From assembly GCA_903921785.1 (NCBI GenBank), contig CAIXRH010000090.1:1-42874 (forward strand): 42,874 bases of DNA, read 5' to 3'. The stretch's first letter is position 1; the number at the start of each line of letters is the position of its first letter. Made by a program: the position numbers and the translations under genes. This document shows, piece by piece, positions 1 to 42,874 of the stretch. The stretch comes from an uncultured Pseudomonadota bacterium. GTDB taxonomy: Bacteria > Myxococcota_A > UBA796 > SXON01. Under the pieces are notes generated by a model. That model was given only the letters and a program-made list of their open reading frames with translations, did not search any database and was not told the origin of the DNA.

Positions 1-56
1 CGCGCCACCACCTCTTCGGGAGTCAGATGTGGCGAAACTCTCAGGATCGAAGGCAT
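1..56 (-). CDS. 5' end of a protein running off the left edge, possibly an IS630-type transposase
   Basis: On the minus strand an ATG at 56 opens a frame reading MPSILRVSPHLTPEEVVAR and stays open to the window edge. A GAGG Shine-Dalgarno sequence lies five bases upstream of the ATG, which supports this start. The SPHLTPEEV stretch resembles the N-terminal helix-turn-helix region of IS630-type transposases, but only 18 residues are visible, so the family is a guess. The flanking 20-140 stretch has visibly lower GC than the rest of the window, as expected for an inserted element. It could equally be another small helix-turn-helix protein. Confidence 0.4.
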   Translation of the reverse strand, partial: MPSILRVSPHLTPEEVVA

Positions 57-140
57 CTTTACCTCAGATGCGGCCGTAATCCGGTTCCCAGCGATTGTCT
101 AGGTTGTTTCACGATCTTCTTCAGGCTCAGGCCGTATGAG

Positions 141-314
141 ATGTTCCAGGCGTACGAGTGCACCTGCGCGACGCCGGAGGACACCGGCGAGTTCCTCTAC
201 TCCCCCTGCTCCACCTCGACCGAGAGCGAGGTGCTCTCCGACGCGGAGGCCGACTGCGCGGCGGAGGGCGGCGACTGCAGCGCGTGCACCTGCGAGATCG
301 TCTCGGCCTGCTGA
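141..314 (+). CDS. small Cys-rich hypothetical protein or 3' remnant of a larger gene
   Basis: A 57-residue frame begins at ATG 141 and contains seven cysteines, with pairs such as ECTC and SACTC and an acidic middle. The same frame is open leftwards to the window edge, but the upstream part lies antisense to the putative transposase start and has a different base composition. The Cys-rich part could therefore be the C-terminal remnant of a secreted protein cut by an insertion. No Shine-Dalgarno sequence is obvious. It converges on the lipoprotein gene ending at 354. Function unknown. Confidence 0.3.
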   Translation: MFQAYECTCATPEDTGEFLYSPCSTSTESEVLSDAEADCAAEGGDCSACTCEIVSAC

Positions 315-353
315 GTGTGCAGCGTGGAGTGGGCGTCGCCCGTTCGTCCGCGC

Positions 354-869
354 CTACTTCACTCGCTCCACCTTCGGCTCCCCGCCCGGGGCGCCGGGGG
401 TGACGTCCACCACCACGGTGCCGATCTGCCCCTGGCAGCTCAACTGCCAGGTGACCCGGATGGTCCGGTTCGGCGACTCCGGCGCGAGGACGGCAGTGGT
501 GTCGTGACTGCCCGGGCGGCTCTCCACCAGCCCGGCGTGGGCCACGGTCGGCGTGCCGACCACCGTGTAGTCGGCTTCCCCGAAGTAGGTGAGGTTGAGC
601 GTCAGGTGGTGGCCTTCCCAGGCCGCGCTGGGGCTGACCTTGGCCAGTTCCTCGGGCGAGGCCGCGTTGGGCGGGCAGTACGGCGCCGGCATCGGGTCGC
701 AGACCACGGGAGGCGGGTCGTCTGGCACGCCACGAGGCTGCGGAGGCGTGGTGGGATCGGTCTGGACGATCGGGTGAGGGACCGGATCGCACCCACAGGC
801 CGTGCTCACCACCGAAGTGACCGCCAGGGCGCGCGCGAGGTGCTCGAGGGTGCGGCGACGGACGGTCAT
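354..869 (-). CDS. lipoprotein of unknown function, coupled to the radical SAM gene
   Basis: A 171-residue protein. It has a basic N-region (MTVRRR), a hydrophobic stretch and a lipobox ending STAC, so the lipidated cysteine is about residue 25. A Pro/Asp-rich linker follows, then a roughly 100-residue domain that looks all-beta and might be immunoglobulin-like. Cysteines further in (VVCDP, PYCPP, LSCQG) could form disulfides in the periplasm. The start is fixed by a 4-base ATGA overlap with the radical SAM gene stop, so the two are co-translated. No family was recognised; the tight coupling suggests it works with, or is modified by, the upstream enzyme, which is inference only. Confidence 0.7.
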   Translation of the reverse strand: MTVRRRTLEHLARALAVTSVVSTACGCDPVPHPIVQTDPTTPPQPRGVPDDPPPVVCDPMPAPYCPPNAASPEELAKVSPSAAWEGHHLTLNLTYFGEADYTVVGTPTVAHAGLVESRPGSHDTTAVLAPESPNRTIRVTWQLSCQGQIGTVVVDVTPGAPGGEPKVERVK

Positions 870-2518
870 GGGGACACTCCGGGGAGGGGGAGGCGGGGGC
901 GGCTGTGACGGCAGTCTGCGCCCACGGTGCGCCGGACCTCCGCTTCCAACGCGGAGGCGCGGGCACGGATGCCCTGGTCCACCGAGGCAAGGCCGGCGGA
1001 CTCGGCGGCGACGAGCTCGGCGTCGTCGCCAGCGCCCCGGCGAACGAACGCGATGATGCGCCGGAGCCGCGCGGCGCTGTCCGTCCCGAGCGCGTGGCTG
1101 AGGGCCTCGGCCTCGCTCCGCCAGGCGGGGTTCCACACGTCCGCGTGCAGCGACGCCGCCACCTCCACGTCGAACCGCGTGCCCTGGAGGCGGTTCGCCA
1201 TCGCCTCGGCGCTGAAGTTGCGCGGGTAGAAGACCTTCATCGCGAGGTCGAACACCCGCTGGATCTCGGGGTCGTGCAGGCGGTAGTCCCACCCCAGCCA
1301 GTCGCCGCGCGCGCGGCCTTCCGCCTGCATTCGCTCCAGCAGTGGCGTGCCGGCGTAGAGCTCGGCGCGGCCGAAGTTGAACGGCAGGTGGGCGTACCGA
1401 TCCATGAACGCGAGGTTGTCCTCCAGGCTCGCGATCGTGGTGTCGGGGTCGAACACCAGGAGGTTGAAGCACGCGTAGAGGCCGAGCTCGTCGATGACCC
1501 GCATGGCGGCGTGGTTCTGTTCGCGGGTGACGTGCCGCGCGAGTGTACCGAGCCCCTGGGCGGCGTCGGTCTCGATGCCGAGGAAGAGGCGGTTGAGGCC
1601 GAGGCGGTCGCGCATGAGCCGGAAGACCTCCGGCCGCACGTCGTTGGGGCGCGCCTTCACGACCGATACAAACCGACGCAGACCGCGGGCCTCCAATGCG
1701 TCAGCCAGGGAGCCGAGGCGCCGGAGCAGGCCGCCTTCGCCAGGAACGAAGAAGTCATCGTCGTGGAAGATGAAGATGTCGGTGCCCTTCTCGTGGTGCA
1801 GCCACGCCATCTCGTCGGCCACCTCCTCGGGGCGGCGGACCCGGAACCGTACGCCGGTGCTCTCTCGCCCGTGCCATGCGGCGATGCAGCAGAAGGCGCA
1901 GCGGGCGTAGCAGCCGCGGCTCGCCACGATCGAGGCGACGTTGTGGCCGAGGCAGCGCACGGGGTCCCCGCGGCGGTCGGGCCAGGCCAGCGACGAGAGC
2001 TCTGGGATCGACCCGAGCGGCGTCTCGTACGGGGCACCGTCGGCCGCCCGGAGCGCAACGCCGGGAACGGCGCTCCAATCCTCCGCCTCGACCAGGGCCA
2101 CGAGCGTGCCCTCCGCCTCGTAGCGGCAGAGCGCGTCGATCTCCGGGAACTCGGTGAGGATCTCCTTCCAGGTGAAGGCCGAGAAGTGCCCGCCGCCGAC
2201 GATCCGTCCGGCGTACCCGCCCTCGCGGAGCGCCACGGCGAGGGCGAAGAAGTCGAGCGCGCGCCACTGGAAGGCGAGAGACAGCCCCACGAAGCGCGGC
2301 TGAAGACGGAGGATCGCGTCGCGGACGCCACGAACATCCCCCGAGCCGTCCAGCGGGAGAATCACGGTTGAGTGGCCGGCATTCTCCAAGGCGGAGCAGA
2401 GGTAGCGGAGGCTGAGGTTCTCCTCCAGCTCCGGGCCCACCAGCGCGACATCGGGGCCACCGACCAAAGAAGGCGAAGTTGGGCGCGACTCCGACAACGG
2501 ACGCTCCAGCGGCCTCAC
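866..2518 (-). CDS. B12-binding-domain radical SAM protein
   Basis: A 550-residue protein. The N-terminal part (about 20-180) looks like the Rossmann-type cobalamin-binding domain of class B radical SAM enzymes, with ENLSLRYL early and GGGHFSAF near 108. The canonical DxHxxG B12 motif is absent, as in many members of this class. The [4Fe-4S]-binding CxxxCxxC motif is C203, C207, C210, followed by an extra C211. The radical SAM barrel continues with FIFHDDDFFV and the LNRLFLGIET region. Such enzymes carry out methylations and rearrangements, and the substrate here is unknown. It starts at a GTG with a TAATCC hexamer nine bases upstream and no clear Shine-Dalgarno. The lipoprotein gene follows with an ATGA overlap. 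Confidence 0.85.
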   Translation of the reverse strand: MRPLERPLSESRPTSPSLVGGPDVALVGPELEENLSLRYLCSALENAGHSTVILPLDGSGDVRGVRDAILRLQPRFVGLSLAFQWRALDFFALAVALREGGYAGRIVGGGHFSAFTWKEILTEFPEIDALCRYEAEGTLVALVEAEDWSAVPGVALRAADGAPYETPLGSIPELSSLAWPDRRGDPVRCLGHNVASIVASRGCYARCAFCCIAAWHGRESTGVRFRVRRPEEVADEMAWLHHEKGTDIFIFHDDDFFVPGEGGLLRRLGSLADALEARGLRRFVSVVKARPNDVRPEVFRLMRDRLGLNRLFLGIETDAAQGLGTLARHVTREQNHAAMRVIDELGLYACFNLLVFDPDTTIASLEDNLAFMDRYAHLPFNFGRAELYAGTPLLERMQAEGRARGDWLGWDYRLHDPEIQRVFDLAMKVFYPRNFSAEAMANRLQGTRFDVEVAASLHADVWNPAWRSEAEALSHALGTDSAARLRRIIAFVRRGAGDDAELVAAESAGLASVDQGIRARASALEAEVRRTVGADCRHSRPRLPLPGVSP

Positions 2519-2527
2519 CTGTAAGGT

Positions 2528-2533
2528 GGATTA
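2528..2533 (-). promoter_or_regulatory. candidate -10 element (TAATCC) for the radical SAM gene
   Basis: TAATCC reads on the minus strand nine bases before the GTG start at 2518. Transcription would begin only about three bases before the start codon. No -35 match was found, so this is weak on its own but fits the pattern seen at several other genes here. Confidence 0.3.
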
Positions 2534-2556
2534 CGGGAGGCGTCCAGCCGCGGCGC

Positions 2557-3231
2557 TCACCCCGGGAACGCGACCGAACCTTCTGCGATCCCCCCACAGG
2601 GGCTCCCGTCCCTCCGCCAGGTGAGCTGGCCTTCCGTCTGCGGCCACGACGGCTCAGGCTCCAGGGCCAGCCCGTCCGAATCCAAAGTTGGAAGCGCCGT
2701 ATCAGAAGTGGATGTATCTGATGTATCGCCGGACTCACCCGGCTGAGACGTATCACCTGTATCAGCGGTGTCGGCCGTGTCAGCAGGTTCGGCCGTGTCG
2801 CTTGTATCAGATGTATCACCTGCCTCCGCGGTGTCACCGGTGTCCTCCGGCGGGAGCACCGGCGTCAGGGAGACCACGCCGCGCGAGTCGGGGGCGAGGG
2901 CGCAGAGGGTGCGCGCTTCCCACTCCGACGGCGCAGGCTGGAGCCAGACGCGCGCGGGAATCTCGGTGTCCAGGCGCGCGCTGCCGAGGCAGCCGAAGCC
3001 GTCGTCGTGGTACCAGGAGGGGGCGACGCCGTCGGTTTCGCCGCAGTACACCCCGAGGGTGGCGGTGACCCAGCCCCCGCGGCCTTCGTCCACGCCGCCG
3101 CGCAGGAGCAGGGGCTCGGCAGTGGAGCCGAGGGAGGCGGGCGGCGCGCCGACGTCCACGGAGAAGGCGGTGCCGGACTCGCAGCCGAGGATGGCCGCGC
3201 TGAGGAGGAGGAGGGTCGGGAAGAGGCGCAC
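2557..3231 (-). CDS. lipoprotein with a long Asp-Thr repeat tether
   Basis: A 224-residue lipoprotein starting at GTG 3231. The signal peptide begins MRLFPTLLLL and has a lipobox ending ILGC at residue 17. A compact domain follows to about residue 130 with scattered cysteines. After it comes a region of some 50 residues built almost only of DT, DTS, DTA and DTG units, then a short C-terminal part with one more cysteine. The DT-encoding DNA (about 2690-2830) is markedly less GC-rich than its surroundings. An exact sigma-54 consensus lies just upstream, with the predicted transcription start about 17 bases before the GTG. Function unknown; probably an outer-membrane or surface lipoprotein. Confidence 0.75.
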   Translation of the reverse strand: MRLFPTLLLLSAAILGCESGTAFSVDVGAPPASLGSTAEPLLLRGGVDEGRGGWVTATLGVYCGETDGVAPSWYHDDGFGCLGSARLDTEIPARVWLQPAPSEWEARTLCALAPDSRGVVSLTPVLPPEDTGDTAEAGDTSDTSDTAEPADTADTADTGDTSQPGESGDTSDTSTSDTALPTLDSDGLALEPEPSWPQTEGQLTWRRDGSPCGGIAEGSVAFPG

Positions 3232-3258
3232 ACGGGGCTCGGGAACGGCAGCCGCATG

Positions 3259-3274
3259 TGCAACCCGCGTGCCA
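3259..3274 (-). promoter_or_regulatory. sigma-54 promoter upstream of the DT-repeat lipoprotein
   Basis: The minus strand reads TGGCACG-N4-TTGCA, matching the RpoN consensus at every conserved base with the correct GG-N10-GC spacing. The predicted transcription start is near 3248, about 17 bases before the GTG at 3231. Such promoters require an enhancer-binding activator. No activator gene lies in the window. Confidence 0.65.
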
Positions 3275-3483
3275 GACGGGGTGAGAGCCACAACGAAGGC
3301 GGGCTTTGGTGGTGGCGGGGCGGCGACCGGCGGAGGGTGGGTGCGGCGCGGGTGCCGTGGGGCGCCGCCCGACGGGGCGTGGCCCCGGGGGCGCGCCCAC
3401 CCCGAGCGGGCGCCTCCGGCGCCGCCCACGCGATCGGCCATGCCCGCCGTTCGGCCCTGCTCTCCCTTCGGGTCCGTCCGGGA

Positions 3484-3489
3484 TACCGG
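3484..3489 (+). promoter_or_regulatory. candidate leaderless -10 element (TACCGG) of iadA
   Basis: TACCGG is followed by five bases and then the ATG at 3495. No Shine-Dalgarno sequence precedes the ATG. A transcript starting at the usual distance from this hexamer would begin at the start codon. No clear -35 is present. Confidence 0.4.
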
Positions 3490-3494
3490 TCCGG

Positions 3495-4649
3495 ATGATC
3501 CTCTTCCGCAACGCCCAGGTCCTCGCGCCCGAGCCCCTTGGTGAGGTGGACGTCCTGGTGGGCGGGGGCAAGATCCTCGCCATCGAGGCCGACCTGCACG
3601 CGGCACCGCCCGGGTGGCCGCTCACCGTGGTGGACGCCGAGGGGGGCTGGCTGGTGCCGGGGTTCGTGGACGCCCACGTGCACCTCACCGGGGGCGGGGG
3701 CGAAGGTGGCGCCCGCACCCGCGTGCCCGGCGTTGAGCTCACCCAGCTCACTCTGGCGGGCGTCACCACCGCGGTGGGGCTCCTCGGCACCGACTGTACC
3801 ACTCGGAGCATCGCTGAGCTGCTCGCGGCGGCGCGGGGCCTGGCGGAGCTCGGGCTCACCACGTTCGCCTACACCGGCGGGTACGTGGTACCACCTATAA
3901 CGCTCACTGGCTCCGTCCGCGGCGACCTCACCCATGTCGACCGACTGATCGCCGTCGGCGAGACGGCCATCTCCGACCACCGCAGCTCCCAGCCCACGTT
4001 CGAGGAGTTGGTCCGCCTCGCCGCCGACGCCCACGTCGCCGGCATGATGACCGGCAAGGCGGGCTGTGTTCATCTACACCTCGGGGACGGCCCGCGGCGT
4101 CTGGAGCTGGTGCGCCGCGCCCTGGACGAGACGGAGCTTCCGCCTCGTGTGTTTCATCCGACCCACGTGAACCGAAATCGGCCCCTGTGGGAGGAGGCGA
4201 AGGTCCTGTCGCGTCGCGGCGTCACGATGGACGTCACTGCGTTTGACGCGGACGGGGAGGCCCCGAGCGGCGGGCAGGCGCTCGCCGAGTGGTTCACCGA
4301 AGGGCTGGACGCCGCGCGAGTGACACTTTCGAGCGACGGGGGCGGCTGCCTCCCCACGTTCGATTCTGACGGGGTGCTCCTCCACATGGACGTGGGCGCC
4401 TCGGCGAGCCTCCTCGTGGCCGTCCGCGAGGCGGTCGCGGCGGGCGTCCCCATCGAGTTCGCGTTGGCGACCATCACCCGCAACCCGGCGGAGCAGCTCC
4501 GTCTGCGCGGTAAGGGGCGCATCGCGGTGGGCGCCGACGCGGACCTCGTCGTGCTCGACGCGAACCTCGACGTGCGCGAGGTCTGGGCGGGCGGGGTGCC
4601 GTTCGTGCAGCGCGGGGCGCCGGTCCGGCGGGGGCTGTTCGAACGTTAG
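3495..4649 (+). CDS. iadA: isoaspartyl dipeptidase
   Basis: A 384-residue amidohydrolase that matches IadA along its whole length (E. coli about 390 residues). It hydrolyses beta-aspartyl dipeptides left by degradation of damaged proteins, in the cytoplasm. Visible metal-site features are the DAHVH motif (H61, H63), the carboxylated-lysine position in MMTGKAG (K188), histidines in FHPTHVNRNR (H221, H224) and the catalytic aspartate in LSSDGGG (D281). The GGGGEGGARTR and GLLGTD stretches are typical of the family. It begins at ATG 3495 behind a TA-type hexamer without a Shine-Dalgarno. It stands alone, divergent from the DT-repeat lipoprotein. Confidence 0.93.
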   Translation: MILFRNAQVLAPEPLGEVDVLVGGGKILAIEADLHAAPPGWPLTVVDAEGGWLVPGFVDAHVHLTGGGGEGGARTRVPGVELTQLTLAGVTTAVGLLGTDCTTRSIAELLAAARGLAELGLTTFAYTGGYVVPPITLTGSVRGDLTHVDRLIAVGETAISDHRSSQPTFEELVRLAADAHVAGMMTGKAGCVHLHLGDGPRRLELVRRALDETELPPRVFHPTHVNRNRPLWEEAKVLSRRGVTMDVTAFDADGEAPSGGQALAEWFTEGLDAARVTLSSDGGGCLPTFDSDGVLLHMDVGASASLLVAVREAVAAGVPIEFALATITRNPAEQLRLRGKGRIAVGADADLVVLDANLDVREVWAGGVPFVQRGAPVRRGLFER

Positions 4650-4674
4650 GGAGGGCGAAGGCGGCGGATCATGC

Positions 4675-4680
4675 TACGGT
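4675..4680 (+). promoter_or_regulatory. candidate leaderless -10 element (TACGGT) of the MopE/FG-GAP lipoprotein
   Basis: TACGGT is separated from the ATG at 4687 by exactly six bases (GCGCCC), placing the expected transcription start at the A of the ATG. There is no Shine-Dalgarno and no clear -35. Confidence 0.45.
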
Positions 4681-4686
4681 GCGCCC

Positions 4687-6573
4687 ATGCGCACCCTCGC
4701 CCCGCTCCTCCTCCTCGCCGCGTGTTCTTCGTCCACCACGATCGACAGCGCCGACACTGCGGGCCTCATCGACCCGCACGACACCGCGGACACCGGCGAC
4801 AGCGCCGACACCGCCGCGGACACGGCAGATTCGGGCGTAGACACGGCGGATTCAGGCGTAGACACGGCGGACACCGCCGACACCGGCGTGAACCCCGACC
4901 GCGACGGCGATGGCTACGCTCCGAGCGACGGCGACTGCGACGACGACGCGGCCGACGTCCACCCCGGCGCGGCCGAGCTCTGCAACGACCGCGACGACGA
5001 CTGCGACAGCGCCGTCGACGAGGACGCCGGCGACACCTACTACGGCGACGCCGATCGGGATGGGTATGGCGACGACGGGTCGACCACCGTCTCCTGCCAC
5101 ACGCCGCCCGACTCGGCGTTCGTCGGCGGGGATTGCGACGACGCCGACGAGACGATCAACCCCGGCGCCGAGGACATCTGCGAAGACGGCATCGACCAGG
5201 ACTGCACGGGCGCCGACCGCGCCTGCCGCACCGAGGGCGCACTGTCGGTCGGCACCGCCTCCGCGATCCTCCGCGGACAGGCCGGTGAATACACCGGCGC
5301 GCGGCTCTCTCCGGCGGGAGACGTCAACGGCGACGGCCAGGCCGATGCCTGGGTGGGCAGCTACGGCGCCGGTCCGACGGGCGTCGACTTCAGCGGTGCC
5401 GTCTCCCTGGTGTACGGCCCGATCACGGGCGAGCACGACCTCCGCGACGTGGCGGTGACCACCCTCTACGGCGGCGCCGCCAGCGAGTACGCCGGCTGGG
5501 ACTTCTCGGGCGGCGACGACCTCGACGGCGACGGCACCCCGGACGTGGCGATCGGCGCCTACGGCTACGCCGACGCCAGCGGCTACAACGGTGCGGTCTA
5601 TGTGGTGAGCGGCGCCGGCACGTCCGGCTCGCTCTCGGGCGCCGACGGGGTGATCACCACCGGCGGCCTCGACATCTCCAACCTCGGCTACGACATGGGC
5701 ACCTCGCCCGACCTCACCGGCGACGGTGTGGGCGACGTGATCCTCGGCTCGTACGGCCGCGGCTCGGACGGGTACCGCGGCGCCGCCTGGGTCTTCGCCG
5801 GGCCGGTGGTGGGCACCCACACAGTCTCGGAGGCGTTCGAGATCCTCGGCGATGACCCCGTGGACCTCGCGGGAAACGGCGTCGCGGGCGTCGGCGACAC
5901 CAACGGGGACGGCGTGGCCGACCTGCTGGTCGGCGCGCACGGCGACGACGACGCGGGGGACGCGGCCGGCGCCGCCAGCCTGTTCTACGGCCCCATCACC
6001 GGCGACCTCGCCATGGCCGACGCCGACCGCAAGATCACGGGCGAGCGCGCCGCGGACGAGGTCTCCCGCAACTCCGTCGGCGGCCGCGGCGACCTCGACG
6101 GCGACGGCCTCGACGACGTGATCGTCGGCGGCATGTTCGCCAGCCCCACCGCCAGCTACTGCGGCGCGGCGTACGTCGTGCTCGGGGAGGCTGCGGCGAG
6201 CGGGTCGATGTCGGCGAGCGCTGCGGCGGTGCGCGTCTACGGCACCAACGCCAACGACTTCCTCGGGCGCACGGCGGAGTTCGCGGATGTGGACGGCGAT
6301 GGGCAGCTCGACCTCGCGGTGGGCGCGCCGGGGGCGGACGTCGCCGCCGCGGACGACGGCGCCGTCTACGTTTTCTACGGGCCGGTCAGCGGCAGCTACG
6401 TGGGCGCCGACGCGGGCCTGGCCTACAACGGCGTCGCTTCGGGCGACAGCCTGGGCCTCGCCCTCAGCAACGCGGGCGACGTGTCCGGCACCGGCTCCGA
6501 TCAGCTCTTCGTCGGGGCGTGGAGCAACGACGACAACGGCACGAGCTCGGGGGCGGCGTACGTGGTGCCGTAG
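4687..6573 (+). CDS. MopE-type / FG-GAP repeat surface lipoprotein
   Basis: A 628-residue lipoprotein. The signal peptide is short (MRTLAPLLLLAAC, Cys at 13), followed by a tether of about 45 residues rich in DTAD and DSG units. Two MopE-like repeats come next (about 70-185), each with DxDGDGYG, GDCDD, NPGA and DCDxAxDE elements and paired cysteines; these bind calcium or metal in related proteins. The rest (about 190-628) is a run of FG-GAP units of the form GDVNGDGxxDxxVG and YGP, expected to fold as a beta-propeller. Such proteins are usually cell-surface anchored and involved in adhesion or binding. It is a close architectural relative of the gene at 22903. Confidence 0.88.
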   Translation: MRTLAPLLLLAACSSSTTIDSADTAGLIDPHDTADTGDSADTAADTADSGVDTADSGVDTADTADTGVNPDRDGDGYAPSDGDCDDDAADVHPGAAELCNDRDDDCDSAVDEDAGDTYYGDADRDGYGDDGSTTVSCHTPPDSAFVGGDCDDADETINPGAEDICEDGIDQDCTGADRACRTEGALSVGTASAILRGQAGEYTGARLSPAGDVNGDGQADAWVGSYGAGPTGVDFSGAVSLVYGPITGEHDLRDVAVTTLYGGAASEYAGWDFSGGDDLDGDGTPDVAIGAYGYADASGYNGAVYVVSGAGTSGSLSGADGVITTGGLDISNLGYDMGTSPDLTGDGVGDVILGSYGRGSDGYRGAAWVFAGPVVGTHTVSEAFEILGDDPVDLAGNGVAGVGDTNGDGVADLLVGAHGDDDAGDAAGAASLFYGPITGDLAMADADRKITGERAADEVSRNSVGGRGDLDGDGLDDVIVGGMFASPTASYCGAAYVVLGEAAASGSMSASAAAVRVYGTNANDFLGRTAEFADVDGDGQLDLAVGAPGADVAAADDGAVYVFYGPVSGSYVGADAGLAYNGVASGDSLGLALSNAGDVSGTGSDQLFVGAWSNDDNGTSSGAAYVVP

Positions 6574-6576
6574 AGC

Positions 6577-7506
6577 TCACCCCCTCGCCACCGCCAAACT
6601 CAGCCCGGTCCGCGCTTCGGAGACCTCCCACACCTTCCGGGCGAGCGCTTCGTCCTTCGCGGCCGACGCGCGCGCTGCGAGCACGGGCGCGCCGAACCAG
6701 CCGAGCACCCGAGGGCCCCAGAACTGGCCGCTCTCCGCGGCGGGGTCGGTAGCGGCGCGCACGGTGGGCAGCGCGCCGTTCGCCGCCGACTGGGCCACCA
6801 GCGCGTTGCCGACCTTCATGGTGAGCGACGTGACCGTGAGGCCGGTCTGCCGTCCGGCGACGTGCTGGAGGTCGGTGGCGGCGTAGCCGGGGTGCGCGGC
6901 GAGGGACTTCACGTCCGCCCGAGCGGCGCGCAGGCGCCGATCCAGCTCGGCGGTGAACAGGAGGTTACAGAGCTTCGACTGGGCATACCGAGCCCACTCG
7001 TTGTAGCTGGTGGCGCCGTCGAGGTCGTCGAAGTGGACGGACCCGCCCCAGTGCACCGCACTGGAGACCGTGACCACCCGCGCGCCCGGACGCGCCTGCA
7101 ACGCCGGCATCAACCCGAGCGTGAGCGCGAAGTGGCCGAGGTGGTTGGTGGCGAACTGCATCTCGTACCCGTCGGCCGAGAGGGTGCGGGGGATCGCCAT
7201 CACCCCGGCGTTGTTCACCAGCACGTCGAGCGTGCCGCGCTCGCCGAGCCAACGCTCGGTGAAGCCGCGCACGCTGGCGAGGCTCGAGAGGTCGAGCGGG
7301 AGGACGCTGACCTTCGCCTCGGGCACGGAACCCCGGATGGTGGCCAGCGCGCCCTCCGCCTTCTGGGCGTTGCGCGCGGCGATCACCACCTCGGCCCCAG
7401 CGGCGGCGAGCATCCGGGCGGTCTCGAGGCCGAGCCCGCCGTTGCCGCCAGTCACGACGACCACACGCCCGGACTGGTCCGGGATTTCCCTTACCGTCCA
7501 GGCCAT
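6577..7506 (-). CDS. short-chain dehydrogenase/reductase
   Basis: A 309-residue classical SDR. The NAD(P)-binding motif TGGNGGLG is at 19-26, NNAG at 98-101, the catalytic serine near 148-149, and YxxxK as Y174 and K178. The size and the C-terminal region resemble retinol-dehydrogenase/WW-domain-oxidoreductase-like SDRs, but the substrate cannot be deduced. It starts at ATG 7506 with a good Shine-Dalgarno (GGAGGGTGAGG), only 18 bases after the upstream TPR gene, so the two are probably co-transcribed. Its 3' end nearly touches the convergent MopE-type gene (3 bases between them). Confidence 0.9.
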   Translation of the reverse strand: MAWTVREIPDQSGRVVVVTGGNGGLGLETARMLAAAGAEVVIAARNAQKAEGALATIRGSVPEAKVSVLPLDLSSLASVRGFTERWLGERGTLDVLVNNAGVMAIPRTLSADGYEMQFATNHLGHFALTLGLMPALQARPGARVVTVSSAVHWGGSVHFDDLDGATSYNEWARYAQSKLCNLLFTAELDRRLRAARADVKSLAAHPGYAATDLQHVAGRQTGLTVTSLTMKVGNALVAQSAANGALPTVRAATDPAAESGQFWGPRVLGWFGAPVLAARASAAKDEALARKVWEVSEARTGLSLAVARG

Positions 7507-7524
7507 GGCCTCACCCTCCGTGGC

Positions 7525-10041
7525 TCAGGAGCCGAGCTCGTCCAGACGCTTGCGGAGGCCCTTCCGCTCTTCCTTGAGCCCGCCCTGGTCGGCCGCGGCG
7601 AGCGCGTCCTGCAGGAGCTTGGCGGCCGCGCCCTTGTCGCGCCCGGCGACCAACTCGGCGAGGTGCTCGCTCGCTTCCACGAAGCGGCGGGTGTCCTTCG
7701 ACGCGCGGGCGTGGTTCATCGACTCGGTGAACGCCCCCTCGGCGCCGGTGCGCTCACCGATGCGGGAGAGCGCAAGGCCGGCGTTGAACGCCAGGTCCTT
7801 GAGGAACTTCGCGTCCATCCCGCCGGCGCGCTCGCGGGCCTTGCCGAAGAGCGCCGCGGCTTCGCTGTTGCGGCCGAGGGAGAGGTTCCAGTAGGCGGCG
7901 TTGTAGATGTCCACCGGGAGGAACTTCTCGAACTTCAGCGACTGGGTGAGCTGAAGGGTGCGGTTGGCGTACTGCAGCGCCGCTTCGAAGTTCTTGAGCT
8001 GGCCCTGCGCCTGCGAGAGCAGCGCCGCGGCCGAGCGCTCGCGCACCGGGTTCTGGAGCTGGTTCGCGAGCTGCGCCACGCGGGCGAGCACGTCGGCCGC
8101 CTTGGTGGCCTGCTGGGAGAGCAAGAGCGCCTCGCCGTAGTGGAAGCCGGCTTCGAGCGCGAGCGGCGCCATGTTCAGCGACCCGGCGAGCTCGTTGGCC
8201 TTGCGGAAGTGCTCCGTGGCCTCCTGCGGGCGGTTGGCCCGGCGGGCGAGCAGGCCGCGGATGTACTCCGCGTTCGCCTGGATGGGCGGCTCGTTGGCGA
8301 TCTCCAGCGCGTGGCGGATGTGATCCAGCGTGGCGTTGGGGTTGCCTTCCTGCAGCTCGATGCTGGCGAGGTGGTTCTGGATCTCGGCCTGCTTGAGCTT
8401 CTCCTCGAGCGCGGCGTAGAGCTTGCCGGCGTCCTTCGCGCGGTCGCGGCTGCGGTACATGTCGCCGCGGCGGAAGTCGTTGCGGCTGCCGGCGAAGAGC
8501 AGCGCGGCCTGGAAGGCGCGGTCTTCACGGGCGGTGGCCCAGCCGAGCGCTTCGTTCACCAGCGCCTCGGTCTGCTCCACGTTGCCGCCCTGCACCATCC
8601 GCTCCACGAGGTTGCCGTAGATCGTGCGGCGGAGCGCATCGGGCCAGGCCACCTCGGTGTGGTGCTTCACGGTGTCGTGGATCATCGCCCAGGTCTGCGG
8701 GGCTTCCTGGTTCAGCGCGGTGAGGCGCATGAGGTTTGCGCGGGCGTAGGCGCCGTATTCGCCGTAGAGGCGGCCGGTGCGCACCAGGAAGAGGTACCCG
8801 CGGGGGGCGAGCACGCGCTCCATGAACACGCCCACACGGCGGGCGATCTCCTTGTCCTCATCCGACTGGTGGGCCTGGAGCACCGCATCGCGGAAGAGAG
8901 GCTTCTTGAACTGGTAGAGCCAGGTGCCGAAGTTCTGGTGGAACTGGTCTTCCTTCACGAGGTCGCCGGCGGCGTCGAGCAGGTCGTCGACGCTGTCGCG
9001 GTCGAACCCGGCCATGTCGGCCACGAGGCCCGAGGGGAACTGCACGCCGAGGAGGGCCGCAAGGTGGAACACCCGGTCGGCGTCGGCGGCGGTGGCGTAC
9101 TTGCGGTCGCCTTCCTTGGGGTTGGCCGGCGGATCATCGAGCTCTTCTTCGTCGAGCGCGGTGGGGACCAGCGAGAGGAGCGTGCCCTCGAGCGAATCGC
9201 CGAGCTTGCCGGCGGCTTCGAGGTGATCGACGAGCTCGCCGATGAAGCCGGGGCGGCCCTGCACCAGCTCCGCCACGCGGGCGGGGTTGGCGATCTCCAC
9301 GCCGCGGGAGGCGGCGTAGGCGGAGACATCTTCGCCCGTCCACGCGGACACGGTGAGGCGCACGAACTGGTCCTTGCGGCGCTCCAGCAGATCGAGCCAG
9401 GGTACCGGCATCCACGCGCGGGCGGCTTCATCGACCGGGTCGGTCTCGAAGATGGCGAGGAGCTTGCCGTCGGCGCGGCGGAGCTCGGCGAGCGCGTCGA
9501 GCACCACGGAGAGTGCGAGCGAGTGCACGCCCTGGATGCCCTGCACCTCGAAGACCGTGGTCAGCTTCTTGCTGATCGCGGCGAGGAGCTCGGGGAAGGC
9601 GGCGAGCGGATCGTCGGCCGGGATGGCGAGCTGCATCTTCTCGGCGCCCGGCTCGGGGACGTTCTTCTTCACGCCGTCGATGAACACCTGGATCCAGCTC
9701 TGCTGGCGCTTGCCGAACTGGGGGAGCTGGCCGAGGAGCATCAACTCCACCTTGCCGCGGAGCGTGGCGTCCCGGTACAGCGCGCCGCAGAGCGCCGCGT
9801 AGAGCGCCTTCATCGCGGCATCGCCATCCATGTCCTCGGTGAGGGGGACGCGGAGGACGAGCACGTCGTCGTCCTTGGGGAGCTGGCGGAGCATCTCGGA
9901 GACGAGGACGCGCTTGCCGGAGCCGAGCACGCCTTCGAGGACGAGGAAGCGGGACTCTCCGCCCTTCGCCGCGGCGTAGTGGGCCTGGAGGGCCGCGAGA
10001 TCGGACGGACGGGCGACATACAGGGGGGCGGTCTGAGCCAA
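7525..10041 (-). CDS. ATPase-like protein with C-terminal TPR repeats
   Basis: An 838-residue cytoplasmic protein. The N-terminal half resembles an AAA/STAND-type ATPase: GVLGSGKR near residue 40 fits a P-loop and LLAIFET a strand preceding an acidic residue. The C-terminal half (about 430-838) consists of helical TPR-like units, often with alanine-rich A-A-x-x-L patterns. The start is a TTG at 10041, chosen because an AGGAG Shine-Dalgarno lies seven bases upstream and the sequence then reads as a plausible N-terminus. A good sigma-70 promoter precedes it. Probably a signalling or scaffold protein; no specific function can be named. The dehydrogenase gene follows 18 bases downstream. Confidence 0.78.
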   Translation of the reverse strand: MAQTAPLYVARPSDLAALQAHYAAAKGGESRFLVLEGVLGSGKRVLVSEMLRQLPKDDDVLVLRVPLTEDMDGDAAMKALYAALCGALYRDATLRGKVELMLLGQLPQFGKRQQSWIQVFIDGVKKNVPEPGAEKMQLAIPADDPLAAFPELLAAISKKLTTVFEVQGIQGVHSLALSVVLDALAELRRADGKLLAIFETDPVDEAARAWMPVPWLDLLERRKDQFVRLTVSAWTGEDVSAYAASRGVEIANPARVAELVQGRPGFIGELVDHLEAAGKLGDSLEGTLLSLVPTALDEEELDDPPANPKEGDRKYATAADADRVFHLAALLGVQFPSGLVADMAGFDRDSVDDLLDAAGDLVKEDQFHQNFGTWLYQFKKPLFRDAVLQAHQSDEDKEIARRVGVFMERVLAPRGYLFLVRTGRLYGEYGAYARANLMRLTALNQEAPQTWAMIHDTVKHHTEVAWPDALRRTIYGNLVERMVQGGNVEQTEALVNEALGWATAREDRAFQAALLFAGSRNDFRRGDMYRSRDRAKDAGKLYAALEEKLKQAEIQNHLASIELQEGNPNATLDHIRHALEIANEPPIQANAEYIRGLLARRANRPQEATEHFRKANELAGSLNMAPLALEAGFHYGEALLLSQQATKAADVLARVAQLANQLQNPVRERSAAALLSQAQGQLKNFEAALQYANRTLQLTQSLKFEKFLPVDIYNAAYWNLSLGRNSEAAALFGKARERAGGMDAKFLKDLAFNAGLALSRIGERTGAEGAFTESMNHARASKDTRRFVEASEHLAELVAGRDKGAAAKLLQDALAAADQGGLKEERKGLRKRLDELGS

Positions 10042-10092
10042 GGGAGGACTCCTGAGGGCGCGGCAGCGTGCGCGCGCGGATGAAGGCGGGCC

Positions 10093-10121
10093 AATGTACG
10101 GCCCGATACCCCCTTCGTCAA
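10093..10121 (-). promoter_or_regulatory. sigma-70-type promoter of the ATPase/TPR gene
   Basis: On the minus strand TTGACG (10121-10116), a 17-base spacer and TACATT (10098-10093) form a well-spaced housekeeping promoter. The transcript would start near 10086, leaving a leader of about 45 bases that carries the AGGAG ribosome binding site for the TTG start. Confidence 0.65.
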
Positions 10122-10177
10122 CGCAGGTTTGACGGGTCGCGCGCGTCTCGCGGTTCCCAAGCGCGCGCTTTCGGTGA

Positions 10178-10183
10178 TACCGT
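10178..10183 (+). promoter_or_regulatory. candidate -10 element (TACCGT) of the lipoprotein-moxR operon
   Basis: TACCGT lies 21 bases before the GTG at 10205 and 24 before the TTG alternative. The same hexamer occurs before the peroxiredoxin gene at 41909. No convincing -35 was found. Confidence 0.3.
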
Positions 10184-10204
10184 GCCGGTGCTGCGGAGCG
10201 CCGG

Positions 10205-10642
10205 GTGTTGTCGATCCTCTTCCTCGTCGCATGTGAGACCTCGAAGATTCCTCCGGAGTCCGACCACTTCACCGTCACGGTGAGCGCGCCGGACGGCGGT
10301 GGGGACTACTCGGAGGCCTTCGAGTACTACCTGAGCTTCGATGCGAGCTCTGCCCTGATCTACATCGGGGAGGATGCGTTCGCGCGCGGCACCTACTCCG
10401 GCTGCAGCCTCACCTACGAGTCCGTGGTGGTGGGCCAGGACACCGACGGCGGCAACGTGAAGTGGCAGCTCAGCGGCACCGCCGACCTGGAGACCGCCGA
10501 GGGCGATCCCTGCGTCGATGGCGACGACGACTGGTCCGGCACCGAAGAATTCGAGATCGTGGCCAGCGAGGACGAGGCGATCCCCGTCGGCACCGTCTAC
10601 CAGCTGCAGACCCACGGGCAGTTCGTCGGCCTCACGGAATGA
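10205..10642 (+). CDS. small lipoprotein with a very short signal peptide, first gene of the moxR operon
   Basis: A 145-residue protein beginning at GTG 10205 (a TTG directly after it is possible). The sequence MLSILFLVAC has the lipobox cysteine at residue 10 and no Lys or Arg before it. The mature part is acidic and looks all-beta, with two later cysteines (SGCSL and DPCVD). The end overlaps the moxR start (ATGA), which ties it to the MoxR-DUF58-transglutaminase genes. No family was recognised. It could be the envelope target or sensor of that operon, which is inference from position only. Confidence 0.72.
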   Translation: MLSILFLVACETSKIPPESDHFTVTVSAPDGGGDYSEAFEYYLSFDASSALIYIGEDAFARGTYSGCSLTYESVVVGQDTDGGNVKWQLSGTADLETAEGDPCVDGDDDWSGTEEFEIVASEDEAIPVGTVYQLQTHGQFVGLTE

Positions 10643-11553
10643 GCCCGGCCGAGGCGGTCGCGGCGCTCCTGGGCCGCGTCTCCCGGCAGGTGCGCGGCAA
10701 GCCGGAGGTGGTGGAGCTCGCGGCGCTGTGCGTGCTCGCGGGCGGGCACCTGCTGCTCGAAGACGTGCCCGGCGTGGGCAAGACCACCCTCGGCAACGCC
10801 CTGGCGCGCGCCATCGGCGGCAGCTTCCGGCGCATCCAGTTCACCTCCGACCTCCTCCCGGCGGACATCCTCGGCTTCTCCATCGTGGACGCCGGGCGGG
10901 TGCAGTTCCGTCAGGGCCCGATCTTCGCCAACGTGGTGCTGGCGGATGAGATCAACCGCACCACGCCCCGCACCCAGTCGGCGCTATTGGAGGCGATGAA
11001 CGAAGCGACCGTGAGCGTGGATGGCACGACCCACCCGCTCCCCGAGCCGTTCCTGGTCATCGCCACCCAGAACCCCCACGAGTACCACGGCACCTGGCCG
11101 CTCCCCGACAGCCAGCTCGACCGCTTCCTCGTCCGCACCGGCATGGGCTACCCCGACCGCGACGCCGAGCGGGACGTGCTGCGCGGCGCATCCCGGGAAG
11201 CGGGAGCCGAAGGCGCTGTCCTCGACACTGCGGGGGTGATCGCGCTGCGTCAGGCGGCCGCGGCGGTGGCGGTGCACGCCGACGTGGAGGACACGGTGCT
11301 CGATCTCGTGGCGGCCACGCGCACGGCGCCGTCGCTCGCTCGCGGCGTCTCCACCCGTGGCGCCGAGGCGCTGCTGCGGGCGGTCCGGGCGCGCGCGCTG
11401 CTCCAGGGCCGAGCGTTCGCGATCCCCGAGGATGTCCGCGCGCTCGCGGCGCCGGTGCTCGCCCACCGGGTGCTCCCCCGCGCGGAGACCGGCGCGGAGG
11501 CCGGCGCTGCCGCGATCCGCGAGCTGCTCTCCACCCTTCGCCCGATCGCGTAG
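10639..11553 (+). CDS. MoxR-type AAA+ ATPase
   Basis: A 304-residue MoxR-family ATPase, normal length. The Walker A is DVPGVGKTT (about 47-54), Walker B is VVLADEINR, and the sensor is IATQNP; the C-terminal lid domain carries STRGAEALLRA. MoxR proteins act as chaperone-like ATPases with a DUF58/VWA partner to mature or assemble envelope complexes. It starts at ATG 10639 overlapping the lipoprotein stop (ATGA) and is followed after 8 bases by the DUF58 gene. Confidence 0.93.
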   Translation: MSPAEAVAALLGRVSRQVRGKPEVVELAALCVLAGGHLLLEDVPGVGKTTLGNALARAIGGSFRRIQFTSDLLPADILGFSIVDAGRVQFRQGPIFANVVLADEINRTTPRTQSALLEAMNEATVSVDGTTHPLPEPFLVIATQNPHEYHGTWPLPDSQLDRFLVRTGMGYPDRDAERDVLRGASREAGAEGAVLDTAGVIALRQAAAAVAVHADVEDTVLDLVAATRTAPSLARGVSTRGAEALLRAVRARALLQGRAFAIPEDVRALAAPVLAHRVLPRAETGAEAGAAAIRELLSTLRPIA

Positions 11554-11561
11554 GCTTCCGC

Positions 11562-12473
11562 GTGGCGCCGCGCCGCCGCTTCGCCAGCTACAATCGCGTC
11601 GCGCCGACCCGGGAGGGCTGGGTGTACGTGGCGCTGGTCACCGGCGTGCTGTTCGGCGCGGTGAACACCGGCAACAACCTGGTGTACCTCGTGCTCGGGG
11701 CGCTCCTGGCGCTCCTGGTGGTGGCCAACGTCCTCGCGGAGTGGAACCTCCGCGAGCTGGTCGTGGAGCGGCGGCTCCCGCCCGAGGTGGCCGACGGCGT
11801 ACCGGCGCTCGGCGCGTATGTGCTCCACAATCGCCGCGGCCGCGGCGCCGCCTGGCAGGTGGAGCTCCGCGAGGTGGAGGGGGCGCAGGCACGCGGCGTG
11901 GCCGAGCGGTGCGCCGCTGGCGGCGCCGTGGAGGTGCCGGTGGCGTGGACCTTCGGGCGGCGGGGCGCCGTGGAGCTCACCTCCGTACGGATCCAGTCCA
12001 CGTTTCCGTTTGGGCTGGTCCGACGGTGGCGCGACCTCCCGCTCCCCGGGGAGGTGCTCGTCTTCGCGCGGCCGGTGCGCCGGCCCGTGCCTCCCGCGCT
12101 GGCGGGGGAGGGGGACGACGCCGCGCCGCGGGGGCGGGCGACCGAGTCCGGGGAGTTTGCCGGGCTCCGGCCGTGGCGCGCGGGGGACCCGCTCCGGCGG
12201 GTGCACTGGCCCACGTCGGCGCGGGTGGGGGCGCCGATGATCGTGGTGCGAAGTGCCCAAGGGGTGGACGAGCAGGTGCTTCACCTCGATCCCGCGCTCT
12301 CCGGCGAGCCCCGGGAGGAGGCGATCCGTCGGCTCGCGGGGCGGGTGGAGGCCCACCTCGCCAACGGGGACGCGGTGGGGTTGGATGTCGACGGGACTTC
12401 GCTTCCGGCCCGGGCGGGCGCGGCGTGGCGGCGGCGGTTGCTCACGACGCTCGCGCTCCTGGAGCTCCGGTGA
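11562..12473 (+). CDS. DUF58 membrane protein, MoxR partner
   Basis: A 303-residue protein. Two hydrophobic segments near the N-terminus (about 20-60) are probably membrane helices, followed by a beta-rich part and the DUF58 signature RPWRAGDPLRRVHWPTSAR near 205-223. DUF58 proteins are encoded with MoxR ATPases and resemble a VWA-type fold. It starts at a GTG, eight bases after moxR ends, and its stop overlaps the next gene (GTGA). TAGGCT, which includes the moxR stop, sits five bases before the GTG and resembles the hexamers before apparently leaderless genes; it may be chance. Confidence 0.9.
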   Translation: MAPRRRFASYNRVAPTREGWVYVALVTGVLFGAVNTGNNLVYLVLGALLALLVVANVLAEWNLRELVVERRLPPEVADGVPALGAYVLHNRRGRGAAWQVELREVEGAQARGVAERCAAGGAVEVPVAWTFGRRGAVELTSVRIQSTFPFGLVRRWRDLPLPGEVLVFARPVRRPVPPALAGEGDDAAPRGRATESGEFAGLRPWRAGDPLRRVHWPTSARVGAPMIVVRSAQGVDEQVLHLDPALSGEPREEAIRRLAGRVEAHLANGDAVGLDVDGTSLPARAGAAWRRRLLTTLALLELR

Positions 12474-14341
12474 GGTCGCCGGCGCTGACGATCGCGGTGC
12501 TGGCCGGGGCCGCCTGCCTGGCGCTGTCCGGGCCGCTTGGCGTTGCAGCCGCGGTGCTGGTCGCCGCGGGGTTCGGGGTGCGGCCGTTCGCCGCCCGGGT
12601 GGGCGACTGGTCCTTCGCGCACGTCCTTGGCATCTTCCTCTGCGGCGCCGTGGCCTTCACCACCGGCGTGATCCCCGCGTTCTCCCTGCTCCTCGGCTGG
12701 CTCAGCGCCCACCGGGCCGCCACCGCCCGGGACGCCACCGACGAGCGCGTGCTCTTGCTCCTCGCCACGTTGATGGCGCTCATCGGCGCGGTGGGCACGG
12801 TGTCGCTCGGGCTGGCGCCGGCGCTCGGGGCGTTCGCGTTGGCGGCACCGATCGCGCTCTTACGGGCGTCTGGCCTACGGGATCGCCTGCTGAGCGTGGG
12901 CGCGTCGGCGGCGACGGGGCTGCTCACGCTCACCTTCTTCTTCCTGGTGCCGCGTTTGCAGGGGGGGCTGATGGCGAGCGGAGGTGGCGAAGCCGGGCGC
13001 GACCGCTTCGCCGACACCGTGCAGCTCGGCGACGAGCTCGACGATCCCGACCGCGACGCGCTCATCGCCCGCGTACGCCTCTACTCGCGGGAGGGGGTCC
13101 CCCTGGACCAGCCGGTGTACCTCCGGGGCCGCACCCTCGATCATTTCGACGGCCGCGCATGGAGCGCGTCGGGGACCGTGCGGCGGATCCCGACGGGGAT
13201 GTGGGATCAACGCGCCGAAGTGATGCTCGAACCGCTGGAGGGCGCCACCGTTTACGGCCCGCCGGACATGCTCTACGCCCGCAGTGAACAGGGCCCCATC
13301 CTCCTCGGCCCCGACGGCGAGCTCGACCACTCCTTGCCGGGGCGGCGAGTGGAGTACGAGGTCTTCTCCCGTTCGCGTCCGCTGCAGCAGATCGACGACG
13401 GCCCGGACGGGCTGTTGCAGCTCCCCGCGCTGGATCCACGGGTGGCGGTTTTGGCGGCCGCGATCGCTCCCCAGGGCGCGAGCCGCGACGAGATCGTCGC
13501 CGGCGCCGTGCGCTACCTCGCGGGGTTCACCTACGACATCCACCCGCCGACCCCGGAAGGCGACCCGCTCGCGTGGTTCCTCTTTCAGTCCAAGACCGGG
13601 CACTGCGAATACTTCGCCACGGCGCTCGCGGTGCTTTTGCGGGAGCGGGGGGTGCCGGCGCGGCTGGCGACGGGGTTCTACTCGGCGGAAGTGGGCGGCG
13701 AAGGAGGGTACACCGCCGTGCGACGGGGCCACGCGCACGCCTGGGTGGAGGTGGCGGTGCACGGGGGATGGTCCACGGTGGACGCGACGCCGGTCGGGGG
13801 CCTCCCGGACGTACGGGTGTCGTGGTGGCAGTCCCTGGAAGAGCGTACGAACGAAGCGTGGCTCTCGCTGGTGCTCGACTACGATCTCGACGCGCAGATC
13901 GAAGGTGCGGCGGCGCTCGGCCGCCCCCTGGTGGCGCCGCTCCCCGGCGACCCGGTGCGCGAGCGCGGGCGGGCGGGGTTCGCCGGGGCGCTGCTGATCT
14001 TCGGCGCGTTGACCGTCTCGGGCTCGGTGGTGCGGCTCGGGCTGTGGTGGTTGTCTCGCCCGCGGCGGCAGGGGGTCTCCTCCGACGCCCTGATCCGGGC
14101 GTTTGCAGCGGCACGTCGACGGGTGGTCGCGCGGGGGTGGGCGATCCCGACCGCGCTCCCGCCGGTGGAAGCGGGGGAGTGGCTGGTGCGGGAGGCGGGC
14201 CCCGACGGCGCGCCGCTCTTGGCGCTGGCGTGGGCGGTCTACCGGGCGCGCTACGGCGAGGCCGAGGTGCCCGCGGCGGAGCTGCGGCGTCTCGCGGCGG
14301 CCGCGCGGACCATCCCGGGGAGGCGACGGGATCCGGGTTGA
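12470..14341 (+). CDS. transglutaminase-like (TgpA-type) membrane protein
   Basis: A 623-residue protein. The N-terminal third has several hydrophobic helices, then comes a periplasmic domain with a transglutaminase-like core. The catalytic triad is visible as Cys in TGHCEYFAT, His in HAHAWVEV and Asp in TVDATP. One further membrane helix (around 505-530) precedes a cytoplasmic tail. This is the TgpA/DUF3488-DUF4129 layout, the usual third member of MoxR-DUF58 operons. The start is GTG 12470, overlapping the DUF58 stop (GTGA). The operon probably ends here; no hairpin terminator is obvious. Confidence 0.9.
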   Translation: MRSPALTIAVLAGAACLALSGPLGVAAAVLVAAGFGVRPFAARVGDWSFAHVLGIFLCGAVAFTTGVIPAFSLLLGWLSAHRAATARDATDERVLLLLATLMALIGAVGTVSLGLAPALGAFALAAPIALLRASGLRDRLLSVGASAATGLLTLTFFFLVPRLQGGLMASGGGEAGRDRFADTVQLGDELDDPDRDALIARVRLYSREGVPLDQPVYLRGRTLDHFDGRAWSASGTVRRIPTGMWDQRAEVMLEPLEGATVYGPPDMLYARSEQGPILLGPDGELDHSLPGRRVEYEVFSRSRPLQQIDDGPDGLLQLPALDPRVAVLAAAIAPQGASRDEIVAGAVRYLAGFTYDIHPPTPEGDPLAWFLFQSKTGHCEYFATALAVLLRERGVPARLATGFYSAEVGGEGGYTAVRRGHAHAWVEVAVHGGWSTVDATPVGGLPDVRVSWWQSLEERTNEAWLSLVLDYDLDAQIEGAAALGRPLVAPLPGDPVRERGRAGFAGALLIFGALTVSGSVVRLGLWWLSRPRRQGVSSDALIRAFAAARRRVVARGWAIPTALPPVEAGEWLVREAGPDGAPLLALAWAVYRARYGEAEVPAAELRRLAAAARTIPGRRRDPG

Positions 14342-14449
14342 AGGGGGGCAGGACCGCCGACGGAGGCGGGATTTTGGGCGCCATACACCCTCGGCGCGGC
14401 GGAGGACCGGGGTCAGGCGCAACGCCCGTCCGCGCTCCGCTTCCATCGC

Positions 14450-14478
14450 TTGCCGCCGTGGCCGCCGCCCGGTATCGG
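14450..14478 (+). promoter_or_regulatory. promoter of arr
   Basis: TTGCCG (14450-14455), a 17-base spacer and TATCGG (14473-14478) precede arr. The transcript would begin near 14485, leaving a leader of about 11 bases. GGAAGG at 14483-14488, seven bases before the ATG, could serve as Shine-Dalgarno if transcription starts slightly earlier. Confidence 0.45.
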
Positions 14479-14495
14479 GGTGCGGAAGGTGCCCC

Positions 14496-14921
14496 ATGCC
14501 CGATGACTCCGCGCCGGCGGTCCCCGACGCCGGACCGTTCTTCCACGGCACCAAGGCCGATCTGCGCGTCGGGGACCCGATCGTGGCGGGGCGCGCGTCC
14601 AACTACGGCGCCCGCAAGCCGGCGCGGTTCGTGTACTTCGCCGCCACGCTCGACGCGGCGATCTGGGGCGCGGAGCTCGCCGTGGGGGAGGGTCCCGGGC
14701 GGGTCTACCGGGTGGAGCCCACCGGCCCGTTCGAGGACGATCCCAACCTCACGAACAAGCGGTTCCCCGGGAACCCGACCCGATCGTACCGCACCGCGGC
14801 GCCGCTTCGGGTGGTCGGCGAGATCGCCGACTGGCCGCCTCACCCGCCCGAGGTGCTCCAGCGGATGCTTGATCGCCTCGCGGAGCTCAAGGACGCCGGG
14901 GTGGAGGCGATTGAGGACTGA
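14496..14921 (+). CDS. arr: NAD-dependent rifampin ADP-ribosyltransferase
   Basis: A 141-residue protein, the usual Arr length, recognisable throughout. Arr transfers ADP-ribose from NAD to the C23 hydroxyl of rifamycins, which inactivates them in the cytoplasm. The His-Tyr-Asp residues are visible as H17 in FFHGT, Y47 in FVYFAAT and D82 in GPFEDDPN; the conserved FPGNPTRSYR stretch follows. It ends directly against the convergent small secreted-protein gene with no bases between. Whether it confers resistance here or has a physiological role is not shown by sequence. Confidence 0.93.
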   Translation: MPDDSAPAVPDAGPFFHGTKADLRVGDPIVAGRASNYGARKPARFVYFAATLDAAIWGAELAVGEGPGRVYRVEPTGPFEDDPNLTNKRFPGNPTRSYRTAAPLRVVGEIADWPPHPPEVLQRMLDRLAELKDAGVEAIED

Positions 14922-15134
14922 TCAGAACGGCTTCGTGCCCGCGCTCTCCTGCACCTTCGGCAAGAAGCTCTGCGAGAGCTCCAACGCCACCGGGGTGACC
15001 ACGCGCTGCTTGTTGAGGATGATCGCCACCTCCGGCTTGGGGATCGTGACCGGCACGAATTCGGTGCCGCGGAAACCCGCGGAGTGGGCGGCCTGGGGAG
15101 CGGCGAACGCGGCGGCGACGAACCAGACGAGCAT
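14922..15134 (-). CDS. small secreted protein of unknown function
   Basis: A 70-residue protein with a short signal peptide without basic residues (MLVWFVAAAFA, cleavage expected after AFA). The mature part reads as a single small domain with VPVTIPKPEVAIILNKQ near its start. It begins at ATG 15134 with a GGAG about seven bases upstream. No family was recognised. It lies between arr and the flagellar operon and is transcribed away from fliD. Confidence 0.6.
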   Translation of the reverse strand: MLVWFVAAAFAAPQAAHSAGFRGTEFVPVTIPKPEVAIILNKQRVVTPVALELSQSFLPKVQESAGTKPF

Positions 15135-15294
15135 GGTGGCTCCGGGTGTGTCCGTAGTCTCGCCGTTGTCCGCGGCGATCCGCCAACGTCTTGACCAGCA
15201 GTTCACTCGCGGCCGCCAACGGGCGTCTTGATCGCGTCGCGATGCGCGCCGGACTCGGATCCCGTCGAGCCCGGGCCCAGCGCATCGCCCAGAC

Positions 15295-15321
15295 TAAAGT
15301 CAAGTCGCCCGGTACCGATGC
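15295..15321 (+). promoter_or_regulatory. FliA (sigma-28) promoter of fliD
   Basis: TAAAGTCA, an 11-base spacer and ACCGATGC align with the flagellar sigma-28 consensus (TAAAGTTT-N11-GCCGATAA), with identity at the core TAAAGT and CCGAT positions and exact spacing. The fliD start is 29 bases beyond, with an AGAGGAG ribosome binding site. This places fliD-fliS in the late flagellar class. Confidence 0.75.
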
Positions 15322-15349
15322 AGGGGGCCGAATCCTCCAAGAGGAGCCC

Positions 15350-16750
15350 ATGGGCATCAGCGTCGGCGGCATCGTCAGCGGGATCGACACCGACAGCATG
15401 GTGTCGAAGCTCGTCTCGGCCGCGCGGGCGCCCCAGGACGTGATGAAGACGCACGTCAAGGAGCAGGAGTCGATCAAGAACGCGTACGCATCGTTGGCCA
15501 CCAAGCTCAATGATCTGCAGACCGCCCTGGAGAAGATCGACACCGCGGAGGAGCTCCGGGCCACCACCGCATCGAGCTCGGACTCGTCGTCCGTAGGCGT
15601 CACCGCCACGGGCTCCGCCATCGCGGGGCGCTACACCGTCACCGTGTCGGCGCTCGCCGAGCGCGCCACAGAGATTTCTTCGGCGTTCGCCGACAAGACC
15701 TCCACCGGAGTCGTCGCCGAAGGCACCCTCACCGTCACCTACGGCGGCACCGCCACCAACCTCACCATCGACTCCACGAATTCGTCGCTGGAGGACGTCG
15801 CCAGCCTCATCAACAAGAGCGTCGCGGGGGTGAGCGCCTACATCATGGACACGGGGGACGCGACCAACCCCTACCGGCTCGTCGTCACCGGAGACGACAC
15901 GGGCGCGGCGAACACCGTGGCCATCGACACCACCGGGCTCACCGGCACCGGCACCGTGCCCACGTTCACGGAGACCTCCACGGCCGCGGACGCCGCGCTC
16001 ACGGTCAACGGGGTGGCCGTGACCAGCGCGTCCAACGAGGTGGACGGCGTGGTCTCGGGGATCACCTTCAGCCTCGAAGACCTCACCACGAGCGCCGCGG
16101 TGGTGACCGTGAGCACCGACACCACGACCACCGTCGCCAACGTCAGCGCCTTTGTGGACGCCTACAATACCGTACGATCCTACATGAACTCGCACCGTGC
16201 CTACAACACGGACGCGGGGATCAAGGGGGAGTTCGTCGGGGAGTCGACCGTGGTGAGCCTCATGCAGTCGCTCCAGGCCACGGTGGGCGACAAGTACGCC
16301 ACCGGCTCGGTCTACAAGACCCTCGCCAGCATCGGCATCGCCACTCAGCAGGACGGAACGTTGGAGCTGGACGAAGACGCGCTCACCGCGGCGCTGGAGG
16401 ACGCGCCGGATGACGTGACCAACCTCTTCGAGACCGACGCGGGCGGCTTCGGCGACGACCTGAAGACCTTGATCGACCGGTACGCCAGCTCCGACTCGGT
16501 GGCGCTCGACGCGACCGGGAAGATCCTCCAGACCGGGGGCATCCTCACCAACCGGCAGGACGCCATCGGCAACAGCATCGACTCCCTCAACAAGGACATC
16601 GATGACTTCGACACCCGGATGGACGCCTACGAGGCGCGTCTGAAGAAACAGTTCTCGGCGATGGAGTCGGCGCTCGGCAAGCTCCAGGACTCCCAGAGCC
16701 AGCTCGCCGCGCTCCTGCCCGACTCCAGCTCCAGCTCGTCCAGCAATTAG
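15350..16750 (+). CDS. fliD: flagellar filament cap protein
   Basis: A 466-residue FliD (HAP2), normal length. The N-terminal ISVGGIVSGIDTDSMVSKLV is a clear FliD_N signature and forms the coiled leg. The middle is Ser/Thr-rich and beta-structured. The C-terminal part (about 400-460) is a heptad-like helix ending in a polyserine tail. FliD caps the growing filament and helps insert flagellin subunits. ATG 15350 is preceded by AGAGGAG. fliS follows after 15 bases, the usual partnership. No flagellin gene lies in the window. Confidence 0.94.
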   Translation: MGISVGGIVSGIDTDSMVSKLVSAARAPQDVMKTHVKEQESIKNAYASLATKLNDLQTALEKIDTAEELRATTASSSDSSSVGVTATGSAIAGRYTVTVSALAERATEISSAFADKTSTGVVAEGTLTVTYGGTATNLTIDSTNSSLEDVASLINKSVAGVSAYIMDTGDATNPYRLVVTGDDTGAANTVAIDTTGLTGTGTVPTFTETSTAADAALTVNGVAVTSASNEVDGVVSGITFSLEDLTTSAAVVTVSTDTTTTVANVSAFVDAYNTVRSYMNSHRAYNTDAGIKGEFVGESTVVSLMQSLQATVGDKYATGSVYKTLASIGIATQQDGTLELDEDALTAALEDAPDDVTNLFETDAGGFGDDLKTLIDRYASSDSVALDATGKILQTGGILTNRQDAIGNSIDSLNKDIDDFDTRMDAYEARLKKQFSAMESALGKLQDSQSQLAALLPDSSSSSSSN

Positions 16751-16765
16751 TAAGGGGGGAACACC

Positions 16766-17182
16766 ATGAAGGGACTCGCGGCCTACCGCTCCAACCGCGT
16801 CTATTCGGCGCCCAACGAGCAGCTCATGGTGATGCTGTTCGAGACCGCCATCCATCGCCTGCAGCGAGCCCGCGAGGCGATGCTGTCCCAGCACCGCGGC
16901 GCGCGGGTGGAGTGGCTCGAAGACCTCGCCTTGGTGCGCTCGATCTACATGGAGCTCCTGGCGGCGCTCGATCCCGAGACCGCCCCCGAGCTGACCCGGA
17001 ACCTCGCGGCGACCTACGCCTGGGTGGTGCGGCGGCTTTCCGAGGTGGGCAAGTCGGGCGATCCCGCGGCCGTCGACAGCCTCATCCGGGTGACCGACAC
17101 CCTCCTCGGCGCCTTCGCCGGCGCGGTGGCCGAGCTCTCCGCGGACCCGGAAGCGCCCGAAGTTCAGGCGGAGGTGGGATGA
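16766..17182 (+). CDS. fliS: flagellar export chaperone FliS
   Basis: A 138-residue helical protein. The N-terminal AYRSNRVYSAPNEQLMVMLFE matches the FliS signature (Y-x-x-x-x-V-x-x-A-x-P-x-x-L-x-x-x-L-F/Y-D/E). FliS binds the flagellin C-terminus and prevents premature polymerisation in the cytoplasm. It has a strong GGGGGGA ribosome binding site, and its stop overlaps the next start (ATGA). Position after fliD supports the call. Confidence 0.88.
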   Translation: MKGLAAYRSNRVYSAPNEQLMVMLFETAIHRLQRAREAMLSQHRGARVEWLEDLALVRSIYMELLAALDPETAPELTRNLAATYAWVVRRLSEVGKSGDPAAVDSLIRVTDTLLGAFAGAVAELSADPEAPEVQAEVG

Positions 17183-17481
17183 ACCTCGATCGCACCATCC
17201 TCGAGCTGGAGGCGCTCCGCGCCAGCTGGGAGCACGGCATGCCCGTGCGCCCCAACGTGCTCGACCGCGAGCTCCACGCCCTGCTCGACCTCGTCCCGGC
17301 CGCCGAACCTGCCGAAGCCGAGCGCGCGCACGACCTCCTCGGTCGGCTCGCTGCCACGCTGCGCGCGGTCCAGGCGCGCAACGTCGATGAGCTCGCCGCC
17401 CTCCCCGCCCGCCGTCGCGCCGTACGCGCGCACGCATGCCTCCAGTCCGACAGCCCCCGCCGCCTCGTCGTGCGGGCCTGA
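17179..17481 (+). CDS. small helical protein, possible FliT-like flagellar chaperone
   Basis: A 100-residue protein whose ATG overlaps the fliS stop (ATGA). It is predicted helical and rich in Leu, Ala, Arg and Glu, without cysteine-rich or membrane features. In fliD-fliS operons this position is commonly taken by FliT, the FliD chaperone, and the size fits. Sequence similarity itself is not evident, so the call rests on position and composition. Confidence 0.5.
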   Translation: MNLDRTILELEALRASWEHGMPVRPNVLDRELHALLDLVPAAEPAEAERAHDLLGRLAATLRAVQARNVDELAALPARRRAVRAHACLQSDSPRRLVVRA

Positions 17482-17488
17482 GGCCCTG

Positions 17489-18109
17489 ATGATCCTCGCT
17501 TTGATCCACACCGCCGCCGCTGCCACCGCGGCCGCGCCCGTCACCCACCTCGCCCTCGGGATCGCCGGGAGCGGGGAGTCGGTGCTCCAGGACGGCCTGG
17601 TGCAACGTTACCCGTCGCTCGGCCGGAGCTTCTCCGGGGAGGTGCGGATCAGCGCCGAGCTTCCCTGGCCGGTTGAGGTGGGGTTGGAGGCGGGGTATCG
17701 CCGGGTGGACGGCACCACCACCACCGACACGACCTCGTGGATCTGGTACGCCCCGGTGAGCCTCGTGGTGTCGGGGCGGCTCGACGCGGGGCCGGTCGCG
17801 CTGCTCGGCGGCGTCGGCCCGAGCCTCGTGGCGTGGCAGGAGCAGGGGAGCGAAGCGGCGGTGGCCGGTCGCCAGGACTGGGGCGCCCGCTGGGGCGTCG
17901 TCGCCGAAGCGACGCTCCGGTACCACGTGCCCTGGCTGCCCCCGTCCGTCGGTGGGGTGCGCTCTGCCGCGCTCGACGTCTTCCTCTCCGGCGGCGCCCG
18001 CTTCTCCGACGTCGCGGACTCCGCGGCGGCCCAGACCTGCCACGGCGACACCTGCGGTTTTGACTGGTCCGCGATGCGCCTCTCCGGCGGTGTGCTCTTC
18101 CGACTCTGA
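17489..18109 (+). CDS. predicted outer-membrane beta-barrel protein
   Basis: A 206-residue protein with a signal peptide lacking Lys and Arg (MILALIHTAAAATAAA). The mature part alternates hydrophobic and polar residues, with strands such as VEVGLEAGYRRV and YAPVSLVVSGRL, and ends in a terminal aromatic/hydrophobic motif (GGVLFRL) consistent with an outer-membrane barrel. Two cysteines lie close together near the end (QTCHGDTC). The stop overlaps the TPR gene start (TGATG), so it is in the flagellar-region operon. No named family. Confidence 0.6.
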   Translation: MILALIHTAAAATAAAPVTHLALGIAGSGESVLQDGLVQRYPSLGRSFSGEVRISAELPWPVEVGLEAGYRRVDGTTTTDTTSWIWYAPVSLVVSGRLDAGPVALLGGVGPSLVAWQEQGSEAAVAGRQDWGARWGVVAEATLRYHVPWLPPSVGGVRSAALDVFLSGGARFSDVADSAAAQTCHGDTCGFDWSAMRLSGGVLFRL

Positions 18110-20253
18110 TGTTCCCCTTCTTCGCCACCGTCGCCCTCGCCGCTCCGTTGGAGCTCACGCCCACGCCGGGCGCGCGGCTGGAGGTGCTGCCGGCGATGGT
18201 GACCGACCGGGTGGACGTGCTCGTGCACGACAACACCGCGGACCTCCACGAGCAGGTGCGCTGGCCCCTTGGCGACGGCCTCCGCCGCGCCCGCGCGCTC
18301 AACCTCGGCGGCGACTGGATCCTCTCCATCGAGCTGAGCGACCCGACGCTGGGCGTCACCGCGGCGCCGACCGCGACGGGGTGGGAGCTCACGCTCGGGC
18401 CGCGGCCGCCGGAGGACACCCCGGTCTACGGGCCGGTGGACCTCGTCGGCGCCCTCGCCGGGAACGTCGACACCCACGCCTGCTCCGCGCCGAAGCTGCC
18501 GGTGGTGCCGCTCTCCGGCCCCGACGCCCCGTTCGCGGACGACGCGCTCGGTCCGCCGCCGCGGATGCCGACCTGGGCCCCGATGGAGCCGGCCGTCGTC
18601 GGGTGGGGGGAGCTCGCGGACACCTGGCAGCTACGGGCGCGGCCGGGCGCGAACCTCGCGGTCACGGACTACCGGATCGCCGCGCAGCTCCGCGACCTTG
18701 GGCAGGTCCGCGAAGCCGCGTACTACTTCGCCCGTGCCCGCGCCGAGGGCGCGCCGCCCGAAGCCGGGTTCCAGGAAGCACGCGCCCGATTGGCGGTGCG
18801 CCAATGGGAGGGCGCCGCCGCCGCTGCCCGCGATGCCGCCGCGAAGGGGGGCGCCCCCGAGGTGGCCCTGGAGGTCGTGGCCCTCGCGGCCCATCACACC
18901 GCCGATCCCGCGGCCCTCGGCTACGCCCGGGCGCTCGCCGCGGCGTCCGTCGACCCGGAGGCGCAGCTTGTCGCGGCCAGCCTCCTCGTGGACGGCGGCT
19001 GCGCGGGCGAGGCGGTGCCGCTGCTCCGCGGGCTCGTGCGGCAGACCGAAGGCCCCACTCGCGAGTTGGCTCGCCTGTTCCTCGGCGACGGTCACCTTGC
19101 CCGCGGCGATGTGGACGCCGCCGCGCGCGCCTACGCCAGCGCCCAGCCCGGCGAGCTGCCGCTGGACGCCCAGCGGGTCCTGCGCGGCCGCTCCCGCCTC
19201 CTCGCCCTGCTCGCGGACCCGCCCGCGCGGTGGGGCGCCGCCCTCCCGGACCTCGAACGGGCGGCGGACCTGCCCGGCCCCGGGGGCCTGGAGTCGCTCT
19301 ACGAGGTGGCGCAGGTGCGCGCCCACCTCGGCCTCGGGGAAGAGAGCCTCGACGCGTACGCCCGGCTGGTCCGGCGGGCGCCGTCGCTCGGCCTGGGCCA
19401 CGTCGGCGCGGAGCTGACGGCGGCGTGGAAGGAGCGCTCCGCGGCGCTGATCGCCGAACATCACGTGGTGGAGGCGCTGGCGCTGCACCGGGGGGCGTGG
19501 ACGCCTGCGCTGGCCGTCCACCTCGCGGACCCGGGACCGCTCCGGCAGATCGCGGAGGGCTACGCCGAAGCGGGGCTGCCCGGCCGCGCGTTGGAGACCT
19601 GGCAGGCCGTGGCGGACCTCGAACGCCGCGATCACCTCGACGGCCGGGAGACGGTGCGTCAGCTCGCGCGGCTCTACGCGGCCACCGGCGACCACGCCGA
19701 CGCGCTCGACGCCATCGGCTGGCTCCGCAAGCAGAAGTCCACCCGGGACGAAGCCGAGGCCCTCGACATCCTCGAGGGGGACGCCGCTTTGCAGGCGGGC
19801 GACCGCGTGCGTGCCCGCGCCGTGTGGGAGCACGCGAAGGCGTCCAAGACCGCCGGGGTGTACGCGCGCGCCCGGATCGGCCTGCTCGACGCCGACGCGG
19901 GGGACTGCGTCGCGGCGCTGCCCTCGCTCGACGAGGCCACGGCCGCCGCGCCGCTCGCGGGCGTCGATGACCGCATCGTCCACGAAGCCCGGCTTCGTTG
20001 TTACATCGCCACCGGCCGCGGCGCCGACGCCACCACCGAGGCGGTCGCGACGGCGGGGCTCGCCGGCGATGATCGCGAGCGGGACTGGACCACCTGGCGC
20101 GCCCGGCGCATGGACGTGGACGGCGCCACGCCGCCCCGGCCCCTGCTCGCGGACGCCGCCGCCGCCAGCGCAGGAATCTGGGGCGACCTCGCCCGGGAAG
20201 AGGCCGCCCACCGGACCTTCGTCGATCAGCTCGCCGCCCGGAGGCGCCCATGA
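18109..20253 (+). CDS. exported TPR-rich protein
   Basis: A 714-residue protein. A very short signal peptide without basic residues (MFPFFATVALA) is followed by a beta-rich part to about 190. The remainder, from about 180, is a long series of degenerate TPR-like helical hairpins, with units such as YYFARARAEGA, AYAGAGLP-type turns and LARLYAATGDHADAL. It is probably periplasmic. It sits between the outer-membrane protein and the HDOD protein with overlapping starts and stops, so all three are translationally coupled. Its role could be linked to motility or envelope assembly, but no specific function is visible. Confidence 0.7.
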   Translation: MFPFFATVALAAPLELTPTPGARLEVLPAMVTDRVDVLVHDNTADLHEQVRWPLGDGLRRARALNLGGDWILSIELSDPTLGVTAAPTATGWELTLGPRPPEDTPVYGPVDLVGALAGNVDTHACSAPKLPVVPLSGPDAPFADDALGPPPRMPTWAPMEPAVVGWGELADTWQLRARPGANLAVTDYRIAAQLRDLGQVREAAYYFARARAEGAPPEAGFQEARARLAVRQWEGAAAAARDAAAKGGAPEVALEVVALAAHHTADPAALGYARALAAASVDPEAQLVAASLLVDGGCAGEAVPLLRGLVRQTEGPTRELARLFLGDGHLARGDVDAAARAYASAQPGELPLDAQRVLRGRSRLLALLADPPARWGAALPDLERAADLPGPGGLESLYEVAQVRAHLGLGEESLDAYARLVRRAPSLGLGHVGAELTAAWKERSAALIAEHHVVEALALHRGAWTPALAVHLADPGPLRQIAEGYAEAGLPGRALETWQAVADLERRDHLDGRETVRQLARLYAATGDHADALDAIGWLRKQKSTRDEAEALDILEGDAALQAGDRVRARAVWEHAKASKTAGVYARARIGLLDADAGDCVAALPSLDEATAAAPLAGVDDRIVHEARLRCYIATGRGADATTEAVATAGLAGDDRERDWTTWRARRMDVDGATPPRPLLADAAAASAGIWGDLAREEAAHRTFVDQLAARRRP

Positions 20254-21206
20254 CTCCCGCCCACGCCCGCCCCGATCACGGGCGAGGCACCATCTCCATC
20301 GTGGACGGCGACGACGCCGCGCCCGAAGGGAGCGAAACCCTGCTGAACCTAGCCAAGACGGGGGTGATCGAGCTGCCGGTGCAGCCCGCCGCGGCCGCCG
20401 AGGTGATGCGCCTCTGCCAGATGGCGAACCTGCCGTTCGAGCGGATGGCGGGGACCATCGTGCAGGAGCCCGCGCTCGCGGCGCGGGTGCTGCAACTGGC
20501 AAACTCCGCCTTCTACGGGAGCGGGCGCCCGGTGGCGAACATCCAGCACGCGCTGATGCGCGTGGGGGAGCGTGGCCTGCGGTCCGTGCTCCTCGGGGCC
20601 GCCGCGGGGCGGGTGATGAGCGTACGCGGTCACCCGGAGCTCACTCGGGCCCTGCAGGTGCGCTCCGTGGGCGCGGCCCTGGGCGCGGAGGCGATCCTCC
20701 GGCGCCTCGGGAACCCTCGGGATGACGCGTTCGCGGCGGGCTTGCTCCATGATCTCGGGTGGAGCATCGGGGTCGGCCTCGCCACGCGCTACCGGGACAA
20801 GCTGCCCGCCATCTGGGCGGAGAAGCCCACGGCGATGTTGACCGCGGTCGACGCCGTGCACGCCGAGCTCGGCGCGCTCGTGACCGCCCAATGGCGCTTC
20901 CCGCCGTCGCTGAGCGCCGCGATCCGCTGGCATCACGACCCGAGCGCGGCGGTGGTGGGGGCGCCGATCGCCTTCGCGGTGACCGGGGCGATTCGCCTGC
21001 TCGATCGCCTCGGCGTCTGCCCTGAGGCCCCGCCGAGCGACGACCGAGATCCGATCCTCACGCGCATCGGCCTCAGCGCCGAGGACAACCTCGAGGTACG
21101 CCGAGAAATCTGGACCGAGCTGGAGCGCCTGCAGCTGGTGCGGGAGCGCCGGCGGGCCGACGTTCCGGTCCGGGCCGACCGCCGGAAGCTCCGCAAGGCC
21201 GGCTAG
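20250..21206 (+). CDS. HDOD-domain signalling protein
   Basis: A 318-residue protein. The HDOD domain covers about 35-260: IELPVQPAAAAEVMRL at the start, then EPALAARVLQLANSAFYG, IQHALMRVGERGLRSVLL and the degenerate HD region AAGLLHDLGWSIG. HDOD proteins lack phosphodiesterase activity and act as regulators of motility, biofilm or signal output. The ATG overlaps the TPR gene stop (ATGA). It precedes flgB by 231 bases, so a role in motility control is plausible. Confidence 0.88.
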   Translation: MTPAHARPDHGRGTISIVDGDDAAPEGSETLLNLAKTGVIELPVQPAAAAEVMRLCQMANLPFERMAGTIVQEPALAARVLQLANSAFYGSGRPVANIQHALMRVGERGLRSVLLGAAAGRVMSVRGHPELTRALQVRSVGAALGAEAILRRLGNPRDDAFAAGLLHDLGWSIGVGLATRYRDKLPAIWAEKPTAMLTAVDAVHAELGALVTAQWRFPPSLSAAIRWHHDPSAAVVGAPIAFAVTGAIRLLDRLGVCPEAPPSDDRDPILTRIGLSAEDNLEVRREIWTELERLQLVRERRRADVPVRADRRKLRKAG

Positions 21207-21313
21207 GCCGCGTCGGCGGCGTCGGCCCGGGTCCGCACGACCTCGGGCGACCGGGAGGGAGCAGACTGGGCGCCTGACGTGGCTTGCCCGTGCCAAAAAT
21301 GTTGGTCGTTCCC

Positions 21314-21362
21314 CCTCCCGGCCCGGCTCCACCGTCGCGAGCCAGGACCGGCGTCGGCGGCT
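21314..21362. repeat. dispersed intergenic repeat, copy 1
   Basis: The first 32 bases (21314-21345) match 34102-34133 with one mismatch; similarity continues weakly for about 15 more bases. Both copies are intergenic, 13 kb apart. Function unknown. Confidence 0.55.
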
Positions 21363-21437
21363 CGCCGTGGGAAAAGTGATCGGCGAGCCTCAACTTCTGG
21401 CGAGGGTGACCGAAGCGGGATCCGGGAGGCGAAGGCC

Positions 21438-21827
21438 ATGGGATCCGGCATCCAGTTGTTCGACGGCATGTACCGAGGGATGGGCGACGCGCTCGACCTC
21501 GCGCAGGCGCGTCAGCAGCTCACCGCGTCCAACCTGTCCAACGTCGACACTCCCGGGTACCTCGCGAAAGAAGTCCCGTTCCGGGAGCTGCTCGGCGAAT
21601 TCATGCAGAAGGCCAAGGACGGCGAGCCGGCCGACGTGATCGGTCGGGTGGAGGACTCGATCTCCGAGCTCCCCGCGCCCGACTTCGCCTTGGATGGCAA
21701 CTCGGTGGACGTGGAGCGTGAGGGCGTGCTGATGGAACAGAACAAGCTGTTCTACAACGCCGTGGCGGGCGGCATCGGCCGTCGCCTCGCGCTCCTGCGC
21801 TTCGCCGCCAGCGACGGGAAGGCGTGA
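21438..21827 (+). CDS. flgB: flagellar basal-body rod protein FlgB
   Basis: A 129-residue rod protein. The conserved QARQQLTASNLSNVDTPGYLAK near residues 23-44 is the flagellar rod N-terminal signature, and the C-terminal part has VDVEREGVLMEQNKLFYNA. FlgB forms the proximal rod in the periplasm. ATG 21438 follows a strong GGGAGG ribosome binding site. The stop overlaps flgC (TGATG). No convincing flagellar promoter was found in the 231-base upstream gap. Confidence 0.94.
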   Translation: MGSGIQLFDGMYRGMGDALDLAQARQQLTASNLSNVDTPGYLAKEVPFRELLGEFMQKAKDGEPADVIGRVEDSISELPAPDFALDGNSVDVEREGVLMEQNKLFYNAVAGGIGRRLALLRFAASDGKA

Positions 21828-22252
21828 TGGCTGACTTCTTCGACAGTTTTGCGATCGCTTCGAGCGGCATGGGCGCCGAGCGGCTGCGGCTCACCACCAT
21901 CGCCGCGAACATGGCCAACGCGCGCACCACGCGCACCCCCACCGGCGGCCCCTACCAGCGTGAAGTGCCGCTCTTCGCTTCCGAAGCGCTCGATCCGTTC
22001 GGCGACGCGCTCCAGGCGGCCTCGAGCAAGGTGGTGGTGCAGGGCGTGAGCAAGGACCCCGCGCCGCCGGTGCGGGTCTACGACCCCACCCACCCCGACG
22101 CCGACGGGCAGGGTTTTGTCTCCTACCCGGACATCAACGTCATGGAGGAGATGGTCGACCTGATGACGGCGCAGCGCGCCTACGACGCCAACGCCAACGT
22201 GGTCGAGGCCACCCGCGACATGGCCATGACCGCGCTGGGGATCGGGAAGTAG
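21827..22252 (+). CDS. flgC: flagellar basal-body rod protein FlgC
   Basis: A 141-residue rod protein. The N-terminal FAIASSGMGAERLRLTTIAANMANA and C-terminal NVMEEMVDLMTAQRAYDANANV are the family signatures. It is typical FlgC length and forms the proximal rod with FlgB. Start ATG overlaps the flgB stop by one base (TGATG); fliE starts three bases after the flgC stop. Confidence 0.95.
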   Translation: MADFFDSFAIASSGMGAERLRLTTIAANMANARTTRTPTGGPYQREVPLFASEALDPFGDALQAASSKVVVQGVSKDPAPPVRVYDPTHPDADGQGFVSYPDINVMEEMVDLMTAQRAYDANANVVEATRDMAMTALGIGK

Positions 22253-22255
22253 GCC

Positions 22256-22582
22256 ATGATCACCGCCATTCCTCCGTCTCTGTCGACCTACACCGGCATG
22301 GAGACGCCGGCGGCCACCCGCGGGAAAGCCGGGGTGGGCGGCGCCGACGGGGTACACGGCACGGCCGACTTCGGCGGCACGTTGCAGGACGCGGTGAAGG
22401 CGGTGGAAGCCCACCAGGCCGCGGGGGACGAAGCGGCGTTCCAGGTCGCGTCCGGGCAGAACCAGAACTACCACGAGATGATGATCGCCCTGGAAGAGGC
22501 GAACATCTCCCTGCGGGCGATGGGCAGCGTGCGCGACAAGTTCGTCGAGGCGTACCAGGCGATCTGGAACATGCCGGTGTGA
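22256..22582 (+). CDS. fliE: flagellar hook-basal body complex protein FliE
   Basis: A 108-residue protein. The C-terminal half carries the FliE pattern, with HEMMIALEEANISLRAMGSVR and KFVEAYQAIWNMPV. FliE links the MS ring to the rod. The gene starts three bases after flgC. The usual next gene, fliF, is absent: the operon stops here and 320 bases of non-coding DNA follow. Confidence 0.92.
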   Translation: MITAIPPSLSTYTGMETPAATRGKAGVGGADGVHGTADFGGTLQDAVKAVEAHQAAGDEAAFQVASGQNQNYHEMMIALEEANISLRAMGSVRDKFVEAYQAIWNMPV

Positions 22583-22902
22583 TTCGGCCCGGATGGGCAT
22601 GGAGCGAGCCCGCGCAGCAAGCCCTCGCGGGATTCACGGCGTCGAGGGTGAACCTCGTCGTTTTTCGCCGACGACCCACGGGGCGCTGACGGGGCGGGTG
22701 ACGCCGTTGGCGGTGGGCCGAGCTTGCCGAGGGCCCGCCGTCAGCGGCGGCAGGACCCAGGGGCAACGCTCCTCTTCGCCGCGTCCAGGCGCGATGGGCG
22801 CTCGACGACGTGGATCCCGCCCTTCCGGGCGCCGCGTCTTGCCGGGCGAGCGGTGATCAGGGCCGGGCCTGTGAGTCCGCGCCACCGGGGTATTCTCCGC
22901 CG
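22583..22902. other. non-coding gap after fliE
   Basis: No gene with support was found in these 320 bases. It contains short inverted sequences (for example TCGTCG and CGACGA flanking a T-rich loop near 22655-22675) that might form a weak terminator for the flgBC-fliE operon, and the promoter hexamer of the next gene at its right end. Confidence 0.45.
22891..22896 (+). promoter_or_regulatory. candidate leaderless -10 element (TATTCT) of the second MopE/FG-GAP gene
   Basis: TATTCT is followed by exactly six bases (CCGCCG) and the ATG at 22903. The expected transcription start is the A of the ATG, and no Shine-Dalgarno is present. Confidence 0.5.
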
Positions 22903-25554
22903 ATGTTCGCCCTGCTCCTCGCCTGCGTCGATCCGCTCTCCGTGCACTTCGACAGCCCGGCCGACGGGGCGGTCGTCGCGTCCGGCGCGCCGGTGCCCTT
23001 GGTGGTCGGCGTGTTCGGCACGGATGATCTCGACGCGTTGGACCTGGTTTTCACCGCAGAGGGAGTGGCGCTCGACGGCGAGTGGTCCCAGGACGCAGCC
23101 AAGAACACGGTCACGCTGACGGCGACGGCGTTCACCGCCGGCGCGGTGACCGTGGCGGTGAAGGCGGCGACCGAGGCCGGCGCCACCGCGGAAGACTCGG
23201 TGTCGTTCACCGTGCTCGACAACCAGGCGCCGACCGTCACGTTCTTGGCGCCGGGCGCCGCGGTGGTGGCGGACACGCCCTTCGAGGTGCGCGCGCAGAT
23301 CGTCGATCCTGACGCGGTGTCCGGGCGGGGCTACACCCTCGCCTGGGGCGGCGACGCGGCCACGGCGCCGGGCGCGCCGGGGTCGACCAGCGCGCCGGGG
23401 GAGGTGCACTTCGTCCATCCGGGGTTGCCCGTAGGAGCCTTCGAGCTCTCGCTGGGGGTCACGGACGGGTTTGGCGGGATGGGCAGCGCCACCGTGGACG
23501 GCACCTCAGGTGACGGCGACGCCGATGGGGACGGTCACGCTGACCTCCTCATCGGCGGGGACGACTGCGACGACAACGACGCCGAGGTCTTCCCCAGCGC
23601 GCCCGAGCACTGCGACGGCATCGACGAAGATTGTGACGGCATGGCCGACGACCACCCGGTGGACGGCGCGACCTGGTTCACCGACGCGGACGGCGACGGC
23701 TACGGCGACCCCGCCACGGAGTCCAGCGGCTGCGACGGCAGCGGCACGGGCGCGACCGTGGGCGGCGACTGCGACGACGGCGACCGCAACGTGAACCCCG
23801 GCGCGCCGGAGCAGTGCGCCAACGGCGCCGACGACGACTGCGATGGCATCGTCGACACCGACGCTTCGACCTCGATCAAGCAGTGGAGCGACGCCGACGG
23901 AGACGGCTACGGGCGCGGCGCCGCCGTCACCGACTGCGCGGTGCTCGACGGCTACGCCACCGCCACTGGCGACTGCGACGACACGGACGCGGCCGTGAAC
24001 CCCGGCGCCGCCGAGGTCTGCGACGCGGCCGACACCGACGAAGACTGCGACGGCGCCGCGGATGACGACGACACCGCCCCGACCGGAACCACCACCTTCT
24101 ACGCGGACACCGACCGCGATGGCCATGGCGACGCCGCGGCCACGGCGAAGCGCTGCGACGCAGTCGCGGGCTGGGTCGCCAAGGCCGACGACTGCGACGA
24201 CGGAGAGTCCGCCGCGTGGACCGGCGCCACCGAGGTCTGCGAAGACGGCGTGGACAATGACTGTTCGGGCGGAGACGGGGCCTGCGCGCTCTCCGGTACG
24301 GTCGACCTCTCCACGGCGGACGCCAAGCTGACCGGCGCGGGCGCCTTGGCGATGGCCGGCGCGGCGGTGGACGGCGCGGGCGACCGCGACGGCGACGGCC
24401 TCGCCGACCTGGTGATCGGCGCCTGGAGCTACGGCACCGGCGGCACCGTCTACCTGGTGGACGGCGGGTCGCTCGCGTCCGGATCGCTGTCCACGGCGAC
24501 GGCGATCACCGCGGAGGCTGCCAACGACGAGCTGGGGACCGCGGTCGCCGGGTGCGGCGACGTGGGCACCGACGGCAAGGACGACGTGGTCTTCTCCGCG
24601 CCTGCCAACGGCTCCGGGAAGGGGGCGGTGTACTTGTGGAGCGGCTCCAAGGGCGCCGGCGCGGCGTCCGCCGCGAGCGACGAGGTGGACGGCGCGAGCG
24701 GCGAGGCCTTGGGCACCGCGCTCGCGTGCGGCGCGGACGTCAACGGCGACGGCAAGGTGGATGTGCTCGCCGGGGCGCCGGGCGGCAACGCGGCCTACCT
24801 GTACGACGCCGCCACCCTCACGAAGTGGGCGAAGCTCACCGGCGGCACCGGCGCCGCCACCGCCGTGGCGTTCGTCCCGGACACCGATGGCGACGGCGTC
24901 GACGACCTGCTGGTGGGCGAAGACGCCGCCGACAAAGCCTGGCTTGTCCTCGGCGCGTCCAGCCTCGGCAACACCACCCTCTCCTCCGGGGCAGACGCCG
25001 CCTACACCGCCGAGTCCTCAGGCGACAGCGCGGGGACGGCCGTCGCCGGCCTCGGCGACGTGGACGGCGACGGCTACGGGGACCTCGGGGTGGGCGCTCC
25101 GGAGAACGACAGCGCGGGGAGCGCGGCCGGCAGCGCCTACGTCGTCTTTGGAAAGGCCACGCCCAAGTCCACGAAGCTCTCCTCCGCCGACGCCATCCTC
25201 CGGGGCATCGATGCTTCCGACCGCGCCGGCTACACCCTCGCCGGCCCCGGCGACGCCGACGGCGACGGCTTCGCGGACGTGCTGGTCGGCGCGTACTACG
25301 ACGAAGCCGGCGGCACCGGAGCGGGGGCGGCGTACCTGCTCTACGGGGCGTCGGCGTTCGCCTCCGCGAGCCTCTCGGCCGCGGACGCCACCTTCCTCGG
25401 CGAGACCACCGGCGACTCGGCGAGCCAGGGCCTCGGCTTCGCCGGCGACGTGGATGGGGATGGCACCGACGACCTGATCGTTGGCGCCCCGAGCGAGGCG
25501 ACCGCGGGGGGGGCCGCGGGCGCCGCCTACGTGATCTTCGGCGGCGCCTACTGA
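22903..25554 (+). CDS. MopE-type / FG-GAP repeat surface lipoprotein (larger paralogue)
   Basis: An 883-residue lipoprotein. The signal peptide is only seven residues (MFALLLAC, Cys at 8) with no basic residue. Residues 10 to about 200 look like one or two Ig-like beta-sandwich domains. Four to five MopE-like repeats (about 205-465) follow, with DADGDGYGD, GDCDD, NPGA and DCDG elements and paired cysteines. The rest (about 470-883) is FG-GAP units predicted to form a beta-propeller. It shares this order of MopE then FG-GAP modules with the gene at 4687 but has the extra N-terminal domains. Likely a cell-surface, calcium-binding adhesin-like protein. Confidence 0.87.
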   Translation: MFALLLACVDPLSVHFDSPADGAVVASGAPVPLVVGVFGTDDLDALDLVFTAEGVALDGEWSQDAAKNTVTLTATAFTAGAVTVAVKAATEAGATAEDSVSFTVLDNQAPTVTFLAPGAAVVADTPFEVRAQIVDPDAVSGRGYTLAWGGDAATAPGAPGSTSAPGEVHFVHPGLPVGAFELSLGVTDGFGGMGSATVDGTSGDGDADGDGHADLLIGGDDCDDNDAEVFPSAPEHCDGIDEDCDGMADDHPVDGATWFTDADGDGYGDPATESSGCDGSGTGATVGGDCDDGDRNVNPGAPEQCANGADDDCDGIVDTDASTSIKQWSDADGDGYGRGAAVTDCAVLDGYATATGDCDDTDAAVNPGAAEVCDAADTDEDCDGAADDDDTAPTGTTTFYADTDRDGHGDAAATAKRCDAVAGWVAKADDCDDGESAAWTGATEVCEDGVDNDCSGGDGACALSGTVDLSTADAKLTGAGALAMAGAAVDGAGDRDGDGLADLVIGAWSYGTGGTVYLVDGGSLASGSLSTATAITAEAANDELGTAVAGCGDVGTDGKDDVVFSAPANGSGKGAVYLWSGSKGAGAASAASDEVDGASGEALGTALACGADVNGDGKVDVLAGAPGGNAAYLYDAATLTKWAKLTGGTGAATAVAFVPDTDGDGVDDLLVGEDAADKAWLVLGASSLGNTTLSSGADAAYTAESSGDSAGTAVAGLGDVDGDGYGDLGVGAPENDSAGSAAGSAYVVFGKATPKSTKLSSADAILRGIDASDRAGYTLAGPGDADGDGFADVLVGAYYDEAGGTGAGAAYLLYGASAFASASLSAADATFLGETTGDSASQGLGFAGDVDGDGTDDLIVGAPSEATAGGAAGAAYVIFGGAY

Positions 25555-25561
25555 GCCGGCC

Positions 25562-26215
25562 CTACTGCTGCTGGTACGCGGCCTTGTAGAAGTAGTAGCT
25601 GCTGCCATCGTCGCAGCCGATCTGGCCGCCATGCCAGCCGCCGTCCTTCACCGAGCTCGTGTCCTGCAGGGTGCAGGTCTTGCCGATGATCGAGGCCTTG
25701 TCGCTGTAGTAGGCGTCGTCCGGAGCGACGTCGAGGATCTTCACGCGGCTGCCCGAGGGGAGCTCGGTGAGCGTGGCGCCGGCCGGCGGCGGGCCGCCGG
25801 GGGGGGTGGGCGTGGTGGGGGTCGGCGCGACGGCGCCGATGGGGCCGCCGGGGTTCGGGCCGAGGTCTTCGTAGGCGGCGTTGTAGAAGTAGTACGTGGA
25901 ACCGTCGGTGCAGTGCACGCCGCCGCCGTGCCAGTCGCCGTCGTAGTAGGTGCTCTCGGTGTCGGTGACGCAGGTCTTGCCGATGATCGTCGCCTTGTCG
26001 GCGACGTAGGCATCATCGGGGCCGATGTCGAGGATCTTGACCTTCTCGCCCGCCGGGACCGAGGCGTGGGCCTTGGTGCCCGTGCCGGCGCCGACGCCGC
26101 CGACGTCCGGAACGTTGATCCCTTCCTTCTCCAGCTGTTCGGCGAGGTCCCCCCCGCAGCAGCAGCAGGCGCCAGCGGCGAAGACGAGGACGGACACGGG
26201 GAGGAGGAGCTTCAC
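25562..26215 (-). CDS. lipoprotein with two copies of an unrecognised Cys-containing domain
   Basis: A 217-residue lipoprotein from GTG 26215 (a GTG six bases earlier is possible). The signal peptide MKLLLPVSVLVFAAGAC ends in four consecutive cysteines (17-20). The mature part holds two near-identical domains at about 59-116 and 158-214, each with VKILD, PDDAY, IIGKTC, a WHGG motif, a second cysteine and DGSxYYFYxAAY, separated by a Pro/Gly/Thr-rich linker of about 40 residues. Each copy has two cysteines, likely a disulfide. It converges on the MopE-type gene with 7 bases between them. No known family was recognised. Confidence 0.8.
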   Translation of the reverse strand: MKLLLPVSVLVFAAGACCCCGGDLAEQLEKEGINVPDVGGVGAGTGTKAHASVPAGEKVKILDIGPDDAYVADKATIIGKTCVTDTESTYYDGDWHGGGVHCTDGSTYYFYNAAYEDLGPNPGGPIGAVAPTPTTPTPPGGPPPAGATLTELPSGSRVKILDVAPDDAYYSDKASIIGKTCTLQDTSSVKDGGWHGGQIGCDDGSSYYFYKAAYQQQ

Positions 26216-26303
26216 GGACACACCCGGGGGAGAGCGCGGCGCATAACCCGAACTTCCCGAGTTGCCCGCCAGCGGGTTAGGGCGGAACCCACGAGGGGCG
26301 ACG

Positions 26304-26663
26304 ATGGCCACGAAGAAGACGCCGGCCTCGGCCGGGGGCGCGCCCCCGGCGGGCGGCCCGAAGAAGCGAGCGAAGCAGGGGGAGACGGTCACGGCGGCCC
26401 AGCAGGTCGCAGTGGGGGCCACGGCGTCGGAGGCGGCCACGGCCGCGGCGGTCGAGGCGCCCACGGCGGCGCCAGAAGCGCCGACCGTGGTTGCGGCAGC
26501 GGTGCCGACGCTTGCGGAGCCCCCCGCGGCGCCTGAGACGGCCGCGCCGCCGGCGCCCTCTCGCGACGACGTGGCGCGGCGGGCCTACGAAATCTGGCTC
26601 TCCCGCGGCGGCCCGGCCTTCGCCAACTGGGTGGAGGCCGAGCGGCAGCTCGCGCGGCGGTGA
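26304..26663 (+). CDS. DUF2934-domain protein
   Basis: A 119-residue protein. A Lys-rich start and an Ala/Pro/Thr-rich disordered middle (about 1-85) are followed by a DUF2934 domain at the C-terminus (VARRAYEIWLSRGG to WVEAERQL). DUF2934 is a short helical domain of unknown function. ATG 26304 has a weak purine-rich sequence upstream. The gene is divergent from the duplicated-domain lipoprotein and convergent with recA. Confidence 0.8.
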   Translation: MATKKTPASAGGAPPAGGPKKRAKQGETVTAAQQVAVGATASEAATAAAVEAPTAAPEAPTVVAAAVPTLAEPPAAPETAAPPAPSRDDVARRAYEIWLSRGGPAFANWVEAERQLARR

Positions 26664-26669
26664 GCCAAA

Positions 26670-26710
26670 GCCGCCGCCCCGCTCCCCCATCCCTGGAGCG
26701 GAGCGGCGGC
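26670..26710. terminator. bidirectional terminator between the DUF2934 gene and recA
   Basis: A 16-base stem (arms 26670-26685 and 26695-26710, one mismatch) encloses a 9-base loop. It sits seven bases after the DUF2934 stop codon and six before the recA stop, so it can serve both genes. No long T-run follows on either strand. Confidence 0.65.
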
Positions 26711-26716
26711 AAGGGA

Positions 26717-27724
26717 TCACGCCTCGGCGGCCGCGGCCACCGCGTCGGCGCGGAGCTTGCCGCGGAGCAGGTCCACGGCGTCGGGGTGGGTGTCGAGGTG
26801 GTCGACGAGGCGGTCGCGTCCCGGGCCCACCTTGGCGTCGCCGAGGAGGTACCAGGAGCCGTTGCGGCTGAGCGCGCCCTGCGACTCGGCGAGGTCGATC
26901 ACCTCGCCAGTGGTGTGGATGCCGCGGCCGAAGAGGATGTCGAATTCGACGACCTTGAACGGCGGCGCGTGCTTGTTCTTGACCACCTTCACCCGGGTGT
27001 GGGCGCCGATCGCCTGCTCGTCCTTCTTCAGCGTGGTGGCGCGGCGCACCTCCAGGCGCACGCTGGAGTAGTACTTCAGCGCGTTGCCGCCGGTGGTGAC
27101 CTCGCTCGGCCCGAAGACCACGCCGATCTTCTGGCGGACCTGGTTGATGAAGATCACCGTGGTGTTGGTGCGGGAGACGATGGGCACGAGCTTGCGCATC
27201 GCCTTGGACATCATCCGGGCGTGGCTGCCGACCTGCAGATCGCCCATCTCGCCCTCGAGCTCGGCCTTGGGCACGAGCGCGGCCACCGAGTCCACGACGA
27301 TGAGGTCGATCGCGGCGGAGCGCACCAGCGCCTCGACGATGTCGAGCGCCTGCTCGCCGTCGTCGGGCTGGGAGATGAGCAGCTCGGGGAGCTTCACGCC
27401 GAGGCGGGCAGCGTAGGCGGGGTCGAGGGCGTGCTCGGCGTCCACGAACGCGGCGGTGCCGCCGACCTTCTGCACCTCGGCCATGGCGTGGAGGGTCAGC
27501 GTGGTCTTGCCGCTGGCTTCGGGTCCGTAGATCTCGATGATCCGGCCGCGGGGGTACCCGCCGACGCCGAGGGCGAGGTCGAGGCCGATGCTGCCGGTGC
27601 GGATCACCTCCACCGCCTCGGCGGGGCCGTCCAGGCGCATGATCGCGCCCTTCCCGAACTGCTTTTCGATGGTGGCGAGGGCGGCGCTGAGCGCCGCCCG
27701 CTTGGACGTGGACTCTGAGGACAT
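26717..27724 (-). CDS. recA: recombinase RecA
   Basis: A 335-residue RecA. The Walker A motif GPEASGKT is at 67-74, the [10 protein letters not shown] Walker B region follows, and the C-terminal domain is complete. RecA forms ATP-dependent filaments on single-stranded DNA for strand exchange and triggers LexA cleavage. It starts at ATG 27724 with an AGGAG sequence seven bases upstream, 63 bases after the DUF3006-like gene, so it is probably the last gene of the yifB operon. No LexA-box-like palindrome was seen directly before it. Confidence 0.97.
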
Positions 27725-27787
27725 GAGGACTCCTGGGTCTCTGCCCGGCCGGACCCGACCCATTCGGGCGCCGCCGGGCGCGAGGGT

Positions 27788-28084
27788 TCAGCGGGGGGAC
27801 GGCGACGCCGGGGCGGTGGGCACGGGCGCCGTCGAGGCGAGCGCGGGCGAAGTGAGCGCGGGCGAAGCGGGCGTCTGGGACGCGAATGGGGGCGCCGGGC
27901 GCCCGGGCACAGGCGGCGCCGTCGCCGCCTCACTCCCGTCGCGCGTGGCGCAGAGGCGCAGGCGGTCGCCTTCGTGGACGTCCGCGAGGCCGGGCATGTC
28001 CACCAGGGCGCCGGCGATCTCCACCACCGCCACCTCGTCTTCGACGCGGTCCACGACGAGCGGAAGGTCAAAGCAGAAGATCAC
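27788..28084 (-). CDS. DUF3006-like small protein with a Pro/Ala-rich tail
   Basis: A 98-residue protein starting at GTG 28084, overlapping the yifB stop (GTGA). Residues 1 to about 50 read as a small beta-barrel: VVDRVEDEVAVVEIAG, then VDMPGLADVHEGDRLRL, close to the DUF3006 pattern (VDRxEGDxAVxE, then EGDxL). The rest is a Pro/Ala/Thr-rich low-complexity tail. HypC was considered but the N-terminal Met-Cys motif is absent. It lies between yifB and recA and is likely co-transcribed. Confidence 0.65.
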   Translation of the reverse strand: MIFCFDLPLVVDRVEDEVAVVEIAGALVDMPGLADVHEGDRLRLCATRDGSEAATAPPVPGRPAPPFASQTPASPALTSPALASTAPVPTAPASPSPR

Positions 28085-29592
28085 GGCACCACCTCCTCTT
28101 CGCCGTCGAAGCGGAGGGTGAGCGCGCGGTCCACGTGCTGGACCTCCACGCGGGCGGCGCCGTCGAGGTCGGCGACGGTACGGGCGACGCGGAGGATGCG
28201 GCGGCTCACCCGCGCGCTCGTCCCCGCGACCTCCGCATGGGCGACGAGGTGGCGCAGCGCCGGCTCGGTCGGGTCGGCCAGCGGGACCACCTCGTCCGCG
28301 GCGACGGCGGCGTTGGTCCGGCCGCCGTTGCGGAGGTGCTGGCGAGCCCGCGCGTGCAGCACCCGCTCTCGCACGGCCGCGCTGCACTCGCCGGGCTTCG
28401 ACGCGAACAGCTCCGCCGGCTCCACCGGGCTGAGCACCACGCGGAGGTCGATGCGGTCCACGATGGGGCCGCTGAGCTGCCCGCGGTAGCGCATCCGCGC
28501 CGACGGGCTGCACATGCAGGCGCGGGTGGGGTGGCCGGCGTACCCGCAAGGGCAGGGGTTTGCGGCGGCGACCAGGGCGAAGCTCGCCGGGAACGACACC
28601 CGCCCCCCGACCCGCGACACCACCACCTTCCGATCTTCGAGCGGCGCCCGGAGCGCCTCGCGCACGTCACGGCGGAACTCGGGGAATTCGTCGAGGAAGA
28701 GCACGCCGTGGTGGGCGAGGGAGGCTTCGCCGGGCCGCAGGTCGGCGCCGCCCACCATCGCCGCCGCGCTGGCGCTGTGGTGGGGCGCCCGGAACGGCCG
28801 CGAGGTGACGAGCCCCGACTCGGCGCGCCGCAGTCCGGCCGCCGAGTGGATCCGCGTACACTCCAGCCCCTCGGCGTGAGTCAGCGGCGGGAGGATGCCG
28901 GGGAGGCGGGCGGCGAGCATCGTCTTCCCGCAGCCCGGCGGCCCCTCGAAGAGCAGGTTGTGCCCGCCGGCCGCGGCGACCTCGAGCGCGGCGCGGGCTT
29001 CGAGCTGCCCCTGGACGTCGCGGAGGTCGAGCGCGTCCGGATCGGGCAGCGGCGCGGCGTGGGCGGCGAGCGGGAGGTCGCCCGAGCCGTTGAGGAAGTC
29101 CACGACGTCGCGGAGGGTGTGGCTGGTGCGCACGTCGAGCCGCTCGACGAGGGCGCCCTCGGCGCCGTTGGCGGCGGGGAGGACGCAGCCTTCGAACTGG
29201 CCATCCCGGGCAGCGCAGGCGATGGAGAGGGCGCCGCGGACCGGCCGCAACTCGCCGCTGAGCGAGAGCTCGCCGGCGAAACACCAGCGGGCGGCGCGGG
29301 CCTTGTCCACCACGCCGGAGGCGGCCAGGATCGCGAGCGCCATCGGCAGATCGAACCCGGTGCCGTCCTTGCGGAGGTCGGCGGGCGCGAGGCTGATGAC
29401 CACGCGGTACCGGGGGAACTCAAACCCCGAGGCGAGGATCGCGCTGCGCACCCGTTCGGCGGCTTCGCGCACGCTCGGCGACGGAAGCCCCACGATCGCC
29501 ACCGAAGGCAGCCGCCGCAGGAGGTCCACCTCCACGGACACCAGCACCGCGTCCACCCCGACCAGCACCGCCCCTGTGACCAAGCCCGGCAT
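28081..29592 (-). CDS. comM: YifB/ComM-type AAA+ ATPase
   Basis: A 503-residue protein matching the YifB/ComM family of magnesium-chelatase-like ATPases. The N-terminal Lon-like domain has VEVDLLRRLPSVAIVGLP; the ATPase has the Walker A GPPGCGKTML and the Walker B region GVLFLDEFPEF; ANPCPCGY and a cysteine-containing insert (TRACMC) follow, then the conserved YRGQLSGPIVDRIDL. ComM is a branch-migration helicase acting with RecA during natural transformation. ATG 29592 was chosen over GTG 29598 because GAGG lies five bases upstream. A near-consensus sigma-54 promoter precedes it. Confidence 0.92.
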   Translation of the reverse strand: MPGLVTGAVLVGVDAVLVSVEVDLLRRLPSVAIVGLPSPSVREAAERVRSAILASGFEFPRYRVVISLAPADLRKDGTGFDLPMALAILAASGVVDKARAARWCFAGELSLSGELRPVRGALSIACAARDGQFEGCVLPAANGAEGALVERLDVRTSHTLRDVVDFLNGSGDLPLAAHAAPLPDPDALDLRDVQGQLEARAALEVAAAGGHNLLFEGPPGCGKTMLAARLPGILPPLTHAEGLECTRIHSAAGLRRAESGLVTSRPFRAPHHSASAAAMVGGADLRPGEASLAHHGVLFLDEFPEFRRDVREALRAPLEDRKVVVSRVGGRVSFPASFALVAAANPCPCGYAGHPTRACMCSPSARMRYRGQLSGPIVDRIDLRVVLSPVEPAELFASKPGECSAAVRERVLHARARQHLRNGGRTNAAVAADEVVPLADPTEPALRHLVAHAEVAGTSARVSRRILRVARTVADLDGAARVEVQHVDRALTLRFDGEEEVVP

Positions 29593-29615
29593 ACGCACCT
29601 CGCCCCGGCCGCCGT

Positions 29616-29631
29616 TGCCAGCGCCGTGCCA
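29616..29631 (-). promoter_or_regulatory. candidate sigma-54 promoter of the yifB-recA operon
   Basis: The minus strand reads TGGCACG-N4-TGGCA, differing from the RpoN consensus at one base, with correct GG-N10-GC spacing. Transcription would start near 29605, about 13 bases before the ATG at 29592, leaving room for the GAGG ribosome binding site. Confidence 0.45.
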
Positions 29632-29734
29632 GGGGCAAGTGTCCGGGATCGTTGGAGGTGGGCGTGCCGGCGGCGGCGACGTCCGTCAGTACGCCGCGGA
29701 CGGCTGTCGGCGACGGGGCGTCAACCCCCCGCGC

Positions 29735-30058
29735 TCAGTCTCCGCGCGCCCGCCGCGCTTCCGGCGCGGTCGGCGGTTCGCCCGCGAGCAGCTTCCGGGT
29801 CTGTTCTTTCCAGACGGCGCGCTGTTTGATGCCGGTCGGGAGGTCCTCGCCGCGGCTCAACAGCGCCTTCCAATCCGCGCGCGCGTGGCCCTTCTCGACG
29901 AGCAGCGGCTTCTCCATCCCGAGCGCGTCTTCCCGGACGGCGGCCGCGGCCTCCAGGGTCCCCACCCGGTCCTGCATCCGCCCGATCATCTCGGAGGTAT
30001 GCGCGACGAACCAGCCGAGCCCGGTCATCACGACCGCCATCCCCACGAGGCTGCGCAT
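29735..30058 (-). CDS. small membrane-anchored protein
   Basis: A 107-residue protein. One hydrophobic helix (about 4-23, VGMAVVMTGLGWFVAH) is followed by a charged, probably coiled-coil region and a basic, Pro-rich end. ATG 30058 has an ideal GGAGG ribosome binding site five bases away, which decides it over the upstream in-frame GTG. It lies 142 bases before yifB on the same strand. Function unknown. Confidence 0.7.
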   Translation of the reverse strand: MRSLVGMAVVMTGLGWFVAHTSEMIGRMQDRVGTLEAAAAVREDALGMEKPLLVEKGHARADWKALLSRGEDLPTGIKQRAVWKEQTRKLLAGEPPTAPEARRARGD

Positions 30059-30233
30059 GATGACCTCCACCCCCGGGATCGGGCGCGGACCCCCACCAGC
30101 TTAGCGAATTCGATCGGTGTCGAGGGGCTGGGGGCGCTCCACCGCCCTTCCCCCCGGTCGGCGTCGGCGGTCGGGGAGCCGCCGGGGCGAGAATGGGGAG
30201 GACGGGGGGCCGCCGCCCGCCGCCGCGACGCAG

Positions 30234-30239
30234 TATGCT
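30234..30239 (+). promoter_or_regulatory. candidate -10 element (TATGCT) of the lipoprotein peptidase gene
   Basis: TATGCT lies 18 bases before the ATG at 30258. The leader would be about 12 bases. No -35 and no Shine-Dalgarno were recognised. Confidence 0.35.
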
Positions 30240-30257
30240 CCCCGGCGTGGTGCGCCG

Positions 30258-31574
30258 ATGACCCTCCTCTACCTGCTCGCCTGCGTCGACAGCCCTGACG
30301 CACTCGACTCCGCCGACCCCGCCGATTCCGGCGACACGGCGGATACCGCTGCCGACGGCTTCGTCGAGGAGGAGGTCCTCTGCGCCGCCCCCGCGGTGGA
30401 CGTCGAGGGGGACGGCCTGGAGTGGTCGGTGACCACGGAGCACTACCGCCTGGACATCGCGGGGTTCGACGAGGCCGAGGCCACGCAGCTCGGCACCCTC
30501 GCGGAGGTCGCGTGGAGCGGGCTGTCCGCGTACTTCCGCGGCGACGTGGACGGTCGGCTGGAGGTCTTCATCGCCGCCGACCAGGCGGGCTTCGCGGCGC
30601 AGCTCGCCGCGGACGGCATCTCCGGCCTGGAGGGCGCGGGCGGCTACTACGACCCCACCACCCGTCGCGCCTACCTCTTCCGGCAGCCCACGGCCTACTA
30701 CAGCCGGGTCCTGATGCTGCACGAGCTCGTGCACCAGTACCAGGACCATCGCAGCGCGATCAGCGGCCTGCCCGGCTGGTATGTCGAGGGGCTGGCGGAG
30801 GCGCTGTCGCGGCACCATTGGGACGGAGAGTGCCTGCAGCTGCGCGTCCGGTCGCTTTTGAGCTGGGAGGACCCCGCGGCTGCCGCGAGCGCGGAGTTGG
30901 ACGCCGCTCCGCCCGATCTGGCCAGCGTGCTCGGCGGCGGCGCGGTGAGCCGGCCCGTTGCCCAGGAGCTCGTGCGGCTGCTCTCCAGCGATCCGGCGCT
31001 GGCGCCGTCGTTCGACGACTGGCGCGCCCGGGTCGCCTCGGGCGCCGTGTCCGCGAGCGACGTCTCGGCCTTCGAGGCCGCGGTCCTCCCGCTCGGCGAC
31101 CTCTCCGACGCGCTCCTGGACTTCGTCCCCCGGGACCAGGAGCCGCTCCGTCCGCTCTACCTGGACTGGATTCCCCAGGCCGCGGACCAGGCCTACGGCT
31201 TCTCGGCGGCCAGCGCGGCGGCCCGGGTCAAGGGCGAGGTCCAGCGGTTCGACATGGAGATCGCCTGGCCCGAGGCGGGCAGCGTGGGCACCGTCTACGG
31301 CTACGACCCCGCCACGGGCGACCTGGAGCTGGCCTTCCTCTCCGCGGACGGCAGCGTCTCCCGCTTCGCCGTGATCGGGGGCGTGGTCACCTGGGACGGG
31401 TACGGCGCCGTGACCGCGGAAGACGCACCTTCCTGGTCCCAGACCGCCGCTGCCGACCACACGACGGTCACCGTGGGCGGCGGCAGCGTGGACCTGCCCC
31501 GGGCGCTGGCGCCCGCCGGGGGCCTCGCGCTCTACGGCGCCGCGGCCGTCTTCTCGGGGTTGAGCTGGGAGTGA
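30258..31574 (+). CDS. lipoprotein zinc metallopeptidase (HEXXH, gluzincin-like)
   Basis: A 438-residue lipoprotein. MTLLYLLAC places the lipidated cysteine at residue 9 with no basic residue, followed by an Asp/Ala/Thr-rich tether to about 33. The peptidase motif HELVHQYQDH gives H155, E156 and H159. WYVEGLAEAL supplies the third zinc ligand, probably E177. This spacing is typical of gluzincin-type peptidases. The C-terminal 170 residues have no recognisable domain. It is expected to act at the outer membrane or cell surface on an unknown protein or peptide. It is transcribed alone. Confidence 0.8.
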   Translation: MTLLYLLACVDSPDALDSADPADSGDTADTAADGFVEEEVLCAAPAVDVEGDGLEWSVTTEHYRLDIAGFDEAEATQLGTLAEVAWSGLSAYFRGDVDGRLEVFIAADQAGFAAQLAADGISGLEGAGGYYDPTTRRAYLFRQPTAYYSRVLMLHELVHQYQDHRSAISGLPGWYVEGLAEALSRHHWDGECLQLRVRSLLSWEDPAAAASAELDAAPPDLASVLGGGAVSRPVAQELVRLLSSDPALAPSFDDWRARVASGAVSASDVSAFEAAVLPLGDLSDALLDFVPRDQEPLRPLYLDWIPQAADQAYGFSAASAAARVKGEVQRFDMEIAWPEAGSVGTVYGYDPATGDLELAFLSADGSVSRFAVIGGVVTWDGYGAVTAEDAPSWSQTAAADHTTVTVGGGSVDLPRALAPAGGLALYGAAAVFSGLSWE

Positions 31575-31670
31575 CGGCGGGCCTGCGGTCGGGCCATTCT
31601 CGCCCCCGCGGCTCCTCGATCGCCGACGCTGGCTGGTGAGAACGCCCGTCCCCCCGGCGCCACCCCCTTC

Positions 31671-33995
31671 CTATGCCCCCGCGTGGATCCAGACGGTCCC
31701 CGAACGCCCGTCGATCGTGACCTCCGTCCCGGTGGCGAGCGTGTGCGTGGCCCCGCGGACGTTCGCCACGGCCGGGAGGCGGTACTCGCGCGCCACCACG
31801 GCGCCGTGGCTGAGCAGGCTGCCGAGCTCCACGACGAGCCCGCTCGCCCGCGAAAAAAGCGGCGTCCAGGCTGGGTCGGTGGAGCGGGTCACCAGCACCT
31901 CGCCGGGGAGCAGCGCGGCCCCGTCCTCCGGGCGCAGGAGCACCCGTACGCGCCCGGTGACGACGCCGGGGGAGATGCCGAGGCCGTCGAGGCGCCCGGA
32001 CGCGGCGGGGATGGCGATGGCCTCGTCGCCGCGGAGGAAGTCGGGCGGGTCGGCGTCGACCGGCTCGGCGCGGCGCCGGGCGACGATCGCCGGCCAGGCC
32101 GCGGGATCGAGGGCGAGCTCGTCCACGCGGAGGAAGCGGACGTCGGACGGATCGGGCAGGGGTGCGCCGAGATCGAGGAATTTTCCGCGAAGGACATGGA
32201 GGATCCGCTCGAGGTGGTACCGCTGCTCCTCGCGCAGCCGCAGGTACGCGCGGGTGAGCCGCACCGCCTGCCCCACCAGCGGTCCGAGCCGCGCCGGCGG
32301 CTCCTCCGCCTTCGCCGCGGGGGGTTCGGGTGCGGTGCGCGCCAGCGCGGCGAGCGCCAGCACCCGCTCGGGGTGGTCCGCCCACCGCGTGGAGAAGACC
32401 TCCCAGCTCGCGTCGGATCGGTGGCCGTGACGGGCGAGGAACGCGGGGAGCGACGCCGCGTCCAGCGTGCGCAGCTCGCGGTTGATGCGCGTGGTGAGGC
32501 TGCCTTCGGGCGGGGCGAACAGGCGATCGCGCTCCGCTTCGTCCACGAACCCCTCGGTCCACTGCCACCAGAGGTTGGCGAAGAGCAGCGACGTGATGTG
32601 CACGCGCACGTAGTCGCGGAGGATGGGCTCCACCGTGGCGATCGCGGCCGCGGGCGGCGCGGCGGCCAGCGCGTCGAGGCGCGCGTCGAGGCCGCGGAGG
32701 AAGGCCTCCCAGGCGAGGTGGTTGGCGAAGGGGTTCCAGCGGAAGCGCTCCCAGCGCCGCTCCCGGAACGTCGTCGCGAGGATGCTCCCGTACACGCGCC
32801 AGTCGGGGCGCGCGGCGGCGCGACGGGTCCACGCGTCGACCTCGTCGGGCGGGAAGAACTCCAGCATGAACCGGGGCGGCGGGAAGCCGGGCGCCTTGAA
32901 GGCGAGGTGCCGGAACACGGTGGCGTTGAGGTACGGGTGACCGCGCACCAGCCGCAGCGGCGGCTCGCCGCCGAGGTACCGCGCCTGGGTCTCCGGGTAG
33001 TCGATGAACCAGGAGAGCAGCGGCGCGAGGAGGCTCCAGCCGAGCGGCGACGCGCCCGACGGGAACCGCTCCCCGATGAACCGTCGCGTCCACAGCGTGG
33101 CCCCGCCGCGGGGCAGCCGCGCCAGCGTGGTGATCGGCCGCGCCTGCAGGAGGATCGGCTCGCCCGCGCGGTCGATCGCCCACTCCACGTCCTGCGGGCC
33201 GCCGAGCGCGCTCTCCGAGCCGAGGCCGAGGCGGCCGAGGCGGAGCAGCTCGTCCACCACCAGCTTGCGCGCGTGCGGCGCCTCGGTGGCCACGGTGACG
33301 ATGCGGCCGTCGGGGCCGAGGCGCCGCTCCTCCGCCTGGGTGGCGACGGCCTCGCTGGTGCGGTCGAGGCGGATGCGGGCGAGGACGCGCTGCAGCGGCG
33401 CCGGCGTACGCCGCGGCCGCCGCACCACGTACCGGTCCGGGACGACCGTGCCGCCGACGAGGCCCTCGCCGAGCCCCCAGACCGCCTCGACGCTCAGCTC
33501 CCGCCAGCTCCCGGAGGCGGGGTTCACCGTGAACATCACCCCGCTGACCCGCGCGTCGACCAGCTCCTGCACCAGCACGGCGACGTCGGGGAGCGGGGTG
33601 CCGCCGCGGTAGGCGAGGGCGGCGGGGCTGGCGGCGCTCGCCCACACCTCGCGAACGGCGTTCGCGAAGCCGGCGTCCGTGGTCACCCCGAGCACCGACG
33701 TGAGCTGACCCGCGTGGGAGCGCACGGCGCCGTCTTCCCCGGCGGCGCTGCTGCGCACGGCCAGCGGGGTGGCGGAGGGCCGGGCCAGCGGGAAGGGCAC
33801 GGTGGCGGCGCGGAGGCGCGCGGCGAGGTCGGGCTCGTCGCCGCGGAGGCGGTTCGCGGCGAGGGTGGCCCGGAACGCGTCGAACGGGAGGACCCAGCTC
33901 CGCGGCACGGGCAGCCCCGCGAGGAGCAGTCGCCGGAGCCCGGCGGCCTTGCCGCCGATCCGGGCGGCGTCGGCGTCGGCGAGCGGGACCAGCAC
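31671..33995 (-). CDS. rifampin phosphotransferase-like / PEP-synthase-family dikinase
   Basis: A 774-residue protein from GTG 33995. The N-terminal ATP-grasp part has IGGKAAGLRRL, LAVRSSAAGEDG, VSGVMFTVNP and VWGLGEGLVGG, as in PPDK and PEP synthase. A long central domain follows, and a mobile phosphohistidine domain forms the C-terminus with H730 in LLSHGAVVARE. The protein ends there; the PEP/pyruvate-binding barrel of true PEP synthase is missing. This ATP-grasp, substrate, His-domain order is that of rifampin phosphotransferase, which phosphorylates rifamycins using ATP. Other substrates are possible. The frame is open further upstream to a GTG at 34082, but the GTG at 33995 has a TACGTC hexamer six bases before it. 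Confidence 0.78.
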   Translation of the reverse strand: MLVPLADADAARIGGKAAGLRRLLLAGLPVPRSWVLPFDAFRATLAANRLRGDEPDLAARLRAATVPFPLARPSATPLAVRSSAAGEDGAVRSHAGQLTSVLGVTTDAGFANAVREVWASAASPAALAYRGGTPLPDVAVLVQELVDARVSGVMFTVNPASGSWRELSVEAVWGLGEGLVGGTVVPDRYVVRRPRRTPAPLQRVLARIRLDRTSEAVATQAEERRLGPDGRIVTVATEAPHARKLVVDELLRLGRLGLGSESALGGPQDVEWAIDRAGEPILLQARPITTLARLPRGGATLWTRRFIGERFPSGASPLGWSLLAPLLSWFIDYPETQARYLGGEPPLRLVRGHPYLNATVFRHLAFKAPGFPPPRFMLEFFPPDEVDAWTRRAAARPDWRVYGSILATTFRERRWERFRWNPFANHLAWEAFLRGLDARLDALAAAPPAAAIATVEPILRDYVRVHITSLLFANLWWQWTEGFVDEAERDRLFAPPEGSLTTRINRELRTLDAASLPAFLARHGHRSDASWEVFSTRWADHPERVLALAALARTAPEPPAAKAEEPPARLGPLVGQAVRLTRAYLRLREEQRYHLERILHVLRGKFLDLGAPLPDPSDVRFLRVDELALDPAAWPAIVARRRAEPVDADPPDFLRGDEAIAIPAASGRLDGLGISPGVVTGRVRVLLRPEDGAALLPGEVLVTRSTDPAWTPLFSRASGLVVELGSLLSHGAVVAREYRLPAVANVRGATHTLATGTEVTIDGRSGTVWIHAGA

Positions 33996-34001
33996 GGGGT
34001 C

Positions 34002-34007
34002 GACGTA
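34002..34007 (-). promoter_or_regulatory. candidate leaderless -10 element (TACGTC) of the dikinase gene
   Basis: On the minus strand TACGTC is separated by six bases (GACCCC) from the GTG at 33995. No -35 and no Shine-Dalgarno are visible. Confidence 0.35.
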
Positions 34008-34101
34008 ACGCGCAGGGCGGGGCGGGCGGGCCCGGCCTGACCGGGCGCCGACGGCGGGGGCGAGGCCGGGGCCGACGTCCACGATCTCGACGGTGGGCTC
34101 A

Positions 34102-34148
34102 CCTCCCGGCCCGGCTCCACCCTCGCGAGCCAGACGTACGTCGGTGGT
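34102..34148. repeat. dispersed intergenic repeat, copy 2
   Basis: Its first 32 bases match 21314-21345 with one mismatch. It opens the repeat block between the dikinase and kinase genes. Confidence 0.55.
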
Positions 34149-34205
34149 CGAGGCGCCGCTGGGGGGGGGCGCTGGTGGGGCGGCCGTTCGGCGGGGCCGC
34201 CCTCA

Positions 34206-34440
34206 GGCCTCCGCCCGGCGCCGGCGCGCCGCACAACGCGTCCAGGTCTGTGGACCCCCGGGCGTTGTGCGGCGGGAAGGGCGTCCATCGCCGCACAACC
34301 CGTCGAGGTTGGGGTCACCTCGGGCCGTTGTGCCGCGAGTTGGCCGTTCCGGGCCTCCGCCCGGCGCCGGCGCGCCGCACAACGCGTCCAGGTTTGTGGA
34401 CCTCCGGGCGTTGTGCGGCGGGAAGGCGGCCGACAGGCCG
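34206..34440. repeat. palindromic repeat array (three GCACAAC...GTTGTGC hairpins)
   Basis: Three hairpin units lie at about 34227-34274, 34289-34336 and 34373-34420. Units 1 and 3 are perfect: arms CGCCGCACAACGC and GCGTTGTGCGGCG with a 22-base middle that itself contains GTCCAGGT and GGACC-type inverted sequences. Unit 2 is a variant with shared GCACAAC and GTTGTGC arms. Units 1 and 3, each preceded by the same GC-rich segment (GGCCTCCGCCC and following), repeat with a period of 146 bases. The array is non-coding and related in style to the tandem repeat at the window end. Confidence 0.8.
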
Positions 34441-34739
34441 TGAAAAGGTCGGACATGGGGGATGAAGCGCTGTCGGTGGAGGCCGTGATTCGAAAGATGA
34501 AGATAGATTCACTATTTGGAGGCGAGCCGACCGTGTGGCCGCTGGGCGGCCCTCATCCGGCGCTGCGCGCCACCTTCTCCCGGAGGGAGAAGGGGAGCAA
34601 TTCGCCAATGGGGCGGGTTGGGAAGGCGACGAAGCCAGGGGCCTTCCCCCGGGCCTCGACGGTTCACGGTGGGCTTTGCCCACCGGCGCCTGACGCCGGT
34701 CCTCCGCTGCGCCGACGTGGGTCTGGCGCCCCCTGTGTC
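34441..34739. other. non-coding DNA with a REP-like hairpin
   Basis: No supported gene. An AT-richer stretch (34485-34522) stands out from the GC-rich surroundings. A hairpin with arms CCTTCTCCC (34573-34581) and GGGAGAAGG (34585-34593) and loop GGA is embedded in a segment starting CCCTCATCCGG at 34550. This segment resembles a motif I have often seen dispersed in proteobacterial genomes; from memory, unverified. Confidence 0.5.
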
Positions 34740-37700
34740 CTAGCCTTCGCGGGTAGACCCGCGGATCTGGACGGCCAACGTGGGGAAGCCGGCGGACTCG
34801 CACTCGGCGGCGAGGTCGAGGGCGCCGGGGGCGTCGGCCTTGAGGCGGAGGATGCTCCAGCGGGCGAGGTAGGCCATCTCGCGCTCGCCGAGCTTGTTGC
34901 AGAGCGCGGCGTCGGCTTCGAGGAGCGCGATGACTTCCTCGCCGCGAACGCCGCGGAGGTAGTGGAGGAAGACGTCGTTCATCACCACGCCGCGGTCCCA
35001 GGCGCAGTCCTTGGCCAGCTCGCGGGACTGCTCGAAGGACGCCCAGGCGCGGCCGAGATCGCCCATGCGCAGGAGCGTGTCGCCGATGTTGTGGAGGTTG
35101 ATGACCTCGCCGGGACGGTAGCCGAGGCCGCGGCGCAGCTCCAACGCCCGGCGGAACTCGGCGAGCGCCTCGGCGGGGCGGCCGTCGTCGAGCCAGGCGA
35201 TGCCGATGTTGTTGATCACCCGGCCGAGGAGCACCCGGTCGCCGGAGCGTTCGGCGTGAGGCATCGCCCGCTCCAGCAGCTCCCGGCTCGCCTGGTTGTC
35301 GCCGCGGCGGGCGGCGTGGTTCGCGAGCCCGAGGAGCATGCGCGCGGCGAGGTCGTCACGCGCGCCGGCGGCGGTGAGGCCCTGCTCGTACACGGCGCGG
35401 GCCTCGTCGACTTCGCCTTCGTCGAGGCTGAGCTGCCCGAGGACCTCGAGGCTCTGGATGTGCAGCGTGAGGTCGCCCGCCCGACGGGCGATGCCGGCGG
35501 CGTCCTCCACATTCGCCCGGGCGAGGGAGAGTTTTCCGCGCTGTGCGTAGAGCTGTCCCAGCGCGAGGAGCGCCCGCGCCTCCGCCAGCCTCGGCCCCGA
35601 CTCCGCCGCGATGTCCAGCGCCACCGTGAGCATCCGCTCCGCCGACGAGAGCCCGAGGAGCCGGGCGACCTCGCCCGCGCCCACGTGCAGCCGCGCCTCC
35701 ATCTGCGGGTCCTTGTCCGCGCGCGGCGCCGCGTCGTGCCAGGCGATGCCCTTGAGGAAACAGTCGAGCGCCCGCTCGAAGAACTGGGCGTTTCGGTGGT
35801 CCTCTCCGGCCCGGTAGATGCCGGTGATCGCGTCGCGGAAGCGGCCGCCCGCGTGGCAGTGCTGCGCGAACGCCTCAACCACCGTCTCCAGCCGATCCGC
35901 GTAGACCCGCTCCATCGCCCCGGCCACCATTCGGTGGTACTCCCGACGCTGTACGCCGAGGATGCCTCGGTTCACACACTCCCACACCAGCACCGAGCTG
36001 AAGCTGTAGGCCGTGTCCGGCGAGCGGCCGTCGGGCGCGATGAGCCCCGCGCGCACCAGCTCCCCGATGAGCACCATCGGCTCGTCGGCGCCCACGGCTT
36101 CGCTCAGCAGCATCGGGGAGAACCCCAGGCCGATGACGGCCGCCACCTGCAGGGCGCCCTTGGCCAGGGGGTCGAGCGCGTCCACCCGGGCGGCGATGAG
36201 CCCGGCCAGGGTGTCGGGGAGGTGGGCGTCGAGGTGGGGGTCCTTCAAGCGCGCGCGGGTGCCCTCGTACCAGATGCGCCCCGACTGGCGGAGCGCCTTG
36301 AGCACCTCCTCCAGGTAGAGCGGGTTCCCCTCGGCGGTGCGGCGCACGAGGCGGGTGAGGTCGGGGCCGATGGACTCGGCGCCGAGCACGTCGGCGGCCA
36401 GGGCGTCGAGCTGCTCGGGCTCCAGCGGGCCGAGGCGCACGAGCTGCATCCGCTCGGACAGCTCCGGGTCGAGCTCGCCGCGCCAGCTCGAGAGCAGGAG
36501 CACCGGCTCGCCCTCCGAGGCGGTGAGGAGCTGGGTGTAGAGCTGCACTTCGAAGGGGTCGAGGTACTGCACGTCCTCGAGGATCACGATGGTGGCCTGG
36601 TCGGAGGCGAGGCCCCGCACCAGCTTCACCATCACCGTGTCGATGGCCTCGCGCGCCGGCAACCCGCGGTCGCCCATGTCCATCGCGTAGAGGGTGGCGA
36701 TGACGGCCACGTCGGCGTCGTCGAGGCGCAGGGCGGAGAGGCGCTGGAGCCGCTCCTTCACCTCCGCCGCGGTGGTGTTCGCCTCGATGCCGAGGATGTC
36801 GCTGATGAGGTCGCGGAATGGGGCCAGCGGGCGGTCGGCCCCGAAGGGGAGGGCGCGGCCGTGGAAGACGGGGATCTTCCGGCGGGAGGCCAGCTCGCGG
36901 AGCTCCCGGAAGAACCGTGATTTTCCGGAGCCGGCCTCACCGACGACGCCGATGCGGGCCCCCCGACCGTCGCGCAGCGCGGTGAGCGCCTCACGCACGA
37001 CCTCCAGCTCGTTGCCGCGCCGCAGCCAGCGCCCGAGCACGCCCCGCCCGCCGCGGCGCTGCCCCTCCCCGAGCACGAAGCTGGCCCGCGTGGCGCGCGT
37101 GCCCTTCCGCCGCAGCTCCGGGCCCCGCTCGAACGGGAAGCGGTCCCCCGCGAGCGCCGCGACGCGGTCCGAGACCAGGGTGGTGCCCGGATCGGCGGCG
37201 TAGGCGAGGCGAACGCAGGTCTTCAGGGTGTCGCCGCGGGCGGTGTACCGGTAGTGGCGGCCCTGGCGCCGGCCGACGTTGAGGTCGCCCACGTGGATGC
37301 CGATGCTGAACTCGGTGGGGAGGCCGCGGCGGCGGAGGCGCGCGCCGAGGCGGTGGAACTCCCGGGCGCAGGCGAGGGCGCGGTCGAGGTCGTCGCCGTG
37401 GGCGCGGGGGAGGCCGAAGAACACGAAGAGGGTGTCGTCGTCGAAGCGTTCGGCGACGCCGCCCATACGGTCGACGAGCTTGCGGACCGTGCGGAGCATC
37501 TTGAAGTGCACCCGCCCCACGTCCTCGGTCTCCGCGCGGGAGGAGAACTCGGTGAGCCCGTTGACCTCCACGACCATCGCCACGATGCTCTTCCGCTCGC
37601 CTTGCACCGAGAGCAGGTGCCGGGGCACCCGCTCCTCCGAGCTGCCGGCGGACTCCGAGGAGGTGTGCCCCGAGTGCGAAGGCTCCGGGTCGACGCCGGT

Positions 37701-38711
37701 GTGCATCGCCTGGAGGTCTTCGGCGAGCAGGTCCAGGTCGCTGGCGGCGCCGGTGCTCCCCGCGATCTCCGCGGCGAAGAGCTCGTGCATGAGCTGGGAG
37801 AGCTGCCGGGCGTCGGCGCGCCAGCCTTCGGCGAAGGCGAGGGCACGGAGGTCCTCCTCGAAGGAGGCGGCGTCCTGGAAGCGCTCGGCGGGGTCCTTCG
37901 CGAGCGCCTTCTGGAGCAGGGCCCAGAGGGAGTCGGGCACGCCCGGGTGGAGCGGGCGCACATCCGGGATGCGGCACTCGATGACCTGACGGAGCTTCTC
38001 GTCGGGGTCGTCGTTCGAGAAGAGTCGCTTTCCCGCCAGCATCTCGTAGAGGACGACGCCGAGGGAGAACAGGTCGCTGCGGCGGTCCACCGGCAGGCCC
38101 TGGGCCTGCTCGGGGCTCATATAGGCAAACTTGCCCCCGCCGGGGCGCCCCGCCTGCGCCGGATCGGTCTCCCCGAGGCTCTCGCCCACGAGGCGGGCGA
38201 TCCCGAAGTCGACCAGCTTCACCTCGCCTTCGTAGGAGACCACCACGTTGTGGGGGCTCACGTCCCGGTGCACAATGTGCAGAGGCCTGCCGTCGGGCGC
38301 CATCCGTGCATGTGCGTAGCCGAGCCCCCGGAGGACCTTCCCGGCGATGTACGCGGCGAGCCCCACGTCGATGCGCTCGCCGTTCTTGCGCATCACCCGC
38401 AGGGACTGGGTGAGGTCGCGGCCGTGGATGTACTCCATGGCCATGTAGGGGTCGTTGCCGACCTTCCCGAGGTCGAAGACCTGCACGACGTTGGGGTGGT
38501 TGAGCGAGACGGAGAGCTTCGCCTCGTGGACGAACATCTGCACAAAACGAGGGTTGTTCGCCAGGGCGGGCGCGATCTTCTTGATCACCAGGCGCTTCTC
38601 GAAGCCCTCCACTCCGAAGCTGCGCGCGAGGTACACCTCGGCCATGCCGCCGACGGCGAGGCGCTCGAGGAGCTGGTAGTCCCCGAACGGTGCCGGGAGG
38701 GTGACGTCCAC
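34740..38711 (-). CDS. Ser/Thr protein kinase - cyclase-homology - ATPase - TPR signalling protein
   Basis: A 1323-residue protein from GTG 38711. A Hanks-type kinase domain (about 8-290) has the glycine loop GGMAEVY, catalytic lysine 44/45, HRD at 148-150 in HRDVSPHN, DFG at 168-170 and MSPEQA. A Ser-rich linker follows. A nucleotide-cyclase-homology domain (about 370-530) has FDDDTLFVFFG, GIHVGDLNVG and GDTLKTCVRL, but VVEVNG replaces the first metal-binding Asp and Lys replaces the conserved Asn, so it is probably inactive. A STAND/AAA-type ATPase follows with Walker A GEAGSGKS (591-598), then many TPR units to the end. A GTG start is preferred over ATG 38768 because a TACACT hexamer precedes it by six bases. 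Confidence 0.88.
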   Translation of the reverse strand: MDVTLPAPFGDYQLLERLAVGGMAEVYLARSFGVEGFEKRLVIKKIAPALANNPRFVQMFVHEAKLSVSLNHPNVVQVFDLGKVGNDPYMAMEYIHGRDLTQSLRVMRKNGERIDVGLAAYIAGKVLRGLGYAHARMAPDGRPLHIVHRDVSPHNVVVSYEGEVKLVDFGIARLVGESLGETDPAQAGRPGGGKFAYMSPEQAQGLPVDRRSDLFSLGVVLYEMLAGKRLFSNDDPDEKLRQVIECRIPDVRPLHPGVPDSLWALLQKALAKDPAERFQDAASFEEDLRALAFAEGWRADARQLSQLMHELFAAEIAGSTGAASDLDLLAEDLQAMHTGVDPEPSHSGHTSSESAGSSEERVPRHLLSVQGERKSIVAMVVEVNGLTEFSSRAETEDVGRVHFKMLRTVRKLVDRMGGVAERFDDDTLFVFFGLPRAHGDDLDRALACAREFHRLGARLRRRGLPTEFSIGIHVGDLNVGRRQGRHYRYTARGDTLKTCVRLAYAADPGTTLVSDRVAALAGDRFPFERGPELRRKGTRATRASFVLGEGQRRGGRGVLGRWLRRGNELEVVREALTALRDGRGARIGVVGEAGSGKSRFFRELRELASRRKIPVFHGRALPFGADRPLAPFRDLISDILGIEANTTAAEVKERLQRLSALRLDDADVAVIATLYAMDMGDRGLPAREAIDTVMVKLVRGLASDQATIVILEDVQYLDPFEVQLYTQLLTASEGEPVLLLSSWRGELDPELSERMQLVRLGPLEPEQLDALAADVLGAESIGPDLTRLVRRTAEGNPLYLEEVLKALRQSGRIWYEGTRARLKDPHLDAHLPDTLAGLIAARVDALDPLAKGALQVAAVIGLGFSPMLLSEAVGADEPMVLIGELVRAGLIAPDGRSPDTAYSFSSVLVWECVNRGILGVQRREYHRMVAGAMERVYADRLETVVEAFAQHCHAGGRFRDAITGIYRAGEDHRNAQFFERALDCFLKGIAWHDAAPRADKDPQMEARLHVGAGEVARLLGLSSAERMLTVALDIAAESGPRLAEARALLALGQLYAQRGKLSLARANVEDAAGIARRAGDLTLHIQSLEVLGQLSLDEGEVDEARAVYEQGLTAAGARDDLAARMLLGLANHAARRGDNQASRELLERAMPHAERSGDRVLLGRVINNIGIAWLDDGRPAEALAEFRRALELRRGLGYRPGEVINLHNIGDTLLRMGDLGRAWASFEQSRELAKDCAWDRGVVMNDVFLHYLRGVRGEEVIALLEADAALCNKLGEREMAYLARWSILRLKADAPGALDLAAECESAGFPTLAVQIRGSTREG

Positions 38712-38717
38712 GGGCCG

Positions 38718-38723
38718 AGTGTA
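38718..38723 (-). promoter_or_regulatory. candidate leaderless -10 element (TACACT) of the kinase gene
   Basis: On the minus strand TACACT is followed by exactly six bases (CGGCCC) and the GTG at 38711. TACACT matches the -10 consensus at four of six positions. No Shine-Dalgarno or clear -35 is visible. This choice moves the start 19 codons inside the longest open frame. Confidence 0.5.
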
Positions 38724-38823
38724 CACCGGCGCCGCGGGCGCGTGACCGTCGACGAGCGTGTCCAGCACGAGCCCATCGCGGAATCCGGGCGTTGGGACCC
38801 ACGCGCGCGGGCGCCAGATCGGT

Positions 38824-38829
38824 TACCCG
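38824..38829 (+). promoter_or_regulatory. weak candidate -10 element of lon
   Basis: TACCCG lies ten bases before the ATG at 38840. The putative leader is about four bases. No -35 was found. Weak evidence. Confidence 0.25.
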
Positions 38830-38839
38830 CCGGCCCCTG

Positions 38840-41227
38840 ATGGCCCGCCCCTTTCCCACCGTCGTCCTCCGGAACGTCGTCCTCTTCCCGGGGACGATCA
38901 CCAACATCACCGTCGGTCGGGGCCCCAGCGTGGCCGCGCTCGATGCCCACCTCGACCGGAAGGTGGAGCTGGTGTGTGTGCTGCAGCCCGACGCGGGGCT
39001 GGAGAACCCTGGCCCCAACGACGTGGCGCCGGTCGGGGTGCTGGTGCGGGTGCTGCGCACGCTCAACCTCGCCGACGGGTCGGTGCGCGCGTTGGTGGAG
39101 GTGCTCGACCGTTGCCTCGTCACCGCGTTCGAAGACGCCGAGGAGGGCGGCACTCGCTGTGTCCCCGGGCGGTTCATCACCAAGCCGGGCGATCCCAAGC
39201 AGGCGCAGGCCGCCGAGAAGCGGGTGCGGGAGCTGGCCCCCGAGGTGCTCAGCGCGGGGGCGACGGAGAAGCCGCCCGAGGCCCTCGCCCGGGCGCTGGA
39301 GCTCAACCTCGGCCCCGAGCGCATCTGCGATCACCTCGCGCCGCAGCTGGGCCTCGCCGCGGCGGAGGCCCAGGAGCTCCTCGGGGAGGTGGACCTGGTG
39401 AAGCGCCTCGAGCGCATGGTCTGGTTCCTCGAGCGCGCCCGCGAGTACGGGCTGCTCAAGACGCGCATCGCCGCCGAAGTGCAGCGCGCGATGGACGAGA
39501 ACCAGCGCGAGTACCACCTCCGCGAGCAGCTCAAGGCGATCCAGAAGGAGCTCGGGGAGACGGTCAACGACGAGGTCTCCGAGTACGAGAAGAAGATCCT
39601 CGAGTGCGGGATGCCCGAGGAGGTGGCCAAGGAGGCCCGCCGCGAGCTCGACCGGCTCAAGAAGATCCACGTCGATGCGTCCGAGTACATGGTCGCCCGC
39701 ACCTGGCTCGACTGGATGGTCACCGTGCCGTGGACCGCCCAGACCGAGGACAACACCTCGCTGCACGAAGCCAAGGCCGTGCTCGACGCCGAGCACTACG
39801 GCCTGGACAAGGTCAAGGAGCGCCTCCTCGAATTCCTGGCGGTGCGGCAGCTCAAGAAGGACGCCAAGTCGCCCATCCTCTGCCTCGTCGGGCCCCCCGG
39901 CGTCGGCAAGACGTCGCTTGGGAAGTCGGTGGCGAAGGCGCTCGGCCGCAAGGTGGAGCGCATCGCGCTCGGCGGCATGAAGGACGAGGCGGAGATCCGC
40001 GGCCATCGCCGCACCTACGTCGGCGCCATGCCCGGCCGGGTGATCCAGGCGCTCCGCCGCGCCGGCACCAAGAACCCGGTCATCATCCTCGACGAGCTCG
40101 ACAAGATCGGCAACGACTTCCGCGGCGATCCTGCGAGCGCGCTCCTGGAGGTGCTCGATCCCGAGCAAAACTCCACCTTCCGGGACCATTACCTGGATGC
40201 GCCGTTCGATCTGAGCAACGTGCTCTTCATCGGCACCGCCAACACGGAAGACCCGATCCCTGCCGCCCTGCACGACCGCCTCGAGATCATCCGTCTCCAC
40301 GGGTACATCGAGGAAGAGAAGGTGGCGATCGGCGAGCAGCACCTGCACACGCGCCTCCGGGAGAACCACGGCATCCCCGAGGGCCACATCGACTTCACCC
40401 GGGCGATGTTGGAGCTGGTGATCCGCAGCTACACCCGCGAAGCCGGCGTGCGCTCGCTCGAACGCGAATTGGCGGCCATCTACCGGAAGACCGCCCGGCG
40501 CATCGTCGAGGGCGACAGCGCCCCGTTCACGCTCGACGAAGCCCAGGTCACCCGCTGGCTCGGCCCCCCGAAGCACCACGCGGAGCTGGCGGAGCGCACC
40601 GACCGTCCGGGCATCGCCATCGGCCTGGCGTGGACCGAGGCCGGCGGCGACATCCTCTTCATCGAAGCCAGCAAGATGGCCGGCCCGCGCGGGCTGAAGG
40701 TCACCGGCAGCCTCGGCAACGTGATGAAGGAGAGCACCGACGCCGCGCTCTCCTACGTGCGGGAGCACTGCGAGCGGTTCGGCATCGATCCCAAGGTCTT
40801 CGCCGACAACGAGCTGCACCTGCACATGCCGGCCGGCGCCATCCCGAAGGATGGCCCGAGCGCCGGCGTCACGATGACCACCGCGCTCGTGTCGCTGCTC
40901 ACGGGCCGCCCGGTGAAGTCCAACCTCGCGATGACCGGCGAAGTGACGCTTCGCGGCAAGGTCCTCCCGGTGGGTGGCATCAAGGAGAAGGTCCTGGCGG
41001 CGCGCCGCGCGGGGATCACCGACGTGGTGATGCCCAAGCTCTGTGAGCGGGACCTCCACGACATCCCCCAGGTCCTCCGCGACGAATTGCGGTACCACTT
41101 CGTCGAGAACGTCGACGAGGTGCTCGCGTTGGCGCTCGGCCCCGAGGTGTTCACGCCGCGGGTGGTGGCGCCGGTCGAAGCCGCGGCGGCCAGCCCGGCG
41201 GCGACGAACGGAGCGGTCCCGGCGTAG
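38840..41227 (+). CDS. lon: ATP-dependent Lon protease
   Basis: A 795-residue Lon protease, normal length. The N-terminal substrate-binding domain is followed by the AAA+ module with Walker A GPPGVGKTS (351-358) and IILDELDKIG Walker B. The C-terminal protease domain has the catalytic serine S674 in KDGPSAGVT and lysine K717 in GGIKEK. It degrades damaged and regulatory proteins. ATG 38840 was chosen because MARPFPTVVLRNVVLFPG is the usual Lon start. The gene is divergent from the kinase gene, with about 128 bases between start codons. Confidence 0.96.
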   Translation: MARPFPTVVLRNVVLFPGTITNITVGRGPSVAALDAHLDRKVELVCVLQPDAGLENPGPNDVAPVGVLVRVLRTLNLADGSVRALVEVLDRCLVTAFEDAEEGGTRCVPGRFITKPGDPKQAQAAEKRVRELAPEVLSAGATEKPPEALARALELNLGPERICDHLAPQLGLAAAEAQELLGEVDLVKRLERMVWFLERAREYGLLKTRIAAEVQRAMDENQREYHLREQLKAIQKELGETVNDEVSEYEKKILECGMPEEVAKEARRELDRLKKIHVDASEYMVARTWLDWMVTVPWTAQTEDNTSLHEAKAVLDAEHYGLDKVKERLLEFLAVRQLKKDAKSPILCLVGPPGVGKTSLGKSVAKALGRKVERIALGGMKDEAEIRGHRRTYVGAMPGRVIQALRRAGTKNPVIILDELDKIGNDFRGDPASALLEVLDPEQNSTFRDHYLDAPFDLSNVLFIGTANTEDPIPAALHDRLEIIRLHGYIEEEKVAIGEQHLHTRLRENHGIPEGHIDFTRAMLELVIRSYTREAGVRSLERELAAIYRKTARRIVEGDSAPFTLDEAQVTRWLGPPKHHAELAERTDRPGIAIGLAWTEAGGDILFIEASKMAGPRGLKVTGSLGNVMKESTDAALSYVREHCERFGIDPKVFADNELHLHMPAGAIPKDGPSAGVTMTTALVSLLTGRPVKSNLAMTGEVTLRGKVLPVGGIKEKVLAARRAGITDVVMPKLCERDLHDIPQVLRDELRYHFVENVDEVLALALGPEVFTPRVVAPVEAAAASPAATNGAVPA

Positions 41228-41412
41228 CGGCGAACGGGAGGAACAGCCGGGCGGCCCGGCGGCCGGAGGCCGCCGTCGGTGCCCTGCGGGCTCGCGCTTC
41301 GCGCTCGGTCGGGGCCGGCGGAGCCGTCCCCGACCGGCCGGGCCGAGCCCGGCCGCCCTCCGGTCGCCTGCCGCGGCGCCGCGGGGGCGGGGGTCGGGCC
41401 TGCGGAGCGGGC
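41228..41412. other. GC-rich non-coding DNA after lon
   Basis: No gene. It contains several short GC-rich inverted segments (for example GGCCCGG and CCGGGCC types around 41250-41370) that could act as a terminator between the convergent lon and DUF1801 genes, but no clean stem was defined. Confidence 0.4.
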
Positions 41413-41793
41413 CTACTCCGCGATCCACGCCCGGAGGAGCGCTTCGAAGGCCTCGGCCTTCCGCGCCACGTCCGAGAGGTCGCCGAAGGCGACGCGGGCG
41501 CGGTCGGGTCCCAGCGGGGTGAGCAGCCCGGCGGGGTCCGCGATCGGGGCCCCGGAGGCCACGGCGCGGGCGCCCCGGTGGAGCACCAGCCCGACGTCCT
41601 TCGGGCCCTTCGGCCCGAGCACGTTGAAGGTGGCGAACCACTCGGTGGTCCGGAAGCTGCCGGCGTTCCACTTGATGCCCTCGGTGATCCGCGGGTCAGC
41701 GGCGAGGACGGCCGCCCGCACCTCCGCGATCACGTCCTTCTGGGGGTGGTCGAGGGCGGCGAGCCAGGCGTCGACCTTGGGGTCGGGGGTCAT
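41413..41793 (-). CDS. DUF1801-domain protein
   Basis: A 126-residue protein of the DUF1801 type. VDAWLAALDHPQKDVIAEVR near the start is followed by ITEGIKWNAGSFR and a later LHRGA stretch, as in this fold of unknown function. The ATG at 41793 is preceded by TACCCG at 41805-41800 with six bases between, and there is no Shine-Dalgarno; an upstream in-frame start at 41838 is less likely. Convergent with lon and divergent from the peroxiredoxin gene. Confidence 0.8.
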   Translation of the reverse strand: MTPDPKVDAWLAALDHPQKDVIAEVRAAVLAADPRITEGIKWNAGSFRTTEWFATFNVLGPKGPKDVGLVLHRGARAVASGAPIADPAGLLTPLGPDRARVAFGDLSDVARKAEAFEALLRAWIAE

Positions 41794-41799
41794 CGGGCG

Positions 41800-41805
41800 C
41801 GGGTA
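41800..41805 (-). promoter_or_regulatory. candidate leaderless -10 element (TACCCG) of the DUF1801 gene
   Basis: On the minus strand TACCCG is separated by exactly six bases (CGCCCG) from the ATG at 41793. No -35 match was found. Confidence 0.35.
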
Positions 41806-41884
41806 TCCCTCGCGCCGGACGGTTGCCGCAGGGGACACGGCGCCGGGCGCATCGGTAGTCCAGGGCGCTCGATCCTCCCCACAA

Positions 41885-41914
41885 TTGGCGACGTGACGCG
41901 CGGGCGGCTACCGT
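41885..41914 (+). promoter_or_regulatory. candidate promoter of the selenocysteine peroxiredoxin gene
   Basis: TTGGCG (41885-41890), an 18-base spacer and TACCGT (41909-41914) precede the ATG at 41925. The transcription start would be near 41921, leaving only a few leader bases and no Shine-Dalgarno. Confidence 0.5.
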
Positions 41915-41924
41915 GGCCGCACCC

Positions 41925-42524
41925 ATGCTCCACCTCCTCCTCGCGTGCACCACCACGCCGGGCGACTCCGTCGCCCTCCTCGACACCGGCGCCGCCGACA
42001 CGGCGGACTCTGCGGGCGACTCCGTCGACACCGTGGACGTCGACACCGCGCTGGACATCCACGGCAACTGGGCCACCGACCGCATCCCGGCGCCCGAGTT
42101 CACCGCCACCAATCGGGATGAGTCCGCCCGGAGCCGGCCCGACCTCCTCGGCCACCCCACCGCCATCTGGTTCTACCCAGCGGCCGGGACCTCTGGGTGA
42201 ACCGTCGAGGGTTGCGGGTACCGCGACCTCCAGGATGACTTCGATGCGCTCGGCGTGAAGATCGTGGGCGTGAGCTTCGACTCCCCGTCGGCGAACCAGT
42301 CGTGGGCCGAGAAAGAAGGGTTCACCTTCGAGCTCTGGTCCGACGACGACAAGACCCTCGCCCTGACCTACGGCTCGGTGACCAAGGACTCGGCTCCGTT
42401 CGCCGGGCGGGTCACCCGGATCCTCGACAGCGACGGCTCGCTCCTCGTCGAGTACGACGCGGTGGCGGTGGGGACCAGCCCGTACGAGGTTTTGGCGGAT
42501 GCGACGCTGATTTACGGGCAGTGA
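41925..42524 (+). CDS. peroxiredoxin (PrxQ/BCP-type) lipoprotein with selenocysteine encoded by TGA
   Basis: A 199-residue lipoprotein read through one in-frame TGA (42198-42200). MLHLLLAC gives a lipidated cysteine at residue 8. A tether rich in Asp, Thr, Ala and Ser reaches about residue 45, and a complete thioredoxin-fold peroxiredoxin domain follows. Before the TGA the frame reads IWFYPAAGTSG and after it TVEGCGYRDLQ, which aligns with the PrxQ active site (FYP...PGC-T-x-E-x-C-x-x-RD). The TGA therefore replaces the peroxidatic Cys (residue 92), and C97 is the resolving Cys at the PrxQ +5 position. The downstream part (VKIVGVSFDSP, WSDDDKTLALTYG) is intact to TGA 42522. A hairpin fitting bacterial SECIS rules starts six bases after the TGA. 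A pseudogene is the alternative but explains neither placement nor hairpin. Confidence 0.82.
42207..42230 (+). promoter_or_regulatory. candidate bacterial SECIS hairpin
   Basis: Arms 42207-42217 and 42221-42230 pair over about ten base pairs, including G-U wobble and one bulged G, closing a three-base loop GTA (42218-42220). The loop G is 18 bases past the TGA. Published bacterial SECIS rules require a small apical loop with a G among its first two bases, about 16-37 bases after the UGA; this fits. SelB would bind here. The stem lies within the coding sequence, as usual in bacteria. Confidence 0.7.
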
Positions 42525-42525
42525 G

Positions 42526-42874
42526 GGGCGCCAGCGGCCTCCCCAACGCCCGGATCGCCCCCGCGGCCGTGCAGAACCCCCGGAGGTTCGTGAACCTCGG
42601 CGAGTTGTGAGCGACCGGAGGCCGTGAAGCGTGCACAAGCGGCGGCGATTGCCCGACCTCGGCGGCTTGTGCACGTCGGCGGGCGCCGGCGGCCACCGCG
42701 ACGCCCGGATCGCCGCCGCGGCCGTGCAGAACCCCCGGAGGTTGGTGAACCTCGGCGAGTTGTGAGGGCCTGGAGGCCGTGAAGCGTGCACAAGTGGCGG
42801 CGATCGCCCCGACTGGGGCGGGTTGTGCGCGTCGGCGGGCGCCGGCGGCCACCGCGACGCCCGGATCGCCGCCG
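42526..42874. repeat. 155-156 bp tandem repeat running off the right edge
   Basis: Units begin at 42526, 42681 and 42837 with GGGCGCC; the first two are complete (155 and 156 bases) and the third is cut by the window end. Each unit holds an inverted pair GAGGTT...AACCTC and a second hairpin with arms GTGCACAAG and CTTGTGCAC (exact in unit 1, degraded in unit 2). The units are about 85 to 90 per cent alike. They are non-coding and resemble the GCACAAC palindrome array at 34206-34440 in motif style and spacing. Confidence 0.85.

Follow-up and report, generated by a model that had tools for sequence, protein, structure and literature searches.

A predicted selenocysteine peroxiredoxin with a lipoprotein-type N-terminus in uncultured Myxococcota

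In the contig analysed here (42,874 nucleotides, referred to as the window), a peroxiredoxin-like reading frame carries an in-frame TGA at the site of the catalytic cysteine and begins with a very short hydrophobic segment ending in a cysteine. The question raised by this locus is whether the TGA is read as selenocysteine (Sec) and whether the product leaves the cytoplasm. Comparison with homologous genes makes it very probable that Sec replaces the peroxidatic cysteine in an exported lipoprotein of the PrxQ type.

Reading frame and peroxiredoxin domain

The gene forms a single frame on the forward strand, broken solely by the TGA at codon 92, with the following features:

41925..42524, + strand: predicted Sec-peroxiredoxin lipoprotein gene, 199 codons including the internal TGA, plus the stop TGA
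41913..41915, + strand: alternative in-frame GTG start
42087..42443, + strand: AhpC/TSA peroxiredoxin domain (Pfam PF00578, 86.9 bits; the whole-genome hit has the same coordinates)
42198..42200, + strand: in-frame TGA, predicted Sec92, at the peroxidatic Cys site of the motif PxxxTxxU
42213..42215, + strand: TGC codon of the resolving Cys97, within the 5' arm of the hairpin described below
42522..42524, + strand: terminal TGA, serving as ordinary stop

As the preliminary description of this DNA had anticipated, ORF calling cuts the gene in two (41913-42200 and 42255-42524), and rereading of 41925-42524 confirmed an intact frame on both sides of the TGA, likewise open in 65 homologous genes. 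The same description had placed the TGA on the peroxidatic cysteine of a PrxQ/BCP-type protein with a resolving Cys at +5; phmmer indeed aligned codon 92 to the catalytic Cys of solved PrxQ/BCP proteins (GTSGCTVEG vs STPGCTTEG in 5iph, E=3.4e-15), and Cys97 falls on the PrxQ resolving position. Window positions 42526-42874 contain two copies of a GC-rich repeat unit of ~155 bases (91-93% identical), reaching the contig end.

The AlphaFold2 model, built from 30 sequences, has a pLDDT of about 98 in most blocks of the peroxiredoxin domain and low confidence in the region preceding it, and its best Foldseek matches are Xanthomonas campestris PrxQ structures (5iow/5iiz, E about 1e-13). In the model, helix 90-101 has residue 92 close to its start, which is also where the peroxidatic residue sits in fully folded PrxQ. 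The protein thus combines an AhpC/TSA domain and a thioredoxin-like peroxiredoxin fold with a peroxidatic residue (here Sec) in PxxxTxxC and a resolving Cys at +5 in helix alpha-2. By sequence it is of the PrxQ type and not a BCP equivalog, scoring 70.9 bits against a cut-off of 140 for the thioredoxin-dependent thiol peroxidase model NCBIfam NF006960, and it reaches 25.6 of the 270 bits required for PrxU (NCBIfam NF040737).

Evidence for selenocysteine decoding

Homologues were sought in 142 relatives, and 70 loci were read base by base. Strong matches interrupted by one internal TGA are spread over the genus, family, order and beyond. The catalytic codon is TGA in 65 loci, TGC (Cys) in four and TCC (Ser) in one, with intact downstream frames; the 65 TGA-form genes come from 59 genomes, namely the source organism and 58 relatives. 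A stop followed by decay of the downstream frame in relatives, named in the preliminary description as one observation that would speak against decoding, was not encountered: the site holds TGA or, rarely, Cys. Thirty aligned homologues share 38-69% identity and an invariant Arg (R162 in A1), and Cys is present at +5 in 63 of the 65 Sec forms. In a tree built by a quick method from 145 columns, with many forks unresolved, 63 Sec forms make up one clade (SH-aLRT 99). The congeneric Cys forms L040 and L044 are nested within this clade, and they are therefore best read as Sec-to-Cys reversions.

Three further loci depart from the common layout. In L075 (genome G050) the peroxidatic residue is Ser (TCC) and the resolving one Thr, with frame and lipobox intact; this gene is probably a catalytically dead paralogue. 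L086 (G067) and L087 (G108) are Sec-BCP genes of cytoplasmic type, devoid of signal and tether; the hairpin of L086 is the same as in the lipoprotein form, and L087 has a different one and no Cys at the +5 resolving position. Comparison of the window and 35 loci revealed no conserved surroundings of the gene: the sole frames to recur widely were those that overlap it. In genus g2 (L033, L034, L036, L037 and L039) the peroxiredoxin gene lies ~3.7-6.2 kb from selA, and the genes in between appear unrelated (one locus read).

A candidate SECIS element follows the TGA:

42210..42228, + strand: SECIS hairpin GGUUGCGG-GUA-CCGCGACC, from comparative conservation and folding
42218..42220, + strand: apical loop GUA (first base G in 64 of 65 genes, second always U, third A or U)

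The stem consists of eight pairs, one of them U-G, or of nine with a closing G-U. The loop G lies 18 bases from the A of the TGA, as had been described earlier, but the spacing between TGA and hairpin is 9 nt (8 if the closing pair is counted) and not 6. Its position just after the UGA and the G in a small apical loop agree with the bacterial SECIS type. Across homologues the 19 bases beginning 9 nt past the TGA read GGTTGCGGGT[A/T]CCGCGACC, forming a stem of 8 bp capped by a GUA or GUU loop, and the hairpin GGUUGCGG-GU[A/U]-CCGCGACC is near-invariant in the 65 TGA-form genes. In particular, the Gly codon at one hairpin site is GGT in 63 of 64 cases vs 15% elsewhere (P about 3e-50), and the codon at another is GGG in 64 of 65 vs 19% elsewhere (P about 5e-45), both P values being upper-end figures in which related genes are counted as independent. 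At the hairpin sites the Cys forms L040 and L044 have GGC, GGT or GGC, and GAT, with the SECIS bases lost. The fold energy by itself stands out only modestly (z about -2), and the stem hardly varies, so that a covariation test found no compensatory changes. The strong evidence for the SECIS is comparative and not energetic, as near-invariant synonymous bases are kept against the genes' own codon preference. An Rfam scan of the window gave no match, and the pattern TGA...GGTTGCGGGT occurred three times genome-wide, with no excess over the reversed control (2+2). The RNA model R1 matched only the Sec-peroxiredoxin gene in its own genome, which suggests that other selenoprotein genes in this genome use different hairpins.

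The genome containing the window (contig C90) is a MAG of 7.48 Mb and 96% completeness, taken to belong to the Myxococcota. The search for selA, selB, selC and selD proposed in the preliminary description recovered the full set, namely SelA (458.3 bits, cut-off 267.9), SelB (312.8 bits, cut-off 242), SelD (385.5 bits, cut-off 125) and one tRNA-Sec above the Rfam threshold, with the anticodon TCA (UCA) by ARAGORN. This complete machinery, the retention of TGA in relatives and the near-invariant synonymous SECIS bases together support the proposal that the UGA is decoded by SelA/SelB/SelC. Among 142 genomes, selA accompanies the TGA form in 56 of 59 cases and occurs in 43 of the 83 genomes that do not have this form (Fisher P = 6e-9, with no correction for relatedness). 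Of the three TGA-form genomes devoid of selA, two have a tRNA-Sec scoring above threshold; the remaining one is a bin of 77% completeness. Genomes G034 and G025, which carry the Cys-form peroxiredoxins L040 and L044, encode SelA and keep the TGA in a TlpA-like family (L209 and L212) described below; no tRNA-Sec above the gathering score was found in these two genomes.

Lipoprotein-type N-terminus and a second putatively exported family

The N-terminal part of the deduced protein consists of two segments:

41925..41948, + strand: ultra-short signal MLHLLLA followed by the lipobox Cys8 (Cys codon 41946-41948); homologues share the arrangement, and in several the frame allows no longer start
41949..42062, + strand: flexible tether rich in D/T/S/A, residues 9-46, with low model confidence

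The hydrophobic segment and lipobox Cys (MLHLLLAC) recur in about 63 of 70 homologues. Only 7 residues precede the Cys and none of them is Lys or Arg, whereas textbook lipoprotein signals are longer and have a basic n-region; initiation at the GTG at 41913 would give a segment of 12 instead of 8 residues up to the lipobox Cys, with 11 before it. A regular expression located the lipobox near the start codon in 55 of the 70 homologues, and inspection by eye added eight (L044, L050, L059, L068, L074, L077, L079 and L081). Among the remainder, L038 is ambiguous, L054 and L061 are truncated or gapped, L066 and L076 have no lipobox Cys, and L086 and L087 are of the cytoplasmic type already mentioned. 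The tether spans 13 to 95 residues where measured and is mostly acidic, of low complexity and rich in D, T, S, G and A (e.g., DTDTDT, DADADA), its sequence being otherwise unconserved. In several homologues an upstream in-frame stop permits just 11-12 residues through the Cys, the ATG included (MLLLLLAC, MMILLVAC, MTLLLFLAC). The conserved N-terminal layout supports the earlier proposal of an exported lipoprotein with a DT-rich tether, and its occurrence in about 63 of 70 homologues makes lipoprotein export look ancestral to the clade.

The atypical signal lowers the certainty of the lipoprotein claim; it does not single out this gene, the pattern being common in the genome. Of the 16 lipobox candidates in 443 kb of genome sequence, 11 have signals of 11 residues or fewer including the Cys, with the reservation that the script takes the shortest ATG start and only frame-limited cases are strict. 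Cysteine is generally rare in proteins; in the same 443 kb it is the commonest residue at the lipobox place (11 cases), followed by Ala (10) and Leu (7). Ultra-short lipobox signals were seen in the window at 30258-31574 (+), in L170 (2768), L173 (323, -) and L181 (2880, -), and in L215-L234; the recurrent forms comprise 7-11 residues including the Cys (e.g., MTLLYLLAC, MLLLLAC, MVLLLLLGC, MLLLIVLAC), some bounded by an upstream in-frame stop. As other lipobox proteins of the genome share them, short lipoprotein signals seem to be characteristic of the lineage.

Besides the gene in the window, one of the 27 AhpC/TSA matches in the genome contains a TGA:

L184 770-1468 (= G000:C249:20769-21467), - strand: second exported Sec candidate, with lipobox, TSP3-like acidic repeats, TlpA-like domain and UxxC

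Its TlpA-like domain has the motif FWUGACQSE, and the TGA is followed by a perfect hairpin, CGAGGCC-GGG-GGCCTCG. Members of this family in relatives have the TGA at the same codon, with tandem copies in several genomes, and Cys forms also occur; most close homologues retain the hairpin GAGGCCGG[N]GGCCTC. The family may be part of the UGSC or UGC TlpA groups already published (PMC2398784, PMC13188914). By analogy only, its product is a candidate electron donor for the Sec peroxiredoxin.

Alternative readings, proposed mechanism and known relatives

A single in-frame stop that makes gene callers split the frame is what a pseudogene or a sequencing error would also produce; recurrence of the same TGA in 65 genes from 59 genomes, each with an open downstream frame, rules this explanation out and leaves its probability negligible. 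Translation of the UGA as Trp or Cys, or termination at it, with no selenoprotein made, could draw on the fact that the ordinary stop of the same gene is also UGA. This is very improbable given the full Sec machinery, the invariable placement of the TGA at the catalytic Cys site, the hairpin conserved at synonymous bases, and an exchange of TGA only with Cys and once with Ser, in a copy that has also lost the resolving Cys.

Two other readings accept Sec and differ on location or function. That the N-terminus has been misjudged and the Sec peroxiredoxin stays cytoplasmic would fit the seven residues before the Cys, none of them basic, and the existence of L086 and L087; it is nevertheless improbable, since about 63 of 70 homologues keep the hydrophobic segment and lipobox Cys followed by a mostly acidic tether, an upstream stop rules out a longer start in several of them, and the same short signals occur on other lipobox proteins of the genome. 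An exported Sec redoxin that does not remove peroxide but oxidises thiols, takes part in signalling or repairs envelope proteins would be compatible with the lack of a conserved gene neighbourhood and with the coexisting Sec TlpA-like family. We regard it as unlikely in view of the retained PxxxTxxU motif, resolving Cys at +5, invariant Arg and PrxQ fold.

For the exported Sec peroxiredoxin, we infer the following course of events. The hairpin just past the UGA would be bound by SelB with Sec-tRNA(Sec), which would insert Sec; the short hydrophobic N-terminus and lipobox would direct export and lipidation, and the disordered acidic tether would keep the domain off the membrane. By PrxQ chemistry, Sec92 would attack H2O2 or lipid hydroperoxides, then form a selenenyl-sulfide with Cys97 and be re-reduced by an envelope thiol donor, a role for which the exported TlpA-type UxxC Sec protein of the same genomes is a speculative candidate. 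More broadly, and tentatively, the lineage might use selenium in an extracytoplasmic defence against peroxides, in which a lipid-anchored Sec peroxiredoxin is re-reduced by lipid-anchored Sec TlpA-like redoxins (UxxC), both exported by signals of ~7-10 residues lacking a basic n-region.

Selenoproteins have rarely been described at the cell envelope. Here Sec is apparently used in a catalytic envelope lipoprotein throughout an uncultured lineage, and cell-surface oxidant chemistry may thus be under selection strong enough to pay for Sec decoding. The locus also illustrates how a widely conserved Sec gene is split or truncated by standard annotation, offers natural Cys variants for comparison of Sec with Cys, and raises the question of how Sec proteins stay reduced outside the cytoplasm.

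Sec peroxiredoxins with PxxxTxxU are established (PMC13188914, PMC1088965); 43 such Sec peroxiredoxin genes have been listed (PMC1088965), and the myxobacterium Anaeromyxobacter dehalogenans has three Sec peroxiredoxins (PMC1794560). None of these three papers describes them as lipoproteins or as carrying a signal peptide, and an open-access literature search returned neither a Sec peroxiredoxin lipoprotein nor Myxococcota selenoproteins. PxxxTxxU Sec peroxiredoxins are already known and, as far as the literature searched shows, the lipoprotein-tethered clade is undescribed.

The hairpin resembles the E. coli fdhF SECIS in its 5' arm and loop, GGUUGC[A/G]GGU: 9 of 10 bases are the same (fdhF ggttgcaggt), and in both the stem is immediately followed by the G and U of the loop. 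The distance to the UGA is 2 nt shorter than in fdhF, and a G stands here opposite the U that the fdhF element leaves unpaired. The TlpA-like family shares FWUG[SA]C in a TlpA-like domain with the UGSC/UGC TlpA-type metagenome selenoproteins (PMC2398784, PMC13188914), and differs from them in its lipobox and TSP3-like acidic repeats. PrxU of Eubacterium acidaminophilum is likewise a Sec peroxiredoxin, although of a different peroxiredoxin subgroup. With PrxQ/BCP proteins (COG1225-type) the present protein shares the AhpC/TSA domain, the fold, the peroxidatic motif and the resolving Cys at +5, whereas it has Sec for the peroxidatic Cys, a lipobox and a long acidic tether, and is ~30% identical to solved PrxQ. 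Finally, it has the Sec at the peroxidatic site and the PxxxTxxU motif in common with the bacterial Sec peroxiredoxins (TxxU, COG1225) of the Sargasso Sea and deltaproteobacterial sets; unlike these, the present clade is tethered and, among the genomes searched, is confined to uncultured Myxococcota.
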